The notes below the pieces were generated by a model that was not told the origin of the DNA, did no database searches, and was given only the letters and a program-made list of their open reading frames with translations. Position numbers and translations under genes: made by a program. From Halorientalis marina (GTDB taxonomy: Archaea > Halobacteriota > Halobacteria > Halobacteriales > Haloarculaceae): a stretch of DNA of 64,000 bases. The stretch covers positions 1,116,001 through 1,180,000 of the forward strand of contig NZ_CP095487.1 in NCBI RefSeq assembly GCF_023028345.1, in the 5' to 3' direction. Positions 1 to 64,000 of this stretch are shown one piece after another (positions within the stretch are counted from its first letter, which is position 1; the number at the start of each line of letters is the position of its first letter).

Positions 1-931
1 CGATCTCCTCGGGCGTGTAGTCGGCGCCGTCGAGTGCGGTCTCGGCGGAGGCGTCGAGGTCCGTCTCCCGGGCCCGCATCCAGTTGATGTTGCCCTGAAT
101 CGTGTTGAACTCGCCGTTGTGGATGATGTTGCGGTACGGATGGGCGAGGTGCCACGCGCCGAGCGTGTTCGTCGAGAACCGCGCGTGCACCATCGCGAAC
201 GTCGATTCCATCCGCTCGTCGGTCAACTCGGGATAGTAGTTCGGCAGTTGCTCGGCCAGGAGCAGACCCTTGTAGACGACGGTGTCCTGGTCGAGGGAGA
301 CGATGTAGAAGCGTTCGTGGCCCGGCGGCTCTGTTTCCTCGACGGCGTCCTCGATGACCTGGCGGCCGACGTAGAGCCGCTTCGAGAACTCGTCGTCGTC
401 AACGGACTGCGTCCGTTTGCCAGAGGGACCTTGTCCCTCGTTGCTCACGTCGTCCGTCGGTCGAACGAACGCCTGTTCGACGCGGGGTTCGGATTCGACG
501 GCTGTCTCGCCGAGGTCGGAGTTGTCCGTCTCGACGGTCCGCCAGTGGAAGACCTCCAGCCCCTCGCCGGCGAGTTTGGATTCGATGAGGTCTTTCAGGC
601 CGGCGGTTGCCTCGTCGTCGTCACGCGGGAGGAAGACCGAGCCGACCGCGTACTCCCCCTGCGGCGGGAGGTCCACGTCGAGTTCGTCCGCGAAGAACTC
701 GTGGGGCATCTGCAACAGGATACCGGCGCCGTCACCGGTGTTTTTCTCGGCCCCAGTCGTGCCGCGGTGTTCGAGGTTCGCGAGCAGTTCGAGACCGTCT
801 GCGACGACGTCGTGGCTCTGACCGCGCTCCAGGTCGAGTACCACGCCGACCCCACAGTTAGATCGTACGTCAGTCGGATCTGCGAGCCCGACCTCGCTCG
901 CAGACTCGGGAGTAGTCCGTTGCCCAACCAT
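1..931 (-). CDS. gltB: Glutamate synthase large subunit, N-terminal part (runs off left edge)
   Basis: About 310 N-terminal residues of the glutamine amidotransferase (class II, Ntn-hydrolase) domain of glutamate synthase, which releases ammonia from glutamine to make glutamate from 2-oxoglutarate. The translation from ATG 931 has the nucleophile motif NCGVGVV with Cys26; in this family the short leader before the Cys is normally cleaved off. Near residues 247-285 it has the family block RFSTNTLGAWHLAHPYRN followed by HNGEFNTIQGN. The synthase and FMN/Fe-S domains lie outside the window. The gene follows proS in the same direction but has its own 232-bp upstream region with TATA-like elements and a palindrome, so separate control is likely. 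The family assignment is firm; electron donor type cannot be judged. Confidence 0.95.
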   Translation of the reverse strand, partial: MVGQRTTPESASEVGLADPTDVRSNCGVGVVLDLERGQSHDVVADGLELLANLEHRGTTGAEKNTGDGAGILLQMPHEFFADELDVDLPPQGEYAVGSVFLPRDDDEATAGLKDLIESKLAGEGLEVFHWRTVETDNSDLGETAVESEPRVEQAFVRPTDDVSNEGQGPSGKRTQSVDDDEFSKRLYVGRQVIEDAVEETEPPGHERFYIVSLDQDTVVYKGLLLAEQLPNYYPELTDERMESTFAMVHARFSTNTLGAWHLAHPYRNIIHNGEFNTIQGNINWMRARETDLDASAETALDGADYTPEEI

Positions 932-1000
932 ACGTGGATGTTTGACTCGATCATTAAGAGGTTGACCATCAAGGGTTAAGGGTTCTCTATACGCAAATAA

Positions 1001-1040
1001 GGGTGTTTAATCGCACACCCTATAGTACTGATATATTTTA
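1001..1040 (-). promoter_or_regulatory. Candidate gltB promoter with palindromic operator
   Basis: A perfect 6-bp inverted repeat, GGGTGT-8 nt-ACACCC, spans 1001-1020. On the gltB strand an AT-rich box (TAAAATATAT, 1040-1031) lies just upstream, so a start site about 25 bp downstream of that box would fall inside the palindrome. A second TATA-like stretch lies at 987-1000. This arrangement fits an operator overlapping the initiation site; nitrogen control would make sense for glutamate synthase, but the regulator is not visible here. Confidence 0.4.
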
Positions 1041-1163
1041 CGACCTCTCAGGGAACATCCGGGGCTGTGGGACGGTTCGGCGACCTTCGAAAAACGTCAC
1101 GGATAATTCAGGTATCGTGGGGGTGTGTGCCACCTCGTCGTCGGCCGGCGCGTGACGCGGTCG

Positions 1164-2615
1164 TCAGTACGACTTCGCGAAGTAGGCGGTTTCTTCGGCG
1201 GCGTCCCCACAAATCGCACACTCCTCGCCGCTGGGTTCGGCGTCGCGGTCCATCGGAACCATCACGATCTCGGCGGCGATGGCCTCCTTGATCGGGTCCT
1301 CACAGTCCTCGTCGCCACACCACGGCGCTTTGACGTACCCGCCGTGCTGACCGATGGTACCCAGGATCTCCTCGCGGCTGTCGGCCTCGCGGACGTTCTC
1401 CTCCAGGGTCTCCTCGGCCGACGCCTTGAGCTTCGCGAAGACGGTGTCGAGGTGGTCGTCGACCGTCGCGGCCAGGTTCTCGCGGCCGACCGTCTCCTCT
1501 TCACCGTCGGGGCGATGGACGATGGTGACTTCGCCGTCCTCGACCTCGTGGGGGCCGATCTCGATGCGGAGCGGGACGCCTTTCAGCTCCCACTCGTTGA
1601 ACTTGAAGCCGGGGTTGCGCTCCTCGCGGTCGTCGAGTTTCACGCGCACCTCGTCGTCGAGTTCCGTCCGCAACTCCTCCGCGTAGCCCAGCACTTCCTC
1701 CTTGGTGTCCTCCTGCCAGATGGGGACGATGACGACCTGATCGGGCGCGAGCGCGGGCGGCAGGACGAGTCCCTGGTCGTCCGAGTGGGTCATGATGAGC
1801 GCGCCGAGCGCGCGCCAGGACAGCCCCCACGAGGTCGTGTGAGCGGTCCGTTCTTCCTCGTCCTCGTCGATGTAGGTCACGTCGTAGGCCTCGGCGAAGG
1901 ACTGCCCGAGGTAGTGAGAGGTCGCGCCCTGGACGGACTTGCCGTCGGGCATGAGCGCCTCGACCGTCGTCGTCGTGTGTGCCCCGGGGAACTTGTCGTG
2001 GGGCGGCTTCCGCCCGCGCAGGACCGGAATCCCCAGCACGTCCTCGTAGAGACGCTCGTACTGGTCCAGCCGGGTCATCGTCTCCTCGAAGGCCTCGTCC
2101 TCGGTCGCGTGGGCGGTGTGGCCCTCCTGCCAGAGGAACTCCTTGGTGCGGAAGAACGGCTTGGTCTCGGTGGCCTCCCACCGGACGACCGAGCACCACT
2201 GGTTCACGCGGTGGGGAAGGTCGCGGTGGCTCCGGGTCCACTGCGCGAGGAAGGGCGTGATGATCGACTCGCTCGTCGGCCGGACCGCCAGTCGCTCCTC
2301 CAGCTCGTCGTACCCGCCGTGGGTCACCCACGCCACCTCGGGGTCGAACCCCTCGACGATGTCTTTCTCCTTCTCCAGATAGGATTCGGGGATGAACATC
2401 GGGAAGTAGGCGTTGGTGACGCCGGTGTCTTTGAACCACGCGTCGAGGTGGTTCTGCAGTCGCTCCCAGATCGCGTAGCCCCGCGGTCGGGTGACGATGA
2501 ACCCGCCCATCGGCGCGTAGTCGGCCAGTTTCGCCTTCTGGACGACTTCCGCGTACCACTCGCCGGGACTGTGTTCCTTCGACTCGGTGATGCCGAGTTC
2601 CTGCTCGCCACTCAT
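1164..2615 (-). CDS. proS: Prolyl-tRNA synthetase, archaeal/eukaryotic type
   Basis: Charges tRNA-Pro with proline in the cytoplasm. At 483 residues it has the usual archaeal length without the bacterial editing insert. Class II motif 2 reads RWEATETKPFFRTKEFLWQE, followed by HTAHAT, and motif 3 lies around GLSWRALGALIMTHSDDQG. The C-terminal domain carries paired cysteines (CGDEDCEDP and CAICGD) that probably bind zinc, and ends in AYFAKSY, matching the C-terminal tyrosine typical of this type. The ATG at 2615 is supported by a TATA box (TTTTATT, 2647-2641) 26-32 bp upstream, which suggests a leaderless message. It stands alone, followed by gltB. Confidence 0.96.
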   Translation of the reverse strand: MSGEQELGITESKEHSPGEWYAEVVQKAKLADYAPMGGFIVTRPRGYAIWERLQNHLDAWFKDTGVTNAYFPMFIPESYLEKEKDIVEGFDPEVAWVTHGGYDELEERLAVRPTSESIITPFLAQWTRSHRDLPHRVNQWCSVVRWEATETKPFFRTKEFLWQEGHTAHATEDEAFEETMTRLDQYERLYEDVLGIPVLRGRKPPHDKFPGAHTTTTVEALMPDGKSVQGATSHYLGQSFAEAYDVTYIDEDEEERTAHTTSWGLSWRALGALIMTHSDDQGLVLPPALAPDQVVIVPIWQEDTKEEVLGYAEELRTELDDEVRVKLDDREERNPGFKFNEWELKGVPLRIEIGPHEVEDGEVTIVHRPDGEEETVGRENLAATVDDHLDTVFAKLKASAEETLEENVREADSREEILGTIGQHGGYVKAPWCGDEDCEDPIKEAIAAEIVMVPMDRDAEPSGEECAICGDAAEETAYFAKSY

Positions 2616-2640
2616 TACCGGAAGCGTATCCGAGCGCCGT

Positions 2641-2647
2641 AATAAAA
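2641..2647 (-). promoter_or_regulatory. TATA box of proS
   Basis: TTTTATT on the minus strand 26-32 bp before the proS ATG, the expected spacing for a leaderless haloarchaeal transcript. It supports the start at 2615. Confidence 0.55.
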
Positions 2648-2775
2648 GGCTCGTGTGGCGACGGTCACGGTGTGCCCGTCCCGTTGCGACGCGAGGGCCG
2701 ACCGACCGTCCACTACGCTAATGTATCTGGGTGTGAATGGCCCTGGTACGGGACCGACAAGTCCGGAGCCTACTC

Positions 2776-3168
2776 ATGCACGACGACAGCAGCACGAGAC
2801 TCGATACAGTCTTTGCGCTCCTCTCGGACGCCGACCGCCGTCGGCTCCTCTACTACCTGCGGGAACACGGAACGGCGACGCGGACGGAACTGGCGGACGT
2901 GCTGACCGGCTGGCGCGCGACGGACCGGCCGGACGGGACCGCGTCCGACGAGGACCGCCACCAGCTCGAGTGCGAACTCCACCACCGGCACCTTCCTGCA
3001 CTCCAGGACGGGGGACTGGTCTCGGCGTCGCTCGACAGCGACATCGTCGAGACGACGGACTGGCCGCCGTGGGTCGACCGCTGTCTCGACCTGGCGTTCG
3101 CGGTGGAGACGACGACCGACGCCGAGGCCGACCGGCAGGCCGGCCGCTCCTCGGGGGAGCGAAACTGA
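2776..3168 (+). CDS. Winged-helix regulator, DUF7344-like
   Basis: A 130-residue protein whose N-terminal half (LDTVFALLSDADRRRLLYYL, then TRTELADVL) reads as the winged-helix domain common in haloarchaeal regulators (DUF7344-like). The following segment is rich in His/Glu and may form the wing and dimer helix. I chose ATG 2776 (MHDDSSTRLD) because the family starts shortly before the LDxxFxLLSD helix; an in-frame ATG at 2737 would add an unconserved extension. It ends 4 bp before the DICT-domain gene, so the two are almost certainly co-transcribed and may form a regulator and sensor pair. Its target is unknown. Confidence 0.7.
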   Translation: MHDDSSTRLDTVFALLSDADRRRLLYYLREHGTATRTELADVLTGWRATDRPDGTASDEDRHQLECELHHRHLPALQDGGLVSASLDSDIVETTDWPPWVDRCLDLAFAVETTTDAEADRQAGRSSGERN

Positions 3169-3172
3169 GTCC

Positions 3173-3883
3173 ATGTCGGCCACATCCCTCCGCGACCAGT
3201 TCGACGACGTGGCCGCGCGGCGGCGCACGCTCACGGTCTACGCCGACGAGCCGCGCCCGGAGATCGCGTCCCACTTCGAGGGGTGGAACGTCGAGGTACG
3301 CTTCGACCGGCTCCCGGTCGGTTCGGCCGAGGGGTTCGTCACGGTCCGGCAGGGCACGGAGTTCCTCGGAAGCATCGACCTCCGCGTGTTCGACCCGCTC
3401 CTCGAACCGCCCGCATCGCAACGGGCAATGGGTGCGACCGACGAATCCTCGCTCGACTCCGTCCTCGGCCTGCTCGACGACACGACCTTCCGGGCGTTCG
3501 ACCGCCGACAACTGCTCGCGGTGAGCCGGGAAATCGAGGACCGCGCCTGGCGCGTCGGCACCGGTCGACTCCACGCGGGGTTCCAGCGAGCGGCGGCGTT
3601 CGACGCACAGCGGGACGTGTACACTACCCTCGCGGACAGCGACCTCGACGTCCACGTCTACGTCGATGGCGGGTGGACCGCCGACCCCGCCGACGGCGTG
3701 ACGACCCACGCCGAACCCGGCGACGAACTCGGACAGTTCTGGTTCGTGGCGTTCGCCGCCGGCGGCGACCAGGACTGTGCCCTCGTCGCCGAAGAACGGG
3801 AAGACGGCTACGACGGGTTCTGGACGTACGACCGCGACCGCGTCGCTGAGATCGACGACCACCTCCGTGCGTCGTACTGGTGA
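3173..3883 (+). CDS. DICT-domain sensory protein
   Basis: A 236-residue soluble protein I recognise as a haloarchaeal DICT-domain protein. The diagnostic stretch is FRAFDRRQLLAVSREIEDRA, followed by WRVGTGRLHAGFQ, DLDVHVYV and QFWFVAFAAGGD. DICT domains are small-molecule or light-related sensor modules found with diguanylate cyclases and other signalling proteins; the ligand here is unknown. It follows the winged-helix gene by 4 bp, which suggests that the DICT protein supplies the signal to that regulator. There are no membrane segments or obvious catalytic residues. Confidence 0.75.
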   Translation: MSATSLRDQFDDVAARRRTLTVYADEPRPEIASHFEGWNVEVRFDRLPVGSAEGFVTVRQGTEFLGSIDLRVFDPLLEPPASQRAMGATDESSLDSVLGLLDDTTFRAFDRRQLLAVSREIEDRAWRVGTGRLHAGFQRAAAFDAQRDVYTTLADSDLDVHVYVDGGWTADPADGVTTHAEPGDELGQFWFVAFAAGGDQDCALVAEEREDGYDGFWTYDRDRVAEIDDHLRASYW

Positions 3884-3925
3884 CGGACGCTGTCTCGGGT
3901 CCGCGGCGAGTCACGCACGACTCGG

Positions 3926-4127
3926 TATAAAATCCGGGGCATACCCGGCAGTAGAACGAGGGTCGCCCGGGTGGGATGTGGACGTGTCCCGATGACGGGG
4001 GGTCATCGGGGTGGAACACTCGGACCCGTGGTTTGGTTGCCGCCGGCACGTCGATTCGCTCGGGTGGGGTGGATCACGACCGGCTAGGGTCTCTGGGGTG
4101 GTCGAAACGCGCCATGGTTTTCGCTTT
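3926..4127 (+). ncRNA. Candidate small RNA with strong TATA box and G-rich hairpin
   Basis: A good TATA box (GGTATAAAAT, 3924-3933) on the plus strand has no convincing coding sequence downstream. A transcript starting near 3953 would contain a perfect 9-bp stem (CCCGATGAC at 3988-3996 with GTCATCGGG at 4002-4010), three copies of GGGGTGG (4007-4013, 4064-4070, 4094-4100) and would end in a T-rich tract near 4117-4130, just before the convergent membrane operon. The only plus-strand reading frames there are Arg/Ser-rich and look non-coding. The entry includes the promoter. This is inference from layout. Confidence 0.35.
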
Positions 4128-4136
4128 TCGACGCCG

Positions 4137-4625
4137 TCAGCCACGCACACGACGCCGGTCGACCAGGACGACGCTCGCCGCGACCACGACGGCGACCACC
4201 GACGGCCAGACGTCGGCACTGAGATAGAGGTTCCCGGCCGGGAGTTGTGCCCACGTGACCGGGTAGAGATACGGGGGCGAGAGCCCCCCGGCTCGGATCA
4301 CGAAGTAATCCATTCCCACGTGTGTACAAAGGCCACCGACGAGCGCGGCGAGGGTCGCCCGGCGTTCCCCTGGCGGGACGAGCAGCCCCCCGACCAGCGC
4401 GAACGCCAGCCCGGCCCCGATGGTCTGCAGGGCGAGCCAGCCCACCTCGACGCCAGCGACCGTCGTTCGGACGCCGCCAAGCAGGAGGTAGACTTTCGCA
4501 GCGTCGGGGATCGCCGCGCCGAGCATCGCCAGCGGGACGTGTCGCCGGTGGAGCCAGCCGAGTCGCCAGGAGACCACCGTCGCCAGCACGTAGGCCGTCA
4601 GGACGTGTGTCAACAGGTCGGTCAT
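4137..4625 (-). CDS. Membrane protein of the YdjM-like putative metal-dependent hydrolase family
   Basis: 162 residues with about four hydrophobic segments. The pattern THVLTAYVLA near the start, RRHVPLAMLGAAIPDAAKV and CTHVGMDYFV is the His/Asp arrangement of the YdjM/DUF457-type integral membrane proteins often labelled metal-dependent hydrolases; no substrate has been established for these. The ATG at 4625 overlaps the TGA of the upstream gene by 4 bp (ATGA), so translation is probably coupled. A second family member lies at 31.8 kb. Function remains a family-level guess. Confidence 0.7.
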   Translation of the reverse strand: MTDLLTHVLTAYVLATVVSWRLGWLHRRHVPLAMLGAAIPDAAKVYLLLGGVRTTVAGVEVGWLALQTIGAGLAFALVGGLLVPPGERRATLAALVGGLCTHVGMDYFVIRAGGLSPPYLYPVTWAQLPAGNLYLSADVWPSVVAVVVAASVVLVDRRRVRG

Positions 4626-5134
4626 CGTCGCGGTCCTCCGGTATCGTCGCTGTGCCCGCCGTCGCTCCCTCCATCGTCGCGCGCTCGCGGGACCAGATAC
4701 ATCGAGCCGAGCGCGGGCCGCCAGTGTCGGAGCGTCGCGCCGACGGCGAGACACAGGCCGACCGCCGAGACGGCGAGCATGTACTGGCGGTTCCGGCGGT
4801 CGGTGACGACGAGCCGTTCGGCGGCGATTCGCGGACCGGGCCGCGCGGTGCCGTAGACCTGGACGCCGTCGCCGGCATCGAGCGACGGCGGGAGGCTGTC
4901 GGCGGTGACGACCCACCCCTCGTCGGTGACGAACGCGCCGTCGCGACGCTCGGCGACTGTGACCCACGTATCGACAGCCTCGCCGTGGTACGCGGGGAAG
5001 TTCTCGGACAGCTCCCGGTCCGTCGGGTAGGCGTAGCGCGCGTCCATCCCCGCCGCGTAGTCGACGAGTCCCCACCCGACGAACGCGAGCAGGCAGGCGA
5101 TCAGGAGGCCGCGGACGACCGGCCGCTCACGCAT
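4622..5134 (-). CDS. Small two-helix membrane protein, unknown function
   Basis: 170 residues. An N-terminal transmembrane helix (about residues 6-26, LLIACLLAFVGWGLVDY) is followed by a roughly 90-residue outside domain with a small beta-rich fold (DTWVTVAERRDGAFV...DGVQVYG) resembling OB-like or NfeD-type domains only loosely, then a second helix (about 117-137) and a short polar tail. The domain between helices contains VQVYGTARPGPRIAAERL, which might bind nucleic acid or membrane ligands, but I do not recognise the family. It is the first gene of a two-gene operon with the YdjM-like protein. Confidence 0.6.
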   Translation of the reverse strand: MRERPVVRGLLIACLLAFVGWGLVDYAAGMDARYAYPTDRELSENFPAYHGEAVDTWVTVAERRDGAFVTDEGWVVTADSLPPSLDAGDGVQVYGTARPGPRIAAERLVVTDRRNRQYMLAVSAVGLCLAVGATLRHWRPALGSMYLVPRARDDGGSDGGHSDDTGGPRR

Positions 5135-5210
5135 ATCTCGGCGCTCGACTCGCGGGGCCGAAACCCTTCCGGAGTCCGGCCGGTGGAGCGCGGTCGTCGG
5201 TCCGCCGGGG

Positions 5211-5705
5211 TCACTCGCCGTCCCACGAACTGGCGAAGGGGCTCTCGGTCGCGGTCCAGTCCCAGCCCGGCAGTCGAGTCTGGAAGCCGGCCGCGAGCGC
5301 GGCGTCGAGGTCGTCGGCACCGGCCGCGTCGCCGGGGTCACCGTGGGTCGTCACGTCCGCGAAGTGGAAGGTGGCCTCGCCGAGGAGCCGGCGGGGCTGG
5401 GTGCCAGCGATCGTGCCGGCCAACTCTCGGCCGAGCAGTTCGTCGACGACGAACCCCGGGTAGTCACCGGGCACGTCGAGGTCACGGAGGAGGGCCACGA
5501 GCGTGGCGACGTTGACCGCGCGGTCGCCGTCGGCGAACACCTCGTCGACGGCCGCGTGGTACTGGTCGGTATCGACCGGGTCGACTGCGGTGTCGAAGTG
5601 GTCGCCGAGTCGGTCGCGGGTGTCGTTGACCAGCGGGACGACGACCGACGCTCGCTCGCGGACCCACTCGTGTTCGGCGGCGACGACGGCGGGCGTGATC
5701 TCCAT
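5211..5705 (-). CDS. Conserved haloarchaeal hypothetical protein
   Basis: A 164-residue acidic, helical soluble protein that I cannot assign to a function. It begins MEITPAVVAAEHEWVRERAS and has a helical core (DQYHAAVDEVFADGDRAVNV, then ATLVALLRDLDVP), then an aromatic C-terminal end. The start at 5705 is favoured over an upstream ATG because a clear TATA box (TTATAAAA, 5754-5747) lies 42-49 bp upstream, leaving a leader of about 15-20 nt. It is transcribed divergently from fttA. Confidence 0.55.
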   Translation of the reverse strand: MEITPAVVAAEHEWVRERASVVVPLVNDTRDRLGDHFDTAVDPVDTDQYHAAVDEVFADGDRAVNVATLVALLRDLDVPGDYPGFVVDELLGRELAGTIAGTQPRRLLGEATFHFADVTTHGDPGDAAGADDLDAALAAGFQTRLPGWDWTATESPFASSWDGE

Positions 5706-5788
5706 ACCGCCCCATCGTGGCGAAATACCTACTGTTTTGCGAAGGCTTTTATAATCGAGAGGCAAAATCCGGAATACAGACCGGTTTT

Positions 5789-5829
5789 CCGGACCGCCAT
5801 CCACGAATCAGGGGGCCGGACCGCCATCC
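5789..5829 (+). repeat. Two 14-bp direct repeats upstream of fttA
   Basis: CCGGACCGCCATCC occurs perfectly at 5789-5802 and 5816-5829 (27-bp period), followed by a short dyad (CCGTA-4 nt-TACGG, 5828-5841) and an AT-rich TATA-like run (CTATGATATC, 5851-5860). The fttA start is 140 bp further on, leaving a leader that contains a GC-rich hairpin near 5898-5915. This could be a regulatory site for fttA. Confidence 0.4.
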
Positions 5830-5968
5830 GTACCGATACGGACAGACACACTATGATATCCACAGGAGAGAGCCTGCGTCCCGGCGTTCGGGGGTCGGGG
5901 CGGTTCCTCCCGCCCGTCGGCCAGCGGTGCGCCGTCCGGACGTGGGCTCGGTCTTTCACTGTCGAGCT

Positions 5969-7891
5969 ATGAGCAAGGTAGAACAGCAACTCGAGGACCT
6001 ACAGGCGGAGATCAGAGGCGAAGTCCCGAACGACATCTCCATCTCGGACGTGCAGTACGAGGGGCCGGAACTCGTCGTCTACACCCGGAACCCCAAACGG
6101 TTCGCACAGAACGGCGACCTGATCCGGAAACTGGCGAGCCAGTTGCGCAAACGGATCACGGTCCGGCCGGACCCGGACGTACTCTCCCGGCCCGACGACG
6201 CACGTGACGAGATCAACGCCGTCGTGCCCGAGGAGGCCGGCGTTACGGATCTCGACTTCCACCCCGACACCGGCGAGGTCGTCATCGAAGCCGAGAAACC
6301 GGGTATGGTGATCGGGCGCCACGGCTCCACGCTCCGGGAGATCACCCAGAAAGTCGGCTGGACGCCCGAGGTGGTCCGGACGCCGCCCATCGAGTCCGCG
6401 ACGGTCTCGAACGTGCGGAACTTCCTCAAGCAGGAACGCGAGGAGCGCCGGGACATCCTCGAACGCATCGGCCGACAGATTCACCGCGAGGAGATGTCCG
6501 ACGAAGAGTGGGTCCGCATCACCACGCTCGGCTGTTGCCGCGAGGTCGGCCGTGCCGCGTTCATCCTCTCGACGCCCGAGACGCGCATCCTGATCGACTG
6601 TGGCGATAAACCCGGTGCCGAGGACGAGGTACCGTACCTCCAGGTCCCCGAGGCGCTGGGGGCGGGCGCTGCCACTCTCGACGCGGTCGTGTTGACCCAC
6701 GCCCACCTCGACCACTCCGCGCTGATCCCGCTCCTGTTCAAGTACGGCTACGACGGCCCCATCTACACCACCGAGCCGACGCGGGACCTGATGGGCCTGC
6801 TGACCCTGGACTACCTCGACGTGGCCGCCAAGGAGGGGCGGACGCCGCCCTACGACTCGGAGATGGTCCGCGAGGCGATCAAACACACCATCCCCCTGGA
6901 GTACGGTGACGTGACCGATATCGCTCCGGACATCAAGCTCACGCTCCACAACGCGGGGCACATCCTCGGGTCGGCCATCTCACACTTCCACATCGGTGAC
7001 GGCCTGTACAACGTCGCGTTCTCGGGGGACATCCACTACAAGGACACGCGCCTGTTCGACGGCGCGGTCAACGAGTTCCCCCGCGTCGAGACGCTCGTCC
7101 TCGAATCGACCTACGGCGGGCGCAACGACTACCAGACCGACCAGGAGGACTCCGAGCGCCGCCTCAAGGAGATCATCAACGACACCTACGACCGGGGCGG
7201 GAAAGTCCTCATCCCCGCCTTCGCAGTCGGGCGCTCTCAGGAGATCATGCTCGTGCTGGAGGAGGCCATGCGCGAAGGGGACATCCCATCGATGCCGATC
7301 CACCTCGACGGGATGATCTGGGAGGCGACGGCGATCCACTCCACATATCCGGAGTACCTCCGCGACGACCTCCGGGACCGTATATTCCACGAGGACGAGA
7401 ATCCTTTCCTCGCCGACGAGTTCAACCACATCGACGGCGGCGAGGACGAACGCCAGGAAGTCGCCGACGGCGAGCCGTGCATCGTCCTCTCGACCTCGGG
7501 GATGGTCGAGGGTGGCCCCATCATGTCCTGGCTCGAACACCTCGGCGACGACCCCGACACGACGATGACCTTCGTCGGCTACCAGGCACAGGGGACGCTC
7601 GGACGCCGTATCCAGAACGGCTGGGACGAGATCCCGGTCGGCGGCGGCGGGCGCGGTCGCGGCGAGACGCTCAACCTGGAAGCCGACGTCCAGACCGTCG
7701 ACGGTTTCTCCGGCCACGCCGACCGGCAGGGGCTGGAGAACTTCGTGAAGACGATGAACCCACGGCCCGAGAAGGTGCTCTGTGTCCACGGCGACGAGAA
7801 GTCCACGCAGGACCTCTCCTCGTCGCTGTACCACGAGTACAACATGCGGACGTTCGCGCCCAAGAACCTCGAAACCTTCCGGTTCCTGTGA
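5969..7891 (+). CDS. fttA: aCPSF1/FttA, archaeal transcription termination ribonuclease
   Basis: A 640-residue beta-CASP nuclease, the archaeal CPSF73 homologue that cleaves nascent RNA at U-rich sites and ends transcription. Two KH domains occupy about residues 1-145 (GMVIGRHGSTLREI at 112-125). The metallo-beta-lactamase core has HAHLDH at 244-249, His331 in GHILGSA and Asp354 in FSGDI. The beta-CASP part includes FSGHADRQG (His583) and CVHGDEKS. Length and order match the family. I chose ATG 5969 (MSKVEQQLEDL), because upstream codons in frame encode an unconserved Arg/Pro-rich stretch. The long leader with repeats and a hairpin hints at its own regulation. Confidence 0.95.
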   Translation: MSKVEQQLEDLQAEIRGEVPNDISISDVQYEGPELVVYTRNPKRFAQNGDLIRKLASQLRKRITVRPDPDVLSRPDDARDEINAVVPEEAGVTDLDFHPDTGEVVIEAEKPGMVIGRHGSTLREITQKVGWTPEVVRTPPIESATVSNVRNFLKQEREERRDILERIGRQIHREEMSDEEWVRITTLGCCREVGRAAFILSTPETRILIDCGDKPGAEDEVPYLQVPEALGAGAATLDAVVLTHAHLDHSALIPLLFKYGYDGPIYTTEPTRDLMGLLTLDYLDVAAKEGRTPPYDSEMVREAIKHTIPLEYGDVTDIAPDIKLTLHNAGHILGSAISHFHIGDGLYNVAFSGDIHYKDTRLFDGAVNEFPRVETLVLESTYGGRNDYQTDQEDSERRLKEIINDTYDRGGKVLIPAFAVGRSQEIMLVLEEAMREGDIPSMPIHLDGMIWEATAIHSTYPEYLRDDLRDRIFHEDENPFLADEFNHIDGGEDERQEVADGEPCIVLSTSGMVEGGPIMSWLEHLGDDPDTTMTFVGYQAQGTLGRRIQNGWDEIPVGGGGRGRGETLNLEADVQTVDGFSGHADRQGLENFVKTMNPRPEKVLCVHGDEKSTQDLSSSLYHEYNMRTFAPKNLETFRFL

Positions 7892-7931
7892 GCCGGAAAT
7901 CATAGGCCCCTCGACGCGGTAGCCCGAACGG

Positions 7932-8252
7932 ATGTCGTGGTTCGTCCTCTTCGTCGCCGGGTTGTTCGAGATCGCGTGGGCCATCGGACTGGCCTACTCC
8001 GACGGCCTCTCCGACCCGCTCCCGACGGCCGGAACGGCCGTCGCGCTGGTCATCAGTATGGTGTTGCTCGCGCGTGCCGTCGAGACGATCCCCATCGGGA
8101 CGGCCTACGCCGTCTGGACGGGTATCGGTGCCGTCGGGACGGCGATACTCGGCATCGTCCTCTTCGAGGAACCCGCGTCGCTCGACCGCCTCGCGTTCAT
8201 CGCGCTCGTCGTCGTCGGTATCGTCGGGCTCCACCACGTCTCGGGCGCCTGA
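7932..8252 (+). CDS. SMR-family exporter, Gdx/SugE-like
   Basis: A 106-residue protein with four transmembrane helices of the small multidrug resistance family, which works as an antiparallel dimer exchanging protons for substrate. Glu13, in GLFEIAWAIGLAYSDG, is the family's essential acidic residue. The WAIGLxYSDG signature is that of the Gdx/SugE branch, characterised elsewhere as guanidinium exporters, rather than the EmrE branch. The gene stands alone: some SMR members work as heterodimers from two genes, but no partner is seen here. No guanidine riboswitch is apparent in the 40-bp upstream gap. Confidence 0.85.
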   Translation: MSWFVLFVAGLFEIAWAIGLAYSDGLSDPLPTAGTAVALVISMVLLARAVETIPIGTAYAVWTGIGAVGTAILGIVLFEEPASLDRLAFIALVVVGIVGLHHVSGA

Positions 8253-8377
8253 AAGCCACCCTTTTCGCGCCCGGGGTCGATGCCAGTGGCATGGAGTACG
8301 TCACGCTCGGCCGGACCGGCACGAAGGTCTCGCGGCTCTGTCTGGGGACGTGGCGCTTCGGTCGCGAGACCGGCGGC

Positions 8378-8422
8378 GTTGCCGAGCGAAGCTCGGCAGC
8401 CTGTCAGACGCCGTCTGACAAC
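8378..8422 (+). repeat. Double-hairpin palindromic element, copy 1 (45 bp, in frame)
   Basis: Hairpin A is GCCGAGC-GAA-GCTCGGC (8381-8397, 7-bp stem, GAA loop). Hairpin B is TGTCAGAC-GCC-GTCTGACA (8402-8420, 8-bp stem), after a 4-nt spacer starting AGC. The element is bounded by GTTG (8378-8381) and CAAC (8419-8422). Its length is 15 codons, and removing it restores the usual aldo/keto reductase reading GGVVETDEE. The same architecture recurs in copy 2, so this is a mobile or amplified unit and not a chance palindrome. Confidence 0.75.
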
Positions 8423-8497
8423 GTCGTCGAGACGGACGAGGAGCAGGCCCACGACCTGCTCGACGCGGCGTGGGACCGCGGTATCAATTTCATCGAC

Positions 8498-8548
8498 ATC
8501 ACCAGAACGCGAAGCGTTCTGGTTAGCTGCCAGACGTAGTCTGGCAAC
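8498..8548 (+). repeat. Double-hairpin palindromic element, copy 2 (51 bp, brings a stop)
   Basis: Hairpin A is ACCAGAACGC-GAA-GCGTTCTGGT (8501-8523, 10-bp stem, same GAA loop). Hairpin B is TGCCAGAC-GTA-GTCTGGCA (8528-8546, 8-bp stem), after spacer TAGC and followed by AC as in copy 1. Hairpin B differs from copy 1 by a paired change (T:A to C:G at the third base pair). Hairpin A has a quite different but fully paired stem. It contains TAG in the reductase frame and splits FID from TANVYG. Confidence 0.75.
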
Positions 8549-9429
8549 ACCGCGAACGTCTACGGCACGCCCAACGGGACGAGCGAGGAGTACATCGGCG
8601 ACTGGCTCGCCCACCACGACCGTTCGGACTTCGTCATCGCCTCGAAGGTGTACTTCCCGTTCGACGGCTGGGGCGAACCGGGGTCAAACGATTCCGGACT
8701 CGGTCGCAAGCACGTCCGCGAGCAGATCGAGGGGACGCTCGAACGCCTCGGCACCGACTACCTCGATCTCTATTACATCCACCGCTGGGACGAGGCCACG
8801 CCCGTCGAGGAGACGCTGGCGACGCTGCACGACCTCGTCCGCGAGGGCAAAGTCAACTACATCGGCGCGTCGACGATAGCCGCCTGGCAACTGACCAAGG
8901 CGCTCTGGAAGGCCGACGCGAACGGCTGGCAGGCCTTCGACGTGACCCAGCCGCTCTTCCACGCCGGCTACCACGACGACGTGCGCGACTACCTCGACGT
9001 CTGCGCCGACCAGGACCTCGCGGTCCGTCCGTACTCGCCGCTCGCGGGCGGCTTCCTCACCGGGAAGTACGAGCGCGTCGAGGGCGACCCCTACACCGTC
9101 GAGGCGCCGGACGGTTCCCGTGCCGCGCTCTCGGACCGCTTCGACGACTTCTACGTCTCCGCACGCGGGTGGGAGGTCCTCGACGAAATCCGCGCCGTCG
9201 CCGACGAACTCGACGCCACCAACGCGCAGGTCGCGCTCCGCTGGCTCGTGGAACACGACGAGTTCACCTGCGTGCCCATCGTCGGCGCCCGCACCGTCGA
9301 CCAGCTCGACGAGAACGTCGGCGCCGTCGACCTCTCGCTCTCCGACGACCAGTTCGACCGCATCCTCGACGCACGCTACGACGAAGACGGCACTCGGTGG
9401 GGCCACGGCGAATAGTTCCTACGTGTAAA

Positions 9430-10536
9430 TCAAATGGATTCGTCGCTCTCGATGATTTCCTGTGCCCGTTCGACCAGCCGCGGGACCGCCTCGTCGAGCG
9501 CCGCGAACGAGGGATGGTCGGAGACGTTGTGGCAGTGACGGCGGTAGTAGGCTTCACAGACGGCCGCGAGTTCGAAGCACGCGAACGCCCGGAAGAATCG
9601 GTCGTGGTCGTACGTCCGGCCGGTCGCCTCCTCGTAGCGGTCGCGGAGGTCGGCCCGACTCGGGTACCCGTCGCGAGTCGTGAACCCCGGCGCGAGGTCG
9701 TACGGGAGACCGGCGCGTTCGTCCTCGGTCTCGAACCACGTGACGAGCAGGCGCGCGAGGTCGAGCCGCGGGTCACCGACGCCCGCGCGTTCCCAGTCGA
9801 GGACGCCGACCAGGTCCGGGGGCGCTGCCCGCGTGAAGACGACGTTCGCGAGCGTGAAATCGCCGTGAACGAGCGTCGGTTCGGCCGGGTCGGGGACGTT
9901 CGCGGCGAGCCACTCGGCCACGTCCCCGGCACCGGGGACGGGGCGGTCGGTCGCCGCCCGGTAGCGGGCGAACCGGTCGCGCCAGGTCGCCACTCGCTCG
10001 GCCAGCGGCGGGTGCGAGAGTGCCGACTCGTCCCCGTCGACATCGAGCGCGTCGAGGTCCTGTCCGTGAATTGCGGCGAGCGTGTCGACCATCTCGGCCC
10101 CGACACGGTGGCGATGATCGCTCGCGGCGTAGCTGACGGGCTCGCCGTGGCGGAGCACGTCGCCGTCGAGGCGTTCGACGACTGTGAAGGGCGCGCCCGC
10201 CACCGAGGCGTCCCCGCAGGCGAGAACGGGACGAGGCGTCGGTAGGTCGGTACCGTCGAGGGCAACGAGTGCGCGATACTCACGGAGCGGGTCGTGTGCG
10301 TCCGCGGGTGCCCCGTCGAGCGGGGGGCGACGCAGGACGAACTGCCGGTGGTCCCAGACCAGAAACAGCGTCTCGTTCCCGAGGCCGGCCGCGTGGGGAC
10401 TGAGCGCCCAGTCGCTGGCCCGTCCCAGTCGGTCGGCGACGTAACGGTAGACGCCCTGCGTGTCCAGATAGCGACTGGCACCGCCCGCGCCGGGGTTCGG
10501 TTTCGCGCCCGTCGTGTCCCCGTCGCCGTCAGTCAT
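9430..10536 (-). CDS. Phosphotransferase family protein (APH / ACAD10-11-like kinase fold)
   Basis: 368 residues with the aminoglycoside-phosphotransferase kinase-like fold. VHGDFTLANVVF is the catalytic loop (Asp base with the metal-binding Asn), and GVLDWERAGVGDPRLDLARL is the DxD/DFG-equivalent metal site. The substrate is unknown; close relatives act on hydroxyacyl-CoAs, choline or small sugars rather than antibiotics. The ATG at 10536 overlaps the endonuclease III stop by 8 bp, which implies translational coupling. A longer in-frame extension upstream to 10605 lies wholly inside the nth gene and was rejected. Confidence 0.8.
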   Translation of the reverse strand: MTDGDGDTTGAKPNPGAGGASRYLDTQGVYRYVADRLGRASDWALSPHAAGLGNETLFLVWDHRQFVLRRPPLDGAPADAHDPLREYRALVALDGTDLPTPRPVLACGDASVAGAPFTVVERLDGDVLRHGEPVSYAASDHRHRVGAEMVDTLAAIHGQDLDALDVDGDESALSHPPLAERVATWRDRFARYRAATDRPVPGAGDVAEWLAANVPDPAEPTLVHGDFTLANVVFTRAAPPDLVGVLDWERAGVGDPRLDLARLLVTWFETEDERAGLPYDLAPGFTTRDGYPSRADLRDRYEEATGRTYDHDRFFRAFACFELAAVCEAYYRRHCHNVSDHPSFAALDEAVPRLVERAQEIIESDESI

Positions 10537-11350
10537 CGGCCACCTCTGGTGCCTCGGCGGGGTCGACGACCTCGCCCGTGGCGGGATAGACGCCGACCTG
10601 GTCACAGAGGTCGCCGAGCGGACAGGCCTCGGGGTCGTCGAGACAGTCCGGCGTCCGGGCCGAGCAGGTGTCCCGGCCGAACTGGATCATCGCGGTGTGG
10701 CCGAACCCGCACTTCTCGCCGGGCACGTCGCGTTCGAGCGCCTCGCGGACGCCCTCGTGGTCGGCGTCGGCCGGCGCGAGCCCCATCCGCCGGGCGATGC
10801 GGTGGACGTGCGTGTCGACGGGGAAGACGCCGGACCGGCCGCCGGCAAAGAGGAGTACGCAGTCGGCGGTCTTGGGGCCGACGCCCTTCATGTCGAGCAA
10901 CGCCGCCCGGACCTCGTCGGGGTCGCCCTCGCGGACGAACTCGTCGAAGGCCGTTTCGCCGCCGTACTCCTCGCGAATCCGGCCGGCCAGCCGGATCAGC
11001 GTCTCGGACTTCTGGTTGTAGAGGCCGGCCGAACTGATGGTCTCGGCGAGTTCGGCCTGGTCGGCGTCGGCCAGCGCGTCGACGAGGTCCGCGTCGCCGT
11101 CGTAGCGCTCCACGAGCGCGTCGTGGGCGGGCTGGCTGGCCGTGTCGCTCGTGTTCTGACTGAGGACGGTGCGGACGAGACACTCGAAAGCGTCCCGGCC
11201 GCCGTAGGACTTCTGCCAGTACTGTTCGCCCAACCGATCCACGACCGCCTCCGCGCGGGTATCGGCCGTCCCCGGCTCGAACCGCTCGGCGTAGCCACCG
11301 CCCGAGTCCCCGCCGCTGATGTTTCGTGCCGGCTCCGGGTCCTCCGTCAT
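10529..11350 (-). CDS. nth: Endonuclease III (DNA glycosylase / AP lyase)
   Basis: 273 residues. It removes oxidised pyrimidines and nicks abasic sites in base-excision repair. The helix-hairpin-helix is LLDMKGVGPKTADCVLLF with catalytic Lys160, and the catalytic Asp179 is in FPVDTHVHRIARRMG. A C-terminal iron-sulphur loop has Cys229, 236, 243 and 249. The spacing is C-x6-C-x6-C-x5-C, whereas classical Nth has C-x6-C-x2-C-x5-C, so the loop carries four extra residues. An acidic N-terminal tail of about 35 residues precedes the fold. The start at 11350 (MTEDPEPARN) sits just after an in-frame, less likely ATG at 11377. It is first in a coupled pair with the phosphotransferase. Confidence 0.92.
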   Translation of the reverse strand: MTEDPEPARNISGGDSGGGYAERFEPGTADTRAEAVVDRLGEQYWQKSYGGRDAFECLVRTVLSQNTSDTASQPAHDALVERYDGDADLVDALADADQAELAETISSAGLYNQKSETLIRLAGRIREEYGGETAFDEFVREGDPDEVRAALLDMKGVGPKTADCVLLFAGGRSGVFPVDTHVHRIARRMGLAPADADHEGVREALERDVPGEKCGFGHTAMIQFGRDTCSARTPDCLDDPEACPLGDLCDQVGVYPATGEVVDPAEAPEVADD

Positions 11351-11411
11351 CGGCCATCGATACGGGCCGGACGACAAAACGACCTGCGACTCGACGGTGT
11401 CGCTCCCCGGG

Positions 11412-11825
11412 CTACGCCACGCTGAGCGTGAGCGTCAGGTCGGCGCCGCCCGCGAGCGCGTCGACGAGGTCGCGGTCGAGGTCCCCGGCGGCAGCGTCGG
11501 CATCCACGAGGACCGTTCGGTCGTCGACGTAGTCGCTCGTGCGGCCCACGATGCTCCGCTCGTTCTCGAAGGAGAGGTCCGGGTGACCACGTCCCTCGAT
11601 ACGGACGGTGTAGCCGCCGGCCTCGACCGCCGCGGTGATCGTCGCGTCGTGGGACTGGCAGGCCGCGACGAACTCGGGGTCGAAGTCCGCAGGGACGCGG
11701 TCGGCCTCGACCCCGAGGATGCAGTCGCCCGCCGGCGTCAGGTAATCGTCGCTCGTCACCTCGAACGTGCTCGCGTGCTCTGCGGACACGTTCTCGTGCC
11801 CGCGTGCGTGAACGACTTCTTCCAT
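11412..11825 (-). CDS. DUF371 family archaeal protein
   Basis: 137 residues matching the archaeal DUF371 family: MEEVVHARGHENVSAEHAST at the start, then FEVTSDDYLTPAGDCILGV and GRGHPDLSFENERSIVGRTS. The conserved GHENVxAxHxST and LTxxGDCIxGV motifs suggest a binding or catalytic pocket, but no activity is known to me. The frame stays open upstream, but that extension falls in the palindrome-rich gap and is Ala/Arg-rich, so ATG 11825 is preferred. Confidence 0.8.
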   Translation of the reverse strand: MEEVVHARGHENVSAEHASTFEVTSDDYLTPAGDCILGVEADRVPADFDPEFVAACQSHDATITAAVEAGGYTVRIEGRGHPDLSFENERSIVGRTSDYVDDRTVLVDADAAAGDLDRDLVDALAGGADLTLTLSVA

Positions 11826-11902
11826 GCCCGCCGGTTCCCGCCCGTCGCACTTCAGCGAGTCGTTCCACGCCGCTGCCCTCGTCGCGGCTCTCGCCGCTTC
11901 GC

Positions 11903-12049
11903 TCACTCGGCGACCGTGACGGTCACCGCGCCACACCCGCAGGCGTAGGCCCGCCGCTCGCCGCCGCCGTCCCGGTAGACGACCGCCGGCTCGGTGTCCG
12001 TGAGGTCGCGATCACAGCCCCGACAGGTGCAGGTCAGCTCCTCGAACAT
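11903..12049 (-). CDS. Micro-protein with zinc-ribbon-like cysteines
   Basis: A 48-residue protein starting MFEELTCTCRGCDRDLTD and ending YACGCGAVTVTVAE. Cys7, 9, 12, 37 and 39 could bind one zinc ion as a rubredoxin-like knuckle pair (CxCxxC and CxC). Haloarchaea encode many such small zinc proteins, mostly of unknown function. A TATA-like TTTCATAC lies about 25 bp upstream of the ATG, supporting a leaderless message. It runs in the same direction as the DUF371 gene, with a 77-bp gap holding a GCGGC-GAGA-GCCGC hairpin. Confidence 0.65.
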   Translation of the reverse strand: MFEELTCTCRGCDRDLTDTEPAVVYRDGGGERRAYACGCGAVTVTVAE

Positions 12050-12222
12050 ACACGAATGGAGGAACGGAGGGTGTATGAAAGCGAGCCGTCCGCGCGGTGA
12101 AAGTGAAAGTGCGGGGCCGCGATTGCCGGCGCGGCGCACCGGTCCGCCTGCGGTGCCTTCGCGGCCGTCGGTAGCGCCATCGGATATGAAAGTACTTGCC
12201 GACGGTCGCCGACGGATTCGGT

Positions 12223-12348
12223 ATGGTACTGCACACGCTGGGGAAACTGGTCAAACTCGGACTGATGGCGGTCGGACTGGCGGCGCTCGTCTTCGTGTTC
12301 GTCTCGTACGGCTGGAACGGGGAGCTGCCGACGGTCGAGCTGGAGTAG
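12223..12348 (+). CDS. 41-residue single-span membrane micro-protein
   Basis: Starts MVLHTLGKLVKLGLMAVGLA and continues through a single hydrophobic helix (about residues 9-30) to SYGWNGELPTVELE. Codon use is like its neighbours, with strong third-position G+C bias, which supports real coding despite the small size. An AT-rich stretch (ATATGAAAGT, 12184-12193) lies 30-39 bp upstream. The positive N-terminus and acidic C-terminus suggest an N-in, C-out topology. Function is unknown. Confidence 0.5.
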   Translation: MVLHTLGKLVKLGLMAVGLAALVFVFVSYGWNGELPTVELE

Positions 12349-12396
12349 GGACCGTCCCGTGACCGCGTGTCGGTCGGCGTGGGTCCCGTAACGGAT

Positions 12397-14283
12397 ATGG
12401 CCCCGGCGGACGCGCGGACTGGTATGCTGGGCGAGTGGAGTGGCGCGTCGGTCGAGTCGGACGGCGAGCGACCGGACCCGGACGTGTGGACGCCGCTGGA
12501 CGGGCTCGGCCGGCCGCCGGCCTTCTCGGGCGCCGACGCCGTCGCCTACCGGACGGGGTTCGACGATCCACGGTCGCCCGAGGACGAGCGGGCCGTCCTC
12601 GAACTGCGCGGCCTCTACGCCCACGCCCGCGTCTGGCTGAACGGCGACCTGCTCGGGGAGCACGACGCCTACTTCCGCCCGTTCCGAACCACCTTCGAGC
12701 CCGCCGAGACGAACGAACTCGTCGTCGAGTGCCGCGCCCCGGCGGATCGCTTCGGCGGCATCCACGACACCGATGCCGTCCCCGAGGCCGATGCGACCCC
12801 CGGAATCTGGTGGGGGGCCGATCTCGAAACGCTCCCGGGGACGGCCATCGTCGACTTCGACGCGACGCCACACCTCGTGGACGACGAGGCGAAAATCGAC
12901 GTCCGGGCCGTCGTCGAGACCGACGAGCCACTCGACGACAGAATCACGTTCTCCCTGCGCCCGGAGGGGGAGTTCCAGAGCCGCGGGATGATGGACCGCG
13001 CGGCGGTCGAGGCCGACGCCGGCGAGCGGGCCGTCGTCGAGCACACGATCGACGTGCGCGACCCGTCGCTGTGGTGGCCGGCGGCACTCGGCCCCCAGCA
13101 CCGCTACACGGTCCGGGCGAAGTTGGGCGACCACACCCGTCAGATAACGACCGGCCTCCGCTCGATCACCCGGGACGACGACGGGCTGCTGGTCAACGGC
13201 GAGCGCCTGCGCGCACGCGGGTTCGTCCTCGACTCGGCGACGACGGCGGACGTGGACCGCGCGCTCGAGGCCAACGCGAACCTCGTGCGGATGCACGCCC
13301 ACGCACCCCCACAGGCGGTGTACGAGGCCTGCAGCGAGGCGGGCCTGCTCGTCTGGCAGGACCTCCCGCTGACCGGCCCCGGAACGTTCGACGCCGACCG
13401 GGGGGCCGACCTCGCGGACACCCTCGTCGCGACCTACGGGCACCACCCCTGTCTCGCGGCGGCCGGCGTCGTCTCGGACCCGGTCGACCCCTTCCCGGAC
13501 ACGCTGGGATCGGGGACGTTCGACCGACTGCGGCTCCGGTGGCGTGCCTGGCGGACCGGCTACGACCACGGCCCCGCGGAGACGGTAGCGGACGCGTTCC
13601 CCGCCGACCTCCCCGTGTTCCCGGTCGCGGGGCCGCTCGGTTGCACGCCGGACGCGGCTCACCTCTACCCGGGGTGGGACTACGGCGACGCGGCCGACAT
13701 CGAGTGGCTCTGTGACCGGTACGACCTCGACGACGTGGTCGGCGCGTTCGGCGCGGCCGCGCTGGGGGCGGCCGATCCCGAGGAACTCGCGGGGTTCGAC
13801 CGCGAGAAACACGACGACAGGGTCCCCGACGCCGACGACCCCGCCGCGTCGCAGCGGTATCAGGCCCGGGTAACGAAACGCGTCGCCGAGGCACTCCGCC
13901 GGCGGCAGGCGACGGTCCTCGCCGTCGACTCCCTCCGGGACACCGGGGACGCGGGGACGGGCGTGCTCGAACGCGACGGGAGCGAGAAGACGGCGTACGA
14001 GGCCGTCGCTGCCGCCTTCGAACCGGTACAGGCGACGCTGACCGACCCGACGGCTGGTGCGTCGACGCCAGTGATGGTCGTCAACGACACGGGCGAGCGC
14101 GTCTCGGGAGCCGTCACGGTCGAGACCAGGGACGACGCGCTCACCGACGAGTCGCTCGACGTGACGGTCGACCCCCACGAGACGGCGACGGCCGGTGACG
14201 TGTCGGTCCCGGCCGACGCCGCGTCGGTGACCCTCTCGTTCACGACCGACGACCGGGCTGTGACCAACCGCTACTATATGTAG
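12397..14283 (+). CDS. Glycoside hydrolase family 2-like protein, catalytic residues lost
   Basis: 628 residues with the layout of a beta-mannosidase/beta-galactosidase. An N-terminal jelly-roll sugar-binding domain (LYAHARVWLNGDLLGEHDAY) is followed by an Ig-like domain (WWPAALGPQHRYTV) and a TIM-barrel (LLVNGERLRARGFVLDSATT, VRMHAHAPPQAVYEACSEAG, LLVWQDLPL). The acid/base Asn-Glu pair after HPCLAAAG is replaced by Ser360-Asp361, and the nucleophile motif SEFG reads GAFG (Ala450). It is probably not a hydrolase, perhaps a carbohydrate-binding protein. There is no signal peptide. The start is uncertain: 12367, 12397 or 12424 are possible. Confidence 0.7.
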   Translation: MAPADARTGMLGEWSGASVESDGERPDPDVWTPLDGLGRPPAFSGADAVAYRTGFDDPRSPEDERAVLELRGLYAHARVWLNGDLLGEHDAYFRPFRTTFEPAETNELVVECRAPADRFGGIHDTDAVPEADATPGIWWGADLETLPGTAIVDFDATPHLVDDEAKIDVRAVVETDEPLDDRITFSLRPEGEFQSRGMMDRAAVEADAGERAVVEHTIDVRDPSLWWPAALGPQHRYTVRAKLGDHTRQITTGLRSITRDDDGLLVNGERLRARGFVLDSATTADVDRALEANANLVRMHAHAPPQAVYEACSEAGLLVWQDLPLTGPGTFDADRGADLADTLVATYGHHPCLAAAGVVSDPVDPFPDTLGSGTFDRLRLRWRAWRTGYDHGPAETVADAFPADLPVFPVAGPLGCTPDAAHLYPGWDYGDAADIEWLCDRYDLDDVVGAFGAAALGAADPEELAGFDREKHDDRVPDADDPAASQRYQARVTKRVAEALRRRQATVLAVDSLRDTGDAGTGVLERDGSEKTAYEAVAAAFEPVQATLTDPTAGASTPVMVVNDTGERVSGAVTVETRDDALTDESLDVTVDPHETATAGDVSVPADAASVTLSFTTDDRAVTNRYYM

Positions 14284-14543
14284 TCCCGCCGCCGGGCGTC
14301 CAGGCCCGTGACACGGAGTTACATGACCCCTGCTCCCGTTTGGTAGGGGATTCCACGGTGTCTGACGACCGGAATATTTAAACTATCGCCGACAGAACTA
14401 GCAGGTACCAGAACGTCTCCGGCGTTCCGGCAGTATCGTGCGACGCCCACAGAATGACAGGGAACCTTGCTTATCAGGCGTTGGCCTCCCTCGTAGAGCG
14501 TTCGCTGCCGTTCGCCGGTGCGGTAATGGCATAGACACTAACC
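14284..14543 (+). promoter_or_regulatory. 260-bp upstream region of the coiled-coil gene, possible long leader
   Basis: A clear TATA element (TATTTAAA, 14374-14381) lies 163-170 bp before the next ATG, so a transcript from about 14405 would have a leader of nearly 140 nt. The leader contains the near-dyad GAACGTCTCCGGCGTTC (about 14412-14428), which could form a short hairpin. A second AT-rich box (CTTATCA, about 14469) is closer but still about 70 bp away. No reading frame or tRNA is seen. The leader could be regulatory or hold a small RNA. Confidence 0.35.
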
Positions 14544-15434
14544 ATGGCAGAGTCAATTGACGAATCCAAAAACACCGAAGTGACAGACGACGACATCGAA
14601 AACAAATCCAAGGGCGAACTCATCAAGCTCGCCGGGCAGCTCCGAGATCGACGGAACGATCTCAACCAGCTCGCCTCGGAGCGCGCTTCCGAACGCGACG
14701 ACCTCAACGCGAAGACTCGCGAGAAGGTCGACGAGGCCCAGGAACATCGCGAGAAACGCGACGAACTCAACTCCCAGGTCCAGGAGCACAAGGAGAAGCG
14801 CAACGAGCTCAACGCCGAGGCGAACGAGCTGTTCGACCAGGTCGAGGAGATGAAAGACGACCTCGAACTGAACGAGGGCAAATCCATCGAGAAGCTCGAG
14901 GAGGAGATCGAAGACCTGGAGTTCAAACAGCAGACGGAGGTCCTCAATCCCGAGGAGGAGCGGGAACTCATCGAGAAGATCGAGGACAAGCGCGAGCAGC
15001 TCCAGGAGAAAAAGGAGAAACTCGACCAGACCGGTGACGTCGACGAGCTCAAGGAGGAAGCCGAGGAGATCCGCTCGGAAGCCTCCAAGCACCACCAGAA
15101 GGTGACGGAGCTCGCCGACGAGGCCCAGAAACACCACAACCAGATGATCGAGGCCTACCGCGAGGCGGACGAGATCCGCGACGAGGCCGACGAGAAACAC
15201 GAGGAGTTCGTGGAGGCACAGGAGGCGGCCGACCAGCACCACGAGGACTTCGTGCGCGTCCAGAAGCGCCTGCGCGAACTGGACAAGAAAGAGGAGGAGG
15301 AAAAGCAGAGCCAGCGCGAGGAAGAGCAGGAGGCCGCCCGCGAGGAAGCCGAGGAGATCTACCAGAAGTTCAAGGAAGGCGAGACCCTCGACACCGAGGA
15401 CCTGATGAAGCTCCAGAAGACGGGCCTGCTCTGA
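14544..15434 (+). CDS. Archaeal coiled-coil protein, COG1340-like
   Basis: 296 residues, almost entirely charged heptad coiled coil from about residue 20 to 280 (LNAKTREKVDEAQEHREKRD, then repeated ELxxxxxE blocks). It begins MAESIDESKNTEVTDDDIEN and ends in a short conserved segment GETLDTEDLMKLQKTGLL. It resembles the widespread archaeal coiled-coil family COG1340, sometimes misannotated as phosphoserine phosphatase; no catalytic motif is present. Lys/Glu-rich composition is high even for this organism. A structural or ribosome/chromosome-associated role is possible, but unproven. It stands alone, with a T-rich tract downstream at about 15471-15489. Confidence 0.75.
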   Translation: MAESIDESKNTEVTDDDIENKSKGELIKLAGQLRDRRNDLNQLASERASERDDLNAKTREKVDEAQEHREKRDELNSQVQEHKEKRNELNAEANELFDQVEEMKDDLELNEGKSIEKLEEEIEDLEFKQQTEVLNPEEERELIEKIEDKREQLQEKKEKLDQTGDVDELKEEAEEIRSEASKHHQKVTELADEAQKHHNQMIEAYREADEIRDEADEKHEEFVEAQEAADQHHEDFVRVQKRLRELDKKEEEEKQSQREEEQEAAREEAEEIYQKFKEGETLDTEDLMKLQKTGLL

Positions 15435-15623
15435 TCCGCTACCGCTCCGGCTCTTCGGCCGGCGCCTGATACTTTTCGTTCGTTTTTCGACGCCGTCCCC
15501 CAGTGACGCCACCGGTGTTACCGAAGAGTGGCGACGCCGGCGCTCGTCGGCGTCGATATCCACCACCCACTCGAGAGAGCTCCGTCGCGCGGCTCTTTTG
15601 TCGCCCGGGGCCGAACGCCGGAC

Positions 15624-16625
15624 ATGGCTCGTACGGGACCGGTACGGACGCTGGGTCGTGTGCTCATCGCGCTCGGTATCACGGCGGTCGGAATCGTCGC
15701 CGCCTGGGGGCTGTTCGTCAGGTTTCCCGCGGACCTGACGGACCTCCTGGGCGTACTGGCCGTGCTGATCGCAGTCCCGCTCGCCCTCCGCGCGGGCGGG
15801 AGCGTGGCGTCGTCGGCACTGCCGGACTACAACGTGGCGGAGGTGACAGTCGAGGGGCCGATCACCCGCTCGGCCGGCGGTGGCGTCGTCCCGACGCCGG
15901 TCGGTGCGGACGCCGACGACGTCGTGGAGCAGATCGAGCGTGCCGACGCCGACGGGAGCGTGGACGCTCTCTTGGTGAAACTCAACACGCCGGGCGGCGA
16001 GATCGTCCCGAGCGAGGACATCCGGCTCGCCGCCGAGCGGTTCGACGGGCCGACGGTCGCGTACGCGACGGACGTGTGTGCGAGCGGGGGCTACGACATC
16101 GCGAGCGGCTGTGACGAACTGTGGGCGCGGTCGGGGAGCATCGTCGGCTCCATCGGCGTCATCGGCTCGCGGGTGAACGTCAGCGACCTCGCGGACCGGT
16201 TCGGGGTCAGCTACGAGCAGTTCACGGCCGGCGAGTACAAGGACGCCGGGACGCCGCTGAAGGACCTCTCGGAGGACGAACGCGAGTACCTGCAGGGGAT
16301 CGTCGACGACTACTACGAGGACTTCGTCGACACCGTCGCCGAGGGTCGCGAGCTGGACCCCGAGACCGTCCGCGAGACGGAGGCCCGTATCTACCTCGGC
16401 GACGAGGCGGCCGAGATCGGACTGGTCGACGAGATCGGGGACCGCACGGCCGTCGAGACGCGACTGGAGGAGCAACTGGGGACGAGCGTCGCCGTCGAGG
16501 AGTTCGAGCCGGCGGCGGGACTGCGTGGCCGCTTGCGCGGCGGGGCGGCGACGGTCGCGTACGCCTTCGGTGCGGGGGTCGCGAGCGTCGTCGACGAGGC
16601 CGACGGGTTCGATTTTAGAGTGTGA
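15624..16625 (+). CDS. sppA: Signal peptide peptidase SppA (archaeal S49 serine protease)
   Basis: 333 residues. It degrades cleaved signal peptides and possibly other membrane-associated peptides. Two N-terminal transmembrane helices (about residues 11-30 and 38-55) are followed by a ClpP-like protease domain. Ser154 in CASGGYDIASG and Lys206 in EYKDAGTPLKD form the Ser-Lys dyad; their 52-residue separation equals that of Bacillus SppA as I recall it. The conserved GSIGVIG motif is present. ATG 15624 has a T-rich element (CTCTTTTGTC) 24-33 bp upstream, consistent with a leaderless start. Confidence 0.9.
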   Translation: MARTGPVRTLGRVLIALGITAVGIVAAWGLFVRFPADLTDLLGVLAVLIAVPLALRAGGSVASSALPDYNVAEVTVEGPITRSAGGGVVPTPVGADADDVVEQIERADADGSVDALLVKLNTPGGEIVPSEDIRLAAERFDGPTVAYATDVCASGGYDIASGCDELWARSGSIVGSIGVIGSRVNVSDLADRFGVSYEQFTAGEYKDAGTPLKDLSEDEREYLQGIVDDYYEDFVDTVAEGRELDPETVRETEARIYLGDEAAEIGLVDEIGDRTAVETRLEEQLGTSVAVEEFEPAAGLRGRLRGGAATVAYAFGAGVASVVDEADGFDFRV

Positions 16626-16643
16626 GCCTGTCGGCTCCGATGG

Positions 16644-16650
16644 TTTTTAT
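16644..16650 (+). promoter_or_regulatory. TATA element deciding the GTG start of the DUF373 gene
   Basis: TTTTTAT lies 24-30 bp before GTG 16674, the exact spacing for a leaderless transcript, and so supports the GTG as the true start. Confidence 0.5.
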
Positions 16651-16673
16651 CCGTCGGGACATCAGGTACCGGT

Positions 16674-17804
16674 GTGACCACGCTGGTCGTGAGCATCGAT
16701 CGGAGCAGCGGGCTTCAGGTCGAGCCACCCGTCGTCGGCTGGGAGGCGGTCCAGTCGCTGGTCTCGGAACTGGGCGTCGACGACCCCGAGGACAGCCGCG
16801 TGAACTGTGTCCTCGAAGCCCTGCGGGTGACCCGCGACCTCTCCGACGAGAACGAGGACGCGGTGGTCGCGGTCATCTCCGCCAGCGGCGAGTCGGTGTC
16901 GGCGGACCGGGCGGTGGCGCGACAGATCGATGACCTCGTGGCCGAGCACGACCCGGATTCGGCGGTCGTGATCGTCGACTCCGCCGAGGACGAACGGCTC
17001 GTCCCCATCGTCGAGAGCCGCGTCCAGGTCGACGCCGTCGACCGCGTCGTCGTCCGCCAGGCTCGGGACATCGAGTCCACGTACTACCTGCTCAAGCAGT
17101 TCCTCGCCGACGAGCAGTTGCGCAAAACCGTGCTCGTCCCCGTCGGGGTCGCCCTGCTCGCGTTCCCGGCCCTGCTGTTCGTCGCCGCGAGTCCGCAGGT
17201 GGCGCTGGCCGCCATCGCGGCCGTGACGGGCGTGTTCTTCCTCTACAAGGGGCTGGGAATCGACGCGTACCTCGCGGCCCTGCCCGGCGAGGTCCGGGAC
17301 GCGCTCTACTCGGGGCAGGTGTCGCTCGTCACCTACGTCGTCGCCGCCGGGCTCGCCATGATCGGCGTCTTCGTCGGCGCGATCAGCATCTCGTCGATGG
17401 GCGACTGGCCCCCACTGATCGTCGGGATGCGCTTCGCCTTCGACGCGATCCCCTGGTGGACGGCGGCGGCGCTGGCCGCGAGCACGGGCCGCCTGCTCGA
17501 CGAGATCATCCGCGACGAGCGGGTCCGCTCCGCGTACGTCAATCTCCCGTTCGGTGCCGTCGCGGTGGGACTCGTCGTCCGCGGGTTCTCCGCGTACGTC
17601 CTCGAACGCGCCGGCGTCTTCGACCCCCTCTCGATCCCGCCCGCCGACCTGGGCGCCGTCAGCATCGAGGGGTTCATGATCCCCCGCGGGACGCGACTCG
17701 CGCTGTTCATTTTCGCCGGTATCCTCATCAGCCTCATCGGTGTCCGCTTCGCGGCCTACTTCAGCGCCGCCAGCGTCGAAGAGGAACTCGTCGATCAGCA
17801 GTGA
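16674..17804 (+). CDS. DUF373 family membrane protein
   Basis: 376 residues read from a GTG start. The N-terminal soluble half (about 1-140) starts MTTLVVSIDRSSGLQ and has ISASGESVSADRAVARQIDD and VIVDSAEDERLVPIVESR, a Rossmann-like alpha/beta arrangement typical of DUF373. The C-terminal half has five or six membrane helices. The family is nearly restricted to archaea and its function is unknown; the conserved Asp/Glu-rich soluble domain suggests ligand or nucleotide sensing coupled to a membrane channel or transporter. It is followed by dph6 after 55 bp. Confidence 0.8.
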   Translation: MTTLVVSIDRSSGLQVEPPVVGWEAVQSLVSELGVDDPEDSRVNCVLEALRVTRDLSDENEDAVVAVISASGESVSADRAVARQIDDLVAEHDPDSAVVIVDSAEDERLVPIVESRVQVDAVDRVVVRQARDIESTYYLLKQFLADEQLRKTVLVPVGVALLAFPALLFVAASPQVALAAIAAVTGVFFLYKGLGIDAYLAALPGEVRDALYSGQVSLVTYVVAAGLAMIGVFVGAISISSMGDWPPLIVGMRFAFDAIPWWTAAALAASTGRLLDEIIRDERVRSAYVNLPFGAVAVGLVVRGFSAYVLERAGVFDPLSIPPADLGAVSIEGFMIPRGTRLALFIFAGILISLIGVRFAAYFSAASVEEELVDQQ

Positions 17805-17859
17805 CGGACCGCGGTCCGGAACCGGTGGCGGTAAATGCGCCCGTCGACTACCCGCGGCC

Positions 17860-18576
17860 ATGACGACCGGCGCGTGGGTCAGCCTGTTCTCCGGCGGTAA
17901 GGACTCCTCGTGGGCGCTCTATCGTGCGCTCGAACGGGGATTGCCCGTCGAGCGCCTGGTGACCGTTCACCCCGAGGGCGACTCCTACATGTACCACGTG
18001 CCGGCGACGGACCTCGCCGCCCTGGCCGCCGAGAGCATCGGCATCCCGCTCGTCGACGTGGAACCCGACGACTTCGCTGCCGACGCCGCCACCGACTCGG
18101 GCCGGCAGGGCGACGCCGAACTCGAACCGCTGGAGGCCGCACTCCGGGACCTCGCCGACGAGGGCGGCGGTATCGCTGGCCTCACGGCGGGTGCCGTCGA
18201 GAGCGAGTACCAGACCTCGCGCATCGAGGCGATGGCCGACCGCCTCGACGCCGACCTCTTCGCGCCGCTCTGGCAGGAGGACCCCCGCGAACTCGCCGAC
18301 GCGATGCTCGACGCGGGCTTCGAGATTCGGATCGTCCAGGTCGCGGCCTACGGCCTCGACGAGTCCTGGCTCGGGCGGACGCTCGACGCCGACGCCGTCG
18401 CCGACCTCGAAGCACTCAACGAAGAGTACGGCGTCCACGTCCTCGGCGAAGGTGGGGAGTTCGAGACGCTCGTGACCGACGGGCCGCACATGGACCGGCC
18501 GATTCGGCTGGAGTCCGACACCGAGTGGGAGGGGTCACGGGGTCACCTGCGGATCGAGGACGCGTGGCTGGAGTAA
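17860..18576 (+). CDS. dph6: Diphthine--ammonia ligase
   Basis: 238 residues. It performs the last step of diphthamide synthesis on elongation factor 2, amidating diphthine with ATP and ammonia. The PP-loop SGGKDS is at residues 11-16. The family block GGIAGLTAGAVESEYQTSRI (substrate-binding region) and the C-terminal GVHVLGEGGEFETLVTDGP are intact. Length is normal for the archaeal enzyme. ATG 17860 follows the DUF373 gene by 55 bp. Other genes of the pathway (dph2, dph5) are not in the window. Confidence 0.9.
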   Translation: MTTGAWVSLFSGGKDSSWALYRALERGLPVERLVTVHPEGDSYMYHVPATDLAALAAESIGIPLVDVEPDDFAADAATDSGRQGDAELEPLEAALRDLADEGGGIAGLTAGAVESEYQTSRIEAMADRLDADLFAPLWQEDPRELADAMLDAGFEIRIVQVAAYGLDESWLGRTLDADAVADLEALNEEYGVHVLGEGGEFETLVTDGPHMDRPIRLESDTEWEGSRGHLRIEDAWLE

Positions 18577-18610
18577 CTGTCCGGCGAGCGACGAGAGAAT
18601 GGTCGGGCCG

Positions 18611-19576
18611 CTACTGTCCGTTCGTGATGTGCGTGTGAGCGCCGATCAGCGCGCTCGCGAGGTCGAGGTTCTCGATGTGTGTTTCGGTATCGATGATCGA
18701 GCCGTGAACCTCGCAGTCGCGGATGGTCGCGCCGGAGAAGATGACCGAGTCCGCCACTGTGGAATCGACGACCTCGGCGCCGGGGAGGATGTGGACGTTC
18801 TCGCCGATCTCGGAGCCCTCGATAGTCGCGCTCTCGGCGATCAGCGTGCCGCCGTCGAGTTCCCACGCGACGGCTTCGAGGTAGCTCTCCGGCGTCCCGA
18901 TGTCGTACCAGGCGTCGTCGAACGTGAAAGCGTGAACCGACTCTTCGCCCTGGAGCCACTGGATGAACCACCCCGGCTCGTCGGGGTTGTTGCCGCCGTC
19001 GAGGTACTCCGCGAAGCGGATGCTCTCGGCCGGGAAGGCGTAGCAGGCGATGGAGACGAGCGTGCTGTTGGGGTCGTCGGGTTTCTCCTGGAAGTCGACG
19101 ACCTCGTCGCCGTCGAGTTCGACGAGTCCGTAGGATTTGGCCTTCTCCCGGGACCCCACGTCGTAGGCGGCCAGCGTCGGTGCCCCGCGCTCCTCGAAGT
19201 AGTCGAGGAACTCGGAGACGTGAAAGCCCATGAGGTTGTCGCCGGCGACCACGAGCAGGTCGTCGTCCACGTCCTCGCGCTCGACGAGCTGTGCGAGCGC
19301 GCCGACGACGCCGAACTTCTCGTCTTCCTCGGTCGTCTCTTCGATGGAGAGCTGGGGCTTCTCGTAGCCCTCCTCCGCGATGTGGGCCTCGAACTCCGAC
19401 TCGAAGCGTTCGTTCGTGCTGACGTAGACGCTCTCGATGCGGTCGTCGGACTCCAGTTCACTCAGGATGCGGTCGATGACAGTCGTCTCGCCGACCGGGA
19501 GCAGCATCTTCGGCCTGTGTTTCGTGACGGGCCACAGACGCGTTGCGTAACCCCCGGCGAGGACCACAGCTTCCAT
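18611..19576 (-). CDS. Sugar-phosphate nucleotidyltransferase (RmlA/AglF-like)
   Basis: 321 residues. The nucleotidyltransferase signature is AVVLAGGYATRLWPVTKHRP, then LLPVGETTVIDRIL. GDNLMG is the metal site, EKPDDP follows, and DIGTPESYLEA ends the catalytic domain. The C-terminal 70 residues form left-handed beta-helix repeats (IEGSEIGENVHILPGAEVVD). Such enzymes activate glucose-1-phosphate with UTP or dTTP; in Haloferax a relative (AglF) feeds S-layer N-glycosylation, so that role is plausible. Substrate cannot be fixed. CTTATCG, 21-28 bp upstream of ATG 19576, fits a leaderless promoter. Confidence 0.85.
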   Translation of the reverse strand: MEAVVLAGGYATRLWPVTKHRPKMLLPVGETTVIDRILSELESDDRIESVYVSTNERFESEFEAHIAEEGYEKPQLSIEETTEEDEKFGVVGALAQLVEREDVDDDLLVVAGDNLMGFHVSEFLDYFEERGAPTLAAYDVGSREKAKSYGLVELDGDEVVDFQEKPDDPNSTLVSIACYAFPAESIRFAEYLDGGNNPDEPGWFIQWLQGEESVHAFTFDDAWYDIGTPESYLEAVAWELDGGTLIAESATIEGSEIGENVHILPGAEVVDSTVADSVIFSGATIRDCEVHGSIIDTETHIENLDLASALIGAHTHITNGQ

Positions 19577-19620
19577 GTCCGAACGGTCCACGCCTCGCGA
19601 TAAGTTCTTTTTCATCCACC

Positions 19621-19716
19621 TTTTTTCGACTCGGGTGGCTCGCTTCGCTCGCCACCGCTCGCCGAAAAAACGTGGGCGAAAAAAGCGGCGACTCGGGCCG
19701 CCGGCCCTCGTCGCCG
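19621..19716. repeat. Cluster of large palindromes between divergent genes
   Basis: An 8-bp outer stem, TTTTTTCG (19621-19628) with CGAAAAAA (19663-19670), encloses an imperfect inner hairpin GGTGGC...GCCACC with a CGCTTCGC centre. Downstream are a second copy of CGAAAAAA and a further stem, GGCGAC (from about 19687) with GTCGCC (to about 19715), enclosing GGGCC/GGCCC. The CGCTTCGC centre is the reverse complement of the GCGAAGCG core in the reductase insertions. It lies between the nucleotidyltransferase and HTH genes, so it could be regulatory or a relic of the same palindromic family. Confidence 0.5.
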
Positions 19717-19810
19717 TCCGACGAACTTTTTCCGCCACCGCTACCGCCACCGACCCGCACCGCCTTGCACCGTCCAGAAGAAGTATGCCACTGGACACCA
19801 AACTGCCGGC

Positions 19811-20107
19811 ATGCGCGAGGCGAAGGCATCGAAGACGACGCGTCAGCGCATCGCCGACCGACTCCGGACGGAAGCGATGTCCGCGGCGGCAATCGCGCGT
19901 GATTTCGAGGTCGACACCGCGACGGCCGTGAGTCACGTCGAACACATCGCCAAGTCGCTGGAAAACGAGGACGAACAGCTCATGGTCGCGCCGCCGACCT
20001 GCCGGGACTGCGGGTTCGAAGACTTCGACGACCTGCTCAACCGCCCCGGGCGCTGTCCCGACTGCAAGAGCGAATCCGTCGAGGAACCCGCCTTCCGAAT
20101 CGCCTGA
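19811..20107 (+). CDS. HTH-zinc-ribbon transcriptional regulator, COG3357-like
   Basis: 98 residues: a winged helix at about 10-60 (TRQRIADRLRTEAMSAAAIA, then RDFEVDTATAVSHVEHIAKS) fused to a zinc ribbon with CRDCGFEDF and CPDCKSES. This HTH plus Zn-ribbon arrangement is characteristic of COG3357, predicted archaeal regulators of unknown target. ATG 19811 is the natural start. The upstream 200 bp with nested palindromes is shared with the divergent nucleotidyltransferase gene, so autoregulation or cross-control is possible. Confidence 0.85.
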   Translation: MREAKASKTTRQRIADRLRTEAMSAAAIARDFEVDTATAVSHVEHIAKSLENEDEQLMVAPPTCRDCGFEDFDDLLNRPGRCPDCKSESVEEPAFRIA

Positions 20108-20180
20108 CCGACCCGACGGCTACCTGCCCGCGGCAGCGACAGGGGCGTCGCCGCGTGAGTCGTCCACAACGTCCTGTCGC

Positions 20181-20675
20181 ATGGTAAGATATACGACGGC
20201 CAGTCCGGGACATCGAACCGTGCGGGGGACGCTGGGTGCGGCGTGCAGGACGCTTCTGTTCGTCGCGGGAATGGCGCTGCTGTTCACCGGTATCGGGACG
20301 TACGCGTTTCCGTCGCTCGGGGCGGCCGTCGTCCCGGCCACGGGCGTCGAGGCCAATCCGAATCCGGCGGCATCCGGGGGTGGGCCGAGCACGCTCCCGT
20401 CCATCGCAGCCATCTTTCTCGGACTCCTCGTTGCCGCGGTTGCGCTGGCCGTCCCCGGCCGGAGTTCGCTCCCGCTCGTCCCCTACCAGCGGTACACGCG
20501 CCGCCAGCGCGCGACCGTCCTTTGCGGAGCCGCCCTCGTCGGTGTCGTCCCGACTGGAGTGTTCCTCGTCGTTCAGCGGATCCCGGATGTGGTGATCCTG
20601 TTCGTTCCCGCCGGGTTACTTGCCGTCCTCGGCGGACTGCTCGTCCTCGTCGGAACCGCCTGGGGACTCAGCTAG
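20181..20675 (+). CDS. Four-helix membrane protein, unknown
   Basis: 164 residues with four hydrophobic helices (about 24-45, 73-92, 110-130 and 134-160). A polar loop between helices 1 and 2 is rich in Pro/Ala/Gly (NPNPAASGGGPST). I recognise no family. Its TAG stop (20673-20675) shares the tetranucleotide CTAG with the stop of the convergent Rieske gene, so the two genes overlap by four bases. No signal peptide is clear because helix 1 begins after a basic 20-residue N-terminus. Confidence 0.55.
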   Translation: MVRYTTASPGHRTVRGTLGAACRTLLFVAGMALLFTGIGTYAFPSLGAAVVPATGVEANPNPAASGGGPSTLPSIAAIFLGLLVAAVALAVPGRSSLPLVPYQRYTRRQRATVLCGAALVGVVPTGVFLVVQRIPDVVILFVPAGLLAVLGGLLVLVGTAWGLS

Positions 20676-21139
20676 AACTCGAAGTTCGACTTCGAGGCGA
20701 GGTCGGTGGGGTCGGACTCCATCGGCCCGGGACGGACGAACTCGTAGTCCTCGTCGACGAGGAACACGTCGCCGTTCCGCGTCTCGATCTCGATGGTCTC
20801 CAGATACGCGCCCTCGCAGGGGCCGTAGGTGCAGACCCCGGTGTCCTCCTCGAAGTACGCGCCGTGGTTGGTACAGACGATTTCGCCGTCCCGCATCTCC
20901 GCGCCGGACCCCTTGTCGAGTTTGATGTGGGTAAAGTGCTGACAGTAGTTGAGCCAGCCGGCGATTCCACCGTCGGAGTGAGACTCCGACGAGGCCCCGT
21001 TCGCTTTGTTCCCGGGACCGTCCGCGAGGGCCACGAGGATCGCCTCCCGGTTTTCGCCGTCGTCGTCGCGGACGGTGAACAGAAACGAGGAGTCCTCGGG
21101 GACGTTCTCGACCGACGTGATTCGGCTCTCCGGTGCCAT
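20672..21139 (-). CDS. Rieske [2Fe-2S] protein, small ferredoxin type
   Basis: A 155-residue soluble Rieske-fold protein with cluster ligands Cys66-x-His68 (NYCQHFTH) and Cys89-x2-His92 (VCTNHGAYF); Cys103 and Cys108 follow. It probably transfers electrons to an unidentified oxygenase or acts as a stand-alone ferredoxin; no oxygenase gene is adjacent. A low-complexity loop at residues 50-58 (SSESHSDGG) is encoded by a perfect 9-bp-stem palindrome at 20971-20991, likely an inserted element. ATG 21139 is chosen because upstream codons add unconserved sequence. Confidence 0.85.
   Translation of the reverse strand: MAPESRITSVENVPEDSSFLFTVRDDDGENREAILVALADGPGNKANGASSESHSDGGIAGWLNYCQHFTHIKLDKGSGAEMRDGEIVCTNHGAYFEEDTGVCTYGPCEGAYLETIEIETRNGDVFLVDEDYEFVRPGPMESDPTDLASKSNFEF
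20971..20991. repeat. Palindrome inside the Rieske coding sequence
   Basis: CGTCGGAGT-GAG-ACTCCGACG: nine base pairs with a 3-nt loop, 21 bp long, so seven whole codons. It encodes the Ser/His/Glu stretch just before the first cluster ligand loop. Stem length and triloop resemble hairpin B of the aldo/keto reductase insertions, although the sequence differs. Confidence 0.55.
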
Positions 21140-21179
21140 CGACGGGGGGTTGGAACTGGTACCGTTTAGGTCCTCAGGT

Positions 21180-22073
21180 TCACGCCGCACTGTCGGTCTC
21201 GTAGTGCCGTCGCTCGACGCGCTCGTCGAACAGGCGTCGGAGGAGTTTCGTCATGGGGCCGGTTCCGACCTCGATGCCGTCAACGGTATCGATCGGGCGG
21301 ATCTCCCACGTGGTGTTGGTGACGAATCCCTCGTCGGCTTCCCGGAGGTCGTCGATCCCGTAGCGACCGGGTTCGACCGGGAAGTCCTCGCTCCGGGCGA
21401 GGTCGATCACCACGTCCCGGGTGACGCCGGGGAGGACGTCACAGTCCTCGCTCGGGGTCTTGAGGACGCCGCCGTCGACGAAAAAGAGGTTGCTCGTCGC
21501 CCCTTCGGCGAGGTGGCCGTCGACGGTCCGCAGGACGGCCTCGTCGGCACTGTAGGCGTCGGTCGCCGCCCGCCGGAGTTCCAACCGCGCGAGGACGCCT
21601 GTCAGGTAGTTGTGGGTCTTCGCCTCGGACGGCAGTGCGGCGCTCGGCGCCCGCCGGGTCTTGACCGTCTGGAGGACGGCGGGACCGTCCCAGACGGTCT
21701 GCTCCTCGGTGCCGCCCCGCGGGAGGTCGTCGACCTGCACGACGACCGTCGGGTCCACGTCGGGTTGGGGCGTGAGTTTTCCGGGCTGGACGCCCCGGGA
21801 CACCGAGACCTTGACGTAGGCGTCCTCGAGGTCGTTCGCGGCGAGCGTCTCGCGGACCCGCTCGCGGAGGTCGGCGGGCGTGGCGTCGGCGAAGCCCAGG
21901 AGTTCGCAGGTGTTGCGCAGGCGCGCCTCGTGGGCGGGCCACTCGAAGACCGTGCCGCCGTAGGCGCGGAGCGTCTCGAAGGCGGCGTCGCCGTACATGA
22001 ACCCGCGGTCGCGGACGCTGACGGTCGCCTCGTCGGCCGGTACCAGTTCGCCGTTCACGTGGTAGTCGTACAT
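21180..22073 (-). CDS. pabC: Aminotransferase class IV, probable aminodeoxychorismate lyase
   Basis: 297 residues of the fold-type IV PLP family. The N-terminus [20 protein letters not shown], then DRGFMYGDAAFETLRAYGG, is typical, and SEAKTHNYL holds the PLP lysine. Branched-chain and D-amino-acid aminotransferases share this fold, but the gene sits directly after pabB and pabA with overlap, so 4-amino-4-deoxychorismate lyase (the last step to p-aminobenzoate) is the best reading. ATG 22073 overlaps the pabA end by 19 bp. Confidence 0.82.
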   Translation of the reverse strand: MYDYHVNGELVPADEATVSVRDRGFMYGDAAFETLRAYGGTVFEWPAHEARLRNTCELLGFADATPADLRERVRETLAANDLEDAYVKVSVSRGVQPGKLTPQPDVDPTVVVQVDDLPRGGTEEQTVWDGPAVLQTVKTRRAPSAALPSEAKTHNYLTGVLARLELRRAATDAYSADEAVLRTVDGHLAEGATSNLFFVDGGVLKTPSEDCDVLPGVTRDVVIDLARSEDFPVEPGRYGIDDLREADEGFVTNTTWEIRPIDTVDGIEVGTGPMTKLLRRLFDERVERRHYETDSAA

Positions 22074-22708
22074 CGGTGACAGAAGGCCGCGATCAGTCGT
22101 TTGCCGGTGTCGGTCAGGATGCTCTCGGGGTGGAACTGCACGCCGTAGTGGGGCCGCTCGCGGTGGCGAACGCCCATCAGGACGCGGGGCTCGGTGTGGT
22201 CGCTCTTTCCATCAATTCCTTCGTGAGTGATCGTACACGCGGTCTCGACCAGGGACTCGGGGAGGTCCGCGCGCTCGACGGCCAGCGAGTGATACCGGCC
22301 GACCTCGAACTGTTCGGGGAGGTCGGCGAACAGCCCGTTTCCGTCGTGAGAAATGACCGACGGCTTCCCGTGGACGACGGCTTCGGCATGCCCGACCGGT
22401 GCACCGTTCGCGGCACACAGCGCCTGGTGGCCGAGACAGACGCCGAGCGTCGGATAGTCCCGTTCCGCGAACAGCGGCACCGAGACACCCGCGGACTGGG
22501 GGGTCCCGGGGCCGGGTGAGACGACGATTCCGTCGGGGTCGATAGCGTCCACGTCGTCCAGTGTGACTTCGTCGTTCCGACGGACGACGACCTCCCCGGC
22601 GCCGCTCTCGGCGACGACGCCCCAGTCGGGGTCGGTGACGACCTCGCCGACGTACTGGACGAGGTTGTAGGCGAAGGAGTCGTAGTTGTCGACCACGAGG
22701 ACTCTCAC
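22055..22708 (-). CDS. pabA: p-Aminobenzoate/anthranilate synthase glutaminase subunit
   Basis: A 217-residue class I glutamine amidotransferase that supplies ammonia to the synthase subunit. The triad is Cys91 in GVCLGHQ with His/Glu in YGVQFHPES. The start [20 protein letters not shown] is classic for PabA/TrpG, and VSPGPGTP forms the oxyanion strand region. Its ATG overlaps the pabB end by 4 bp and its end overlaps pabC by 19 bp, so all three genes are translationally coupled. A TrpG role cannot be excluded by sequence alone; the pabC neighbour favours folate synthesis. Confidence 0.88.
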
Positions 22709-24210
22709 GGTGACCCCTCCGAGTCCGTCCCGTCGACTGCGAGGTCGGCTCGGCGCCCCAGGGCCTCGTCGACGGCGGTGACGAGCGCGCGGGCCTTGTC
22801 CAGGGTCTCGTCGTACTCCCGTTCCGGGTCGGAGTCGTGGACGATGCCCGCACCGACCCGGAGGTGGTACTCGTCGCCGATACGGACCAGCGTCCGAATG
22901 ACGATGTTCAGGGTGGCTCGCCCGTCGAAGCCGAAGATGCCGATGCTCCCGGTGTAGGGGCCACGGCGAGTCGCTTCCACCTCGTCGATGATCCCCATGG
23001 TCCGGGGTTTGGGGGCGCCGGTGATCGTCCCGCCGGGGAAGACCGCGGCGATGGCGTCCCCGAGGTCCACGTCCGAGCGAGCGCGCCCCTCGACTTCGGA
23101 GACGAGGTGCATCACTTCGGAGTAGCGGTCGACGCGGCGATACTCGCCCACTTCGACGCTCCCGTACTCGCAGACCTTCCCGAGGTCGTTGCGTTCGAGA
23201 TCGACCAGCATCGCGTGCTCGGCTCGCTCTTTCTCGTCGCCCGTCAGGTCCCGTTCCAGTTCGGCGTCCGCCGCCGGTGTGTCCCCTCGCGGGCGCGTCC
23301 CCGCGATGGGTTCCGTGACGAGGCGGTCGCCCTCGACGTCGAGGAGGAGTTCCGGGCTGGCGCTGACGAGGTCCACGCCGGGGAACTCGAGCAGGGCGGA
23401 GTAGGGCGCGGGGTTGACGCGCCGGAGGGCGTCGAAGGCGGCGACGGGGTGGACGGCCGCGGGCGCCGTGAGCCGCTGGGAGACGTTCGTCTGGAACGTG
23501 TCCCCGTCGCGGACGTGCGCCTTGACGCTGCGGACGCGGTCGGCGAAGGCCGCCCGGCCGGGGTCGCTCTCGAAGGCCGCGCTGTCGGCGTCGACTGGCG
23601 GCGGGCCGACCGACCGGTCACCCTCGACGGCGCGGCGGGCGAGGGCCAGCGCGCGGTCGCGACCGTGGTCGTACGCGGCGTCGAGCGGCCGCCCTGTTTC
23701 GCCGGTGGGGTCGACGCGCGGACAGGCCGTGATCCGGAGGGTCGTCTCGCCGTCGCGTGGCTCCTTCCAGGCGGCGAGGCGGTCGTAGACGGCGAGCTGG
23801 AGGCGCGGGAGGGCACGGTCCCGTTCGGCATCGGTCGGGAGGTCCTCCAGGTCGCGTGCGATGTCGTAGGAGAGCCACCCGACCGCGCCACAGGGGTAGG
23901 GGACGTCACAGTCACCGCGGGAGAGCGTCTCGGCGTCGAGCCTGTCGGTCAGTGCGGCCAGTGCCGCCCCGTCGCCGGGACTGACTGCGAGGCGGTCGAT
24001 GGGATCGACGCCGAAGTACCCCCAGCCGGGTTGGCCGCCCGTGGTTGCGAGGTACGCGTCGCCGCCGTCGCCGCGGCGGGCCCGGCGGTAGGCCTCGAAG
24101 GGGTCGGTGACCGTCACCCGGACTTCGACGGGGACGCGCGTGCCGGGGTCGAGACCGGTCGCGGCCTCGCGGAAGGCGTCCCCGTCGGTCACGACCGTCC
24201 CGGTCATCAT
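22705..24210 (-). CDS. pabB: Aminodeoxychorismate synthase component I
   Basis: 501 residues. It converts chorismate and ammonia to 4-amino-4-deoxychorismate. The chorismate-binding domain has [31 protein letters not shown] (catalytic loop), [19 protein letters not shown] and [20 protein letters not shown]. The PIAGTRPRG loop with Ala (PabB-like PIKGT-type enzymes have Lys) does not by itself separate PabB from TrpE, so operon context decides. The N-terminal half begins with a short Met-Met; either could start. First gene of pabB-pabA-pabC. Confidence 0.85.
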
Positions 24211-24249
24211 CGAGGAGAAGGGGGAGCGAGAGTAACGGTCTTGCGGTTC

Positions 24250-24810
24250 TCAGTCCTCGCCGCGTGCGCGGTCGAGCCAGCGCCCGACGCGCTTCTCGGA
24301 GAGGTCGGTCTCGGCCGCGATGCCCTCCGCGTCCCGCGCGGCCAGGTCGCCGACCGTCTCGATGCCGATGTCGTTCAGGCGCTCGGCGTAGGACGGGCCG
24401 ATGCCCTTGATGGTGTCGACGTGCTCGGCCGCGCCCTCGACATCGGACTCGTCCGCATCCTCGCCTTCGTCTCCGGTTTCGGGCTCGGTCTCGCTCGCCG
24501 TACCGGTCGACCCGTCGCCGTCCGTATCGGCGGTGTCCGTCTCCGCCGTCTCCTCGACTGTCGTCTCCGTCTCTGTCTCCGTTTCCGTCGTGGTCTCGGT
24601 GGCGACGCTCCCGTCGCCGGCCGCCGCCTGGGCGCCGGTCGCCGCCGTCTCGGCGTCGTCCGTCCCCTTGACCGCGGCCTCGCTCTCGGTCGCGGGGTCG
24701 TGTTCGACGGTCACGTCGACGTCACGCTGGCCGGACCCTGCACCCGACCGCGTGTCGGACCCGGAACCGTCGAGACCGATGACGGATTTCAACAAACTGA
24801 GCAGCCCCAT
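24250..24810 (-). CDS. Helix-hairpin-helix protein with acidic low-complexity middle
   Basis: 186 residues. A short N-terminus (MGLLSLLKSVIGLDGSG) leads into a 100-residue Thr/Glu/Asp-rich disordered region containing a TETETETET run. A C-terminal HhH domain follows (VDTIKGIGPSYAERLNDIGI, then ETVGDLAARDAEGIAAETDL). HhH modules of this kind bind DNA or mediate protein contacts. No enzyme domain is attached. The acidic middle may serve as a flexible tether; replication or repair function is only a guess. It lies between aroE and pabB, all on the minus strand, with 40- and 25-bp gaps. Confidence 0.7.
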   Translation of the reverse strand: MGLLSLLKSVIGLDGSGSDTRSGAGSGQRDVDVTVEHDPATESEAAVKGTDDAETAATGAQAAAGDGSVATETTTETETETETTVEETAETDTADTDGDGSTGTASETEPETGDEGEDADESDVEGAAEHVDTIKGIGPSYAERLNDIGIETVGDLAARDAEGIAAETDLSEKRVGRWLDRARGED

Positions 24811-24835
24811 GTGTCGGTATAGTTAGTCACCCTAC

Positions 24836-25633
24836 TTAAAGCCGTGCCCGGAGCGCGTCGTTCATCGGTTCGGCCGGTGCGTCGACCCCGGTCCAGGTCT
24901 CGAACGTCTCGACGCCCTGATACAACAGCATCCACGCGCCGTCCACGGTCGTCGCCCCCGCGTCGGCGGCGTCCCGGAGCAGTCGCGTCTCGATTGGGTC
25001 GTACACCGCGTCGAGGACGGCGAGGCCGCCGTGGAGTGCGTCGGCCGGCACCGGCGACTGGTCTTCCTTCATCCCGACCGTCGTCGCGTTGACGAGTACG
25101 TCGGCGTCGGCCACCAGGTCCCCGAGCGTATCGAGGCCGTGGCCGGTCGCGTCGGGCACGTCGGCGGCGAGGTCGTGTGCCTTCTCCTCGGTGCGGTTCG
25201 CGATGGCGACGGTCATGTCGGCGTCCGCGAGGCCGAACGCGACGGCCCGGCCCGCGCCGCCCGCGCCGACGACGACGGCCCGGCCCGAGAGGTCGACGCC
25301 GTGGGATTCGAGCGCCCGCGTCGCACCGGCGGCGTCGGTGTTGTAGCCCGTCGGCGGGTCCGTCGCGAAGTCGATGGTGTTGACCGCACCGATGCGGTCG
25401 GCAAGCGGGGCCGGGTCGACCGCGTCGAGCACGTCCTGCTTGAACGGCACCGTGACGTTCAGTCCGGCCACGTCCAGCGTCGCGGCCGCCTCGACCGCCG
25501 CCGCGCCCTCGCCTTTCGGCGGCTCGAAGGTCACGTAGCGGGCGTCGATGCCGCACTCCTCGTAGCCGGCCTCGTGCATCGGCGGCGACAGCGAGTGTCC
25601 CACCGGGTTCCCGATGAGTCCGTACACGTCCAT
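24836..25633 (-). CDS. aroE: Shikimate dehydrogenase
   Basis: 265 residues. It reduces 3-dehydroshikimate to shikimate with NADPH. The N-terminal [20 protein letters not shown] is the substrate site, [11 protein letters not shown] carries the catalytic Lys, NTDAAG the catalytic Asp, and [15 protein letters not shown] the nucleotide-binding loop. It acts upstream of chorismate, the substrate of the neighbouring pab operon, so the cluster links aromatic and folate precursors. ATG 25633 was chosen because the upstream frame is an unconserved Thr/Ser-rich stretch. Confidence 0.93.
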
Positions 25634-25681
25634 ACCGGCCCGTCCGACGGGACCGACATAACCGCATCGCTGTCCCTCGAA

Positions 25682-25713
25682 CGAGCGCAGGCTCGCCGGG
25701 TGCCACCACCCGG
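25682..25713. repeat. Double hairpin between aroE and the exchanger gene
   Basis: CGAGC-GCAG-GCTCG (25682-25695) is followed immediately by CCGGGTG-CCAC-CACCCGG (25696-25713). Two perfect stems side by side repeat the architecture, though not the sequence, of the aldo/keto reductase insertions. It sits in the divergent promoter region, 42 bp before the exchanger GTG start, so it could act as an operator. Confidence 0.5.
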
Positions 25714-25754
25714 TTCCGCAAGACTCTCCTTTCGATGTTGTCTCACTCGGAGTA

Positions 25755-27137
25755 GTGACCCGAATCCGGCATCCACTCGTTGCCGTCGCCGCGACGGTCG
25801 CGCTGACGCTCCCGTGGGTCGGGGTTGCACTCACCGGGACGGGGTTGGGCTCCGTGTCGACGGTACTCGTCAGCGGCGTGGCGGTCCTCGGTGCCTCGTT
25901 CCTGCTCGCGTGGGGCGCCGAGACCGCCGAGAAGGACGTGCCGCGGTCGTTCGCCATCGCCGTGCTCGCGGTGCTGGCGGTCGCCCCGGAGTACGCCGTC
26001 GACGCGCTGTACGCCTGGAACGCCGGCGCGGGCGGCGCGACGGCACAGGCCTGTCAGGGGCTGACGGCCGCCCAGGTCGAGGCACAGGGGAGCCAGCTGG
26101 CTTCGGCCTGCCACGATGCCAACCTCGCTATCGCCAACATGACCGGTGCCAACCGCATCCTCATCGGCATCGGCTGGGCCGGGATCGCCGTGTTCACGGT
26201 CTGGCGGGCGGCCAAGACGCGGGACCCGGCGGTGCAGGACCGCGAAGGAATCCTGAGCGACGCCGTCCAGCTCGACACGGACATCGCGACGGAGATCACC
26301 TTCCTCTTTCTCGCCACCGCGTGGGCCTTCTTCGTCCCGCTCGGCGGTGGTATCGGCCTGTTCGACACGCTCTTTCTGGTCGGGCTCTACGTCGCGTACA
26401 TCGGGCTCGTGCTCAAATCCGACATCGAACACAGCGAACACACCGTCGGCGTGCCGAAGTACCTCCAGGGATGGTCCCGGCCGTGGCGGCCCCTTGCCGT
26501 GCTCGTTCTCTTCGGGTACTCCGGGGCGATGATCTTCAGCGCCGTCGAGCCCTTCGCTCACGGACTGGAGGTCATCGGGGTCGAGAACGGCATCCCCGAG
26601 TTCTTCATGATCCAGTGGGTCGCGCCGCTAGCCAGCGAGAGCCCGGAGCTGATCGTCGTCGCCGTCCTCGTCAACAAGGCCCGGTCGACGGCCGGGTTCA
26701 ACGCCCTCATCTCCTCGAAGCTCAATCAGTGGACGCTCCTCATCGGGACCATCGCCGTCGTCTACTCGCTCGCGCTGGGCGCCTACGGGACCCTGCCCTT
26801 CGACTCACGGCAGGCCGCCGAAATCTGGATCACGGCCGGCCAGTCCTACTTCGCGCTGGCGATCCTCTGTAACTTCGAGATCTCTATCCGGGAGTCCATC
26901 GTCCTCTTTGGCCTGTTCATCTCGCAGGTGCTGATCGAGTTCGCGATCATCCGTGATCTGGTCGCCTTGCCGATCTCCAGCACGGAACTCCTCTTCGCGT
27001 ACACGGCGCTGTACCTGCTCGCCGGGACCGCGCTGTTCGTGCAGCGACGGGGTGCGCTCAAACACCTGTTCGGGCTGGCTGGCGACGCGATCCGGACCGC
27101 GTTCGGCCGTGAGCCCGTCCACTTCGAGGCCGATTAG
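25755..27137 (+). CDS. Cation/Ca2+ exchanger family membrane protein
   Basis: 460 residues with about 11-12 membrane helices, in the CaCA (sodium/calcium exchanger-like) superfamily. The two alpha-repeats are visible: [14 protein letters not shown] with [16 protein letters not shown], and [20 protein letters not shown], where acidic residues in GAE/APE and SESPE coordinate the ion. A His/Ser-rich loop ([11 protein letters not shown]) lies between halves. The ion (Ca2+, or Na+/H+) is unknown. It starts at GTG 25755 and ends 1 bp before the dtdA ATG. Confidence 0.85.
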
Positions 27138-27138
27138 G

Positions 27139-28518
27139 ATGCTCGGAATCGTCGTCTCCCGCGCGGACCGCGCCTCCCAACACATCGGCGAGCACCTGCG
27201 TACCCTCGCCGACTGGACCGCCGAGGACGACCCGACCCGGCCCGACGCGGACGGGGGCGGTGCCGTCTACCGGACCGACGGCGCCGAACTCCGGACGTTC
27301 GACGCCCTGCACCTCTACCTGGACGGCGTCGCCGAGGCCTTCGGCGACATCGACGTGCTCGTGTTCGCCTCCCGGCACAGCGGCGAGACGGGGCCGCTGT
27401 TGACCGCCCACCACACGGGTAACTTCGGGCCGGCGGACCACGGCGGCGACCCCCGCGACCTCGCCCGGGCCTGCCCCAACGCCCACGCGGCCGTCCTCGA
27501 CGCGCTCGCCGAGCACGCGCCCGATGGGTACGAGGTCGGCACGGAGTGTACGCACCACGGACCGTCCGACGTGGGCGCGCCGTCGATGTTCGTCGAGGTC
27601 GGGAGTGCCGAACCGCAGTGGGAAGACCCCGACGCGGCACGAGCGGTGGCACAGGCCATCCTCGACCTCCGCGGGGTCGACCCGGACCGACCGGACCACA
27701 CGGCGGCCGACGACGGCGGCGATGGGACGGTCGACCGCTACCGGCATCTCGTGGGCTTCGGCGGCGGCCACTACGCGCCGCGGTTCGAGCGTATCGTCCG
27801 GGAGACCGACTGGGCGGTGGGCCACGTCGCCGCCGACTGGGGGCTCGATACGTTGGGCGCGCCGTCGGCGGCCGCCGACCTCGTCGCCCGTACGTTCGAG
27901 TCCAGTCGCGCATCGTACGCCGTCGTCGAAGGCGACCGGCCGGCGTTGATCGAGACCGTCGAGGAGCAGGGGTACCGCGTCGTGGGCGAGTCCTGGGTCC
28001 GGGCGGTCGACGGCGTTCCCCTCCCGCTCGTCGAACGACTCGAAGACGCGCTCGTCCCCGTCGCGGCGGGGCTCCGGTTCGGCGACCCGGCGCGGACAGC
28101 CGACCCGGACACGCCCCTACAAACGGTCGCGCTCCCGTCGGAACTGGTCGAGCGGACGGAGGGAATCGACGGCGAGCGGGCGCGTGCGGCGGTCGCCGAC
28201 GTTGCACTCGCGTTCGAGACGCGGGCGAACGGTGCCCGCCTCGGCGACTGTGCGGTGCTTGTTTCCAGTGGAGATTCCGACCGGCTGATCGCTGGGCTGG
28301 TCGAGATCCTGACCAGTGCCTACGATTCGGTGGAGCGAACGGACGACGCCGTCGTGGCCCGAAAGACGGCATTCGACCCGGCGAAGGCCGCGGAACTCGG
28401 CGTTCCGGAGGGACCGAAGTTCGGGAAGCTGGCGGACGGCGAACCGGTCGATGTCAACGGCGATACTATCGACCCTGCCCAGGTGCGGTCGGAACGGGTC
28501 GAACGCTTCCCCTTGTAG
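27139..28518 (+). CDS. dtdA: D-aminoacyl-tRNA deacylase, archaeal DTD2 type
   Basis: 459 residues. It hydrolyses D-amino acids wrongly attached to tRNA. The family hallmarks are FASRHSGETGPLLTAHHTGN near residue 72, ECTHHGPSDVGAPSMFVEVG near residue 136 and VGFGGGHYAPRFERI near residue 213, with His residues probably catalytic. After the about 280-residue deacylase domain there is a C-terminal extension (about 180 residues, ending VRSERVERFPL) as in other haloarchaeal members. It is one base downstream of the exchanger stop and probably co-transcribed with it. Confidence 0.92.
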   Translation: MLGIVVSRADRASQHIGEHLRTLADWTAEDDPTRPDADGGGAVYRTDGAELRTFDALHLYLDGVAEAFGDIDVLVFASRHSGETGPLLTAHHTGNFGPADHGGDPRDLARACPNAHAAVLDALAEHAPDGYEVGTECTHHGPSDVGAPSMFVEVGSAEPQWEDPDAARAVAQAILDLRGVDPDRPDHTAADDGGDGTVDRYRHLVGFGGGHYAPRFERIVRETDWAVGHVAADWGLDTLGAPSAAADLVARTFESSRASYAVVEGDRPALIETVEEQGYRVVGESWVRAVDGVPLPLVERLEDALVPVAAGLRFGDPARTADPDTPLQTVALPSELVERTEGIDGERARAAVADVALAFETRANGARLGDCAVLVSSGDSDRLIAGLVEILTSAYDSVERTDDAVVARKTAFDPAKAAELGVPEGPKFGKLADGEPVDVNGDTIDPAQVRSERVERFPL

Positions 28519-28577
28519 TTTAATCCGCCTTTTCTTCGTCCGAAGGAACGTATGACGGAACGATGACACGAGGGGAA

Positions 28578-28587
28578 AAATAATTAA
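28578..28587 (+). promoter_or_regulatory. TATA element of ftsZ1
   Basis: AAATAATTAA lies 28-37 bp upstream of the ftsZ1 ATG in an AT-rich island, the expected spacing for a leaderless or near-leaderless transcript. It starts the ftsZ1-secE-spt5 block. Confidence 0.5.
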
Positions 28588-28614
28588 TGCTGGTCCCCAA
28601 TTCCCGATTTAAAT

Positions 28615-29775
28615 ATGGATTCGATTATCAACGACGCCATGGAGGATGCCGACGAGGAGCCGGACCAGCCCCGCGAGGAGGCCGCGAACGCGGGCGGATC
28701 GTCCGCGACGGACGACGTATCCACGTCGGGTCAGATGACCGACGAGGAACTGGCCGACGTCGTGGAGGATCTCGAAACGAAAATCACCGTGGTCGGCTGT
28801 GGCGGCGCGGGCGGCAACACGGTCACCCGGATGATGGAGGAGGGCATTCACGGGGCGAAACTCGTCGCGGCCAACACGGACGCCCAGCACCTCGCCGACG
28901 AGGTGAAGGCGGACACGAAGATCCTCATCGGGAAGAAACGCACCAACGGGCGCGGTGCGGGGTCGGTCCCGAAGATCGGCGAGGAGGCCGCCCAGGAGAA
29001 CATCGAGGACATCCAGCAGTCCATCGACGGCTCCGACATGGTGTTCGTCACCGCCGGACTCGGCGGCGGGACGGGGACGGGCGCCGCGCCCGTCGTCGCC
29101 CAGGCCGCACAGGAGGCCGGCGCACTCACGATCTCTATCGTCACGATTCCCTTTACTGCGGAAGGCGAGCGCCGGCGCGCCAACGCCGACGCCGGCCTCG
29201 AACGCCTGCGCGCTGTCTCGGACACGGTCATCGTGGTTCCGAACGACCGCCTGCTCGACTACGCACCCTCGATGCCGCTGCAGGACGCGTTCAAGATCTG
29301 TGACCGCGTCCTGATGCGCTCGGTCAAGGGCATGACCGAACTCATCACCAAGCCCGGCCTGGTCAACGTCGACTTCGCCGACGTTCGGACCATCATGGAG
29401 AACGGCGGCGTCGCCATGATCGGCCTCGGCGAGTCCGACTCGGAGAACAAGGCCCAGGACTCCATCCGCTCCGCGCTCCGGTCGCCCCTGCTCGACGTGG
29501 AGTTCGAGGGGGCGAACTCCGCGCTGGTCAACGTCGTCGGTGGTCCCGACATGAGCATCGAGGAGGCCGAGGGCGTCGTCGAGGAGATCTACGACCGGAT
29601 CGACCCCGACGCGCGCATCATCTGGGGCGCCTCCGTCAATCAGGAGTTCGAGGGCAAGATGGAGACGATGATCGTCGTCACGGGCGTCGAGAGCCCGCAG
29701 ATCTACGGCAACAACGAGAGCGAGGCAGAACAGGCCGCCCAGAACCTCGGCGACGATATCGACTACGTCGAATAA
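28615..29775 (+). CDS. ftsZ1: Cell division GTPase FtsZ1
   Basis: 386 residues. This tubulin-like GTPase polymerises at mid-cell. The start [13 protein letters not shown] (about 62-75), the GTP-binding signature [14 protein letters not shown] (about 150) and the T7 loop [11 protein letters not shown] (about 251) that completes the active site are all intact. An acidic 50-residue N-terminal tail ([16 protein letters not shown]) is typical of the haloarchaeal FtsZ1 branch. Gene order ftsZ1-secE-spt5 matches the FtsZ1 locus I know from Haloferax, where FtsZ1 acts early in assembling the division ring together with FtsZ2. Confidence 0.95.
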
Positions 29776-29857
29776 CGCTGCGGTCGCCGCTTCGATTTTT
29801 CTCCGCTCGTCGGTCGCATCAATAGATAGAAAAAGGGGGAGCGGATACACCACGCAT

Positions 29858-30025
29858 ATGCAAGTTCCGTACGACCTCACCTCCTACGTTCGGGTGCTCA
29901 AGCTCGCGAGCACGCCGTCGTGGCAGGAGTTCTCCCAGATCGCGAAGATCGCGGGAGCCGGCATCCTGCTGGTCGGCATCCTCGGGTTCATCATCTTCGT
30001 GTTCATGAGTTTCGTCCCCGGGTGA
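29858..30025 (+). CDS. secE: SecE/Sec61-gamma translocase subunit
   Basis: A 55-residue protein starting [20 protein letters not shown], with an amphipathic helix ([14 protein letters not shown]) and a single membrane helix near residues 32-52. It clamps SecY in the protein translocation channel. The amphipathic segment and length match archaeal SecE. An AT-rich stretch at 29820-29830 may give it its own promoter. It precedes spt5 by 5 bp, the conserved order in archaea. Confidence 0.9.
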
Positions 30026-30030
30026 TCTCG

Positions 30031-30468
30031 ATGGGAATCTACGCAGTCAAGACCACGGCCAGCCAGGAACGCACCGTCGCGGACATGATCATGAACCGCG
30101 AGGAGGAGTCGATCCACGCGGCGCTCGCGCCCGATAGCCTGACCAGTTACGTGATGGTCGAGGCCGACGACGCGAGCGTCTTCGAGCGCATCCTCGACGA
30201 GATTCCACACGCAAACGGCGTCGTGCAGGGCGAGAGTTCGCTCGCGGAGGTCGAGCACTTCCTCTCGCCGAAACCCGACGTGGAAGGCATCGCCGAGGGG
30301 GACATCGTCGAACTCATCGCCGGCCCCTTCAAGGGCGAGAAGGCACAGGTCCAGCGCATCGACGAGTCCAAGGACCAGGTGACGGTCGAACTGTACGAGG
30401 CGACGGTCCCGATTCCCGTGACGGTTCGTGGGGACCAGATTCGGGTTCTCGACTCTGAAGAACGATAA
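30031..30468 (+). CDS. spt5: Transcription elongation factor Spt5 (NusG homologue)
   Basis: 145 residues. It binds the RNA polymerase clamp and increases processivity, linking transcription to translation. The NGN domain occupies about residues 1-85 ([20 protein letters not shown]), and a KOW domain follows ([20 protein letters not shown], then VTVELYEA). Length is normal. An earlier GTG at 30022 would overlap secE by four bases, but ATG 30031 gives the conserved beginning. It is the last gene of the block and is followed by a large hairpin region. Confidence 0.94.
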
Positions 30469-30476
30469 CACAGCAT

Positions 30477-30588
30477 CCGGCGCGCGAAGCGCGCCGGTTC
30501 ACTCCGCGCGAACGGAGTGAGCGCGGAGGTAGTTTTTCCCCAAGTTTTTGCAGGAGGGGGTGGGCGAGCAACGCGAGCGCACCCCCTC
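30477..30588. terminator. Three-palindrome region between convergent genes
   Basis: Hairpin 1 is CCGGCGCGC-GAA-GCGCGCCGG (30477-30497), with the GC-GAA-GC core of the reductase insertions. Hairpin 2, TCACTCCG-6 nt-CGGAGTGA (30499-30520), follows after one base. After two T-runs (GTAGTTTTTCCCC and AAGTTTTTG, 30530-30549) comes hairpin 3, GAGGGGGTG (30554-30562) with CACCCCCTC (30580-30588). The T-runs fit U-dependent archaeal termination after spt5, and the paired first two hairpins look like another palindromic-element copy. Confidence 0.55.
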
Positions 30589-30604
30589 GTGTAAAAAGTG
30601 GGGT

Positions 30605-30910
30605 TTAGACACCACGCCCACTGCCTTCGAGGCGGTCGACGACTTCCTTGATATCGGCGTTTTCCTCGATGGTCTCTTTGATCTGTTCCCGGCGGCGTAC
30701 CTCGTCGCTGGTGGCGTCGTAGGCGCGGACGTACTCCGCACGGGAGTGCTCCTCGAAGGCGTGACGGATGGCGAAGTAGCCGTCGGGGAGGACGGTTCCG
30801 CAGACGCGACACTCGATCCGGTCGTGCTCGGTCGCCTGGTGGAGGATGAGGTCCTCGACGCGCTCGAAGCGCATATCGTCGCCCTCGATGGCACACACCC
30901 AATGTGGCAT
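30605..30910 (-). CDS. Small protein with two C2H2-like zinc fingers
   Basis: 101 residues beginning MPHWVCAIEGDDMRFERVED. CRVCGTVLPDGYFAIRHAFEEH is a CxxC-x13-HxxxxH finger, and LILHQATEHDRIEC adds a second His/Cys group. The C-terminal 45 residues are an acidic helix (RRREQIKETIEENADIKEVV). It resembles haloarchaeal small zinc-finger DUF proteins, whose function is unknown; nucleic acid binding is likely. ATG 30910 was preferred to an earlier Met at 30928 because the zinc-finger family starts with MPxWxC. Confidence 0.7.
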   Translation of the reverse strand: MPHWVCAIEGDDMRFERVEDLILHQATEHDRIECRVCGTVLPDGYFAIRHAFEEHSRAEYVRAYDATSDEVRRREQIKETIEENADIKEVVDRLEGSGRGV

Positions 30911-31025
30911 TGTCGGCAGTGACGCCACACGGGGTTAAAACCGTTTCCCGGGCATCGACGGGCGGAAATCGGGGCCGCGGCCAACCAGAATCCATATGTC
31001 CCGACCGGCGGAAGGGACCTCCAGA

Positions 31026-31799
31026 ATGGCCGGGTCGGACTCGACGGCGGGCACGCGTGTCGACATGCACGTGAAGATACTCGACGAGGCAGTCGTCGAA
31101 CGGGCGAAAGCCCGCGGGCTGGACGCCCTCGTCTACGCGCCCCACTTCATGCGCCTGCCGGAGATCCGCGAGCGGGCGCGGCGCTTCTCCGACGAGGACC
31201 TGCTCGTGGTGCCCGCCCGGGAGCTGTTTACCGGCGACTGGCGGCGCCGGAAACACGTGCTCGCGGTGGGGCTGGAAGATCCAGTCCCGGACTTTCTGAC
31301 CCTCGAAGGAACGATGGCGGAACTCGGGCGACAGGACGCGGCGGTGCTGGTGCCACATCCGGAGTTCCTGTCGGTGAGCCTGGACCGGGAAGCGATTCGG
31401 GAGTACACGGACGTGATCGACGCGGTCGAGATATACAACCCGAAACACTGGTCGTGGCAGAACCGCCGGGCGAAGGAGATCGCCCGCGAGGTGGACAAGC
31501 CGGCCTTTACCTCGTCGTACGCCCACCTTCGGCGGACGGTCGGCGAGGCCTGGACGACGTTCCACGACCCGGTCGAGAGCGAGGCGGACGTGGTCGATGC
31601 GGTGAAACGTGGGGCGTCCCGGACGATCCAGCGACGCGAAGGACTGCGGCACCGACTGCGGTGTAAACTGGAGTTCGCCCATCTGGGCTGGGAGAACACG
31701 TGGAAGAAGTTCGACCGGGTGTACCTCCAGGGGACGGAACCGACCCACCCGGGGCACATCGCCTACGGTGGGGCGTTCGACGACGTGCGGCTGTACTAG
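31026..31799 (+). CDS. PHP-domain metal-dependent phosphoesterase
   Basis: 257 residues. It reads RVDMHVKILDEAVVERAKAR near the start (where canonical PHP has DLHxHT), then LDALVYAPHFMRLPEIRERA, VVPARELF, VLVPHPEF and FTSSYAHL. The metal-binding His/Asp set is partly altered: DMHVKI has one His, not two. It probably hydrolyses a phosphoester, but the substrate is unknown. An ATATG stretch about 30 bp upstream favours ATG 31026 (MAGSDST) over 30996. Its TAG stop lies within CTAG shared with the convergent YdjM-like gene. Confidence 0.7.
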   Translation: MAGSDSTAGTRVDMHVKILDEAVVERAKARGLDALVYAPHFMRLPEIRERARRFSDEDLLVVPARELFTGDWRRRKHVLAVGLEDPVPDFLTLEGTMAELGRQDAAVLVPHPEFLSVSLDREAIREYTDVIDAVEIYNPKHWSWQNRRAKEIAREVDKPAFTSSYAHLRRTVGEAWTTFHDPVESEADVVDAVKRGASRTIQRREGLRHRLRCKLEFAHLGWENTWKKFDRVYLQGTEPTHPGHIAYGGAFDDVRLY

Positions 31800-32311
31800 C
31801 TGCCGAACGCGACGGTTCCGTTGCCGACGGCCGCGGTGCCCCTCTCGAGGAGGCCGGCAGGGACGTACTCCGGGAGATAGAGCAGGACGACGGCGATGAC
31901 GGCCAGCTCGAGGGCCGTGATGATGAGCATGACGAGGTTCGAGTAGGAACTGCTGACGGGGACGCCGAAGGGGAGGTCGAACTCCTTTTCCCAGGGGTAC
32001 AGGAGAGCCAGGCCGCGTTTCGTCCCCATCAGGTCGAGGACGAAGTGGGTGGCGACGCCGATCCAGACGAACTGGAGGTTGCCGAAGAAGTAGGGGTAGG
32101 CCAGGAAGACGCCGAGGACGAGGAAGTTGTGGAAGGTCTTGCGGTGCTTGCCGAACGCCGAGTCCACGTCGGGAAAGAGCGCCCCGAGCGTGACGGGGAT
32201 GATGACCTCCGCGATGGTGCGGAAGGTCGTCAGGTCGCCGGCTGGTTCGAGGATGTACCCGAGACCGATGCTCAACAACACGGCGTTCAGCACGTGCCCG
32301 TCTTTGTTCAT
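31796..32311 (-). CDS. YdjM/DUF457-like membrane protein, second copy
   Basis: 171 residues with four or five membrane helices. The motifs MNKDGHVLNAVLLSIGLGYI, LGALFPDVDSAFGKHRKTFH and WIGVATHFVLDLMGTKRGLA place His and Asp residues like the putative metal-dependent hydrolase family. Its relative lies at 4.1 kb with little sequence identity, so they are old paralogues. The stop codon is shared with the PHP gene in the 4-bp CTAG overlap. Activity is untested in this family. Confidence 0.78.
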   Translation of the reverse strand: MNKDGHVLNAVLLSIGLGYILEPAGDLTTFRTIAEVIIPVTLGALFPDVDSAFGKHRKTFHNFLVLGVFLAYPYFFGNLQFVWIGVATHFVLDLMGTKRGLALLYPWEKEFDLPFGVPVSSSYSNLVMLIITALELAVIAVVLLYLPEYVPAGLLERGTAAVGNGTVAFGS

Positions 32312-32421
32312 CTACCGGCGACAGGAGCGGCCGATGGAAAGATTTTCTCCTGTGTCGTTGCCCGGACTTTCGGGGAGGTATCACTCTCACCGGCCCTGCG
32401 CTCACGGACGTCCCCTGGCGG

Positions 32422-33066
32422 TCACTTGACGGGGCTGTCCGGACGGCCCGGAAAATTCACGTATCGGTCGAGTACGGCCCGTGCGTCCTCGGTGACGGCG
32501 GTTCCGTGGTAGACGAGTGCGGCGTCGAACTCGTAGGCAAGCAGTCGGTCGAGGTTCAGTTCCGCCCGTTTCATGTCCTCGGCGTAGACGGCGGCGTGTG
32601 GCAGGAGATAGCCCGGCGGGAAGCCCCTGAGGTCGGCGCCCGAGAGGGCGTCGCCGGCGATTAGCACGCCGGTCTCCTCGTTCACGAGCGCGTGGTGGTC
32701 GGGTGCGTGTCCCGGGACGTGAATCGCCTCGAACCCGCCGATGCCGTCGCCATCGGCGTAGCGGTGCGTGGCGTCGTGATCGGTCGACAGGTCGGTCTGT
32801 TCGGGGACGTACGTCTCGACGTCGTAGCGGTCGACGACGGCGTCGTACCCGCCGACGTGGTCCGGGTCGCCGTGGGTGAGGACCAGTCGCTCCGGGGTCA
32901 GGCCCGTGGCGGCGATCTCGTCGAACAGCGCGTCGGTCGTGTCGGCGAATCCGGCGTCGAACAGCGCGGGTACGTCGTCGTCCACGAGGTACGCGCGGTA
33001 CCGCCGTCCGTGCTCGTCGTCACGCACCGTGAGGTCGTGAACGCCGTCCACGATTTCGGTCGGCAT
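32422..33066 (-). CDS. Metallo-beta-lactamase fold hydrolase
   Basis: A 214-residue soluble protein with the MBL metal motif THGDPDHVGG (a variant of HxHxDH with Gly-Asp-Pro in place of the second His), then HVPGHAPDHHALV, IAGDAL and YHG at the end. The missing second His suggests a single-metal or altered site. Glyoxalase II and quorum-lactonase relatives share this length; the substrate is unknown. The protein starts MPTEIVDGVHDLTVRDDEHG at 33066, the family's usual start. Confidence 0.8.
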   Translation of the reverse strand: MPTEIVDGVHDLTVRDDEHGRRYRAYLVDDDVPALFDAGFADTTDALFDEIAATGLTPERLVLTHGDPDHVGGYDAVVDRYDVETYVPEQTDLSTDHDATHRYADGDGIGGFEAIHVPGHAPDHHALVNEETGVLIAGDALSGADLRGFPPGYLLPHAAVYAEDMKRAELNLDRLLAYEFDAALVYHGTAVTEDARAVLDRYVNFPGRPDSPVK

Positions 33067-33131
33067 GGCCAGAGTCGTCGAGAGCGGACTGTAAATACGT
33101 TCGGCTCCGCCGGTGGGTCCGCGAACGCGGT

Positions 33132-33668
33132 TCACTCGTCGGCGTCGGCGCCCTCGCGCTCGTCGACCTGCGCGAGGAGGTCACGGAGGGCCTGCCGGGC
33201 GGCCCGTTCGCGGACGGCCGCGCGGTCGCCGTCGAACTCGTAGCGGGCCACCGTCGTCGTCGACGACTCGCTGCCCCAGGGACCGGCGTAAGCGACGCCG
33301 ACGAACGCCGTACCGACCGTGGTCTCGGCTGAACCGCCGTCGGGGCCGGCGACGCCGGTGGTGGCTAGCCCCCAGGTCGCGTTCGCGGTGTCGCGGGCGG
33401 CCCGGGCGATGTCGCCGGTGACGGGCTCGCTGACGACGCCGTGGGCGTCGAGCCGTTCGCGGTCGAGCGCGAGCAACTCACGGAGCGAGTCGTAGGAGTA
33501 CGGCACGAGCGCCCGGTCGAGGTACGCGCTGGCGCCGGGTCGGTCGGTGAGGAGGGCGGCAACGAGCCCGCCGGTCAGTCCCTCAGCGACGGCGACGGTC
33601 TCCTCGCGGTCGGTCAGGGCGTCGCCGACGCGGCGCTCTATCGGTGAGTCCTCGGCGAACTGGTGCAT
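33132..33668 (-). CDS. CinA/PncC-like protein, probable inactive amidase
   Basis: 178 residues with the fold of nicotinamide-mononucleotide amidases, which recycle NMN. The family's AES(C/L)TGG motif reads AEGLTGG, putting Gly30 where the nucleophilic Ser lies. The YSNxxK motif reads YSYDSL (57-62), losing the catalytic Lys at Leu62. The rest (PGASAYLDRALVPYS, TGVAGPDGG, VGTAFVGVAY) is intact. It therefore probably binds a nucleotide ligand without cleaving it, or is a regulatory subunit. No N-terminal CinA domain is attached. Confidence 0.75.
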   Translation of the reverse strand: MHQFAEDSPIERRVGDALTDREETVAVAEGLTGGLVAALLTDRPGASAYLDRALVPYSYDSLRELLALDRERLDAHGVVSEPVTGDIARAARDTANATWGLATTGVAGPDGGSAETTVGTAFVGVAYAGPWGSESSTTTVARYEFDGDRAAVRERAARQALRDLLAQVDEREGADADE

Positions 33669-33711
33669 GGGGGAGCGGACGGCCCGACCGGGTATGAAAA
33701 CACCGCCGACC

Positions 33712-33738
33712 GGGGACGAGTCGCTCGCACTCGTCCCC
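33712..33738. repeat. Intergenic 10-bp-stem hairpin
   Basis: GGGGACGAGT (33712-33721) and ACTCGTCCCC (33729-33738) form a perfect stem around a 7-nt loop (CGCTCGC). It is located between the hypothetical gene that ends at 33765 and the PncC-like gene start at 33668. It may end the upstream transcript or be another palindromic element. Confidence 0.5.
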
Positions 33739-33764
33739 CGAGCTCCCGCGCGTCGGGCGCTCTC

Positions 33765-34205
33765 TCAGGCCGTGAGTTCGCGCGCGTCGAACCGCTGACG
33801 GTTCTCCTCGCCGACGGCCTCGACGATCAGTTCGGGGCCGCGGTGGGAGAGGGCCTCGACGTCGAGGATGCGCTCGACGGACCAGCCCTGCAGGCGCATG
33901 AGCCCGTCCTCGTCGATCTCGACGAACGTCCGGGGCCGCTTCCCGGCATCGATTGCCCACTCCTCCCCGCCGAACTCGAAGTCGTCGCCGCCGCCCGAAG
34001 CGTAACTGAACACGACCTGGTACTGCTCGCGGGACTCCTCGGCCCGGTCGTGGTCAACGCGGCTGTAGGTCTCGAAATCGAAACCGAAGTGCCGACACCA
34101 CTTCCGCAGGTACCCCTCGTGGAAACGCTTCGTTTTCGACCCTCTGCCCGTCGTCCAGACGATATGCTGAGGGGACGGCTTGTTTCCGAGTGCCGGTGTT
34201 TTCAT
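33765..34205 (-). CDS. Haloarchaeal hypothetical protein
   Basis: 146 residues starting MKTPALGNKPSPQHIVWTTG, followed by RFHEGYLRKWCRHFGFDFET and a core ending GPELIVEAVGEENRQRFDAR. No known domain is recognised. The mixture of basic N-terminus and acidic core suggests nucleic-acid binding, which is not proven. ATG 34205 has CTTATTG about 24-31 bp upstream, consistent with a leaderless promoter, and is preferred to an upstream ATG with unconserved sequence. It is transcribed divergently from the aminotransferase. Confidence 0.55.
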   Translation of the reverse strand: MKTPALGNKPSPQHIVWTTGRGSKTKRFHEGYLRKWCRHFGFDFETYSRVDHDRAEESREQYQVVFSYASGGGDDFEFGGEEWAIDAGKRPRTFVEIDEDGLMRLQGWSVERILDVEALSHRGPELIVEAVGEENRQRFDARELTA

Positions 34206-34315
34206 AGCTGAAAATTGGAGTGGTATCGGCAATAAGCAGATTGGCCGTCCCTCTACATTACTGTCTGACACGACTGGGTAGAAAGACACTCGTTTCGGGC
34301 GGTCCGAGCGCGAGT

Positions 34316-35413
34316 ATGGACTACGAGGAGCCGCAGTTCTTCCGTGTGATGCAGTATGCGGACGCGGCCGACCGGGACGTCGTCGACATGGTGAGCGGGA
34401 ACCCGGACTGGGAGCCGCCGGCGGCGCTGCGGTCGGCGCTTTCCGACTACGCCGAGGCCGACCCCGCCGAGTTCCAGTACCCCGCCAGCGAGGGGCTGTC
34501 GGCGCTTCGGGCGGAGATCGCCGAGCGCCGTGGCGTCGATACCGAACAGGTGATCGTCACCAGCGGGGCGGGGGAGGCCAACCACCTCGCGACCGTCGAG
34601 GGGCTGGACCGCTTCCCCGGCGACGAGGTCCTGCTGACCGACCCGGTGTACCCGTACTACGCCGGTCGGGTGAACCTCCTCGGCGCCCGGAGCCGGTACG
34701 TTCCCGTCGAGCCGGACGGCCAGCTCGACCCCGACCGCGTCCGCGAGGCCGCCAGCGACGAGACGGCCGTCGTCGTCGTCAACAGTCCGAACAACCCCAC
34801 CGGCGCCGTCTATCCCGAAGCGACGATGCGGGACCTCGTCGCCGTCGCCGAGGCGCACGACGCTCTGCTCGTCAGCGACGAAGTGTACGACCACTTCGAT
34901 TTCACCGGCGAGTTCGCCAGCGCGCTCGCGGTCGACTCCGCGCACCGCGTCGTCACCAACTCCTTCTCGAAGTCGATGGCGATCACGGGCTTTCGGGTCG
35001 GCTACGGGGTCTACCCCTCGGAACTGGTCGAACGGGTCGCCACTCGACATATGCTGACGAACGTCACCGCGAGCCGCCCGGCCCAGTACGCCGTCTACCG
35101 TGCGCTCCGCGAGACCGGTCCCGAGTACTATGCGGAGAATCGGCGTCTGCTCGAAGACCGCGTGGCCGCGTTCACGGACGCGCTTGACGACGCCGGTGCC
35201 GAGTACACCGACCCCGGCGGGAGTTTCTACGTCATGGCGCGCTTCGAGGGGTTCCCGGGGACGATGGCGAACGTCGAGCGCCTGATCGACGAGGCGGGCG
35301 TCGCGGGGATGCCCGGCGAGGCATTCGGCGAGTCACGCGCCGACTGGTTCCGGTTCGCGCTGGTGACGCCGCGGGCCGCCGAGGCCGCCGAGCGCCTGGC
35401 CGACTACTTCTAG
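34316..35413 (+). CDS. PLP-dependent aminotransferase, class I/II
   Basis: A 365-residue fold-type I enzyme. QYPASEGLSALRAEIAERRG, TSGAGEANHL, DPVYPYYAGR, NSPNNPTGAVYP, DEVYDHF and SFSKSMAITGFRVGYGV carry the family residues, with the PLP lysine in SFSKS and Arg at FRFAL near the end. Closest to aspartate/aromatic aminotransferases, but specificity cannot be told. ATG 34316 gives the usual N-terminus (MDYEEPQFFRVMQYADAADR). Its TAG stop shares CTAG with the stop of the convergent MFS gene. Confidence 0.85.
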   Translation: MDYEEPQFFRVMQYADAADRDVVDMVSGNPDWEPPAALRSALSDYAEADPAEFQYPASEGLSALRAEIAERRGVDTEQVIVTSGAGEANHLATVEGLDRFPGDEVLLTDPVYPYYAGRVNLLGARSRYVPVEPDGQLDPDRVREAASDETAVVVVNSPNNPTGAVYPEATMRDLVAVAEAHDALLVSDEVYDHFDFTGEFASALAVDSAHRVVTNSFSKSMAITGFRVGYGVYPSELVERVATRHMLTNVTASRPAQYAVYRALRETGPEYYAENRRLLEDRVAAFTDALDDAGAEYTDPGGSFYVMARFEGFPGTMANVERLIDEAGVAGMPGEAFGESRADWFRFALVTPRAAEAAERLADYF

Positions 35414-36672
35414 ACCGTCGCTTCGGTGTGTCGTGCCGGGAGGAACGCGAATATCGCGACCGAGGGGAGCGTCAGCACCGCGAGGCCGATCATCGCGAGG
35501 TCGAACTGGCCGGCGTCGGCGAAGACGCCGACCGCGACCGAGCCGGTCGAGCCGAGCGCGAAGAAGGCCGTCCGTACGAGGCCCCACGTCGTCCCCTGGA
35601 CGGCCGGCGGGATGGCTGCGACGACGTAGGCGTTGACGACGGGCCCGACCGCCAGCCGGACCCCCATCGGGACCGTCAGCAGACCGAGCGCGAGCGCCCC
35701 TTCGACGTAGGGGAGGGCCACGAGCGGCGGGATGCCGAGGAGTGCGATGGCGACCAGCACCCGCCCGTGGCCGTAGCGGTCGGCCGCCCGCCCGGCGACG
35801 GACTGGAACGCCGCCCCCGCCACGAACAGCACCGCGAACAGCGCGCCGGCAGTCCCCGCCGTCAGTGCCTTCCGTTCGACGAGGTACGTCGTGTAGAAGG
35901 CGGTCAACCCCTGGAAGGTAAAGAGCATGAACGCGGCGCCGACGGCCGCCACGAGGACGGTCCGTCGGGTCGCGGCGTCGACGACGGCACCGACCGTCCT
36001 GCCGCCGTCGGTCGCCGCCGGACCGTCGGCCGAGTCGCGGCGCTCGCGGTTCGGGACGGCCCACCAGACCCCGGCCGCGAGGACGAAGAACGCGGGCGCG
36101 AAGGCCGCGAGCGCGACCTCCCAGCCGGCCCAGCCGGGGAACAGGTCGTCGGCGCGATTGCTGAGTTGCGTGGCGACGAACGGGAGCGCCGCGGCGCCGA
36201 CGCTCCCCGCGGCCAGCGTCAGGCCGAACGCCGCGCCGTCGTTCTCCCGGAAGGTGTTCGAGAGGACCGTCCCCCGCGGCGGGCCGAACAGGCCGGTCCC
36301 GAGGCCGAACAGCGAGGCCGCGAGGAGAAAGACGGCGAAACTGGGCGCGAACCCGAACGTGACGAGACTGGTGCCGGCGACGAGCAGACTCGCCGTCAGC
36401 AGGCGCCGCTCGCCGACGCGGTCGACCATCGTGCCAGCGGGCAGTTGCATCCCGGCGTAGGTGAGCCAGATCAGCGTCACGGCGAGGCCGGCCGCCGCGT
36501 TGTCGACGCCGAAGGTGTCCTTGACCTGTGGCAGCAGGGCGGGGATGACGAACCGGAGTCCGAGCGTGACGAACCAGCCGGCGGCGACCGTCGCCAGCAC
36601 CCAGCCGCGACCGCCGCCACGGAGCGGGGCCAGTCGGGCCAGCGCCCCGGTCGCTCCGTCGTCACCGCTCAT
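35410..36672 (-). CDS. MFS transporter
   Basis: 420 residues with 12 predicted membrane helices. Family features include RFVIPALLPQVKDTFGVDN in helix 1-2, AGMQLPAGTMVDRVGERRLL (a motif A variant with DRVGERR between helices 2 and 3) and FGLGTGLFGPPRGTVLSNTF in helix 4. A long central loop (PNRERRDSADGPAATDGGRT) joins the halves. Drug, sugar or organic-acid transport cannot be distinguished. The stop overlaps the aminotransferase stop by four bases in CTAG. Confidence 0.85.
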   Translation of the reverse strand: MSGDDGATGALARLAPLRGGGRGWVLATVAAGWFVTLGLRFVIPALLPQVKDTFGVDNAAAGLAVTLIWLTYAGMQLPAGTMVDRVGERRLLTASLLVAGTSLVTFGFAPSFAVFLLAASLFGLGTGLFGPPRGTVLSNTFRENDGAAFGLTLAAGSVGAAALPFVATQLSNRADDLFPGWAGWEVALAAFAPAFFVLAAGVWWAVPNRERRDSADGPAATDGGRTVGAVVDAATRRTVLVAAVGAAFMLFTFQGLTAFYTTYLVERKALTAGTAGALFAVLFVAGAAFQSVAGRAADRYGHGRVLVAIALLGIPPLVALPYVEGALALGLLTVPMGVRLAVGPVVNAYVVAAIPPAVQGTTWGLVRTAFFALGSTGSVAVGVFADAGQFDLAMIGLAVLTLPSVAIFAFLPARHTEATV

Positions 36673-36767
36673 CGGTCACGCCGTACCACTCGTCGCTCGG
36701 CTGGCAGTACACGCCCGTTCCTGTGGACCGTTCGCTCAAGGGTCTGTCGGAGCGCCACGCGGCCCGC

Positions 36768-38234
36768 TCAGCCGTTCCGGTAGCGGTCGATCCCGCCGCC
36801 GGCGATCAGGCCGAGCGAGAGCGCGGTCAGGACGAGCTGGAGCTCGCCGAACCAGAACGGGAGTTTCGGGAACACTGCCCGGATGCCGACCAGCGCGAGC
36901 GAGAGGACGGGCACGTCGTCGTCGCTGGTCTGGACCCGCTCGGACTGCTCGTAGCGCAGGTCCGGGTCGCTCGCGGTCGTCGTCGCGTTCGTCCCGTCGG
37001 TCGCGTCCGTGTCGTTCGTGATCGCCCCGCCGTCGCTCTCCGCCGTCGCGTTGGGCGTGTACGGGCCCGTGAGTTCCCCCTCGGGCTGGAGATCGGCCTC
37101 GTAGGGGATCAGATCCGTGCTGTTGCTCCAGACGACCCCGCCGCTGCGGTTCACCTCGAAGACGCGCGTATTGAGCGAGTCGGTGACGAGCGTGTTCCCG
37201 TTGGGGAGGCGGTCGGCGTCACGGGGCCAATCGAGGCCGAGGTCTCCGGCCTCTTCGAGGGCCCACGCCGGCCGCCAGGTGCCGTTGTCCTGACGGTGGA
37301 GTTCGACGATCCGGTCGTTCTCGCTGTCGGCCACGAGGATGGCCCCGTCACCGAGCCACTGGGGATTGTGCTGGTGGTCGATGACGTCGGGGTTCCCACA
37401 GCGAATCTCGCCGTCGCCGTCGTAGTCCTGGAGCTGCCCCCCGATGTCACAGGCGTCGTCGTTCTCCGCGGACCGGTCCTCGTTGATGACGTCGACGACG
37501 CCCTCGCCGCGCTCGATGACGACGATCTGGTTCGCGTTCCGGACGGAGACGAGGAAGCGGTCGTCGCCGAGGTAGTCGACGTCGTTGATGTGGAGCCAGT
37601 CGGTGGTCGTGGGATCCGGCGGAGCGTCGTAGAAGCCCGACTCCGCGGCGCGCCACTCCCACTCGACTTCGCCGTCGGAGACGACTACGACGCGCTCGTG
37701 TTCCATGTCGGTGAACACGAAGCTATCCTCACCGATCGGCTCCACGTCGTGGACCTCCCGGTGGGTCGGCGACCGGATGGGGAAGGTGTACTCCGAAACC
37801 GTCGCGGGCCCGCCCTCGGCGTCGGGGTCGATCACGCGGAAGCCGGTCTTGGTACAGGGCGGATCGTAGGGGTCACAGCCCGACTCGTAGTCGTTGTTGT
37901 GGAACCCGGCGACGACGTTGCCGTTGTCCATCCTCGTCGCGTCGAAGTAACTGTCGCGGTCGCTGACGCTCCAGATCCGCTCGCCGTCCCGAAGGAGGTA
38001 GACCTGCCCGTTGCGCTGCCACTGGGGCCCGCCACCCTGGATGGCGACGAGGACGCCGCCGGGGTCGGCCGAGTCGTTCGCTGCCGTCGTCGTCGTCCGG
38101 CTGTCGCTCGCGAGGACCGCGCTCCCGTCGCGGGCCACCTCGCGCGTCGGTGCCGTCGTGGCGCTCGCGACGAGGGTCGTGGTCAGGAGGACGACGCCCA
38201 GCGCGACGAAAACGGTACTCCGCGGGAACCTCAT
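36768..38234 (-). CDS. Membrane-anchored arylsulfotransferase-like propeller protein
   Basis: 488 residues. An N-terminal signal/anchor helix (FVALGVVLLTTTLVASATTA) leads to an extracellular beta-propeller with repeated NGNVVAG, NGNTLVTDS and GDGAILVADSENDRIVELHR motifs, typical of the arylsulfotransferase (ASST) family. His residues sit in DWLHINDVDYLGDD, VIDHQHNP and EVHDVEP. A Thr/Asn-rich linker (NDTDATDGTNATTTASD) and C-terminal membrane helix (LVLTALSLGLIAGG) follow. Sulfotransfer activity is not certain; other propellers of this type have no known enzyme. ATG 38234 gives a normal signal. Confidence 0.75.
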   Translation of the reverse strand: MRFPRSTVFVALGVVLLTTTLVASATTAPTREVARDGSAVLASDSRTTTTAANDSADPGGVLVAIQGGGPQWQRNGQVYLLRDGERIWSVSDRDSYFDATRMDNGNVVAGFHNNDYESGCDPYDPPCTKTGFRVIDPDAEGGPATVSEYTFPIRSPTHREVHDVEPIGEDSFVFTDMEHERVVVVSDGEVEWEWRAAESGFYDAPPDPTTTDWLHINDVDYLGDDRFLVSVRNANQIVVIERGEGVVDVINEDRSAENDDACDIGGQLQDYDGDGEIRCGNPDVIDHQHNPQWLGDGAILVADSENDRIVELHRQDNGTWRPAWALEEAGDLGLDWPRDADRLPNGNTLVTDSLNTRVFEVNRSGGVVWSNSTDLIPYEADLQPEGELTGPYTPNATAESDGGAITNDTDATDGTNATTTASDPDLRYEQSERVQTSDDDVPVLSLALVGIRAVFPKLPFWFGELQLVLTALSLGLIAGGGIDRYRNG

Positions 38235-38331
38235 CGACCCGAGAGTCCGGCGGCCGGAATATATCTCTTCTGGACTCCCGTCCGGAATCCGGAGGTTCAT
38301 ACGCGAGGAGGACCCCACCTCCGCACACGAC

Positions 38332-40821
38332 ATGAGCGGCGACCGGGACCCGGCGACATCGGGTGAGGCAGGTGGTTCGAGTCGGGCAGCGGACGACGAG
38401 CCGCCGGCCTGGCGCGAGGTCTTCGGGTTCGACGAGCCCTACGCGAACCAGGCCGACGCCATCGAGTCGGCCATCGACGCCGGCCGCGCCGAGGGCTTCC
38501 TCGCGATGGAGGGTCCCTGCGGGACGGGAAAGACGATGGCCGCGCTCACCGCCGCGACGACGCTCGTTCGCGCGGGCGACTACGAACGCGTCGTCGTCGT
38601 CACGCCGGTCAAACAGCAACTCCAGCAGTTCGTCGACGACCTGCGGACCATCAACGCCGGTCTCGACGAGCCGATGGACGGCATCGCCCTCGTGGGCAAA
38701 CGCGACCTCTGTCCCTACGGCCGCGAGGACGTGTTCCCCCGCGATTCGTCCGTCCACGACCGCTGTGAGGACCTCCGGGAGACCACCGCGCGCCTCGTCG
38801 AGGCCGACGGCGGCGGGACCGAGAGCAGTGTGGCGGCCGCCGACGCCGCCGTCGGCGGTGACGACGACGAGGAGACCTGGTGGGACCCGGGGAAGGCGAG
38901 CGACCTCGTGAAAGCCGCCCGGCAGGACGCCGGCGAGTTCGAGACGCTGACCGACGACCGGCTCTCGACGGCCGGGGCGACGTCGCCCTACCGCCGCGAA
39001 CAGCCGAGCGCGCCCACCGAGGTGGACGACGACGAACCCCTCTACTGTCCGTTCGAGGCCGACTGGTACGCCCGGAACAAGGGCTCGCCCGTCGACTTCA
39101 CCGCCGGCCGGCACAACGTCCTCACGAGCGAGGAGTTCCTGCCCGCCGCGACCGAGCGGGGGACCTGCCCCCACCGAGCGATGAGCGTCCTCCTCTCTGA
39201 GGCGGACGTGGTCGTCGGCAACTACAATCACCTGTTCGACCCCGGCTCCCGGCCGCTCGTGCAGGACGCCCTCGACGAGGATACCTTCGTCATCGTCGAC
39301 GAGGCACACCGGCTGGAGGAGCGCGTCCGTGATCTCCTCTCGGACCGCGTCGGCCGGCACACGCTCGTCCGCGCCCGCAACGACTGCACCCAGCTCCTCC
39401 AGTTGGCCCGACAGAGCCGCGAACACGAGACGGAGGTCGACGACCTGCTCGCGACTCACGAGGTCACGCTCGACGCCGTGGAGCGGGCCCGGGAGTTCTA
39501 CGACGACGTGGTGCGGTGGCTGACCGAGCGCGTCGCGGCCCACCTCGACGAGGAGTTCGGCGAGACCTGGCGGGAGCGCCCCGACGAACTGCCCGAGGAG
39601 CCCCGCGAGATACCCCTCCGTGACCCCGAGCACGAGGAGCGCGACGACCTGACGGAGTGGGCGGAAGGCGAGGGCTACACCGGTGACGTCTGGCGGACGC
39701 TGGACCGGGTGGGCGTGGCCGTCGACCGGACGCTGGAGGAACTCGGCGAGGGCCGGCAGTGCGTCGCGCCGGCGGTCGGCGCGACGATCCATAAGTGGTG
39801 GGAGCGCGACCACGTCACCCACTTCCGGGAGGTCGAACTGGAGGCGGCGCCGGCCGACAGCGACGCCGTTGCCCACCCCTGGCAGACGGTCTACACCGCC
39901 GGCCTCCTCCTGTACGACTGTATGCCCGCCGAGGCGCTGCGCTCGGTCTTCGACGAACTCGGCGGCGGTGTCCTGATGAGTGCGACGCTCGAACCGATCG
40001 ACGTGTTCACGCGCGTCTCCGGGCTGGACGCGCTCGAACGGACGGGGACGGGCGGGGTCGCGGCCGACGACGACGACCCCGGGAGGCCCATCACGACGCG
40101 CAGCTACGGGCTGACCTTTCCCGAGGAGAACCGCGAGAGCTGGCTGGTCGACGCGACGGCCTACACCGCGCGCAACCGCGGTGACCCGGTCCGGGACCAC
40201 GGCAACCGCGTCCGCGACGAGTACGAGCAGGTCCTCCGGACGGTCGCGCGGAGCCCGGGCAACGTCATGATCGCGATGCCGAACTACCGCGAGGCGGCCT
40301 GGGCCGGCGACTACCTCCGCGAGGTGGTCGAGAAGGACGTGCTCGTCGACGAGTCCTCCTCGAACGAGGCCACCGACGACCTGAAACGCGAGTTCTTCCA
40401 CGGGCCAGGGAAAGTCCTCGTGACGAGTACGCGCGGGACGCTCACGGAGGGGGTCGACTACGACGGCGACAAACTCCACGCCTGTGCCGTCGTCGGCGTG
40501 CCGCTGGTCAACATCGGCTCGCCGCGAGTCCGGGCGGTCCGGGCGGCCTACGGCCGCGCGTTCGGCGAGGAGAACGCCTTCGAGTACGCGCTGACAGTGC
40601 CGGCGGTCCGGCGCGCCCGGCAGGCTATCGGCCGGGTCATCCGCGGGACCGACGAGGTGGGCGTCCGAATCTTCGTCGGCGAGCGCTACACGCCCGACGC
40701 CGTCCACTCCGTCCACGAGTACCTCTCCCCCGCAGAGCGCGCGGAGTTCGTTCGGATGACGCCCGACTTCCTCGCCGACCAGTTCACCGCCTTCTGGGCC
40801 GACCACGACCCGCCGGCCTGA
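38332..40821 (+). CDS. XPD/DinG-type Fe-S DNA helicase
   Basis: An 829-residue superfamily 2 helicase. Walker A GPCGTGKT is near residues 62-69, VIVDEAHRLEE is motif II, and motifs V/VI read VTSTRGTLTEGVDYDGD and QAIGRVIRG. Cys127, 145, 239 and 279 could hold a [4Fe-4S] cluster, but the second and third are separated by 93 residues, with an acidic Gly/Asp-rich insert (about 160-180) where XPD has a compact domain. XPD-like helicases unwind DNA 5'-3' in repair; this one may act in replication-fork or damage processing. It is transcribed divergently from the arylsulfotransferase-like gene. Confidence 0.88.
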   Translation: MSGDRDPATSGEAGGSSRAADDEPPAWREVFGFDEPYANQADAIESAIDAGRAEGFLAMEGPCGTGKTMAALTAATTLVRAGDYERVVVVTPVKQQLQQFVDDLRTINAGLDEPMDGIALVGKRDLCPYGREDVFPRDSSVHDRCEDLRETTARLVEADGGGTESSVAAADAAVGGDDDEETWWDPGKASDLVKAARQDAGEFETLTDDRLSTAGATSPYRREQPSAPTEVDDDEPLYCPFEADWYARNKGSPVDFTAGRHNVLTSEEFLPAATERGTCPHRAMSVLLSEADVVVGNYNHLFDPGSRPLVQDALDEDTFVIVDEAHRLEERVRDLLSDRVGRHTLVRARNDCTQLLQLARQSREHETEVDDLLATHEVTLDAVERAREFYDDVVRWLTERVAAHLDEEFGETWRERPDELPEEPREIPLRDPEHEERDDLTEWAEGEGYTGDVWRTLDRVGVAVDRTLEELGEGRQCVAPAVGATIHKWWERDHVTHFREVELEAAPADSDAVAHPWQTVYTAGLLLYDCMPAEALRSVFDELGGGVLMSATLEPIDVFTRVSGLDALERTGTGGVAADDDDPGRPITTRSYGLTFPEENRESWLVDATAYTARNRGDPVRDHGNRVRDEYEQVLRTVARSPGNVMIAMPNYREAAWAGDYLREVVEKDVLVDESSSNEATDDLKREFFHGPGKVLVTSTRGTLTEGVDYDGDKLHACAVVGVPLVNIGSPRVRAVRAAYGRAFGEENAFEYALTVPAVRRARQAIGRVIRGTDEVGVRIFVGERYTPDAVHSVHEYLSPAERAEFVRMTPDFLADQFTAFWADHDPPA

Positions 40822-40957
40822 GCCGTGTCACCGTGGCCCGTGGTGACGAGCCTGAACCGGATAATTTGGCCGGTAGGGTCGCTTCGAGCAGGGATTTGCC
40901 GGCGAGCGTTGCACGGATTCAGAAAGCCTATTTGCCGTGCTCACTCCCCTCCCGATG

Positions 40958-41113
40958 ATGCCCGAGTGTCAGAACTGCGGTTCTTTCGTGACTGAAGACT
41001 ACGTACGGGTGTTCACACCGGAGGTACACGACGGTCCGCGGGTCTGTCCCAACTGCGAGGACAAGATCCGCGACGGCAACGACGTTCGCGAGGCACGCTC
41101 CTCACGCTCCTGA
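40958..41113 (+). CDS. Small zinc-finger protein, DUF7563-like
   Basis: A 51-residue protein, MPECQNCGSFVTEDYVRVFT, ending KIRDGNDVREARSSRS. Two CxxC knuckles (CQNC and CPNC) form one zinc ribbon. It belongs to the small zinc-finger micro-proteins common in haloarchaea and highly conserved within them, function unknown. CTATTTG lies 24-30 bp upstream, supporting a leaderless start; a second ATG at 40955 directly precedes it, adding one Met. Confidence 0.72.
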   Translation: MPECQNCGSFVTEDYVRVFTPEVHDGPRVCPNCEDKIRDGNDVREARSSRS

Positions 41114-41188
41114 CGCCCCGGGTCGTCCGGGGTCGCCGCATCGCTCTCACACAAGGATTATTCTGGTCGCGTTCGCACCGGTCGGCCG

Positions 41189-42406
41189 ATGGTCCCCGCG
41201 CTCTCTCGCCGACGCCTCCTCGCAGCCGCCGGCACGCTCGCTGTCGGCACGGGCATCGGCACCGCACTCGCGAGTTCGTCCGCCGGCTCCGGGTCGGCCT
41301 GGCCGATGGCTCGGCACGGCCCGGCGGGTCGGAGCCACGCCCCGGACGCGCGACCGCCACGCGACGGCGTCGCCGTCCGCTGGAAACGCCCGGTCGACTC
41401 CGACCGCGGGTTCGCCTACGGTGCGACGCCGGTCGTCGCCGACGGACGCGTGTACGTCGCCGGCGACGACCTGCGCGTTTTCGACGCCGGGACCGGACGC
41501 GACCGCTTCCGGGTCAACCGCGACCTCGGCACCGCCGCCGCCCTCGCGCCGGCGCGGGCGTACACCTCGCCGACGCTCGGCGTCGTCGAGTCGGGGCGCA
41601 TCGGCGGCCTCCACGCCAACGGCGGACTCGACCTGTTCGGCAGCCAGGCGGGCGTCGAACGGTGGTCTATTTCGCAGGACCGCGGGACGCCGGTGTTCCC
41701 GAACGCGACGCCCGAGCAGCCCCCGCCGGTGGCCGCGGGCGAAACGCTCCTGTTCGCGACGGCCGGCGGGCTGCTCGCCGTCGACGCCAGCAGCGGGCGC
41801 GTCCGCTGGCGGGCCGGGACGGACTCGTCCCGCCCCGTCGTCCACGAGGGCGTGGTCTACGCCGCGGATTACCCCACCGGCGTCGTCGGGTACGATCTCG
41901 AGACCGGCGAGCGGCGGTTCGGCCACGAGGTCCCGGACACTCTCGCGCTCGGGGTAACCGCCGGCACCGACCGGCTCGTCGTCGCGACCGACGACGGCCT
42001 CGCGGGGATGGCCTACGACGGCACCGTCCGCTGGCAGTTCGCACCGGACGATCTCTACCGGGACCGCGGTGCCGTCGCGCTGGCCGACGGCGTCGCCTAC
42101 GGAGGCTTCCGCGGTGAGGACGACGATTTCCTCGTCGCGGTCGACGCCGCCGACGGCACCGAACGCTGGCGGAGTCCGGCCGTCCCCGCGTCGGAGCCGC
42201 GGTTCGCCCCGCCGGCGGTCGCGGACGGCGTCGTCTACGTCCCCGAGCGCGACCGGGGGCTGGCGGGCGTCGACGCCGCAGACGGGTCGGTCCGCTGGCG
42301 GTTCGAGCCGAACGACGACCCGCTCCCGTGGTCGCCGGCGGCGCTCGCCGGCGACGCCCTCTACGCCGTCGGGAACGAGTACGTCTACGCGCTGGAGGAA
42401 TCATGA
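41189..42406 (+). CDS. Tat-exported PQQ-like beta-propeller protein
   Basis: 405 residues. MVPALSRRRLLAAAGTLAVG is a twin-arginine signal, followed by an Ala/Ser-rich stretch. The mature part is an eight-bladed PQQ-type (quinoprotein/BamB-like) propeller with repeated blade motifs GRVYVAGDDLRVFDAGTGRD, ADYPTGVVGYDLETGERRF and DAADGTERWRSP. Tat export of a folded propeller is common in haloarchaea. It probably serves as an extracellular scaffold or binding protein; no catalytic quinoprotein residues are apparent. Its stop overlaps the next gene start by ATGA. Confidence 0.8.
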   Translation: MVPALSRRRLLAAAGTLAVGTGIGTALASSSAGSGSAWPMARHGPAGRSHAPDARPPRDGVAVRWKRPVDSDRGFAYGATPVVADGRVYVAGDDLRVFDAGTGRDRFRVNRDLGTAAALAPARAYTSPTLGVVESGRIGGLHANGGLDLFGSQAGVERWSISQDRGTPVFPNATPEQPPPVAAGETLLFATAGGLLAVDASSGRVRWRAGTDSSRPVVHEGVVYAADYPTGVVGYDLETGERRFGHEVPDTLALGVTAGTDRLVVATDDGLAGMAYDGTVRWQFAPDDLYRDRGAVALADGVAYGGFRGEDDDFLVAVDAADGTERWRSPAVPASEPRFAPPAVADGVVYVPERDRGLAGVDAADGSVRWRFEPNDDPLPWSPAALAGDALYAVGNEYVYALEES

Positions 42407-43314
42407 GCACCGACGAACCGGCGGTCGAGGCGTCCGGCCCCGTCTCGTCGTCTTCGCCGCGGTTCTCGACCGCCGCCGTCCTCTCCGGCGCGCGCGACCG
42501 GCTCGCGGCACACCCCCGCGCGCTCGTCGCCTGCCTGCTCGCCGGTCTCGTCGTCGCGGGCGTCGACTGGCTCCTGCTCCACGACGCGGTGCCGACCGTT
42601 CGGTACGAGGGTATCGAGCAGGGACGCATCGCGGCGACGTTCCGCGTCGCCGTCGCCGTCGAGTCACGGGCGCGGGTGCCGCCGTCCGCCCTCCTCAACC
42701 TCACGCCGCGGTGGCTCGCCTGGACCGTCGGTCTCGTCCTCGCGAAGTACCTCGCCGTCGTCGCCGCGAGCGTCTACGCGCTCGCGACCCTGCTGGAGGT
42801 CGACCTCACGGCTCCGGCGGTCCTGCGCTACGGCGCACTCGTAGCGGTGCTGTGGCTCGGTGCCGGCCGGATCACCTTCGAGGGGGGTGCGGTCCTGTTC
42901 GGCCTCCCGCTCCTGATCGGCTTCTTCGTCGTCGCCGTCCGGCTCGTGCCGCTTCCGGGACGGGTGATTCGTGGGGATAGCATCCGGGCGGCGCTGGGCT
43001 GGAGCTGGCGCCGGGCCCGCGGGCACGGCTGGGCGCTGTTCGGCGTCGTCCTCGTCGTCGGGGTCGCGAACCACCTGCTGACGAGCGTGCCGGTCGTCGG
43101 CCCGGTCGGGAGCGGCGCAGTTGCGGCGCTGCACGCGGGCGTCGTGGCGACGGTCTGCCGCCGGTTGGCTGTCGCCGAGCGCGACGAGTCCGGGGCTACG
43201 TCGGGCGGTGACGGTCCGGACGCGGACGTGACCGCGGGGAGCGGCGACGGCCCGGGCACGGCCGACGAGAGCGATGACTGTCCGCCCACGTCGGACGAGG
43301 AGTCGGACGCCTGA
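42403..43314 (+). CDS. Six-helix membrane protein, partner of the propeller
   Basis: 303 residues with about six membrane helices (residues 45-64, 105-130, 138-155, 162-185, 213-232 and 240-262) and an acidic, low-complexity cytoplasmic-like tail (DGPDADVTAGSGDGPGTADE). It is unrecognised at family level. The ATG overlaps the TGA of the propeller gene by 4 bp, so the two are coupled and probably act together at the membrane. The Arg-rich segment WSWRRARGHGW lies between helices 4 and 5. Confidence 0.6.
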   Translation: MSTDEPAVEASGPVSSSSPRFSTAAVLSGARDRLAAHPRALVACLLAGLVVAGVDWLLLHDAVPTVRYEGIEQGRIAATFRVAVAVESRARVPPSALLNLTPRWLAWTVGLVLAKYLAVVAASVYALATLLEVDLTAPAVLRYGALVAVLWLGAGRITFEGGAVLFGLPLLIGFFVVAVRLVPLPGRVIRGDSIRAALGWSWRRARGHGWALFGVVLVVGVANHLLTSVPVVGPVGSGAVAALHAGVVATVCRRLAVAERDESGATSGGDGPDADVTAGSGDGPGTADESDDCPPTSDEESDA

Positions 43315-43361
43315 CTGGGCGAGACCGGGAAGTACACAAGTCCCGGGACGAACCGTCGCGT

Positions 43362-44486
43362 ATGGACATCGAGGTCGAGCCCGTCGAGGAGATCGACGAC
43401 GAGGCGGTGCCCCGCGGCGTGGACGCCGCCGAGTACGTCCTCTACGGCGGGAAGGGTGGCGTTGGAAAGACGACGATGGCGGCCGCGACCGCGCTCGCGA
43501 GCGCCCGCGACGACACCGCCACGCTCGTCGTCTCGACGGATCCCGCCCACTCGCTGTCGGACACGCTCGAAACCGATATTCCCGCGGAACCGGCCCGCAT
43601 CCGCGAGGACATCCCCCTCTACGCCGCCGAAATCGACCCCGACGCCGCCGTCGGGGACGGTCCCTTCGACGCCGAGGGCGGCATGGGTGGACTGGGCGGC
43701 CTGGGGAAACTACTCGGCGGCGGGATGGGCGGTGCCGGCCCGGGCGGCGCAGGCCCCGGCGGACCCGGCGGCCAGGCGGGCGCGGGGCCAGAGCAGGACG
43801 CCGACGCCGAGTCGGTGGACCCCCTCTCCGGGCCGATGCCGGGCATGGACGAGGCCGCGGCCATGCGGATGTTGCTGGAGTATCTCGACGACGACCGCTT
43901 CGACCGGGTCGTCATCGACACGGCGCCGACGGGTCACACGCTCCGCCTGCTCGAACTGCCGGAGCTGATGGACTCGATGCTCGGCCGCCTGCTCACGCTC
44001 CGCCAGCGCATGAGCGGCCTCTTCGAGAACCTCACCGGGATGTTCGGCGGCGACGACGACGAGGACGCGGGCGCCGAGTTGCAGGACATGGAGGTTCTCC
44101 GCGAGCGGATCGAGCGGCTCCGGACGGTTCTCCGGGACCCAACGCGGACCGATTTCCGGATCGTGATGGTGCCGGAGGAACTGAGCGTCGTGGAGTCCCA
44201 GCGGATGCTCGGCCAGCTAGAGGACTTTGGCATCCCGGTCGGGACCGTCGTCGTCAATCGGGTGATGCAGGACCTCGCCGATATCGCCGACGTGGAGGGC
44301 GACTGGTTCGTCTCGCCCGACCTCGACGACTGCGAGTTCTGCCAGCGCCGCTGGCAGGTCCAGCAGCGCGCGCTGGGGGAGGCACAGGACCTCTTCCGGG
44401 GTCACGAGGTCAGGCGCGTCCCACTGTTCGCCGACGAGGTCCGCGGCGAGAACCTCCTTCGTGTGGTCGCGGCCTGCCTGGCGTAG
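43362..44486 (+). CDS. get3: Get3/ArsA family ATPase
   Basis: 374 residues. The deviant P-loop GGKGGVGKTT is at 29-38, the switch I region is DPAHSLSDTLETDI, and VVIDTAPTGHTLRLLELPEL is the switch II/A-loop. The CxxC at Cys324/327 matches the zinc site of Get3 dimers. A striking Gly/Met-rich insertion, roughly residues 106-142 (GGMGGLGGLGKLLGGG, then GPGGPGGQAG), stands where Get3 forms the client-binding helical subdomain. It probably chaperones tail-anchored membrane proteins; arsenite pumping is less likely, as no arsB or arsR neighbour is seen. Confidence 0.85.
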   Translation: MDIEVEPVEEIDDEAVPRGVDAAEYVLYGGKGGVGKTTMAAATALASARDDTATLVVSTDPAHSLSDTLETDIPAEPARIREDIPLYAAEIDPDAAVGDGPFDAEGGMGGLGGLGKLLGGGMGGAGPGGAGPGGPGGQAGAGPEQDADAESVDPLSGPMPGMDEAAAMRMLLEYLDDDRFDRVVIDTAPTGHTLRLLELPELMDSMLGRLLTLRQRMSGLFENLTGMFGGDDDEDAGAELQDMEVLRERIERLRTVLRDPTRTDFRIVMVPEELSVVESQRMLGQLEDFGIPVGTVVVNRVMQDLADIADVEGDWFVSPDLDDCEFCQRRWQVQQRALGEAQDLFRGHEVRRVPLFADEVRGENLLRVVAACLA

Positions 44487-44687
44487 CTACCGTCGCGCGA
44501 GGATTCGCGCGGCGGCGATTCCGACGCCGGCGATGAGGACCCCGAGCAGGCCGTTCAGCAGGAGGCCGAGCGGCCGCCCGTTCATTACGTTTTGCACACC
44601 CAGTGCGACGAACGCCAGCCCGACGAGGACGTGGAGTCCCAGTACGGCGGTCGGTGGGTTCGCGCCGACGTCGATTCCCAGATTCAT
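44487..44687 (-). CDS. Small two-helix membrane protein
   Basis: 66 residues, MNLGIDVGANPPTAVLGLHV, with two hydrophobic helices (about residues 13-32 and 40-60) and a basic tail (RILARR). Stops of this gene and get3 abut exactly (TAGCTA). The frame stays open upstream to 44741, but Met at 44687 gives the better family-like start. Function unknown. Confidence 0.55.
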   Translation of the reverse strand: MNLGIDVGANPPTAVLGLHVLVGLAFVALGVQNVMNGRPLGLLLNGLLGVLIAGVGIAAARILARR

Positions 44688-44766
44688 ACCCGCGTTCGGT
44701 GGCGTGGCCGCAAAAATCGCCCGGGTTCGGGCCGGCGGCAAGCCGTCGTCACGCCGCCGGCGTGTG

Positions 44767-46092
44767 TCAGGACTTCGTGACGACGAGTGCCCGCAGGTCG
44801 TTGACGTTCGTCCCCGTCCGGCCGGTCTCGATCAGCGCGTCGCGGGCGTCGAGGTAGCCGGCGGCGTCGTTGTTCCGCAACGCGGCCGTGGCGGCGCGGC
44901 GGTCGTCGACGGTGTCGCCGTCGACGAGGGCGCCCGCCGCGCCGCTGGCTCCGTCCTCGCCGTCGGTGTCGACACTCGCGAGGACGGCCGTCGCCGGGAG
45001 CGAGCGGGCCGCGCTCAGCGCGAACTCCGCGTTCGGCCCGCCCCGGCCGTCGCCCGTGACTGTCACCGTCGTCTCCCCGCCGGAGAGGACGACCGCGGGC
45101 GGCTCGATTGGGTTGCCGGTCGCCGCGATCTCGGTCGCGACCGCTGCCTGCGTGCGGGCGGCCTCGCGGGCCTCACCCTCGACCTGCGAGGAGAGGACGA
45201 GCGTCCGAAAGCCCGCGTCGGCGGCGGCCTCGCGGGCGGCGTCGAGCGCGGTCCACCCGTTCGCGAGGACGTGGTTCGTCACGCGGTCGAAACACGCGTC
45301 GTCCGCTGTCGGCGTCTCCGCGAGTTCGCCGGTCGCGCCCCCCTCCAGGCGCTCCCGGACGGCCGCGGGCGCGTCGATGCCGTACTCGTCGAGGACGGCC
45401 GCGGCGTCGGCGAACGTCGTCGGGTCCGGTGCCGTCGGCCCGCTCCCGATCACGGCGAGGTCGTCGCCGACCACGTCGGAAAACAGGAGGCCGACGACGG
45501 TCGCGGGCGCCGCCGCGCGGGCGAGCAGGCCGCCCTTGAGCGCCGAGCAGTGCTTGCGCACGGCGTTGATCTCGTTGATGGTCGCGCCGCTGTCGAGCAG
45601 GGCGTCGGTCACGGCTCGCAGGTCCGCGAGCGAGACGCTGTCGGCCGGTGCCGGGAGGAGCGCGCTCGCCCCGCCCGTGACGGTGGCGAGGACGAGCGTC
45701 CCCGCGTCGGCCGCCGCGACGGTCTCCCGGACCCGTTCGGCGCCGTCGACGCCTGCCGCGTCTGGGACGGGGTGACTCGCCTCGACGACCGCGATGCGAT
45801 CCGTCGGCTCCGGGTCGTTCGTCACGACGACGCCGCCGGTCAGGCGGTCGCCGAGCAGGTCCTCGACGGCCGCCGCGACGCCCGCCGCCGCCTTCCCGCC
45901 GCCGACCAGGACGACCTCGTCGTACTCGTCGAGGTCGTAGGCGTTCCCGTCGACCAGCAGGTGGTCGCCGTCGAGCGCGAGGCGCTCGCGGACGACGTTG
46001 TCCGGGGCCGCGGCGCGGATGCCGGCCTCGACGCAGTGGAGCGCGGTCCGGTGGGTTGACGAGTCGGCGAGCGCGTCGCGGTTCGCGATCAT
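44767..46092 (-). CDS. Glycerate 2-kinase (MOFRL/DUF4147 type)
   Basis: 441 residues. It phosphorylates D-glycerate to 2-phosphoglycerate. LVGGGKAAAGVAAAVEDLLG, TVTGGASALLPAP, EINAVRKHCSALKGGLLARA and SDVVGDDLAVIGSGPTAPD are the conserved kinase blocks, and VVLSGGETTVTVTGDGRGGP, then NAEFALSAA, is the C-terminal MOFRL domain. It links serine/glycerate or degraded sugar-acid carbon to lower glycolysis. ATG 46092 directly follows the SDR stop (TAG ATG), so the two minus-strand genes are very likely co-transcribed. Confidence 0.9.
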   Translation of the reverse strand: MIANRDALADSSTHRTALHCVEAGIRAAAPDNVVRERLALDGDHLLVDGNAYDLDEYDEVVLVGGGKAAAGVAAAVEDLLGDRLTGGVVVTNDPEPTDRIAVVEASHPVPDAAGVDGAERVRETVAAADAGTLVLATVTGGASALLPAPADSVSLADLRAVTDALLDSGATINEINAVRKHCSALKGGLLARAAAPATVVGLLFSDVVGDDLAVIGSGPTAPDPTTFADAAAVLDEYGIDAPAAVRERLEGGATGELAETPTADDACFDRVTNHVLANGWTALDAAREAAADAGFRTLVLSSQVEGEAREAARTQAAVATEIAATGNPIEPPAVVLSGGETTVTVTGDGRGGPNAEFALSAARSLPATAVLASVDTDGEDGASGAAGALVDGDTVDDRRAATAALRNNDAAGYLDARDALIETGRTGTNVNDLRALVVTKS

Positions 46093-46920
46093 CTAGACGA
46101 GTTTGCTGGCGAAGCGGAAGACCGTATCGCGCAGGCGGTCGGGGACGAACCGTGTGAGAAGCAGCAGGTTCGCCTGCCCGCCGACCGGGTAGCGCGCCTC
46201 GGGGTCGGCCGAACAGGTCGCCTCCCGGATGACCTCGGCGACCTCCTCCGGTTCCCCCGCGATGGCGCTTGTACCGCCGAAGAGCCGCTGTTGCTCGTAG
46301 AACTCGTAGAGGTCGTCGTAGGCACCCGACCGGTCCAGCCGGCCGTCGAGTTCCGCCGTCGCCCGGTCGTCGAAGTTCGTCGAGGTGGGACCCGGCTCGA
46401 CCAGCACCACGTCGATCCCGTGGTCGTCGACCTCGTTGCGGAGCGCGTCGGTCAGCCCCTCCAGCGCGAACTTCGAGCCGGCGTAGACGCCCTGGCCCGG
46501 CGTCGAGATCCGCCCGGCGACGCTGGAGACGTTGACGATGGTCCCGTCGCCCTGCTCGCGCATGTGCGGGAGGACCGCCCGCGTGAGCCGGTGGGGGCCG
46601 TAGAGGTTCACGTCGAACTGGTCGTGGACCGCCTCGACCGGCACGTCCTCGACCGCGCCGAACTGGGCGTAGCCGGCGTTGTTCACCAGACACTCGATGC
46701 TCCCCTGCTCGTCGACGACGCGGTCGACGACTGACTCGATCTGGTCGTCCTCGGTCACGTCGAGTTCGGCCGTCTCACACCCCTCCTCGGCCAGGTCCGC
46801 CACGTCGTCGGTGTCGCGGGCGGTCGCGTACACCGTCCAGTCCTCCTCGTGGAAGGCCTTCGCCGTCGCGCGACCGATCCCCGATGAAGACCCCGTGATC
46901 AGCACCGTCTTCGCTGTCAT
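46093..46920 (-). CDS. Short-chain dehydrogenase/reductase
   Basis: A 275-residue classical SDR. TGSSSGIG is the cofactor loop, NNAGYAQ the central strand, and the catalytic residues are Ser in NVSSVAGRIS and Tyr/Lys in YAGSK. Asp/Arg choice after the second strand (ATARDTDD) suggests NADP preference. The C-terminal part (SADPEARYPVGGQANLLLLT) is that of the retinol-dehydrogenase-like branch. Substrate unknown. It is upstream of, and abuts, the glycerate kinase gene. Confidence 0.88.
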   Translation of the reverse strand: MTAKTVLITGSSSGIGRATAKAFHEEDWTVYATARDTDDVADLAEEGCETAELDVTEDDQIESVVDRVVDEQGSIECLVNNAGYAQFGAVEDVPVEAVHDQFDVNLYGPHRLTRAVLPHMREQGDGTIVNVSSVAGRISTPGQGVYAGSKFALEGLTDALRNEVDDHGIDVVLVEPGPTSTNFDDRATAELDGRLDRSGAYDDLYEFYEQQRLFGGTSAIAGEPEEVAEVIREATCSADPEARYPVGGQANLLLLTRFVPDRLRDTVFRFASKLV

Positions 46921-46944
46921 ACCCGCTCTCTCGACCGCCAGCAG

Positions 46945-47748
46945 TTAAGTCCCGACGATATCTTTCGCCTCGTCGGCGTAGGCGTCGGCCCGCCGCGTCG
47001 GCTCCGGGAGCTTGTAGCCGGCCGTACAGGCCAGGGCGAAGTCCGCCGCCGTCTCGGCGCTCACGCGGTGGCCCGGACTGACGTACACCGGATTCACGTG
47101 GCGGTTCGGGGAGTCGTACTGTTTCGTCTGGACGGCGTACCCGATGGTCGTTCCGGCGGGCGCGGTCACGTCCGCGTCGGCCGCGATGGCGACGCGGTCG
47201 CCGGCGGCCAGCCCCGCAGTGTCGGCCTCGGGCTCCCCACAGAGGAGGTTCTTGGCGATACCGAAACTCGGCAGGTCGAGCGTCACGCCGACGTGGGTCG
47301 CCAGCCCGGCCTCGCGGAAGTGTATCCGGCCGCTCCCGTCGAAGACCGCGAGGTCCGGGTCGACGGAGAGTTCCCGGAAGCCGGCGAGGATGGCGCCGCC
47401 CTCACGGAAGCTCAACAGGCCCGGGATGTACGGGATTTCGGTCGGCGCGACGGCGTGGACCCGCTCGACCACCTCGCCGCCCCGCATCGCCACGAGCGCG
47501 CTCACCGCGCGGTCGTCGTCGAGGAAGGCCTGATCGACGCCGACGACGACGGGCCGGTCCGCCGACGCCTCGCCGGCCGCGTCGCCGAGCCGTTGCTGCC
47601 CGGCGTCGCGCTCCCGGCAGACGCCGGCGGGGTCGAACGCGAAGTCGTCGGCAAAGACCGCGCGGTCGGCGATGTCGCGCTGGAGGGCTTCCATCGCCTC
47701 GCGGTCGAGACTCGCGTCGGGGACGAACTCGGGGTGGACGGGCTCCAT
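46945..47748 (-). CDS. nfi: Endonuclease V
   Basis: 267 residues. It nicks DNA or RNA near deaminated adenine (inosine). VVGVDQAFLDDDRAVSALVA has the first catalytic Asp in VDQAF, EIPYIPGLLSFREG the wedge motif and FDGSGRIHFREAGLATHVGV the second Asp region; AKNLLCGEP and SPGHRVSAETA follow. The N-terminus is about 40 residues longer than bacterial Nfi. ATG 47748 starts one base before the end of the rhomboid gene, indicating co-transcription. Confidence 0.92.
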   Translation of the reverse strand: MEPVHPEFVPDASLDREAMEALQRDIADRAVFADDFAFDPAGVCRERDAGQQRLGDAAGEASADRPVVVGVDQAFLDDDRAVSALVAMRGGEVVERVHAVAPTEIPYIPGLLSFREGGAILAGFRELSVDPDLAVFDGSGRIHFREAGLATHVGVTLDLPSFGIAKNLLCGEPEADTAGLAAGDRVAIAADADVTAPAGTTIGYAVQTKQYDSPNRHVNPVYVSPGHRVSAETAADFALACTAGYKLPEPTRRADAYADEAKDIVGT

Positions 47749-47749
47749 G

Positions 47750-48670
47750 TCAGAAGGGGCCGCGGCCGCCGGGGCCGCCGGGGCCACCCGGACCGCGGCC
47801 GCCCATGCCGCCGCCGAGCTGGAGCTGTGACGGGGCGCTGAGCTTGTCCTTGACGCGCTGGCCGTAGGCCAGGCCGATGACGAGGCCGACGCCGTGGGCG
47901 ACGTGGGCGATGCCGCCGCCGGCGAACCCGAGGATGCCGAAGGCCGTCAGGCCGGCGTAGGCGATGGTGATGAGCCACAGCGGGACGGGCAGGATGAAGT
48001 AGAGGTAGACCCGGAGGCTGGGGTTCAGGACGGTCAGGACGCCCATGATCGCCAGCGCGGCGCCGGAGGCCCCGAGCGCGCCGACGCCGATGCCCTGGTA
48101 GGCCTGGATCGCGATCTGGCCGAGGCCGGCGAGGACGCCGCTCCCGAGAAAGAGCAGCGCGAAGTCACGGGAGCCGACGTACTGCTCGACGATCCGGCCG
48201 AAGAAGTAGATCACGATGCTGTTGCCGGCGATGTGGAAGAAGCCGAAGGGGGAGTGCGAGAAGATGGAGGTCACCCACGTCCAGACGTACTCCGGATGCT
48301 GTGGCGAGATCACGAAGAGGGCGTTGTGGGCGCTCTCTCCCAGCGTCAGGAGGACGACGTGCTGGAGGAGGAAGACGACCCAGATGACGCCGAGAAAGAC
48401 GTAGGTCATGTTGCCCCGGAAGTAGCCGAAGACGCCGCCGGGGCCGGTGTTGACCCCCATGCGACTCAGCACGTTCCCGCTCCCGCCGCCGCGCTGGTTC
48501 ACGGAGTCGTCGAAGCCGCTGTCGAACACCTTGTCCGGGTCGTTCCAGTTCTCCAGGCCCGGACAGCCGTGGTTCTCGGGGAGGCGGTGGTCGGCACAGT
48601 AGGTCCCCCCGCAGTGACGACACTGGTACGGCATGTTCTCCTCTTTGCCGCACTGGTCACACTTCGCCAT
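47750..48670 (-). CDS. Rhomboid protease with N-terminal AN1 zinc finger
   Basis: 306 residues. Cys4, 7, 17, 20, 25, His28, His34 and Cys36 have the exact spacing of an AN1 zinc finger (ubiquitin-system and stress-related in eukaryotes). The rhomboid core has six membrane helices, with HIAGN (His146, Asn150), nucleophile Ser202 in GASGAAL and His259 in HVAHG. A Gly/Pro-rich tail (GGGMGGRGPGGPGGPGGRG) ends the protein. It cleaves membrane proteins within the bilayer; the zinc finger may recruit substrates. It is coupled to EndoV by a one-base gap. Confidence 0.92.
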   Translation of the reverse strand: MAKCDQCGKEENMPYQCRHCGGTYCADHRLPENHGCPGLENWNDPDKVFDSGFDDSVNQRGGGSGNVLSRMGVNTGPGGVFGYFRGNMTYVFLGVIWVVFLLQHVVLLTLGESAHNALFVISPQHPEYVWTWVTSIFSHSPFGFFHIAGNSIVIYFFGRIVEQYVGSRDFALLFLGSGVLAGLGQIAIQAYQGIGVGALGASGAALAIMGVLTVLNPSLRVYLYFILPVPLWLITIAYAGLTAFGILGFAGGGIAHVAHGVGLVIGLAYGQRVKDKLSAPSQLQLGGGMGGRGPGGPGGPGGRGPF

Positions 48671-48822
48671 TGGCGAGCCGTATGTGACCGCGCGGGAAAG
48701 GCTTTCCCCACCTGTGTCCGCCCCGGAAAACGGGGCTGGCACGCGGTTCCGGGCCGATTCGCACCCCGCCCGTGACTGCCGGCCTCGGCACTGTTTTGAG
48801 CCTCCGGCCCCGACTGTTCACT

Positions 48823-49278
48823 GTGAAAGAGTTCGAGCGCAAAGGCCTCATCGAGCGCACCGAGCGCGAGGGTGCGACGGTGGGCGCGGACATCCCGGAG
48901 ACCATCGAGGTCCAGGGTGAGGACGTGGACCTCCAGGCGTTCGTCTTCGAGATCAAGAAGCGCGACACCGTCCCCGCGGGCGAGCGCGAGCGGGTCGAAC
49001 GCGCCAAGAAGAACCTCCGGCGCGAGCGCCTCCAGCGCAAGCAACGGCTGGAGGAGGGCGACATCTCTTATGAGGAAGGCGAGCATCTCGTCGAGGCTAT
49101 CATCGGCATCGACCGCGCGCTGAACGCCCTCGAACAGCTGGGGCCGACCGACCTCGAACGGGAGGTCGAGGCCCAGGAGACCGCCGACCGGAAGCGCTGG
49201 ATGCGGTTCCTGCAGAAGGCACTCGGCAACGAGGACGCGAGCAGCGGCGGCGTCGGCGTCGGTCGCGGGGGGAACTGA
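48823..49278 (+). CDS. DUF5788 family haloarchaeal protein
   Basis: 151 residues from a GTG start: MKEFERKGLIERTEREGATV, then GADIPETIEVQGEDVDLQAF. A charged helical middle (ERERVERAKKNLRRERLQRK) and a C-terminal Gly-rich tail follow. GTG 48823 matches the family's start; an earlier ATG (48772) gives an unconserved leader. It lies 1 bp ahead of polX, so a link to DNA repair is plausible but unproven. Confidence 0.72.
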   Translation: MKEFERKGLIERTEREGATVGADIPETIEVQGEDVDLQAFVFEIKKRDTVPAGERERVERAKKNLRRERLQRKQRLEEGDISYEEGEHLVEAIIGIDRALNALEQLGPTDLEREVEAQETADRKRWMRFLQKALGNEDASSGGVGVGRGGN

Positions 49279-49279
49279 G

Positions 49280-51019
49280 ATGGCCCGCAACGAGGAGGTC
49301 GCCGGCCTGCTGGAGGAGTTCGCCGACCTCCTGGAGGCCCAGGACGTGGAGTACAAGCCCCGGTCGTACCGCCGGGCCGCCGAGAACGTCCGCGCCCACT
49401 CCCGGGCCATCGAGGACCTCGCCGCCGAGGGACAGGACGCGGTCGGGGAGATCGACGGCGTCGGCGACGCCATCTCGTCGAAGATCGTCGAGTACGTCGA
49501 GACCGGCGAGATCGAGGAACTCGAAGAACTGCGGGCGGACCTGCCCGTCGACATGGCCGCGCTGACGAGCGTCGAGGGCGTCGGCCCCAAGACCGTGGGG
49601 ACGCTGTACGAGGAACTCGGAATCACGGACCTCGACGACCTGCAGGCCGCGGCCGAGAACGAGGAAATCCGCGAGGTCGAGGGGTTCGGCCCGAAGACCG
49701 AGGAGAAAATCCGCGAGAACATAGACTTCGCCCGGGAGGCCCACGGGCGGGAACTGCTGGCCGAGGCCCGGCCCTACGGCGAGCGCATCCGGGACTATCT
49801 CGCGGACGTGGCCGCCGTCGACGAAGTCGCGTTGGCGGGGTCGATCCGGCGCTGGCGCGCGACCATCGGCGACGTGGACGTGCTGGTCGGCAGCGCGGAC
49901 GACGAGGCGGTCGTCGCGGCGTTCACCGACTGGGAGGCCGCCGACACGGTCATCGAGGCCGGCACGAACAAGGCCAGCCTGCGGACCGACGGCTTCCGGG
50001 TCGATCTCCGCGTCGTCGTCACCGAGGAGTTCGGCAGCGCGCTCCAGTACTTCACGGGGAGCAAAGACCACAACGTCGCCGTCAGGAACCGCGCCATCGA
50101 ACGAGACCTGAAGATGAACGAGTACGGGACGTTCGACGTGTCCGAGGTCGCGGACGCCGACGCCGGCCAGCGCGTCGGCGAGCGGGTCGCGGGCCGCACC
50201 GAGGAGAGTATGTACGCGGCGCTGGACCTGCCGTGGATTCCCCCGGAACTCCGGGAGGACCGCGGCGAGGTCGCGGCCGCCGCCGAGGGACGCCTCCCGG
50301 ACCTGCTCGACGAGGGCGACCTCCGGGGCGACCTCCACACGCACACGGAGTGGTCCGACGGCAGGAACACGGTCCGGGAGCTGGCCGAGGGCGCTGCCGC
50401 GTTCGGCCACGACTACCTCGCGATCACCGACCACGCGACCGGGCCGGGGATGGTCGGCGGCGTCGGCCTCTCCGACGACGACCTGCGCGACCAGCTCGAC
50501 GAAATCAGGGCGGTCGACGAGTCGGTCGACATCGACCTCGTCGCCGGCGTCGAGGCGAACGTCGGCGCCGACGGGAGTGTCTCGGTGGCCGACGACGTGC
50601 TCGCCGACCTCGACTGCGTGGTCGCCTCCCCGCACGCCGCCCTCTCGGGCGACGGGACCGAGCGCCTGCTCGCGGCCATCGACCATCCCGAGGTCGACAT
50701 CCTCGGCCACCCGACGGGACGGTTGTTGAACCAGCGCGAGGGGCTGGATCTGGACGTGGCGACCGTCGCCGAGGCCGCGGCCGAGGAGGGAGTCGCGCTG
50801 GAAGTCAACAGCGACCCCCGCCGCCTCGATCTGGACGGGAGCGCGGTCAAGACGGCTATCGAAGCGGGCGCGACCGTCGCCGTCAACACCGATGCTCACC
50901 AGCCGGGGAGCCTCTCGTATATCCGCTACGGCGTCCACACGGCGCGCCGGGGCTGGGCCGAGGCCGGCGACGTACTCAACGCCCGGGACGCCGACGGCGT
51001 CCGTGACTTCCTGGAATGA
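49280..51019 (+). CDS. polX: Family X DNA polymerase / 3'-5' exonuclease with PHP domain
   Basis: 579 residues. Two HhH elements (GEIDGVGDAISSKIVEYVET and LTSVEGVGPKTVGTLYEELG) occupy the 8-kDa and fingers regions. The palm has Asp198 and Asp200 in GDVDVLVG and RVDLRVVV for the third acidic residue. From about residue 350, GDLHTHTEWSDGRNTVRELA starts the PHP exonuclease (GHDYLAITDHATGPGM, ILGHPTGRL, VNTDAHQPGS). It fills gaps in base-excision repair and trims ends. It overlaps the Mut7-C gene by 4 bp. Confidence 0.95.
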   Translation: MARNEEVAGLLEEFADLLEAQDVEYKPRSYRRAAENVRAHSRAIEDLAAEGQDAVGEIDGVGDAISSKIVEYVETGEIEELEELRADLPVDMAALTSVEGVGPKTVGTLYEELGITDLDDLQAAAENEEIREVEGFGPKTEEKIRENIDFAREAHGRELLAEARPYGERIRDYLADVAAVDEVALAGSIRRWRATIGDVDVLVGSADDEAVVAAFTDWEAADTVIEAGTNKASLRTDGFRVDLRVVVTEEFGSALQYFTGSKDHNVAVRNRAIERDLKMNEYGTFDVSEVADADAGQRVGERVAGRTEESMYAALDLPWIPPELREDRGEVAAAAEGRLPDLLDEGDLRGDLHTHTEWSDGRNTVRELAEGAAAFGHDYLAITDHATGPGMVGGVGLSDDDLRDQLDEIRAVDESVDIDLVAGVEANVGADGSVSVADDVLADLDCVVASPHAALSGDGTERLLAAIDHPEVDILGHPTGRLLNQREGLDLDVATVAEAAAEEGVALEVNSDPRRLDLDGSAVKTAIEAGATVAVNTDAHQPGSLSYIRYGVHTARRGWAEAGDVLNARDADGVRDFLE

Positions 51020-51561
51020 CTGGTGGCAGTCCCGGGGCGAGCGACCCCGAGACGGACGACCCCGAGCGTATCCGGGGACGGCTCCTGCTCGACGTGATGC
51101 TCGGGAAACTCGCGACGTACCTGCGGATGTGTGGCTTCGACGCCGCGTACGCGCTCGACCGCGGCGTCGAGGCCGACAACCGGATCCTGGGAATCGCCCG
51201 GAGCGAGGGGCGGACCCTGCTGACCCGCGACCGGCGGCTGGCGAACCGCCGGAGCGACTCGGTGCTGCTAACGAGCAAGGATATCGACGACCAGCTCCGG
51301 GAACTCCGGGCGGCGGGCTTTCGACTCGAACTCGACGACAGCCCGACGCGCTGTGGCCGCTGTAACGGGCGGGTCGAACCGGTCGAGGGGACGACGACGG
51401 CCGACCCAGCGGGCGCGGGGCGGGCGCCGGACCCGCCGGACTACGCCCCGGACCCGGCCGCAGTCGACTGCTGGCGCTGTCGGGAGTGCGACCAGTGGTT
51501 CTGGAAAGGGAGCCACTGGGACGACGTGGCGGCCCGGCTCGACGGTCTGGACGGCGAGTGA
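51016..51561 (+). CDS. Mut7-C family RNase-like protein
   Basis: 181 residues. The PIN-like core reads LLLDVMLGKLATYLRMCGFD and RTLLTRDRRLANRRSDSVLL, with Asp residues expected for metal binding. Two zinc knuckles follow (CGRCNGRV and CWRCRECDQWFWKGSHW). Mut7-C proteins are predicted RNases of unknown target, often adjacent to repair genes in archaea. The ATG overlaps polX by 4 bp, so the pair is translationally coupled. Confidence 0.85.
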   Translation: MTGGSPGASDPETDDPERIRGRLLLDVMLGKLATYLRMCGFDAAYALDRGVEADNRILGIARSEGRTLLTRDRRLANRRSDSVLLTSKDIDDQLRELRAAGFRLELDDSPTRCGRCNGRVEPVEGTTTADPAGAGRAPDPPDYAPDPAAVDCWRCRECDQWFWKGSHWDDVAARLDGLDGE

Positions 51562-51666
51562 GGTCGGATCGTCCCCCGCGCTGTTCACGCCCGAAAGCGG
51601 CTCACAGGGAGGGCGACCAGCCGACAGTGCCGCCGAGCGCGTGCCGCCCCAGTTCGTCTCGCTCGA

Positions 51667-52443
51667 TTAGCTCTCCCACTCGGGTTCTCTGTCCTCGACG
51701 AAGGCGGCCATCCCCTCCTCCTGGTCGGCGGTGTCGAACAGCCCGGACCAGAGCCGCTGCTCGTAGTCCAGCCCGGTGTCGAGGTGCGTGCGGTGGACCT
51801 TCGTGAACGCCTCCTTGGCCGCCCGGATGGCGTACTTCGGCTGGGCGGCGATTTCAGCGGCGAGGTCATGGACGTGGTCGTCCAGTTGGTCGTGGGCCAC
51901 CACGTCGCCGACGAGGCCGTACTGGTCGGCGTCCTCGGCGTCGATGCGTTCCGCGAAGTAGACGAGGCGGCGGGCGACCTCGTCGTCGACGAGGCGAGCG
52001 AGCCGCTGGATGCCGCCCCAGCCGGGCATGATGCCGACGCTGACCTCGACCTGGCCGATGACCGCTCGCTCGCTGGCGACGCGCATATCCGCCGCCAGCG
52101 CGAGTTCACAGCCGCCGCCGAAGGCGTAGCCGTTGATCGCCGCGATGACCGGCACCGGGAACGTCTCGGTTTTGGTCATCACCCGGTGCCCGAGTTCGGA
52201 GTACTCCTGTGCCTCCTGGACGCCGAGGTCCTTCATGTACGCCAGGTCCGCGCCGGCGACGAAGGCGTCGTCGCCCGCACCGGTCACGACCAGCGCTCGC
52301 GTGTCCCGCTTTTCCGCCTCGTCGAGCGCTTCGTCGAGCGCCTCCAGCGTGGCGACGTTCAGCGCGTTCAGCCGGTCCGGCCGGTCGACCGTGATCGTCG
52401 TGATGCCGTCCTCCGTGTCGAGTTCGACCGTGTCCCAGGTCAT
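51667..52443 (-). CDS. Enoyl-CoA hydratase/isomerase family protein
   Basis: A 258-residue crotonase. It hydrates or isomerises unsaturated acyl-CoA esters. RPDRLNALNVATLEALDEAL, AFVAGADLAYMKDLG (the oxyanion hole) and NGYAFGGGCELALAADMRVA are intact, and IGQVEVSVGIMPGWGGIQRL supplies the catalytic Glu of this region. Beta-oxidation or amino-acid catabolism is likely. Start MTWDTVELDTEDGITTITVD at 52443 is standard. It stands alone between convergent and divergent neighbours. Confidence 0.9.
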   Translation of the reverse strand: MTWDTVELDTEDGITTITVDRPDRLNALNVATLEALDEALDEAEKRDTRALVVTGAGDDAFVAGADLAYMKDLGVQEAQEYSELGHRVMTKTETFPVPVIAAINGYAFGGGCELALAADMRVASERAVIGQVEVSVGIMPGWGGIQRLARLVDDEVARRLVYFAERIDAEDADQYGLVGDVVAHDQLDDHVHDLAAEIAAQPKYAIRAAKEAFTKVHRTHLDTGLDYEQRLWSGLFDTADQEEGMAAFVEDREPEWES

Positions 52444-52572
52444 AGCCCAACTGCGCCGACCGGCCCCATAAGCGCTCGGGCGCTCCCGGGAACTGACGAG
52501 TGGTGTGTGAACACGCCACATTGCCCGTCGGATGCAGAAGGTCGAAATAGGTGCTTCGCCTACCGCCGGACG

Positions 52573-53055
52573 ATGACCCTCTCGGAGGAGGCCCGCGAGC
52601 GACTCGCCGACGTCGTGGCGCTCCAGCCCACGAAGAACGCCGAACTCCAGGATCAGTGGGGGATGAACAGCGGCAGCGAGGTCCACGGCTACCTCGAATC
52701 CGAACTGAGCGACTACTACTACCGCGACGACGACTCGCTGATCTGTGCGACCGACGAGGCCGCGGCGCTGGTCGGCGCCGAGACGGAGACCGACGACGGC
52801 GAGCGCATCGTCCGCGTCCCCGTGCTCCAGGCCGCCGTCCTCGGCGTCGTCGCCGGCCCCGACGAGGACTCGGAGAGCGTCGTCTCCGTCCTCCAGAAAC
52901 TCCGGGAGGCGGGCCACGACCCCGCCGTCGAGGACGTCCGGAGCGCACTCCGCAATCTCTCGAACAAGGGACTGATCGAGACCGTCCAGCGAACGGTGCC
53001 GACCTTCCGGCTGGCACTCGACCGCGACGAGTTCGTCGTCGAGGAGATGGACTGA
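52573..53055 (+). CDS. DUF5797 family haloarchaeal protein (HTH-like)
   Basis: 160 residues. MTLSEEARERLADVVALQPT, NAELQDQWGMNSGSEVHGYL and VEDVRSALRNLSNKGLIETV suggest two winged-helix-like units, so it probably binds DNA as a transcription or chromatin factor. The acidic Asp/Glu-rich middle is normal for haloarchaea. An AATAGG stretch about 25 bp upstream is a weak TATA candidate. Function unknown beyond family membership. Confidence 0.72.
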   Translation: MTLSEEARERLADVVALQPTKNAELQDQWGMNSGSEVHGYLESELSDYYYRDDDSLICATDEAAALVGAETETDDGERIVRVPVLQAAVLGVVAGPDEDSESVVSVLQKLREAGHDPAVEDVRSALRNLSNKGLIETVQRTVPTFRLALDRDEFVVEEMD

Positions 53056-53074
53056 CCGCGCTGCCGCCCTCTCG

Positions 53075-54127
53075 CTACTTCTCTCGCCCCGGCCGCTGCC
53101 GGCGCCGCTGTCGGTCGAGCAGTCGCTTGATCGCCTTCCCGGGACCGCCCGTGACGGGCCACCCGCGCTGGCGCCACGCCGGCGGTTCCGGTTCCCACTG
53201 CGGACAGGAGCCCGAACACTCCGCTGCAGTCGGGTGTCGCCCCTTCGCCGCACACCACGGGAGCACGTCGCCGTCCGCCGACCGCACCTCGAAGTGCCGG
53301 CAGTCCGGCCGCATCGTGTCGACGTAGGAGCGCCAGCCCCGCTCGTAGGCACGTTCGGCGATTTCGATACGCTTGTCGGCCTTCCACTCCGGGTCGGCGT
53401 ACTCGAAGCGAGCGGCCGAGGCGTCGTGGCCCGTCCCGGTCGGTCGCTCCGCGATGATGGTCCCCGGGTCGTCGACGGCGAGCGCCCGCGGGTGCCAGGC
53501 CACCTCGGCAGCGTCGTCGTCGACGAGGAGGACGCCCGCCTCGACGGGGACGTCCTCGAGCAGTGCGGGCTCGACGGTCGCGCCGGTCGCGGTCGTCGCC
53601 ACCCACACCTCGTCGGCGAGCGCGAGCGCCACGTCCCGCTGGAGCTGGGGCGCGAGGTCGCGGGCGGCGCTCGCGTCGAGGTCCGGCTTGTTCTCGACGG
53701 CGACGAGTCGTTCGACCCAGTCCGGGTAGGGCCACTTCCGGCGGAGTTCGATCCGGCCGCGCCCGTCCTTGCGGGTGTCGACGATGCCGCGGTCGCTCGC
53801 GCGGTGGACCGCCTCGCGGACGTACTGCCAGGGGTAGCCCGGGTCCGGGAGGGCGTCCCGGTACCACGCCCACTCGGCGGGGGCGTTGCGGACGACGTGC
53901 AGCAGGTCCGAATCGAGTCGCTCCGGGCCGAACCGCGCCCGCCGCCGGAGCGCGTCGGGGTCGGCCTCCACGACGATGGTGTCCCAGCGGCGCCGCTTCG
54001 TCCCGAGCTGTCGAGCGATGACTGCGGTCGTGTCGCCGACTGCGTCGCTCCCGCTGGGCGGCCACTCGCGTTCGGCCCACTGGCAGACCCGGAGCTCGAA
54101 GGTGAACTCCGCGGTGTCGTCGCTCAC
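53075..54127 (-). CDS. DUF5787 protein, PD-(D/E)XK nuclease-like with five cysteines
   Basis: 350 residues. Asp49 in RRWDTIVVEADPD and Glu145-x-Lys147 in LVAVENKPDL match a PD-(D/E)XK nuclease core; QLQRDVALALADEVWVATTA is the helix that usually follows in that fold. One N-terminal Cys15 and four C-terminal ones (276, 292, 304, 308) resemble the cluster-binding cysteines of Cas4/AddB nucleases. It would thus be a DNA nuclease, perhaps an Fe-S one; no partner helicase or CRISPR genes are adjacent. This is inference from motifs. Confidence 0.65.
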   Translation of the reverse strand: MSDDTAEFTFELRVCQWAEREWPPSGSDAVGDTTAVIARQLGTKRRRWDTIVVEADPDALRRRARFGPERLDSDLLHVVRNAPAEWAWYRDALPDPGYPWQYVREAVHRASDRGIVDTRKDGRGRIELRRKWPYPDWVERLVAVENKPDLDASAARDLAPQLQRDVALALADEVWVATTATGATVEPALLEDVPVEAGVLLVDDDAAEVAWHPRALAVDDPGTIIAERPTGTGHDASAARFEYADPEWKADKRIEIAERAYERGWRSYVDTMRPDCRHFEVRSADGDVLPWCAAKGRHPTAAECSGSCPQWEPEPPAWRQRGWPVTGGPGKAIKRLLDRQRRRQRPGREK

Positions 54128-54203
54128 GGCTCCCGGTCGGGGCCGGGGCGACTTAAGCGGGTCGTCGGCCGTGGGCCGGGACTCCGTCGGCGGGTCGTCC
54201 CGG

Positions 54204-54629
54204 TCAGTGGTCGGTCTCCTCGTTCAGGAACTCGTGTGCCTCCTCCAGGATCTCCCGCGGGCCGTCCTGGGTGACGGTGTTTATGGCCTGCTCGTAGTCG
54301 CGCCACTGCAGGTCGCGGTGTTCGTTCGACAGTTCGGCGCTCGCCTCGAAGGACTTGGCGATGAACAGGTGAACCGTCTTGTGGATGGTGTTCCCGTTCG
54401 CCTCGAACACGTAGTCGTACTCTTTGCGGAAGCCGTCGATAAGCCGGAACTCGCCGATTCCGGCCTCCTCTTTCACCTCGCGGATCGCCGTCTGCTGGAG
54501 TTCCTCCTCGCCCTCGACGCCGCCCTTGGGAAATTCCCAGTCGCCCGGGCGGGACTTGAGCAGGAGGTACTCCCGACGGCCACGCGTATCGCGAAAGAGG
54601 ATCGCTCCCGCGCTCGTGGCCTCTATCAT
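54204..54629 (-). CDS. Nudix hydrolase, Ap4A-hydrolase type
   Basis: 141 residues. The Nudix box is KGGVEGEEELQQTAIREVKE, then EAGIGEF. MIEATSAGAILFRDTRGRRE and WEFPKGG match the diadenosine-tetraphosphate hydrolase (NUDT2) subfamily, which removes alarmone-like dinucleotides. CTTAAG 24-29 bp upstream of ATG 54629 suggests a leaderless message. The C-terminus (REILEEAHEFLNEETDH) is a helix as usual. Confidence 0.9.
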   Translation of the reverse strand: MIEATSAGAILFRDTRGRREYLLLKSRPGDWEFPKGGVEGEEELQQTAIREVKEEAGIGEFRLIDGFRKEYDYVFEANGNTIHKTVHLFIAKSFEASAELSNEHRDLQWRDYEQAINTVTQDGPREILEEAHEFLNEETDH

Positions 54630-54754
54630 TACGACACGGTACTCGGCGGGTACTTAAGAGAATGTCGGAGAGTTGACCGCCCCGTCTCCCGGTCCCACGG
54701 CGGCCCGCGTCGAAGGGATGGGTTTTTGCCTGTCGGCGGTCGACTGCCGGGTAG

Positions 54755-55078
54755 ATGCCGTTCGTCACGAAACTGACGCTCGAAAGCGGTGACCGCCGCG
54801 GCCTCGACGACGTCGTCGACCGGATCAAGGAGGAGGCCGCGCGGAAGGGCGTCGAGTTCAAGGGCCCTCATCCGGACCCGCCGGACGAACTCGCCGTGCC
54901 ACAGAGCGCGCGGCTCGTGGCCGACAGCGACCACTTCTCCTCCTGGCGCTACACCGTCTACCGGCGGAGCATCGAGATCGTCGGTCACGACGAGTTCGCC
55001 CGCTCGGTGGCCGAACGGGACTTCCCCGACGGCGTGTACGTCTCCGCCGAGATCGAACAGCGGAGCCAGCTGGGCTGA
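54755..55078 (+). CDS. uS10/mL48-like ribosomal protein paralogue
   Basis: 107 residues. The fold reads TKLTLESGDRRGLDDVVDRI, then EFKGPHPDPPDELAVPQSAR and a C-terminal strand (VYVSAEIEQRSQL). The GPHPDP and long hairpin loop correspond to the uS10 pattern, where the loop projects toward the ribosome head. I recall haloarchaea having such a uS10-like extra protein besides the true rpsJ, which is not here. Whether it binds the ribosome or a NusB/antitermination-like partner is unknown. Confidence 0.7.
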   Translation: MPFVTKLTLESGDRRGLDDVVDRIKEEAARKGVEFKGPHPDPPDELAVPQSARLVADSDHFSSWRYTVYRRSIEIVGHDEFARSVAERDFPDGVYVSAEIEQRSQLG

Positions 55079-55123
55079 GGCGGCCGGGCAACAGCCAAGT
55101 CCCTCCCTCGCATTCCTTCCCGC

Positions 55124-56425
55124 ATGAGCGACAGCGACGCCACCGACCGCGTCCCGACGGACCGGCTCGTCGACCTCCGGCGGACGTTCCACGAGCGCCC
55201 GGAACCCGCCTGGCGGGAGTTCTGGACCACCGCCCGGGTCGTCGACGAACTCGAACGCATCGGCGTCGACGACCTGTTCGTCGGCCCCGAACTCCTCGCC
55301 CCCGAGGCCCGGATGGGCGTTCCCGACGAGGCCGACCTGACGGAATGGCACGACCGGGCCCGCGACGCGGGCGCGGACCCCGACACGCTCGACCGCCTTG
55401 GCGGCGGGCAGACGGGCTGTCTGGCCGTCCTCCACGGCGACCGCGACGGCCCGACGGTCGCCCTCCGGGTCGATATCGACGCCCTCCCGCTGTCCGAATC
55501 CGGGGCCGACGACCACACCCCTGCCGCCGAGGGCTTCCGCTCGCGTCACGACGGGGCCATGCACGCCTGCGGCCACGACGCCCACATGACCATCGGGCTC
55601 GGCGTCGTCGAGGCACTCGCCGACCGGGACTTCCCCGGCACCGTGAAGGTCCTCTTCCAGCCAGCGGAGGAGGTCGTCGGCGGCGCCGCGTCGGTCGTCG
55701 CGGGCGGCCACCTCGACGACGTGGACTACCTGCTGGCCCTCCACATCGGCCTCGACCACCCGACGGGCGAGGTCGTCGCCGGCGTCGAGGGTATCCTCGC
55801 GGTCTCCCACTTCCGGGCCGAGTTCTCGGGCGAGTCCTCCCACGCCGGCGGTCACCCGGAAGACGGCCGCAACGCCGTCCAGGCGATGGCGACGGCGGTC
55901 CAGAACCTCTACGGCATCCCGCGTCACTCCGAGGGCGCGACACGCATCAACGCCGGCGACGTGGGCGGCGGCACCGCCGCGAACATCATCCCCGAACACG
56001 CGTACATCGAGGGTGAGGTCCGTGGCGAGACGACCGAACTGATGGAGCACACCCGCGAGCACGCGGACCGAATCCTGACGAACGCCGCCGAGATGCACGA
56101 CTGCGAGGTGTCGGTCACGACCGCCGGCGAGGCCCCGAGCGCGACACCGGACGACGCGGTGGTCGACGTCGTCGAATCGGTGGCCGGCGAGACGGCTGGC
56201 GTCGACTCGGTCCGCCGGCACGCCGACCTCGGCGGGAGCGAGGACGCCACCTACCTGCTGCGTCACGTTCAGGAGCAGGGCGGGAAGGCCAGTTTCGTCG
56301 GCGTCGGGACCGACCACCCCACCGGCCACCACACGCCGACGTTCGACGTGGACGAGGCGTCGCTCCCGCTCGGCGTGGCGGTACTCGCGGACTCGATCCG
56401 GCGACTCGCCGACGAGCGGCCCTGA
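55124..56425 (+). CDS. M20-family amidohydrolase
   Basis: A 433-residue zinc-dependent aminoacylase/amidohydrolase, likely removing an acyl or indole-type group from an amino acid. Metal ligands appear in MHACGHDAHMTIGLG (Cys/His/Asp), FQPAEEVVGGA (catalytic Glu), LHIGLDHPTGEV (His) and HHTPTFDVDEASL (late His). THRINAGDVGGGTAANIIPE covers the dimer lid. A 40-residue acidic insertion (residues 66-100) lies between the first strands. It may take amide conjugates, peptides or N-acyl amino acids; the substrate is unknown. Confidence 0.85.
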   Translation: MSDSDATDRVPTDRLVDLRRTFHERPEPAWREFWTTARVVDELERIGVDDLFVGPELLAPEARMGVPDEADLTEWHDRARDAGADPDTLDRLGGGQTGCLAVLHGDRDGPTVALRVDIDALPLSESGADDHTPAAEGFRSRHDGAMHACGHDAHMTIGLGVVEALADRDFPGTVKVLFQPAEEVVGGAASVVAGGHLDDVDYLLALHIGLDHPTGEVVAGVEGILAVSHFRAEFSGESSHAGGHPEDGRNAVQAMATAVQNLYGIPRHSEGATRINAGDVGGGTAANIIPEHAYIEGEVRGETTELMEHTREHADRILTNAAEMHDCEVSVTTAGEAPSATPDDAVVDVVESVAGETAGVDSVRRHADLGGSEDATYLLRHVQEQGGKASFVGVGTDHPTGHHTPTFDVDEASLPLGVAVLADSIRRLADERP

Positions 56426-56476
56426 CGAGAGGTCGCGGCCGGCCCGGAGTCGGGCCGGCAGGTCGTCACCGACCGC

Positions 56477-56977
56477 TCACTGCCAGTCCCCGAGGACGAA
56501 CGTCTGTTCGCTCCCCGGATCGCTCCAGATGACCTGCACGCCCGCGTTGTCGAGCGCGAGGTCGCTGTAGGCGTTCGTGCTCGTCGGGTCCTTGAGCGTA
56601 CTCCGGTTCACCGTGACGGACATCCCGGCGGCCACGTCCTCCGGCGAGCCGTCGGCCATCTCCTGCCAGGTGTAGCGTCTATCGACCACGTCACCCGGCA
56701 CCGCCGCCTCCGAGACGACGATGTCGACCCGTTCCGCATCGACCGTATCCCCGCTATCGTGGGTGATTTTCAGACTGTCCTCCGGCGGTGCGTCGTTCGA
56801 CGCGTCGTAATCGAAGGCGATCGCGACCCGCGGTGCCGACGTCTGCTGGTCGTTCGAGAGCCCCAGGAAGAACGACGCGGCCGTGGCCGCCAGCAACACC
56901 GTGATCGCGACCATCAGCACCACGCCGATGACCTGTGACACCGCCTGATCGTCACGCAGCAGTTCGTACAGTTGCAT
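56477..56977 (-). CDS. Type IV pilin-like protein
   Basis: 166 residues. The short positive leader MQLYELLRDD is followed by the hydrophobic H-domain QAVSQVIGVVLMVAITVLLA typical of haloarchaeal pilins, which are cut before this segment by a prepilin peptidase and assembled into pili through the helix. The exposed domain is beta-rich. Adhesion or biofilm roles are common; flagellin is excluded by lack of the archaellin motif. ATG 56977 makes the usual leader; the preceding 120 bp contain a palindromic promoter element. Confidence 0.85.
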   Translation of the reverse strand: MQLYELLRDDQAVSQVIGVVLMVAITVLLAATAASFFLGLSNDQQTSAPRVAIAFDYDASNDAPPEDSLKITHDSGDTVDAERVDIVVSEAAVPGDVVDRRYTWQEMADGSPEDVAAGMSVTVNRSTLKDPTSTNAYSDLALDNAGVQVIWSDPGSEQTFVLGDWQ

Positions 56978-57099
56978 TCTTCCTTCCCCCAACACGAACG
57001 GGTCCCGACCCGACGCCCCGTCTCAGCCCGAGTGCCGTCCCCACGGTTCGTGGGCCGGGACGGTCCCGTCCCGTGTTATCGATACTAGCCGACTCGCCA

Positions 57100-57139
57100 C
57101 TCATAAAGCTTGAGCAGGGGTTACACCGGGGTTTATGAG
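57100..57139 (-). promoter_or_regulatory. Inverted repeat upstream of the pilin gene
   Basis: CTCATAAA (57100-57107) and TTTATGAG (57132-57139) form a perfect 8-bp inverted repeat with a 24-nt spacer. On the pilin strand, both arms contain a TATA-like TTTAT/CATAAA core. The repeat lies 123-162 bp before the pilin ATG, so transcripts from here would have a long leader. It may be a regulator-binding site for pilus expression. Confidence 0.35.
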
Positions 57140-57190
57140 GAACTCGGCCACGGAGCGAACAGGGTCGGCGACGGGGCGGCAACCGACGGG

Positions 57191-58603
57191 TCAGTACTTC
57201 GGATCGGCGCCGGTCGTCGTGTAGATCTCCTCCATCAGTTCGTCGCGGCGCGACCGCCAGGCCGGGAAGGCGTCGGGCGTACCCGGGTACTCCTCGTAGT
57301 GCTCGAGCAGCCGGTCGGCCAGTCCCTTCGTCTGGTAGAGGTCGTAGATGGTACTCCAGTGACCGTAGCTCTTGACCGCCGTCTTCAGTTTCAGGAGCGG
57401 GCCGATGTCGGCGGAGCCGGAGTACAGCGCCTCGGAGAGCTTGGTGACGGGGAGTGCCGCAAGCAGGGCCATCAGGTCGTCGATGTCGTAGGCCGTCGTG
57501 AAGATGTTGTACACGTCGAGTGCGGCGTAGCGGCCGCCGAAGTGGTCCATCACGCGCTCGTTGTACTCCCAGAGCGCGGACTCCCCGACGGTTCCGTCGC
57601 TGATCCCCTCGATGGCCGCTTCCGCGGCGTAGGTGCCGGCGTAGGCCGCCCCGGCGATGCCGCCGCCAGTCGTCGGGTTCACGTGGGCCGCCGCGTCGCC
57701 GACGGCCATGAATCCCGGTGCAGTCGCGGAGTCGTAGGGTCGCCGAGTCGGCAGGGCCGCGCCGAGCTTGTCTTTCACCTCCGCGTTCTCGAACTCCGGA
57801 CGCTCGCGTACGTCGCGTTTCAGCGCCTCCACGAGCTGCATCGGGTCCTCGTTCATCTGGAAGCCCAGGCCGACGTTGATCTCGGTCCGGGTCCGCGGGA
57901 AGTACCAGAGATACCCCGCCGAACGCTGGGTGGGTTTGAACACGAGCGCGTCGTCCCACTCAACCGGCTCGTCGACCTCGACGATCTCCCGGTAGGCCGA
58001 GGAGAACTGCGAGTACTGGACGTTCGTGTCGAAGGTGGCCGCTTCCAGGTCGGCCTTGTCCTGCAACAGCGAGAGCGAGCCAGCACCGTCGATGACGACC
58101 TCGGCCTCGTAGGTGAGCGGGTCCCCCTTCCGGATCGCGGTGACGCCAGTGACCCGACCGTCGTCGTCCTGGCGCACGTCCTGGACGACGGTGTCGTAGT
58201 GGAACTCGGCGCCCGCGGACTCGGCGCCGTCGATGATCCGCCGGCCGTACTCCATGCGGTCGATGACGGCGAGTTCACCCGGCACCGGGATGTCGAGCAC
58301 GGTGTCCTCGGCCGGAATCTCGAAGCGACCGTGGTCCACGTCGGTGTTGGTGAAGGCGGGTTCGATCTTCGATTTCGGGATGCTCTCGGGGAACTTGTCG
58401 GCGCCTTTGAGCGCGTCCCCGCAGGCGATGTGGCCTGCCTCCTGCTCGGTCTTGCGTTCGAGTACGACGACGTCGAGGCCCTCGGCGGCGACCGTCGCCG
58501 CCGCGTAACACCCTGCGGTCCCCGCACCGACGATAACCACGTCGTACGTCCGGGTCCCCCCGCCGGCCGTCGACCCGGCGGCGTCGGACTCCTCGGTTGC
58601 CAT
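57191..58603 (-). CDS. Geranylgeranyl reductase family flavoprotein
   Basis: 470 residues. It saturates geranylgeranyl chains of archaeal membrane lipids. VVIVGAGTAGCYAAATVAAE is the FAD loop, CGDALKG the early family motif, VVIDGAGSLS and VGDAAAHVNPTTGGGIAGAA the second FAD-binding part, and YLWYFPRTRTEINVGLGF the substrate face. Such enzymes need a reductant, in methanogens a ferredoxin. The divergent ferredoxin next door shares a mirror-image promoter, making it a likely electron donor. The Ala/Gly-rich first 20 residues from ATG 58603 are disordered. Confidence 0.88.
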   Translation of the reverse strand: MATEESDAAGSTAGGGTRTYDVVIVGAGTAGCYAAATVAAEGLDVVVLERKTEQEAGHIACGDALKGADKFPESIPKSKIEPAFTNTDVDHGRFEIPAEDTVLDIPVPGELAVIDRMEYGRRIIDGAESAGAEFHYDTVVQDVRQDDDGRVTGVTAIRKGDPLTYEAEVVIDGAGSLSLLQDKADLEAATFDTNVQYSQFSSAYREIVEVDEPVEWDDALVFKPTQRSAGYLWYFPRTRTEINVGLGFQMNEDPMQLVEALKRDVRERPEFENAEVKDKLGAALPTRRPYDSATAPGFMAVGDAAAHVNPTTGGGIAGAAYAGTYAAEAAIEGISDGTVGESALWEYNERVMDHFGGRYAALDVYNIFTTAYDIDDLMALLAALPVTKLSEALYSGSADIGPLLKLKTAVKSYGHWSTIYDLYQTKGLADRLLEHYEEYPGTPDAFPAWRSRRDELMEEIYTTTGADPKY

Positions 58604-58628
58604 GCCCGCCCCTCGACACCGCACGGAG

Positions 58629-58698
58629 AAAACTCTTTATTCCGCAACTTGCGCGGACCCACCCGGTCGTGACGAGAACCGCCGGAATAAAGAGTTTT
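58629..58698. promoter_or_regulatory. Mirror-image divergent promoter of reductase and ferredoxin
   Basis: A perfect 16-bp inverted repeat: AAAACTCTTTATTCCG at 58629-58644 and its reverse complement CGGAATAAAGAGTTTT at 58683-58698. Each arm contains an AATAAAG TATA-like core about 33-39 bp from the ATG of its gene. Identical promoter faces on both sides predict equal, joint regulation of the reductase and ferredoxin. The 38-bp spacer holds no coding sequence. Confidence 0.6.
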
Positions 58699-58723
58699 GT
58701 CGCGGCCCGCGTAACGACCGCCC

Positions 58724-59056
58724 ATGACCGACTACACCGTGGAGTTCGTGGGGACGGGCGAGACCATCACCGTTTCCGAGAAAGATACCATCCTGCGGCG
58801 GTGCATCGACGAGGGCATCGCACAGGAGTACTCCTGTCGCGTCGGGATGTGTCTCGCCTGTTCTGCAGAAATCCTCGAGGGGGAGGTCACACAGCCCGCC
58901 GCCCACGGGCTCACGGACGAGGAGAAAGAACGGTACGCGCTCACCTGTATGGCGCGGCCGGCCTCCGACCTGAAACTCGACCGCGGCGAGTACCCGCCGA
59001 GCCTCGAAGCCGACGCCGTCGACGCAACCGGCGATCCCTCCGCCGCCGACGACTGA
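58724..59056 (+). CDS. [2Fe-2S] ferredoxin, plant type
   Basis: 110 residues with the adrenodoxin/plant-type fold. Cys38, 43, 46 and 75 (YSCRVGMCLACSAEILEG, LTCMARP) form the C-x4-C-x2-C...C cluster site. The C-terminal 25 residues are an acidic, disordered tail. The transferred electrons may serve the adjacent geranylgeranyl reductase, as inferred from the shared promoter; general redox use is the alternative. It ends 3 bp before the convergent kinase stop. Confidence 0.9.
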   Translation: MTDYTVEFVGTGETITVSEKDTILRRCIDEGIAQEYSCRVGMCLACSAEILEGEVTQPAAHGLTDEEKERYALTCMARPASDLKLDRGEYPPSLEADAVDATGDPSAADD

Positions 59057-59059
59057 CGG

Positions 59060-61300
59060 TCACTCGACGACCTCGACACCGGTCACCGCGAAGCGCGCGC
59101 CGCCGGCCGCGCTCTCCTCGACCGTGACCGTCCAGCCGTGGGCCTCGGCGATGCCGTCGACGATGGCGAGGCCGAAGCCAGTCCCGTCGTCGTCGGTCGA
59201 GTAGCCGCGGTCGAAGACCGCCTCTCGCTCACCCTCGGGGATGCCAGCGCCGTCGTCCGCGACCGCGAAGCCGGAGTCGTCGGGGAGGTCCGCGACGGTC
59301 ACGGTCACGTCCGCTCCGCCGTGCTCCACGGCGTCCTGACGAGCTTGCGAGTCAGGGCTCGTCGAGCCGTGCTCGACGGCGTTTTTGACGAGGTTCTCGA
59401 ACAGGGTCCGGAGCCGGTCCGCGTCGGCCAACACCGTCGCCTCGGCGTCGACGACCAGGTCGGCGTCGCCGGTCGCCACCGTCCCCCAGGCGTCGCGCGC
59501 CACCCGCTCGATGTCGACCGGTTCGGTCTCGTCGACGGCCCGTCCCTCCCTGGCGAGCGCGAGGAGGTCGTCGATGAGTTGCTCCATCCGCTCGTGGGCC
59601 TCGGCGACGCGGTCGAGGAACTCGTCGTCGTACTCGTCCTGCAGGACCTCGGTGTGGCCGATGGCGACCGTCAGCGGGTTCCGGAGGTCGTGTGCGACGA
59701 CGCTCGCGAACTCTTCGAGCCGCTCGGTCTGTCGTTCCAGTTCGCGTTCGCGCTCCATCCGCTCGGTGACGTCCCGGACGATGCCGACCGTACCGTCGAT
59801 CCCTTCGTCCCCGTCGAGGAGCGCGATATCGATCTCACACCACCGGGACGTCCCGTAGTTCGTCTCGACCTCGCATTCGAGGACACCGCGGTCCACGTCG
59901 CTCGTCAGGAGCGCCCGGATTACCTCCTCGCCTTCCAGCACGTCCTCGTCGTCGAGCAACTCGGAGACGTGTTCACCCACGATCTCGTCGCGCTCGTAGC
60001 CCGTCGCGGCGACGAACGCGTCGTCGACGAACTCGAACCGGCCGGCCCTGTCGAGGACGTACACCGGGTCGTTCGAGGTCTCGACGATTCGCCGATACTG
60101 CGTCAGTTCCTCCTCCCGACGTTTCCGTTCGGTGACGTCGACGAAGACGCCGACCAGCAGCGTCGAGTCGTCGGCCGTCACCGTCTCCCCTCTCCCCGAA
60201 ATCCAGCGGCGCGTGCCGTCGGCCGTCTGCACCCGGAACTCGGCGTCGAAGCGTTCCTCCGTCACCGCACGCTCGAAGGCGTCGGCGACCGTCTCCCGGT
60301 CGACCGGGTGGACGCGGCCGAGCAACTCGTCGAGCGCCCCCTCGGTGGCCCCCTCGTCGATCCCGAACAATTGATTCACCGACGCGTGCCGGGAGAGCCG
60401 GTCGCTCTCCGGGTCCCAGGTCCAGACGCCCGTCTCGGTCCGTTCCAGCGCGTCGTCGACTCGCGTCCGGTCGAGGCCGGTCTCCACCTCGGCATCGGCT
60501 GGTTCTGCCGGCTCCGTGTAGACGCCGTAGACGCCCGGCGTGCCGTCGGCGGCGGTGAACGGGATCGTCCGGAACCGGAACCGTCGGCTGCCGTCGGTCG
60601 TGACCCTGGTGACGGTCGTATCGACGCGGTCCGTCGCCGCGGCCGCGTCCGCGTCATCTGCTGCGCCGGTCGGGACCTGCAACACGCCCGCGGACCGTCC
60701 GGCGAGGGCGTCGTCGGTAAGGCCGAACGTCTCCTCGAAGGCGGGATTGACCGCGCGGACGACCGCGTCGCCGTCAACGTACTCGAGACGGATCGCGGGG
60801 TCGGGGTGGCGCTCGAACAGGACGCCGAGGTCGGCAGCGTCCGGTTCGAGCCGGCCGTCCCGGTCGCCGCGGCTGCCGTCGCCAGCCGCGGTTCCGTTCA
60901 CGGTGTGCCTGAGCGCGTCGAGGAGGACCGCGGGGTCGTCGTGGGCGCGGTCCTTCTCGACGTAGTCCGTCGCCCCGGCCGAGAACGCGTCGCTCGCCAC
61001 CCGTTCGGAGCCGCTGTCGGTGTAGAGAACGAACGGGAGGTCGGGCCATCGCTCCCGGACCTCCTCAAGAAACGTGAGGCCGTCGACCTGTGTGAGGTCG
61101 TAGCCGCTGACGACGCAGTCGTACGAGCCGGTCCCGAGCGTATCGATCGCCGCCGCCGCGTGGTCCACCTCCTCGATCTCGAACTCGTCGTCCGCGGCCA
61201 CCGTCGCTATCGCTGCGTCCGTTCCGTCGACCTGGTCGTCGACGTACAGGACCCGTACGGTCTCCGACTGCTGTTCCGCCACGCTTGAACGTACCCCCAT
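59060..61300 (-). CDS. Histidine kinase with degenerate receiver and multiple PAS domains
   Basis: 746 residues, soluble. An N-terminal receiver (about 15-125) has Asp21/22, Thr94 and Lys116, but the phosphoacceptor Asp is replaced by Gly66 (VVSGYDLTQVDG). Three PAS/PAC units follow (about 155-270, 285-405, 410-525), then HisKA with FASVVAHDLRNPLTVAIGHT and HATPase with NLVKNAVEHG and FAVADDGAGIPEGE. At about residue 645 there is an insertion (STSPDSQARQDAVEHG) duplicating AVEHG in the N-box. The sensor input and partner regulator are unknown. The promoter contains a palindrome at 61333. Confidence 0.9.
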   Translation of the reverse strand: MGVRSSVAEQQSETVRVLYVDDQVDGTDAAIATVAADDEFEIEEVDHAAAAIDTLGTGSYDCVVSGYDLTQVDGLTFLEEVRERWPDLPFVLYTDSGSERVASDAFSAGATDYVEKDRAHDDPAVLLDALRHTVNGTAAGDGSRGDRDGRLEPDAADLGVLFERHPDPAIRLEYVDGDAVVRAVNPAFEETFGLTDDALAGRSAGVLQVPTGAADDADAAAATDRVDTTVTRVTTDGSRRFRFRTIPFTAADGTPGVYGVYTEPAEPADAEVETGLDRTRVDDALERTETGVWTWDPESDRLSRHASVNQLFGIDEGATEGALDELLGRVHPVDRETVADAFERAVTEERFDAEFRVQTADGTRRWISGRGETVTADDSTLLVGVFVDVTERKRREEELTQYRRIVETSNDPVYVLDRAGRFEFVDDAFVAATGYERDEIVGEHVSELLDDEDVLEGEEVIRALLTSDVDRGVLECEVETNYGTSRWCEIDIALLDGDEGIDGTVGIVRDVTERMERERELERQTERLEEFASVVAHDLRNPLTVAIGHTEVLQDEYDDEFLDRVAEAHERMEQLIDDLLALAREGRAVDETEPVDIERVARDAWGTVATGDADLVVDAEATVLADADRLRTLFENLVKNAVEHGSTSPDSQARQDAVEHGGADVTVTVADLPDDSGFAVADDGAGIPEGEREAVFDRGYSTDDDGTGFGLAIVDGIAEAHGWTVTVEESAAGGARFAVTGVEVVE
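59319..59383. repeat. Duplication with double hairpin inside the kinase N-box
   Basis: Near-identical 17-bp arms (59319-59335 and 59367-59383; 15 of 17 bases match) lie 48 bp apart, an in-frame period of 16 codons. Between them are hairpin CCTGAC-10 nt-GTCAGG (59335-59356) and, immediately after, hairpin GGCTC-GTC-GAGCC (59356-59368). The element thus resembles a target-duplicating palindromic insertion. It adds 16 residues next to the ATP-binding Asn box. Confidence 0.6.
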
Positions 61301-61324
61301 CGACTACGTCTCGCTTTGACGACG

Positions 61325-61344
61325 TTTCATATAACAGTACTGTT
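61325..61344 (-). promoter_or_regulatory. Palindrome and TATA box upstream of the kinase gene
   Basis: AACAGTACTGTT (61333-61344) is a perfect 12-bp palindrome, immediately upstream, on the kinase strand, of TATATGAAA (61333-61325), which lies 25-33 bp before the ATG. A palindrome at the BRE position could be a repressor or activator site, perhaps autoregulatory. Confidence 0.5.
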
Positions 61345-61380
61345 CGTTCTTGGACCTCTTAGCGCCGAAATGAACCGATA

Positions 61381-61400
61381 ACGAGTCACTACGGACTCGT
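61381..61400. terminator. Possible terminator hairpin between DUF5305 and kinase genes
   Basis: ACGAGTC (61381-61387) and GACTCGT (61394-61400) form a 7-bp stem around a 6-nt loop, 80-110 bp downstream of the DUF5305 stop on the transcribed strand. A GC-rich palindrome (CGGCCGCTCGGCCG-like, about 61455-61475) lies closer to the stop. Either could end the DUF5305 transcript before the kinase promoter. Confidence 0.35.
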
Positions 61401-61488
61401 AACGACGTGTTCGATATCTTCAGGCATCGTGAACGACCCCCTCGGGGACCGGGCTCGGCCGCTCGGCCGGGTTCGAGACCCCCGTCGC

Positions 61489-62763
61489 TCACGTCGTGTC
61501 GCCGGTCCCGTCGTCGTTCGCCTGCTGGTCCATGATCTCACTGTCTCCCTTTTCGCCAGTCCCGTCGTCCTTGCCAGTGATCTCGCCGCCGTCCTTCACG
61601 GACTCGCCGCCCGCGTCGTCCGACCACTCGTCGATCCGGCCGTCTCCGGCCAGCCCGCCCTGCTCGCCGAGCGTCGCGAGCGGGCCCTCGGGCGGCTCCG
61701 GCGGGGGCTCGTACCGGTACACCAGATCGTCCACCCGGCAGTAGCAGGTGTCCGTCGCCACGTCCTGCAACACGCGACGGTCACTGTCGATAGCGACGTC
61801 GACGAGTCCGTCCAGCGTCTCCACGTCGATCCGCTCGCCCGCGAACGTCTCCGGGTCGAGTCGTGCCGTCGTGATCCAGTCGTCGAACTCCGCCCGCGAC
61901 CGCTCGTAGGTCATGTACGCCCGCTCCGCGTCCGTCAGTTCGATCCCGCCCCTGTATCGGGCGACCGCGAGACCGATCAACCCCACCAGTCCGAGGACGA
62001 ACGCAAGTGGCGCGCCGCCCCGCCGGATCGGGCCGTACGTGTTTTGCACCGTGACGGTCCGGTTGGTGCTGGTGGTGTTCACGACGCGGCCCGGGTCGTC
62101 CACCCGGTAGATGCTGTCGTCGTCGCTGAACCGGACCGGGTACTCCTGTGTCCGAGCCACCTCCCGGTCGTTGACCTCTCCTTCGGTGTCGACGACCGCG
62201 ACGAGGCGCACCTCCTTGGTCCCCGGGGTTCCGCCGACCCGCTCGTCAATCTGCCGCGTCTCGTTGAACAGTTCCGTCACGTTCCGGGAAAACGCTACCC
62301 GGACCGTCTCGCCCGGCGACAGCGATGCCGCCTCGGTGGCGTTCACTCGTCGCGTCACGCTCCAGTACTCGATTCCCTGGCCGCCCTCGTTCGCCTCGCC
62401 GACCGACCGTATTCGAAGCTCGAGGTCGACGTCCGCCCGCACGTCACCGCTCCGCGACGCATCGTAAGTGTACGTGAAGGCCCCGTTCAACCGTGGCGTG
62501 AGTCGGCTGAAGTACGCCTCCCGGTTCGCGAGCGTCTCGCCGGTCGGATACACCGGGTTCGGCGACTGGACCGTCCCGCGGTGGTCGAACTCGCCGACGA
62601 ACTCGGCGCTCGTCCCGGGTCGCTGTTCGACGTGGACGCCCGGGTCCGCATACGCGTCGTAGGTTATGTATCCGCCCCCGACGACGAGTACGCCCAGCAC
62701 GCCGACGACGAGCCAGAACTGACCGTCTAGTACTGCCCGTATCCGTCGACCCCGCTTCCCCAT
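61489..62763 (-). CDS. DUF5305 membrane protein
   Basis: 424 residues. An N-terminal helix (FWLVVGVLGVLVVGGGYITY) anchors a roughly 230-residue extracellular domain with NxT-rich strands, followed by a second helix (APLAFVLGLVGLIGLAVARY) and a cytoplasmic tail with Asp/Gly-rich end. I recognise it as DUF5305, which occurs beside SipW-type signal peptidases. ATG 62763 is preferred to 62778 because the TATA-like GTTTTATC (62798-62791) would put the transcript start between the two. Function unknown, probably cell-surface assembly. Confidence 0.75.
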   Translation of the reverse strand: MGKRGRRIRAVLDGQFWLVVGVLGVLVVGGGYITYDAYADPGVHVEQRPGTSAEFVGEFDHRGTVQSPNPVYPTGETLANREAYFSRLTPRLNGAFTYTYDASRSGDVRADVDLELRIRSVGEANEGGQGIEYWSVTRRVNATEAASLSPGETVRVAFSRNVTELFNETRQIDERVGGTPGTKEVRLVAVVDTEGEVNDREVARTQEYPVRFSDDDSIYRVDDPGRVVNTTSTNRTVTVQNTYGPIRRGGAPLAFVLGLVGLIGLAVARYRGGIELTDAERAYMTYERSRAEFDDWITTARLDPETFAGERIDVETLDGLVDVAIDSDRRVLQDVATDTCYCRVDDLVYRYEPPPEPPEGPLATLGEQGGLAGDGRIDEWSDDAGGESVKDGGEITGKDDGTGEKGDSEIMDQQANDDGTGDTT

Positions 62764-62831
62764 TATCGAGTAATCCATTTATCACGAACCGATAAAACAC
62801 TTTGCCATCCGACACGGCCCCTACTCGCCCG

Positions 62832-63965
62832 TTACAGCCACCCGAGGGCCGTCCCTGCCCCGTCGCGGGAGCGCGATCGGAGCCGGCCGGTGCCGACCAG
62901 CGCCATCCCGACGACGTAGAACCCGCCGCCGAGCAGGGCGTCGATGACTATCAGTGGTAGCCACGGGTGCACCTCGTACAGCGTGGTGATCGTCGACTCC
63001 GGGAGTACCGCGAGGTACCGGTGCTGGACGAGAAACTGCCGGTAGTACCCGGTCTCCGGTGGCGCCGACAGCGTCAGCGTCGCGTTGACCGACGAACGGG
63101 CCGGAACGGACAGTTGCCGGGGTTCGATCCCGACGCCGTCGCTCTCCGGTTCGAGGAAGACGACGACCGGGACGAGCCCGCCGTTCCCTATCGGGTACTC
63201 GACCGTCTCGCTCGTCCCGGTCTCGATGACTCTCGGGCCCGGCGAGTCGGATTCCGCGCTCACGATGCCGAATTTCTCCGATCCTGCCGGTACGACCATT
63301 GCCGCCGTCGCCCCGACGACGATCAACAGCGCGAACCCCGCGACGACGACCCGCGTGCTCGTCCCCGAATCCCGCGACCGCTCCCGGTCACGGCGTCGGT
63401 TCTCACCCCCATTCAGCCACAGGTCGAGGACGTATGCGATGACTGACAGTGCAAGCAAGAGGTACGCGAGCCCCTGCACGCCGAGCAGCGACCGCGTGCC
63501 GAGCGTCGCCGCGAGGGTTCGCTGGACCGTCTCGAGCGCCGACTGGGTCCCGGTCACGACCGTCCCGACGAATGGGATCACGAGCACGGAGCCGCCCGGT
63601 TGCCAGGCGACGGCGACGATCTGTGTCCGCTTTACCAGCGGCTCCTCGTCGTCCTGATCGGTGAAGGGGTTGCCGTCGCCTTTCGTGACGAATCCGCGGT
63701 CGGTCTCCTCGACGACGCGGTGGGTCGTCAGCCCCCCGCCATTGAGCGTCTCCGCCCGGAACGTGATCACGTCACCCTCTTCGACCTCACCCGCGACGCC
63801 AGCCGGGATCGCCACGAACCCGTCGCCCGGGTCGAGCGTCGGCTCCATGCTATCGGACGTGACGTAACTCAGAAGCACCGGCTGACCGAGCACCTGCCCC
63901 GCGACGAGCGCCACGATGAGGACTACCGCGATCCCCTCCAGTACCAGGCCCACTTTCTTCTTCAT
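62832..63965 (-). CDS. Archaeal signal peptidase I with C-terminal membrane extension
   Basis: 377 residues. Ser39 in VTSDSMEPTLDPGD and His82 in TTHRVVEE form the archaeal/ER-type Ser-His site of Sec11/SipW enzymes, which remove signal peptides outside the membrane. The N-terminal helix is residues 5-27. After the catalytic part the protein has an unusual extension: two helices (about 165-185 and 207-227), a beta-rich Ig-like domain (about 240-320) and a final helix. The general Sec11-like enzyme lacks these, so a dedicated substrate is likely, perhaps a TasA-like fibre subunit beyond the right edge. Confidence 0.85.
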   Translation of the reverse strand: MKKKVGLVLEGIAVVLIVALVAGQVLGQPVLLSYVTSDSMEPTLDPGDGFVAIPAGVAGEVEEGDVITFRAETLNGGGLTTHRVVEETDRGFVTKGDGNPFTDQDDEEPLVKRTQIVAVAWQPGGSVLVIPFVGTVVTGTQSALETVQRTLAATLGTRSLLGVQGLAYLLLALSVIAYVLDLWLNGGENRRRDRERSRDSGTSTRVVVAGFALLIVVGATAAMVVPAGSEKFGIVSAESDSPGPRVIETGTSETVEYPIGNGGLVPVVVFLEPESDGVGIEPRQLSVPARSSVNATLTLSAPPETGYYRQFLVQHRYLAVLPESTITTLYEVHPWLPLIVIDALLGGGFYVVGMALVGTGRLRSRSRDGAGTALGWL

Positions 63966-64000
63966 GATCGAGTCCGTCGCCCCGTATCGTTCAACATCGC

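Follow-up and report, generated by a model that had tools for sequence, protein, structure and literature searches.

Two palindromic inserts lying within a single gene of Halorientalis marina are probably copies of a two-hairpin DNA element of 45-51 bp that is found across the order Halobacteriales, is likely to be mobile but non-autonomous, and mostly encodes an in-frame, hydrophilic linker of about 15 residues; on the basis of sequence comparisons, we place the probability of this reading at roughly 0.6. What is observed directly is that the family exists and how it is distributed, that in-frame inserts have corresponding empty sites, that the stems covary, and that near-identical copies occur in unrelated genes. 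The window analysed here is the whole 64,000-nucleotide stretch, C1:1116001-1180000, of a genome of 4.75 Mb in four contigs, and coordinates refer to the window unless prefixed otherwise.

Unit 1 (8378-8422, plus strand) is 45 bp long and adds 15 codons (VAERSSAACQTPSDN). It is defined by its fold, its absence from relatives, and a match of 57.1 bits to the covariance model R1 described below, its core at 8381-8422 being the top R1 match within the window. Hairpin A (8380-8398, plus strand) has eight perfect pairs around a GAA loop, or ten pairs across 8378-8400, one of them G-U, in the RNA fold; hairpin B (8402-8420, plus strand) has eight pairs around a GCC loop. Unit 2 (8498-8548, plus strand), separated from unit 1 by 75 bp, is a 51 bp, long-spacer form defined by its fold and by comparison with relatives, with a weak R1 match of 19.7 bits; its hairpin A (8501-8523, plus strand) has ten pairs and a GAA loop, and its hairpin B (8528-8546, plus strand) eight pairs and a GTA loop. 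Each unit folds into its two triloop hairpins, with energies of -28.2 kcal/mol for unit 1 and -28.4 kcal/mol for unit 2 (z scores of -6.0 and -6.6), equalled by 0 of 200 shuffles. The B hairpins of the two units differ by a single compensated pair (T-A versus C-G), whereas the A stems are unlike in sequence and yet completely paired in both. An earlier sequence-only reading of this DNA had described two such units of 45 and 51 bp, 75 bp apart, with a conserved, compensated hairpin B and a divergent but paired hairpin A; the coordinates and folds bear this out, with one G-U pair in unit 1 when ten pairs are counted. A further 45 bp copy lies in frame at 398-442 on the minus strand (R1 50.6 bits over 398-439), within a glutamate synthase gene assigned through Pfam, which occupies positions 1-931 of the minus strand and is cut by the window edge; in a scan with this glutamate synthase, the named relatives that came nearest belong to Halorientalis.

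Units 1 and 2 both interrupt an aldo/keto reductase gene (8291-9415, plus strand), recognised from its open reading frames, Pfam, relatives in the PDB and insert-free relatives, with the Pfam domain Aldo_ket_red matched across 8549-9412. The reading frame runs from an ATG at 8291 to a TAG at 8537-8539 on the plus strand, and downstream is open again up to the stop at 9415. This in-frame TAG, seen in the open reading frames and by comparison with relatives, had escaped the initial description; it is formed by the loop of the second hairpin of unit 2. The insertion of unit 2 also separates D from Y in the conserved motif D-T-A-N-V-Y, these being two residues of the aldo/keto reductase catalytic tetrad. 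As unit 2 thus splits a conserved motif and carries a stop codon, the reductase gene is predicted to be inactive, and is probably an ordinary pseudogene. Both units are absent from all 28 readable relatives (29 loci were fetched; L035 was unreadable). The closest of these read GTWRFGRETGGVVET...NFIDTANVYG across the region, and deleting exactly 45 and 51 bp therefore restores the family sequence, as had been proposed. The readable orthologues lack the inserts rather than holding them as ordinary conserved protein segments, and the structure has other copies elsewhere.

These further copies were found at two levels. Firstly, 2.4 Mb of the same chromosome contains 24 neighbouring pairs of triloop hairpins with spacers of 1-8 nt and a minimum of 14 stem pairs, several of which are in-frame parts of genes; order-4 Markov sequences gave 2, 3 and 3 such pairs, and control spacings of 30-37 nt gave 4. 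Secondly, R1 was built from nine 42-nt cores with a 5-nt spacer, six originating from palindrome or pairing searches of this genome and three from blastn similarity to unit 1; it was restricted to members with 5-nt spacers because mixed-spacer alignments were unusable. At a threshold of E <= 0.01, R1 gave 549 matching rows in 88 of 117 genomes of Halobacteriales, with a maximum of 33 in one genome, these row counts including some sites read on both strands; the 17 rows in the H. marina genome correspond to 16 sites. In other respects the counts are lower bounds, since unit 2 matches weakly, and both a long-spacer copy in the nitrite reductase gene and a second subfamily are missed. In a draw of 148 genomes from the phylum, 20 matched R1, all of them within the order; the 16 genomes listed from outside it were free of matches, a further 108 match-free genomes being unlisted. 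In 80 named genomes, the regions surrounding glutamate synthase, 1.8 Mb in total, contained only three R1 matches. The viral_contigs set contained no match to the exact hairpin B consensus, a pattern that diverged copies would escape. Spacers of 5 and 8 nt do not stand out cleanly among the spacer lengths counted in the H. marina genome (13 at 5 nt, 6 at 8, 13 at 10 and 11 at 13).

Related structures were noted alongside. The second subfamily, at C1:262044 and C1:3104520 and in loci L288, L289 and L290, encodes roughly ASETQRADGEAVDD, has a loop phase differing by one base, and also lies in frame in genes; in the HerA-like gene of G012 and G118 (L396, L397) it occupies the very position that the main type takes in other genomes. 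A different double hairpin, about 50 bp long, occurs at C1:139157, 634092, 1010530, 1046338, 1197952 and 3050416, and perhaps at window positions 30477-30520; its layout is GAGCAT, a triloop hairpin, TTCA or TTCG, then a longer hairpin, often with a run of T nearby. Series of yet another double-hairpin type, with spacers ending TGATGA or TGATCA, are found in L170 (1926-2125) and L190 (1785-1832). Intergenic double hairpins of other types were kept out of the family analysis.

Comparison of orthologous sites reveals some that are filled in one genome and empty in another. The gene for a HerA-like ATPase (Pfam DUF87) was matched in 89 genomes, and of the 20 sites read, five carry an R1-type element and two have a subfamily-3 element in the identical position; 11 sites are empty, and two contain other short inserts. 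Within one genus, this site is filled in G039, G077 and G107 and empty in G055 and G085, the two states differing by exactly 45 bp beside GAC codons. Among eight glutamate synthase sequences, the first insert, at 398-442 of the window, is confined to H. marina, while the second is shared with a Halorientalis metagenome-assembled genome (L164) and missing from the other six. Two merA genes with 77% DNA identity hold elements at different sites, each site being empty in the counterpart, and the nitrite reductase insert is missing from all four relatives read. The insert at C1:3104520 is likewise missing from all 15 relatives read, seven of them from the same genus, with another short insert in L277; a 50-bp match to it, of 98% identity, lies elsewhere in G039, a member of another family, and similar sequences are found in plasmid genes of Haloterrigena, Halorientalis and Halosolutus. 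The plasmid hits opened were five of six for unit 1 (H21, H22, H24, H25, H26) and three of four for the C1:3104520 element (H27, H28, H30). Identical 42-nt cores also occupy different genes, in G002 (L312, L326) and in the H. marina genome (L327).

If the element is mobile, an enzyme supplied in trans would move it. The sequence-only reading had proposed looking for a REP-associated transposase (TnpA-REP); a link to an IS200-type (Y1) enzyme of this kind is not supported, as Y1 counts do not correlate with the element over the 117 genomes. A mobilising enzyme was not found by this route: the presence of a Y1 transposase is independent of the element (117 genomes, Fisher p 0.20, Spearman 0.06), with Y1_Tnp in 61 genomes, of which 49 have both and 12 the transposase only, while 39 have the element only and 17 neither. 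Thirteen of the 22 genomes rich in the element (at least nine rows) are without a Y1 transposase. The sole Y1 gene found in the H. marina genome, at C1:1685353-1685700 (L117), adjoins a tnpB gene.

These data bear on the alternative that the units are remnants derived from IS200/IS605 elements, like the terminal-only PATEs of Haloquadratum, for which the mover, now or formerly, would be a Y1 transposase or some process linked to TnpB. Copies resembling unit 1 do sit in DNA similar to the 3' ends of tnpB, with a zinc-ribbon motif upstream in L322, which suggests that the element may travel from genome to genome on transposons of the IS605 type. A VVETGSP tail near such copies is presumably TnpB-like, and we take the copies in L373 (727-768, minus strand) and L376 (699-740, plus strand) to lie inside sequence resembling an IS605-type terminal palindrome. 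The small size and the hairpins near both ends also fit a remnant, and terminal-only PATEs of 52 bp are described for a haloarchaeon (PMC3119063). However, the number of elements does not track that of Y1 transposases, the ends of the single Y1 element of H. marina look unlike each other (on inspection by eye only), and the copies studied here are coding and phased, whereas PATEs are described as non-coding. We regard an origin from IS200/IS605 elements as rather unlikely.

The anatomy of the main family was derived from R1 rows of 42 nt scoring at least 42.3 bits, which retained 93 of 150 rows, representing 90 loci and 83 distinct cores; three 44-nt rows and 54 lower-scoring ones, many being the opposite strand of the same site, were excluded. 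A typical copy is 45 bp long, often follows a GAC codon, and comprises two stems of 7-10 bp with triloops. Its 5' part is mostly GAC AGC, a first stem that is mostly G-N-N-G-R-R-C, a triloop and the returning arm; its 3' part is a spacer mostly ending GCA, a second stem that is mostly R-Y-C-R-G-A-C, a triloop, the returning arm and GAC (63 of 83 cores). The encoded peptide approximates to S-x-E-R-S-S-S-G-S-R-T-Q-S-G-D, with alternatives at most positions, and three of the 83 cores have a stop codon in the element frame. Loops of the GNA type occupy loop B in 54 of the 83 cores and loop A in 29; when closed by C-G, GNA loops form exceptionally stable DNA mini-hairpins. Tandem copies at exact 45-bp steps occur in eight of 90 loci, with four in succession in L349.

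The stems vary in sequence while remaining paired. Across the 83 cores, 1153 of 1162 stem pair cells are Watson-Crick, three G-T and six A-C, although this observed pairing is inflated because six of the nine seeds were found through a pairing or palindrome pattern and only the best-scoring rows were kept. Among the nine seeds, relative to the commonest pair, 30 cells are changed on both sides, none on one side only, and three are unpaired; none of 500 shuffles attained their covariation score. The second glutamate synthase insert differs between H. marina and L164 by one paired change from A-T to G-C and one G-T. Broken pairs also occur in orthologous copies (G039/G107, L364), and these single breaks and the G-T indicate that upkeep of the stems is not absolute. 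As selection on RNA should tolerate G-U and not A-C, the finding that G-T is no commoner than A-C points to a process acting on DNA, and it suggests that stem structure is maintained at the DNA level. The choice of the best-scoring rows inflates pairing, but scoring by an RNA model should favour G-U rather than A-C.

The same comparison weighs against a structured mRNA element, in which the hairpins would work in RNA, through processing, pausing, bypassing or removal, with selection on RNA pairing. Both units have stable RNA folds and lie inside mRNAs, and the stop in unit 2 would be harmless were the insert removed or bypassed. Yet the three G-T cells do not exceed the six A-C cells, although both the model and RNA selection favour G-U; no Rfam 15 family scores above its gathering score, positions 8200-8700 having one sub-threshold match that lies outside the units; no bulge-helix-bulge was seen; and the encoded peptide is conserved and hydrophilic. 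We therefore regard function as an mRNA structure as very unlikely. Local template switching, which would create and repair palindromes in place without any mobile element, would account for paired changes at the DNA level, including that from A-T to G-C in the L164 orthologue. As a complete explanation it is also very unlikely, because unrelated sites share the same architecture, and near-identical sequence, across genera and families; it may still serve as the upkeep of palindromes after insertion.

The non-autonomous coding element favoured here is predominantly found within genes. Of the 93 rows, 85 keep the frame of the element open over 100 codons or more, and 76 over 200 or more. That this frame is the longest open one in only 48 of the 93 rows reflects the long antisense frames of GC-rich genes, and the coding argument is consequently carried by Pfam matches. 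Domains were identified in all 30 insert-bearing proteins scanned: 10 taken from the H. marina genome, with the domains in the frame of the insert, and 20 taken from the 71 frames that stay open for 200 codons or more. Hosts in the latter set include MutS, two ABC transporters, a class I tRNA synthetase, tryptophan synthase alpha, anthranilate synthase, ThiI and aldehyde dehydrogenase. The ten from H. marina are a TFIIS-type zinc-ribbon protein, a PAS/HATPase histidine kinase, a DEAD-box helicase, a HerA-type protein, a DUF309 protein, a pyridine nucleotide-disulphide oxidoreductase, a cupin, a nitrite/sulfite reductase, a prephenate dehydratase and glutamate synthase. The insert in the H. marina MutS faces a 15-residue gap when aligned to the solved MutS structure 5akb. 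Avoidance of stop codons does not by itself fix the phase, because other frames are also largely free of them: among 84 distinct 45-mers, 81 are stop-free in the element frame, and 84, 46, 67, 69 and 79 in the other five. The frame used is the most hydrophilic of the six (mean -1.49). Selection on a useful 15-residue linker peptide alone, with palindromes a by-product of codon choice, would fit this hydrophilicity and the clear peptide consensus, but is likewise very unlikely, as a peptide needs neither about 99% pairing nor freely varying stems, the paired substitutions change the residues encoded on one side of the stem or on both, and stop-bearing copies (unit 2; L353-L355) retain perfect stems. 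Hence the original suggestion of an amplified palindromic element, embedded in genes and conserved in structure, is supported by in-frame copies, covarying stems and its presence in 88 of the 117 genomes of the order, as found by the covariance-model search that had been envisaged.

Several contexts stand apart from this general pattern. In histidine kinase-like genes (L349, L363, L372, L378, L328, L362, L374 and L381, and C1:1774753 in H. marina), the element is at an N-(A/S)-V-E-H-G motif, the codons of which form the first arm of hairpin A; because tandem arrays are common at this site, the family may have been established there for a long time. L348 (G109) also has tandem copies, at about 709-795, with stems that differ from one another yet pair; they lie at the 3' end of a gene resembling HIT-family hydrolases, where the element frame contains a stop. 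Finally, L353, L354 and L355 (G052, G097), L358 and L359 (G074), and contig C3 of G089 have many copies per genome with nearly the same flanks or equal scores; these are apparently outside genes, and may ride on a larger repeat.

We envisage a mechanism with four parts. Firstly, a copying or maintenance step would act on DNA hairpins, as suggested by stems that change in pairs while G-T does not outnumber A-C, and by the many GNA loops. Secondly, insertion would occur at or beside a GAC codon, and a length divisible by three would preserve the reading frame. Thirdly, a peptide rich in Ser, Asp, Gly, Arg and Gln would be tolerated in protein loops, enabling copies to persist in housekeeping genes. 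Fourthly, the element would be moved by the enzyme supplied in trans. A stronger form of this proposal, which we hold only tentatively, is that an enzyme recognising DNA hairpins inserts 15-codon cassettes in frame at aspartate codons throughout the order, with the palindromes being renewed at the DNA level. If so, the order would keep adding the same flexible linker to proteins such as MutS, the TFIIS-type zinc-ribbon protein, prephenate dehydratase and glutamate synthase.

Similar repeats are known from several systems, each differing from the family described here. The PATEs and SMRs of the haloarchaeon Haloquadratum walsbyi are palindromic repeats without a transposase, some only 52 bp long, and SMR-A elements insert into near-terminal palindromes of IS605-type elements (PMC3119063). 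They differ in being described as non-coding and in having other sizes and ends, SMRs being about 80-110 bp with terminal inverted repeats (PMC3119063). REPs and BIMEs are also short, many-copy hairpin repeats, some occurring as pairs of hairpins; however, REPs are extragenic by definition (PMC3733652), whereas this element is mainly coding (85 of the 93 rows) and has no association with a Y1 transposase. Classification as a MITE was rejected, as there are two separate hairpins rather than one terminal pair, and no significant excess of target duplication (the left codon equals the tail codon in 46 of 93 rows, with 38.8 expected). PARCELs are coding palindromic repeats that spread between genomes and occur in tandem (PMC2996958), but they are described as 75-nt tandem units with imperfect dyads, encoding amphipathic domains in proteins mostly of unknown function (PMC2996958), in contrast to single inserts in conserved enzymes.

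The closest likeness is to the RPEs of Rickettsia, which are in-frame coding palindromes, with similar repeats reported from Wolbachia and Methanocaldococcus jannaschii (PMC10969869, PMC2996958). In these sources, RPEs are short palindromic repeats in frame in unrelated genes, adding a peptide and lacking a transposase of their own; they are about 150 bp long (PMC10969869, PMC2996958), whereas the haloarchaeal element is about 45 bp, the two having been compared by description only. The element resembles RPEs as a many-copy palindrome that interrupts unrelated genes in frame, at sites that are empty in orthologues, and differs in its two separate triloop stems, single codon phase, 45-bp tandem steps and order-wide archaeal range. 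The open-access literature searched contained no description of an in-frame coding-palindrome family in haloarchaea, although one may exist elsewhere. The family accounts for insertions in conserved haloarchaeal proteins, as well as for the predicted reductase pseudogene. With filled and empty sites in one genus, near-identical copies in different genes, and genetically tractable members of the order, its spread is open to direct test, as is the question of whether in-frame inserts are maintained as DNA, RNA or peptide. Hence the best reading of these units is probably a non-autonomous mobile coding palindrome, resembling RPEs but smaller, codon-phased and order-wide, and the family is unusual in combining dispersal through an archaeal order with a structure apparently kept at the level of DNA.
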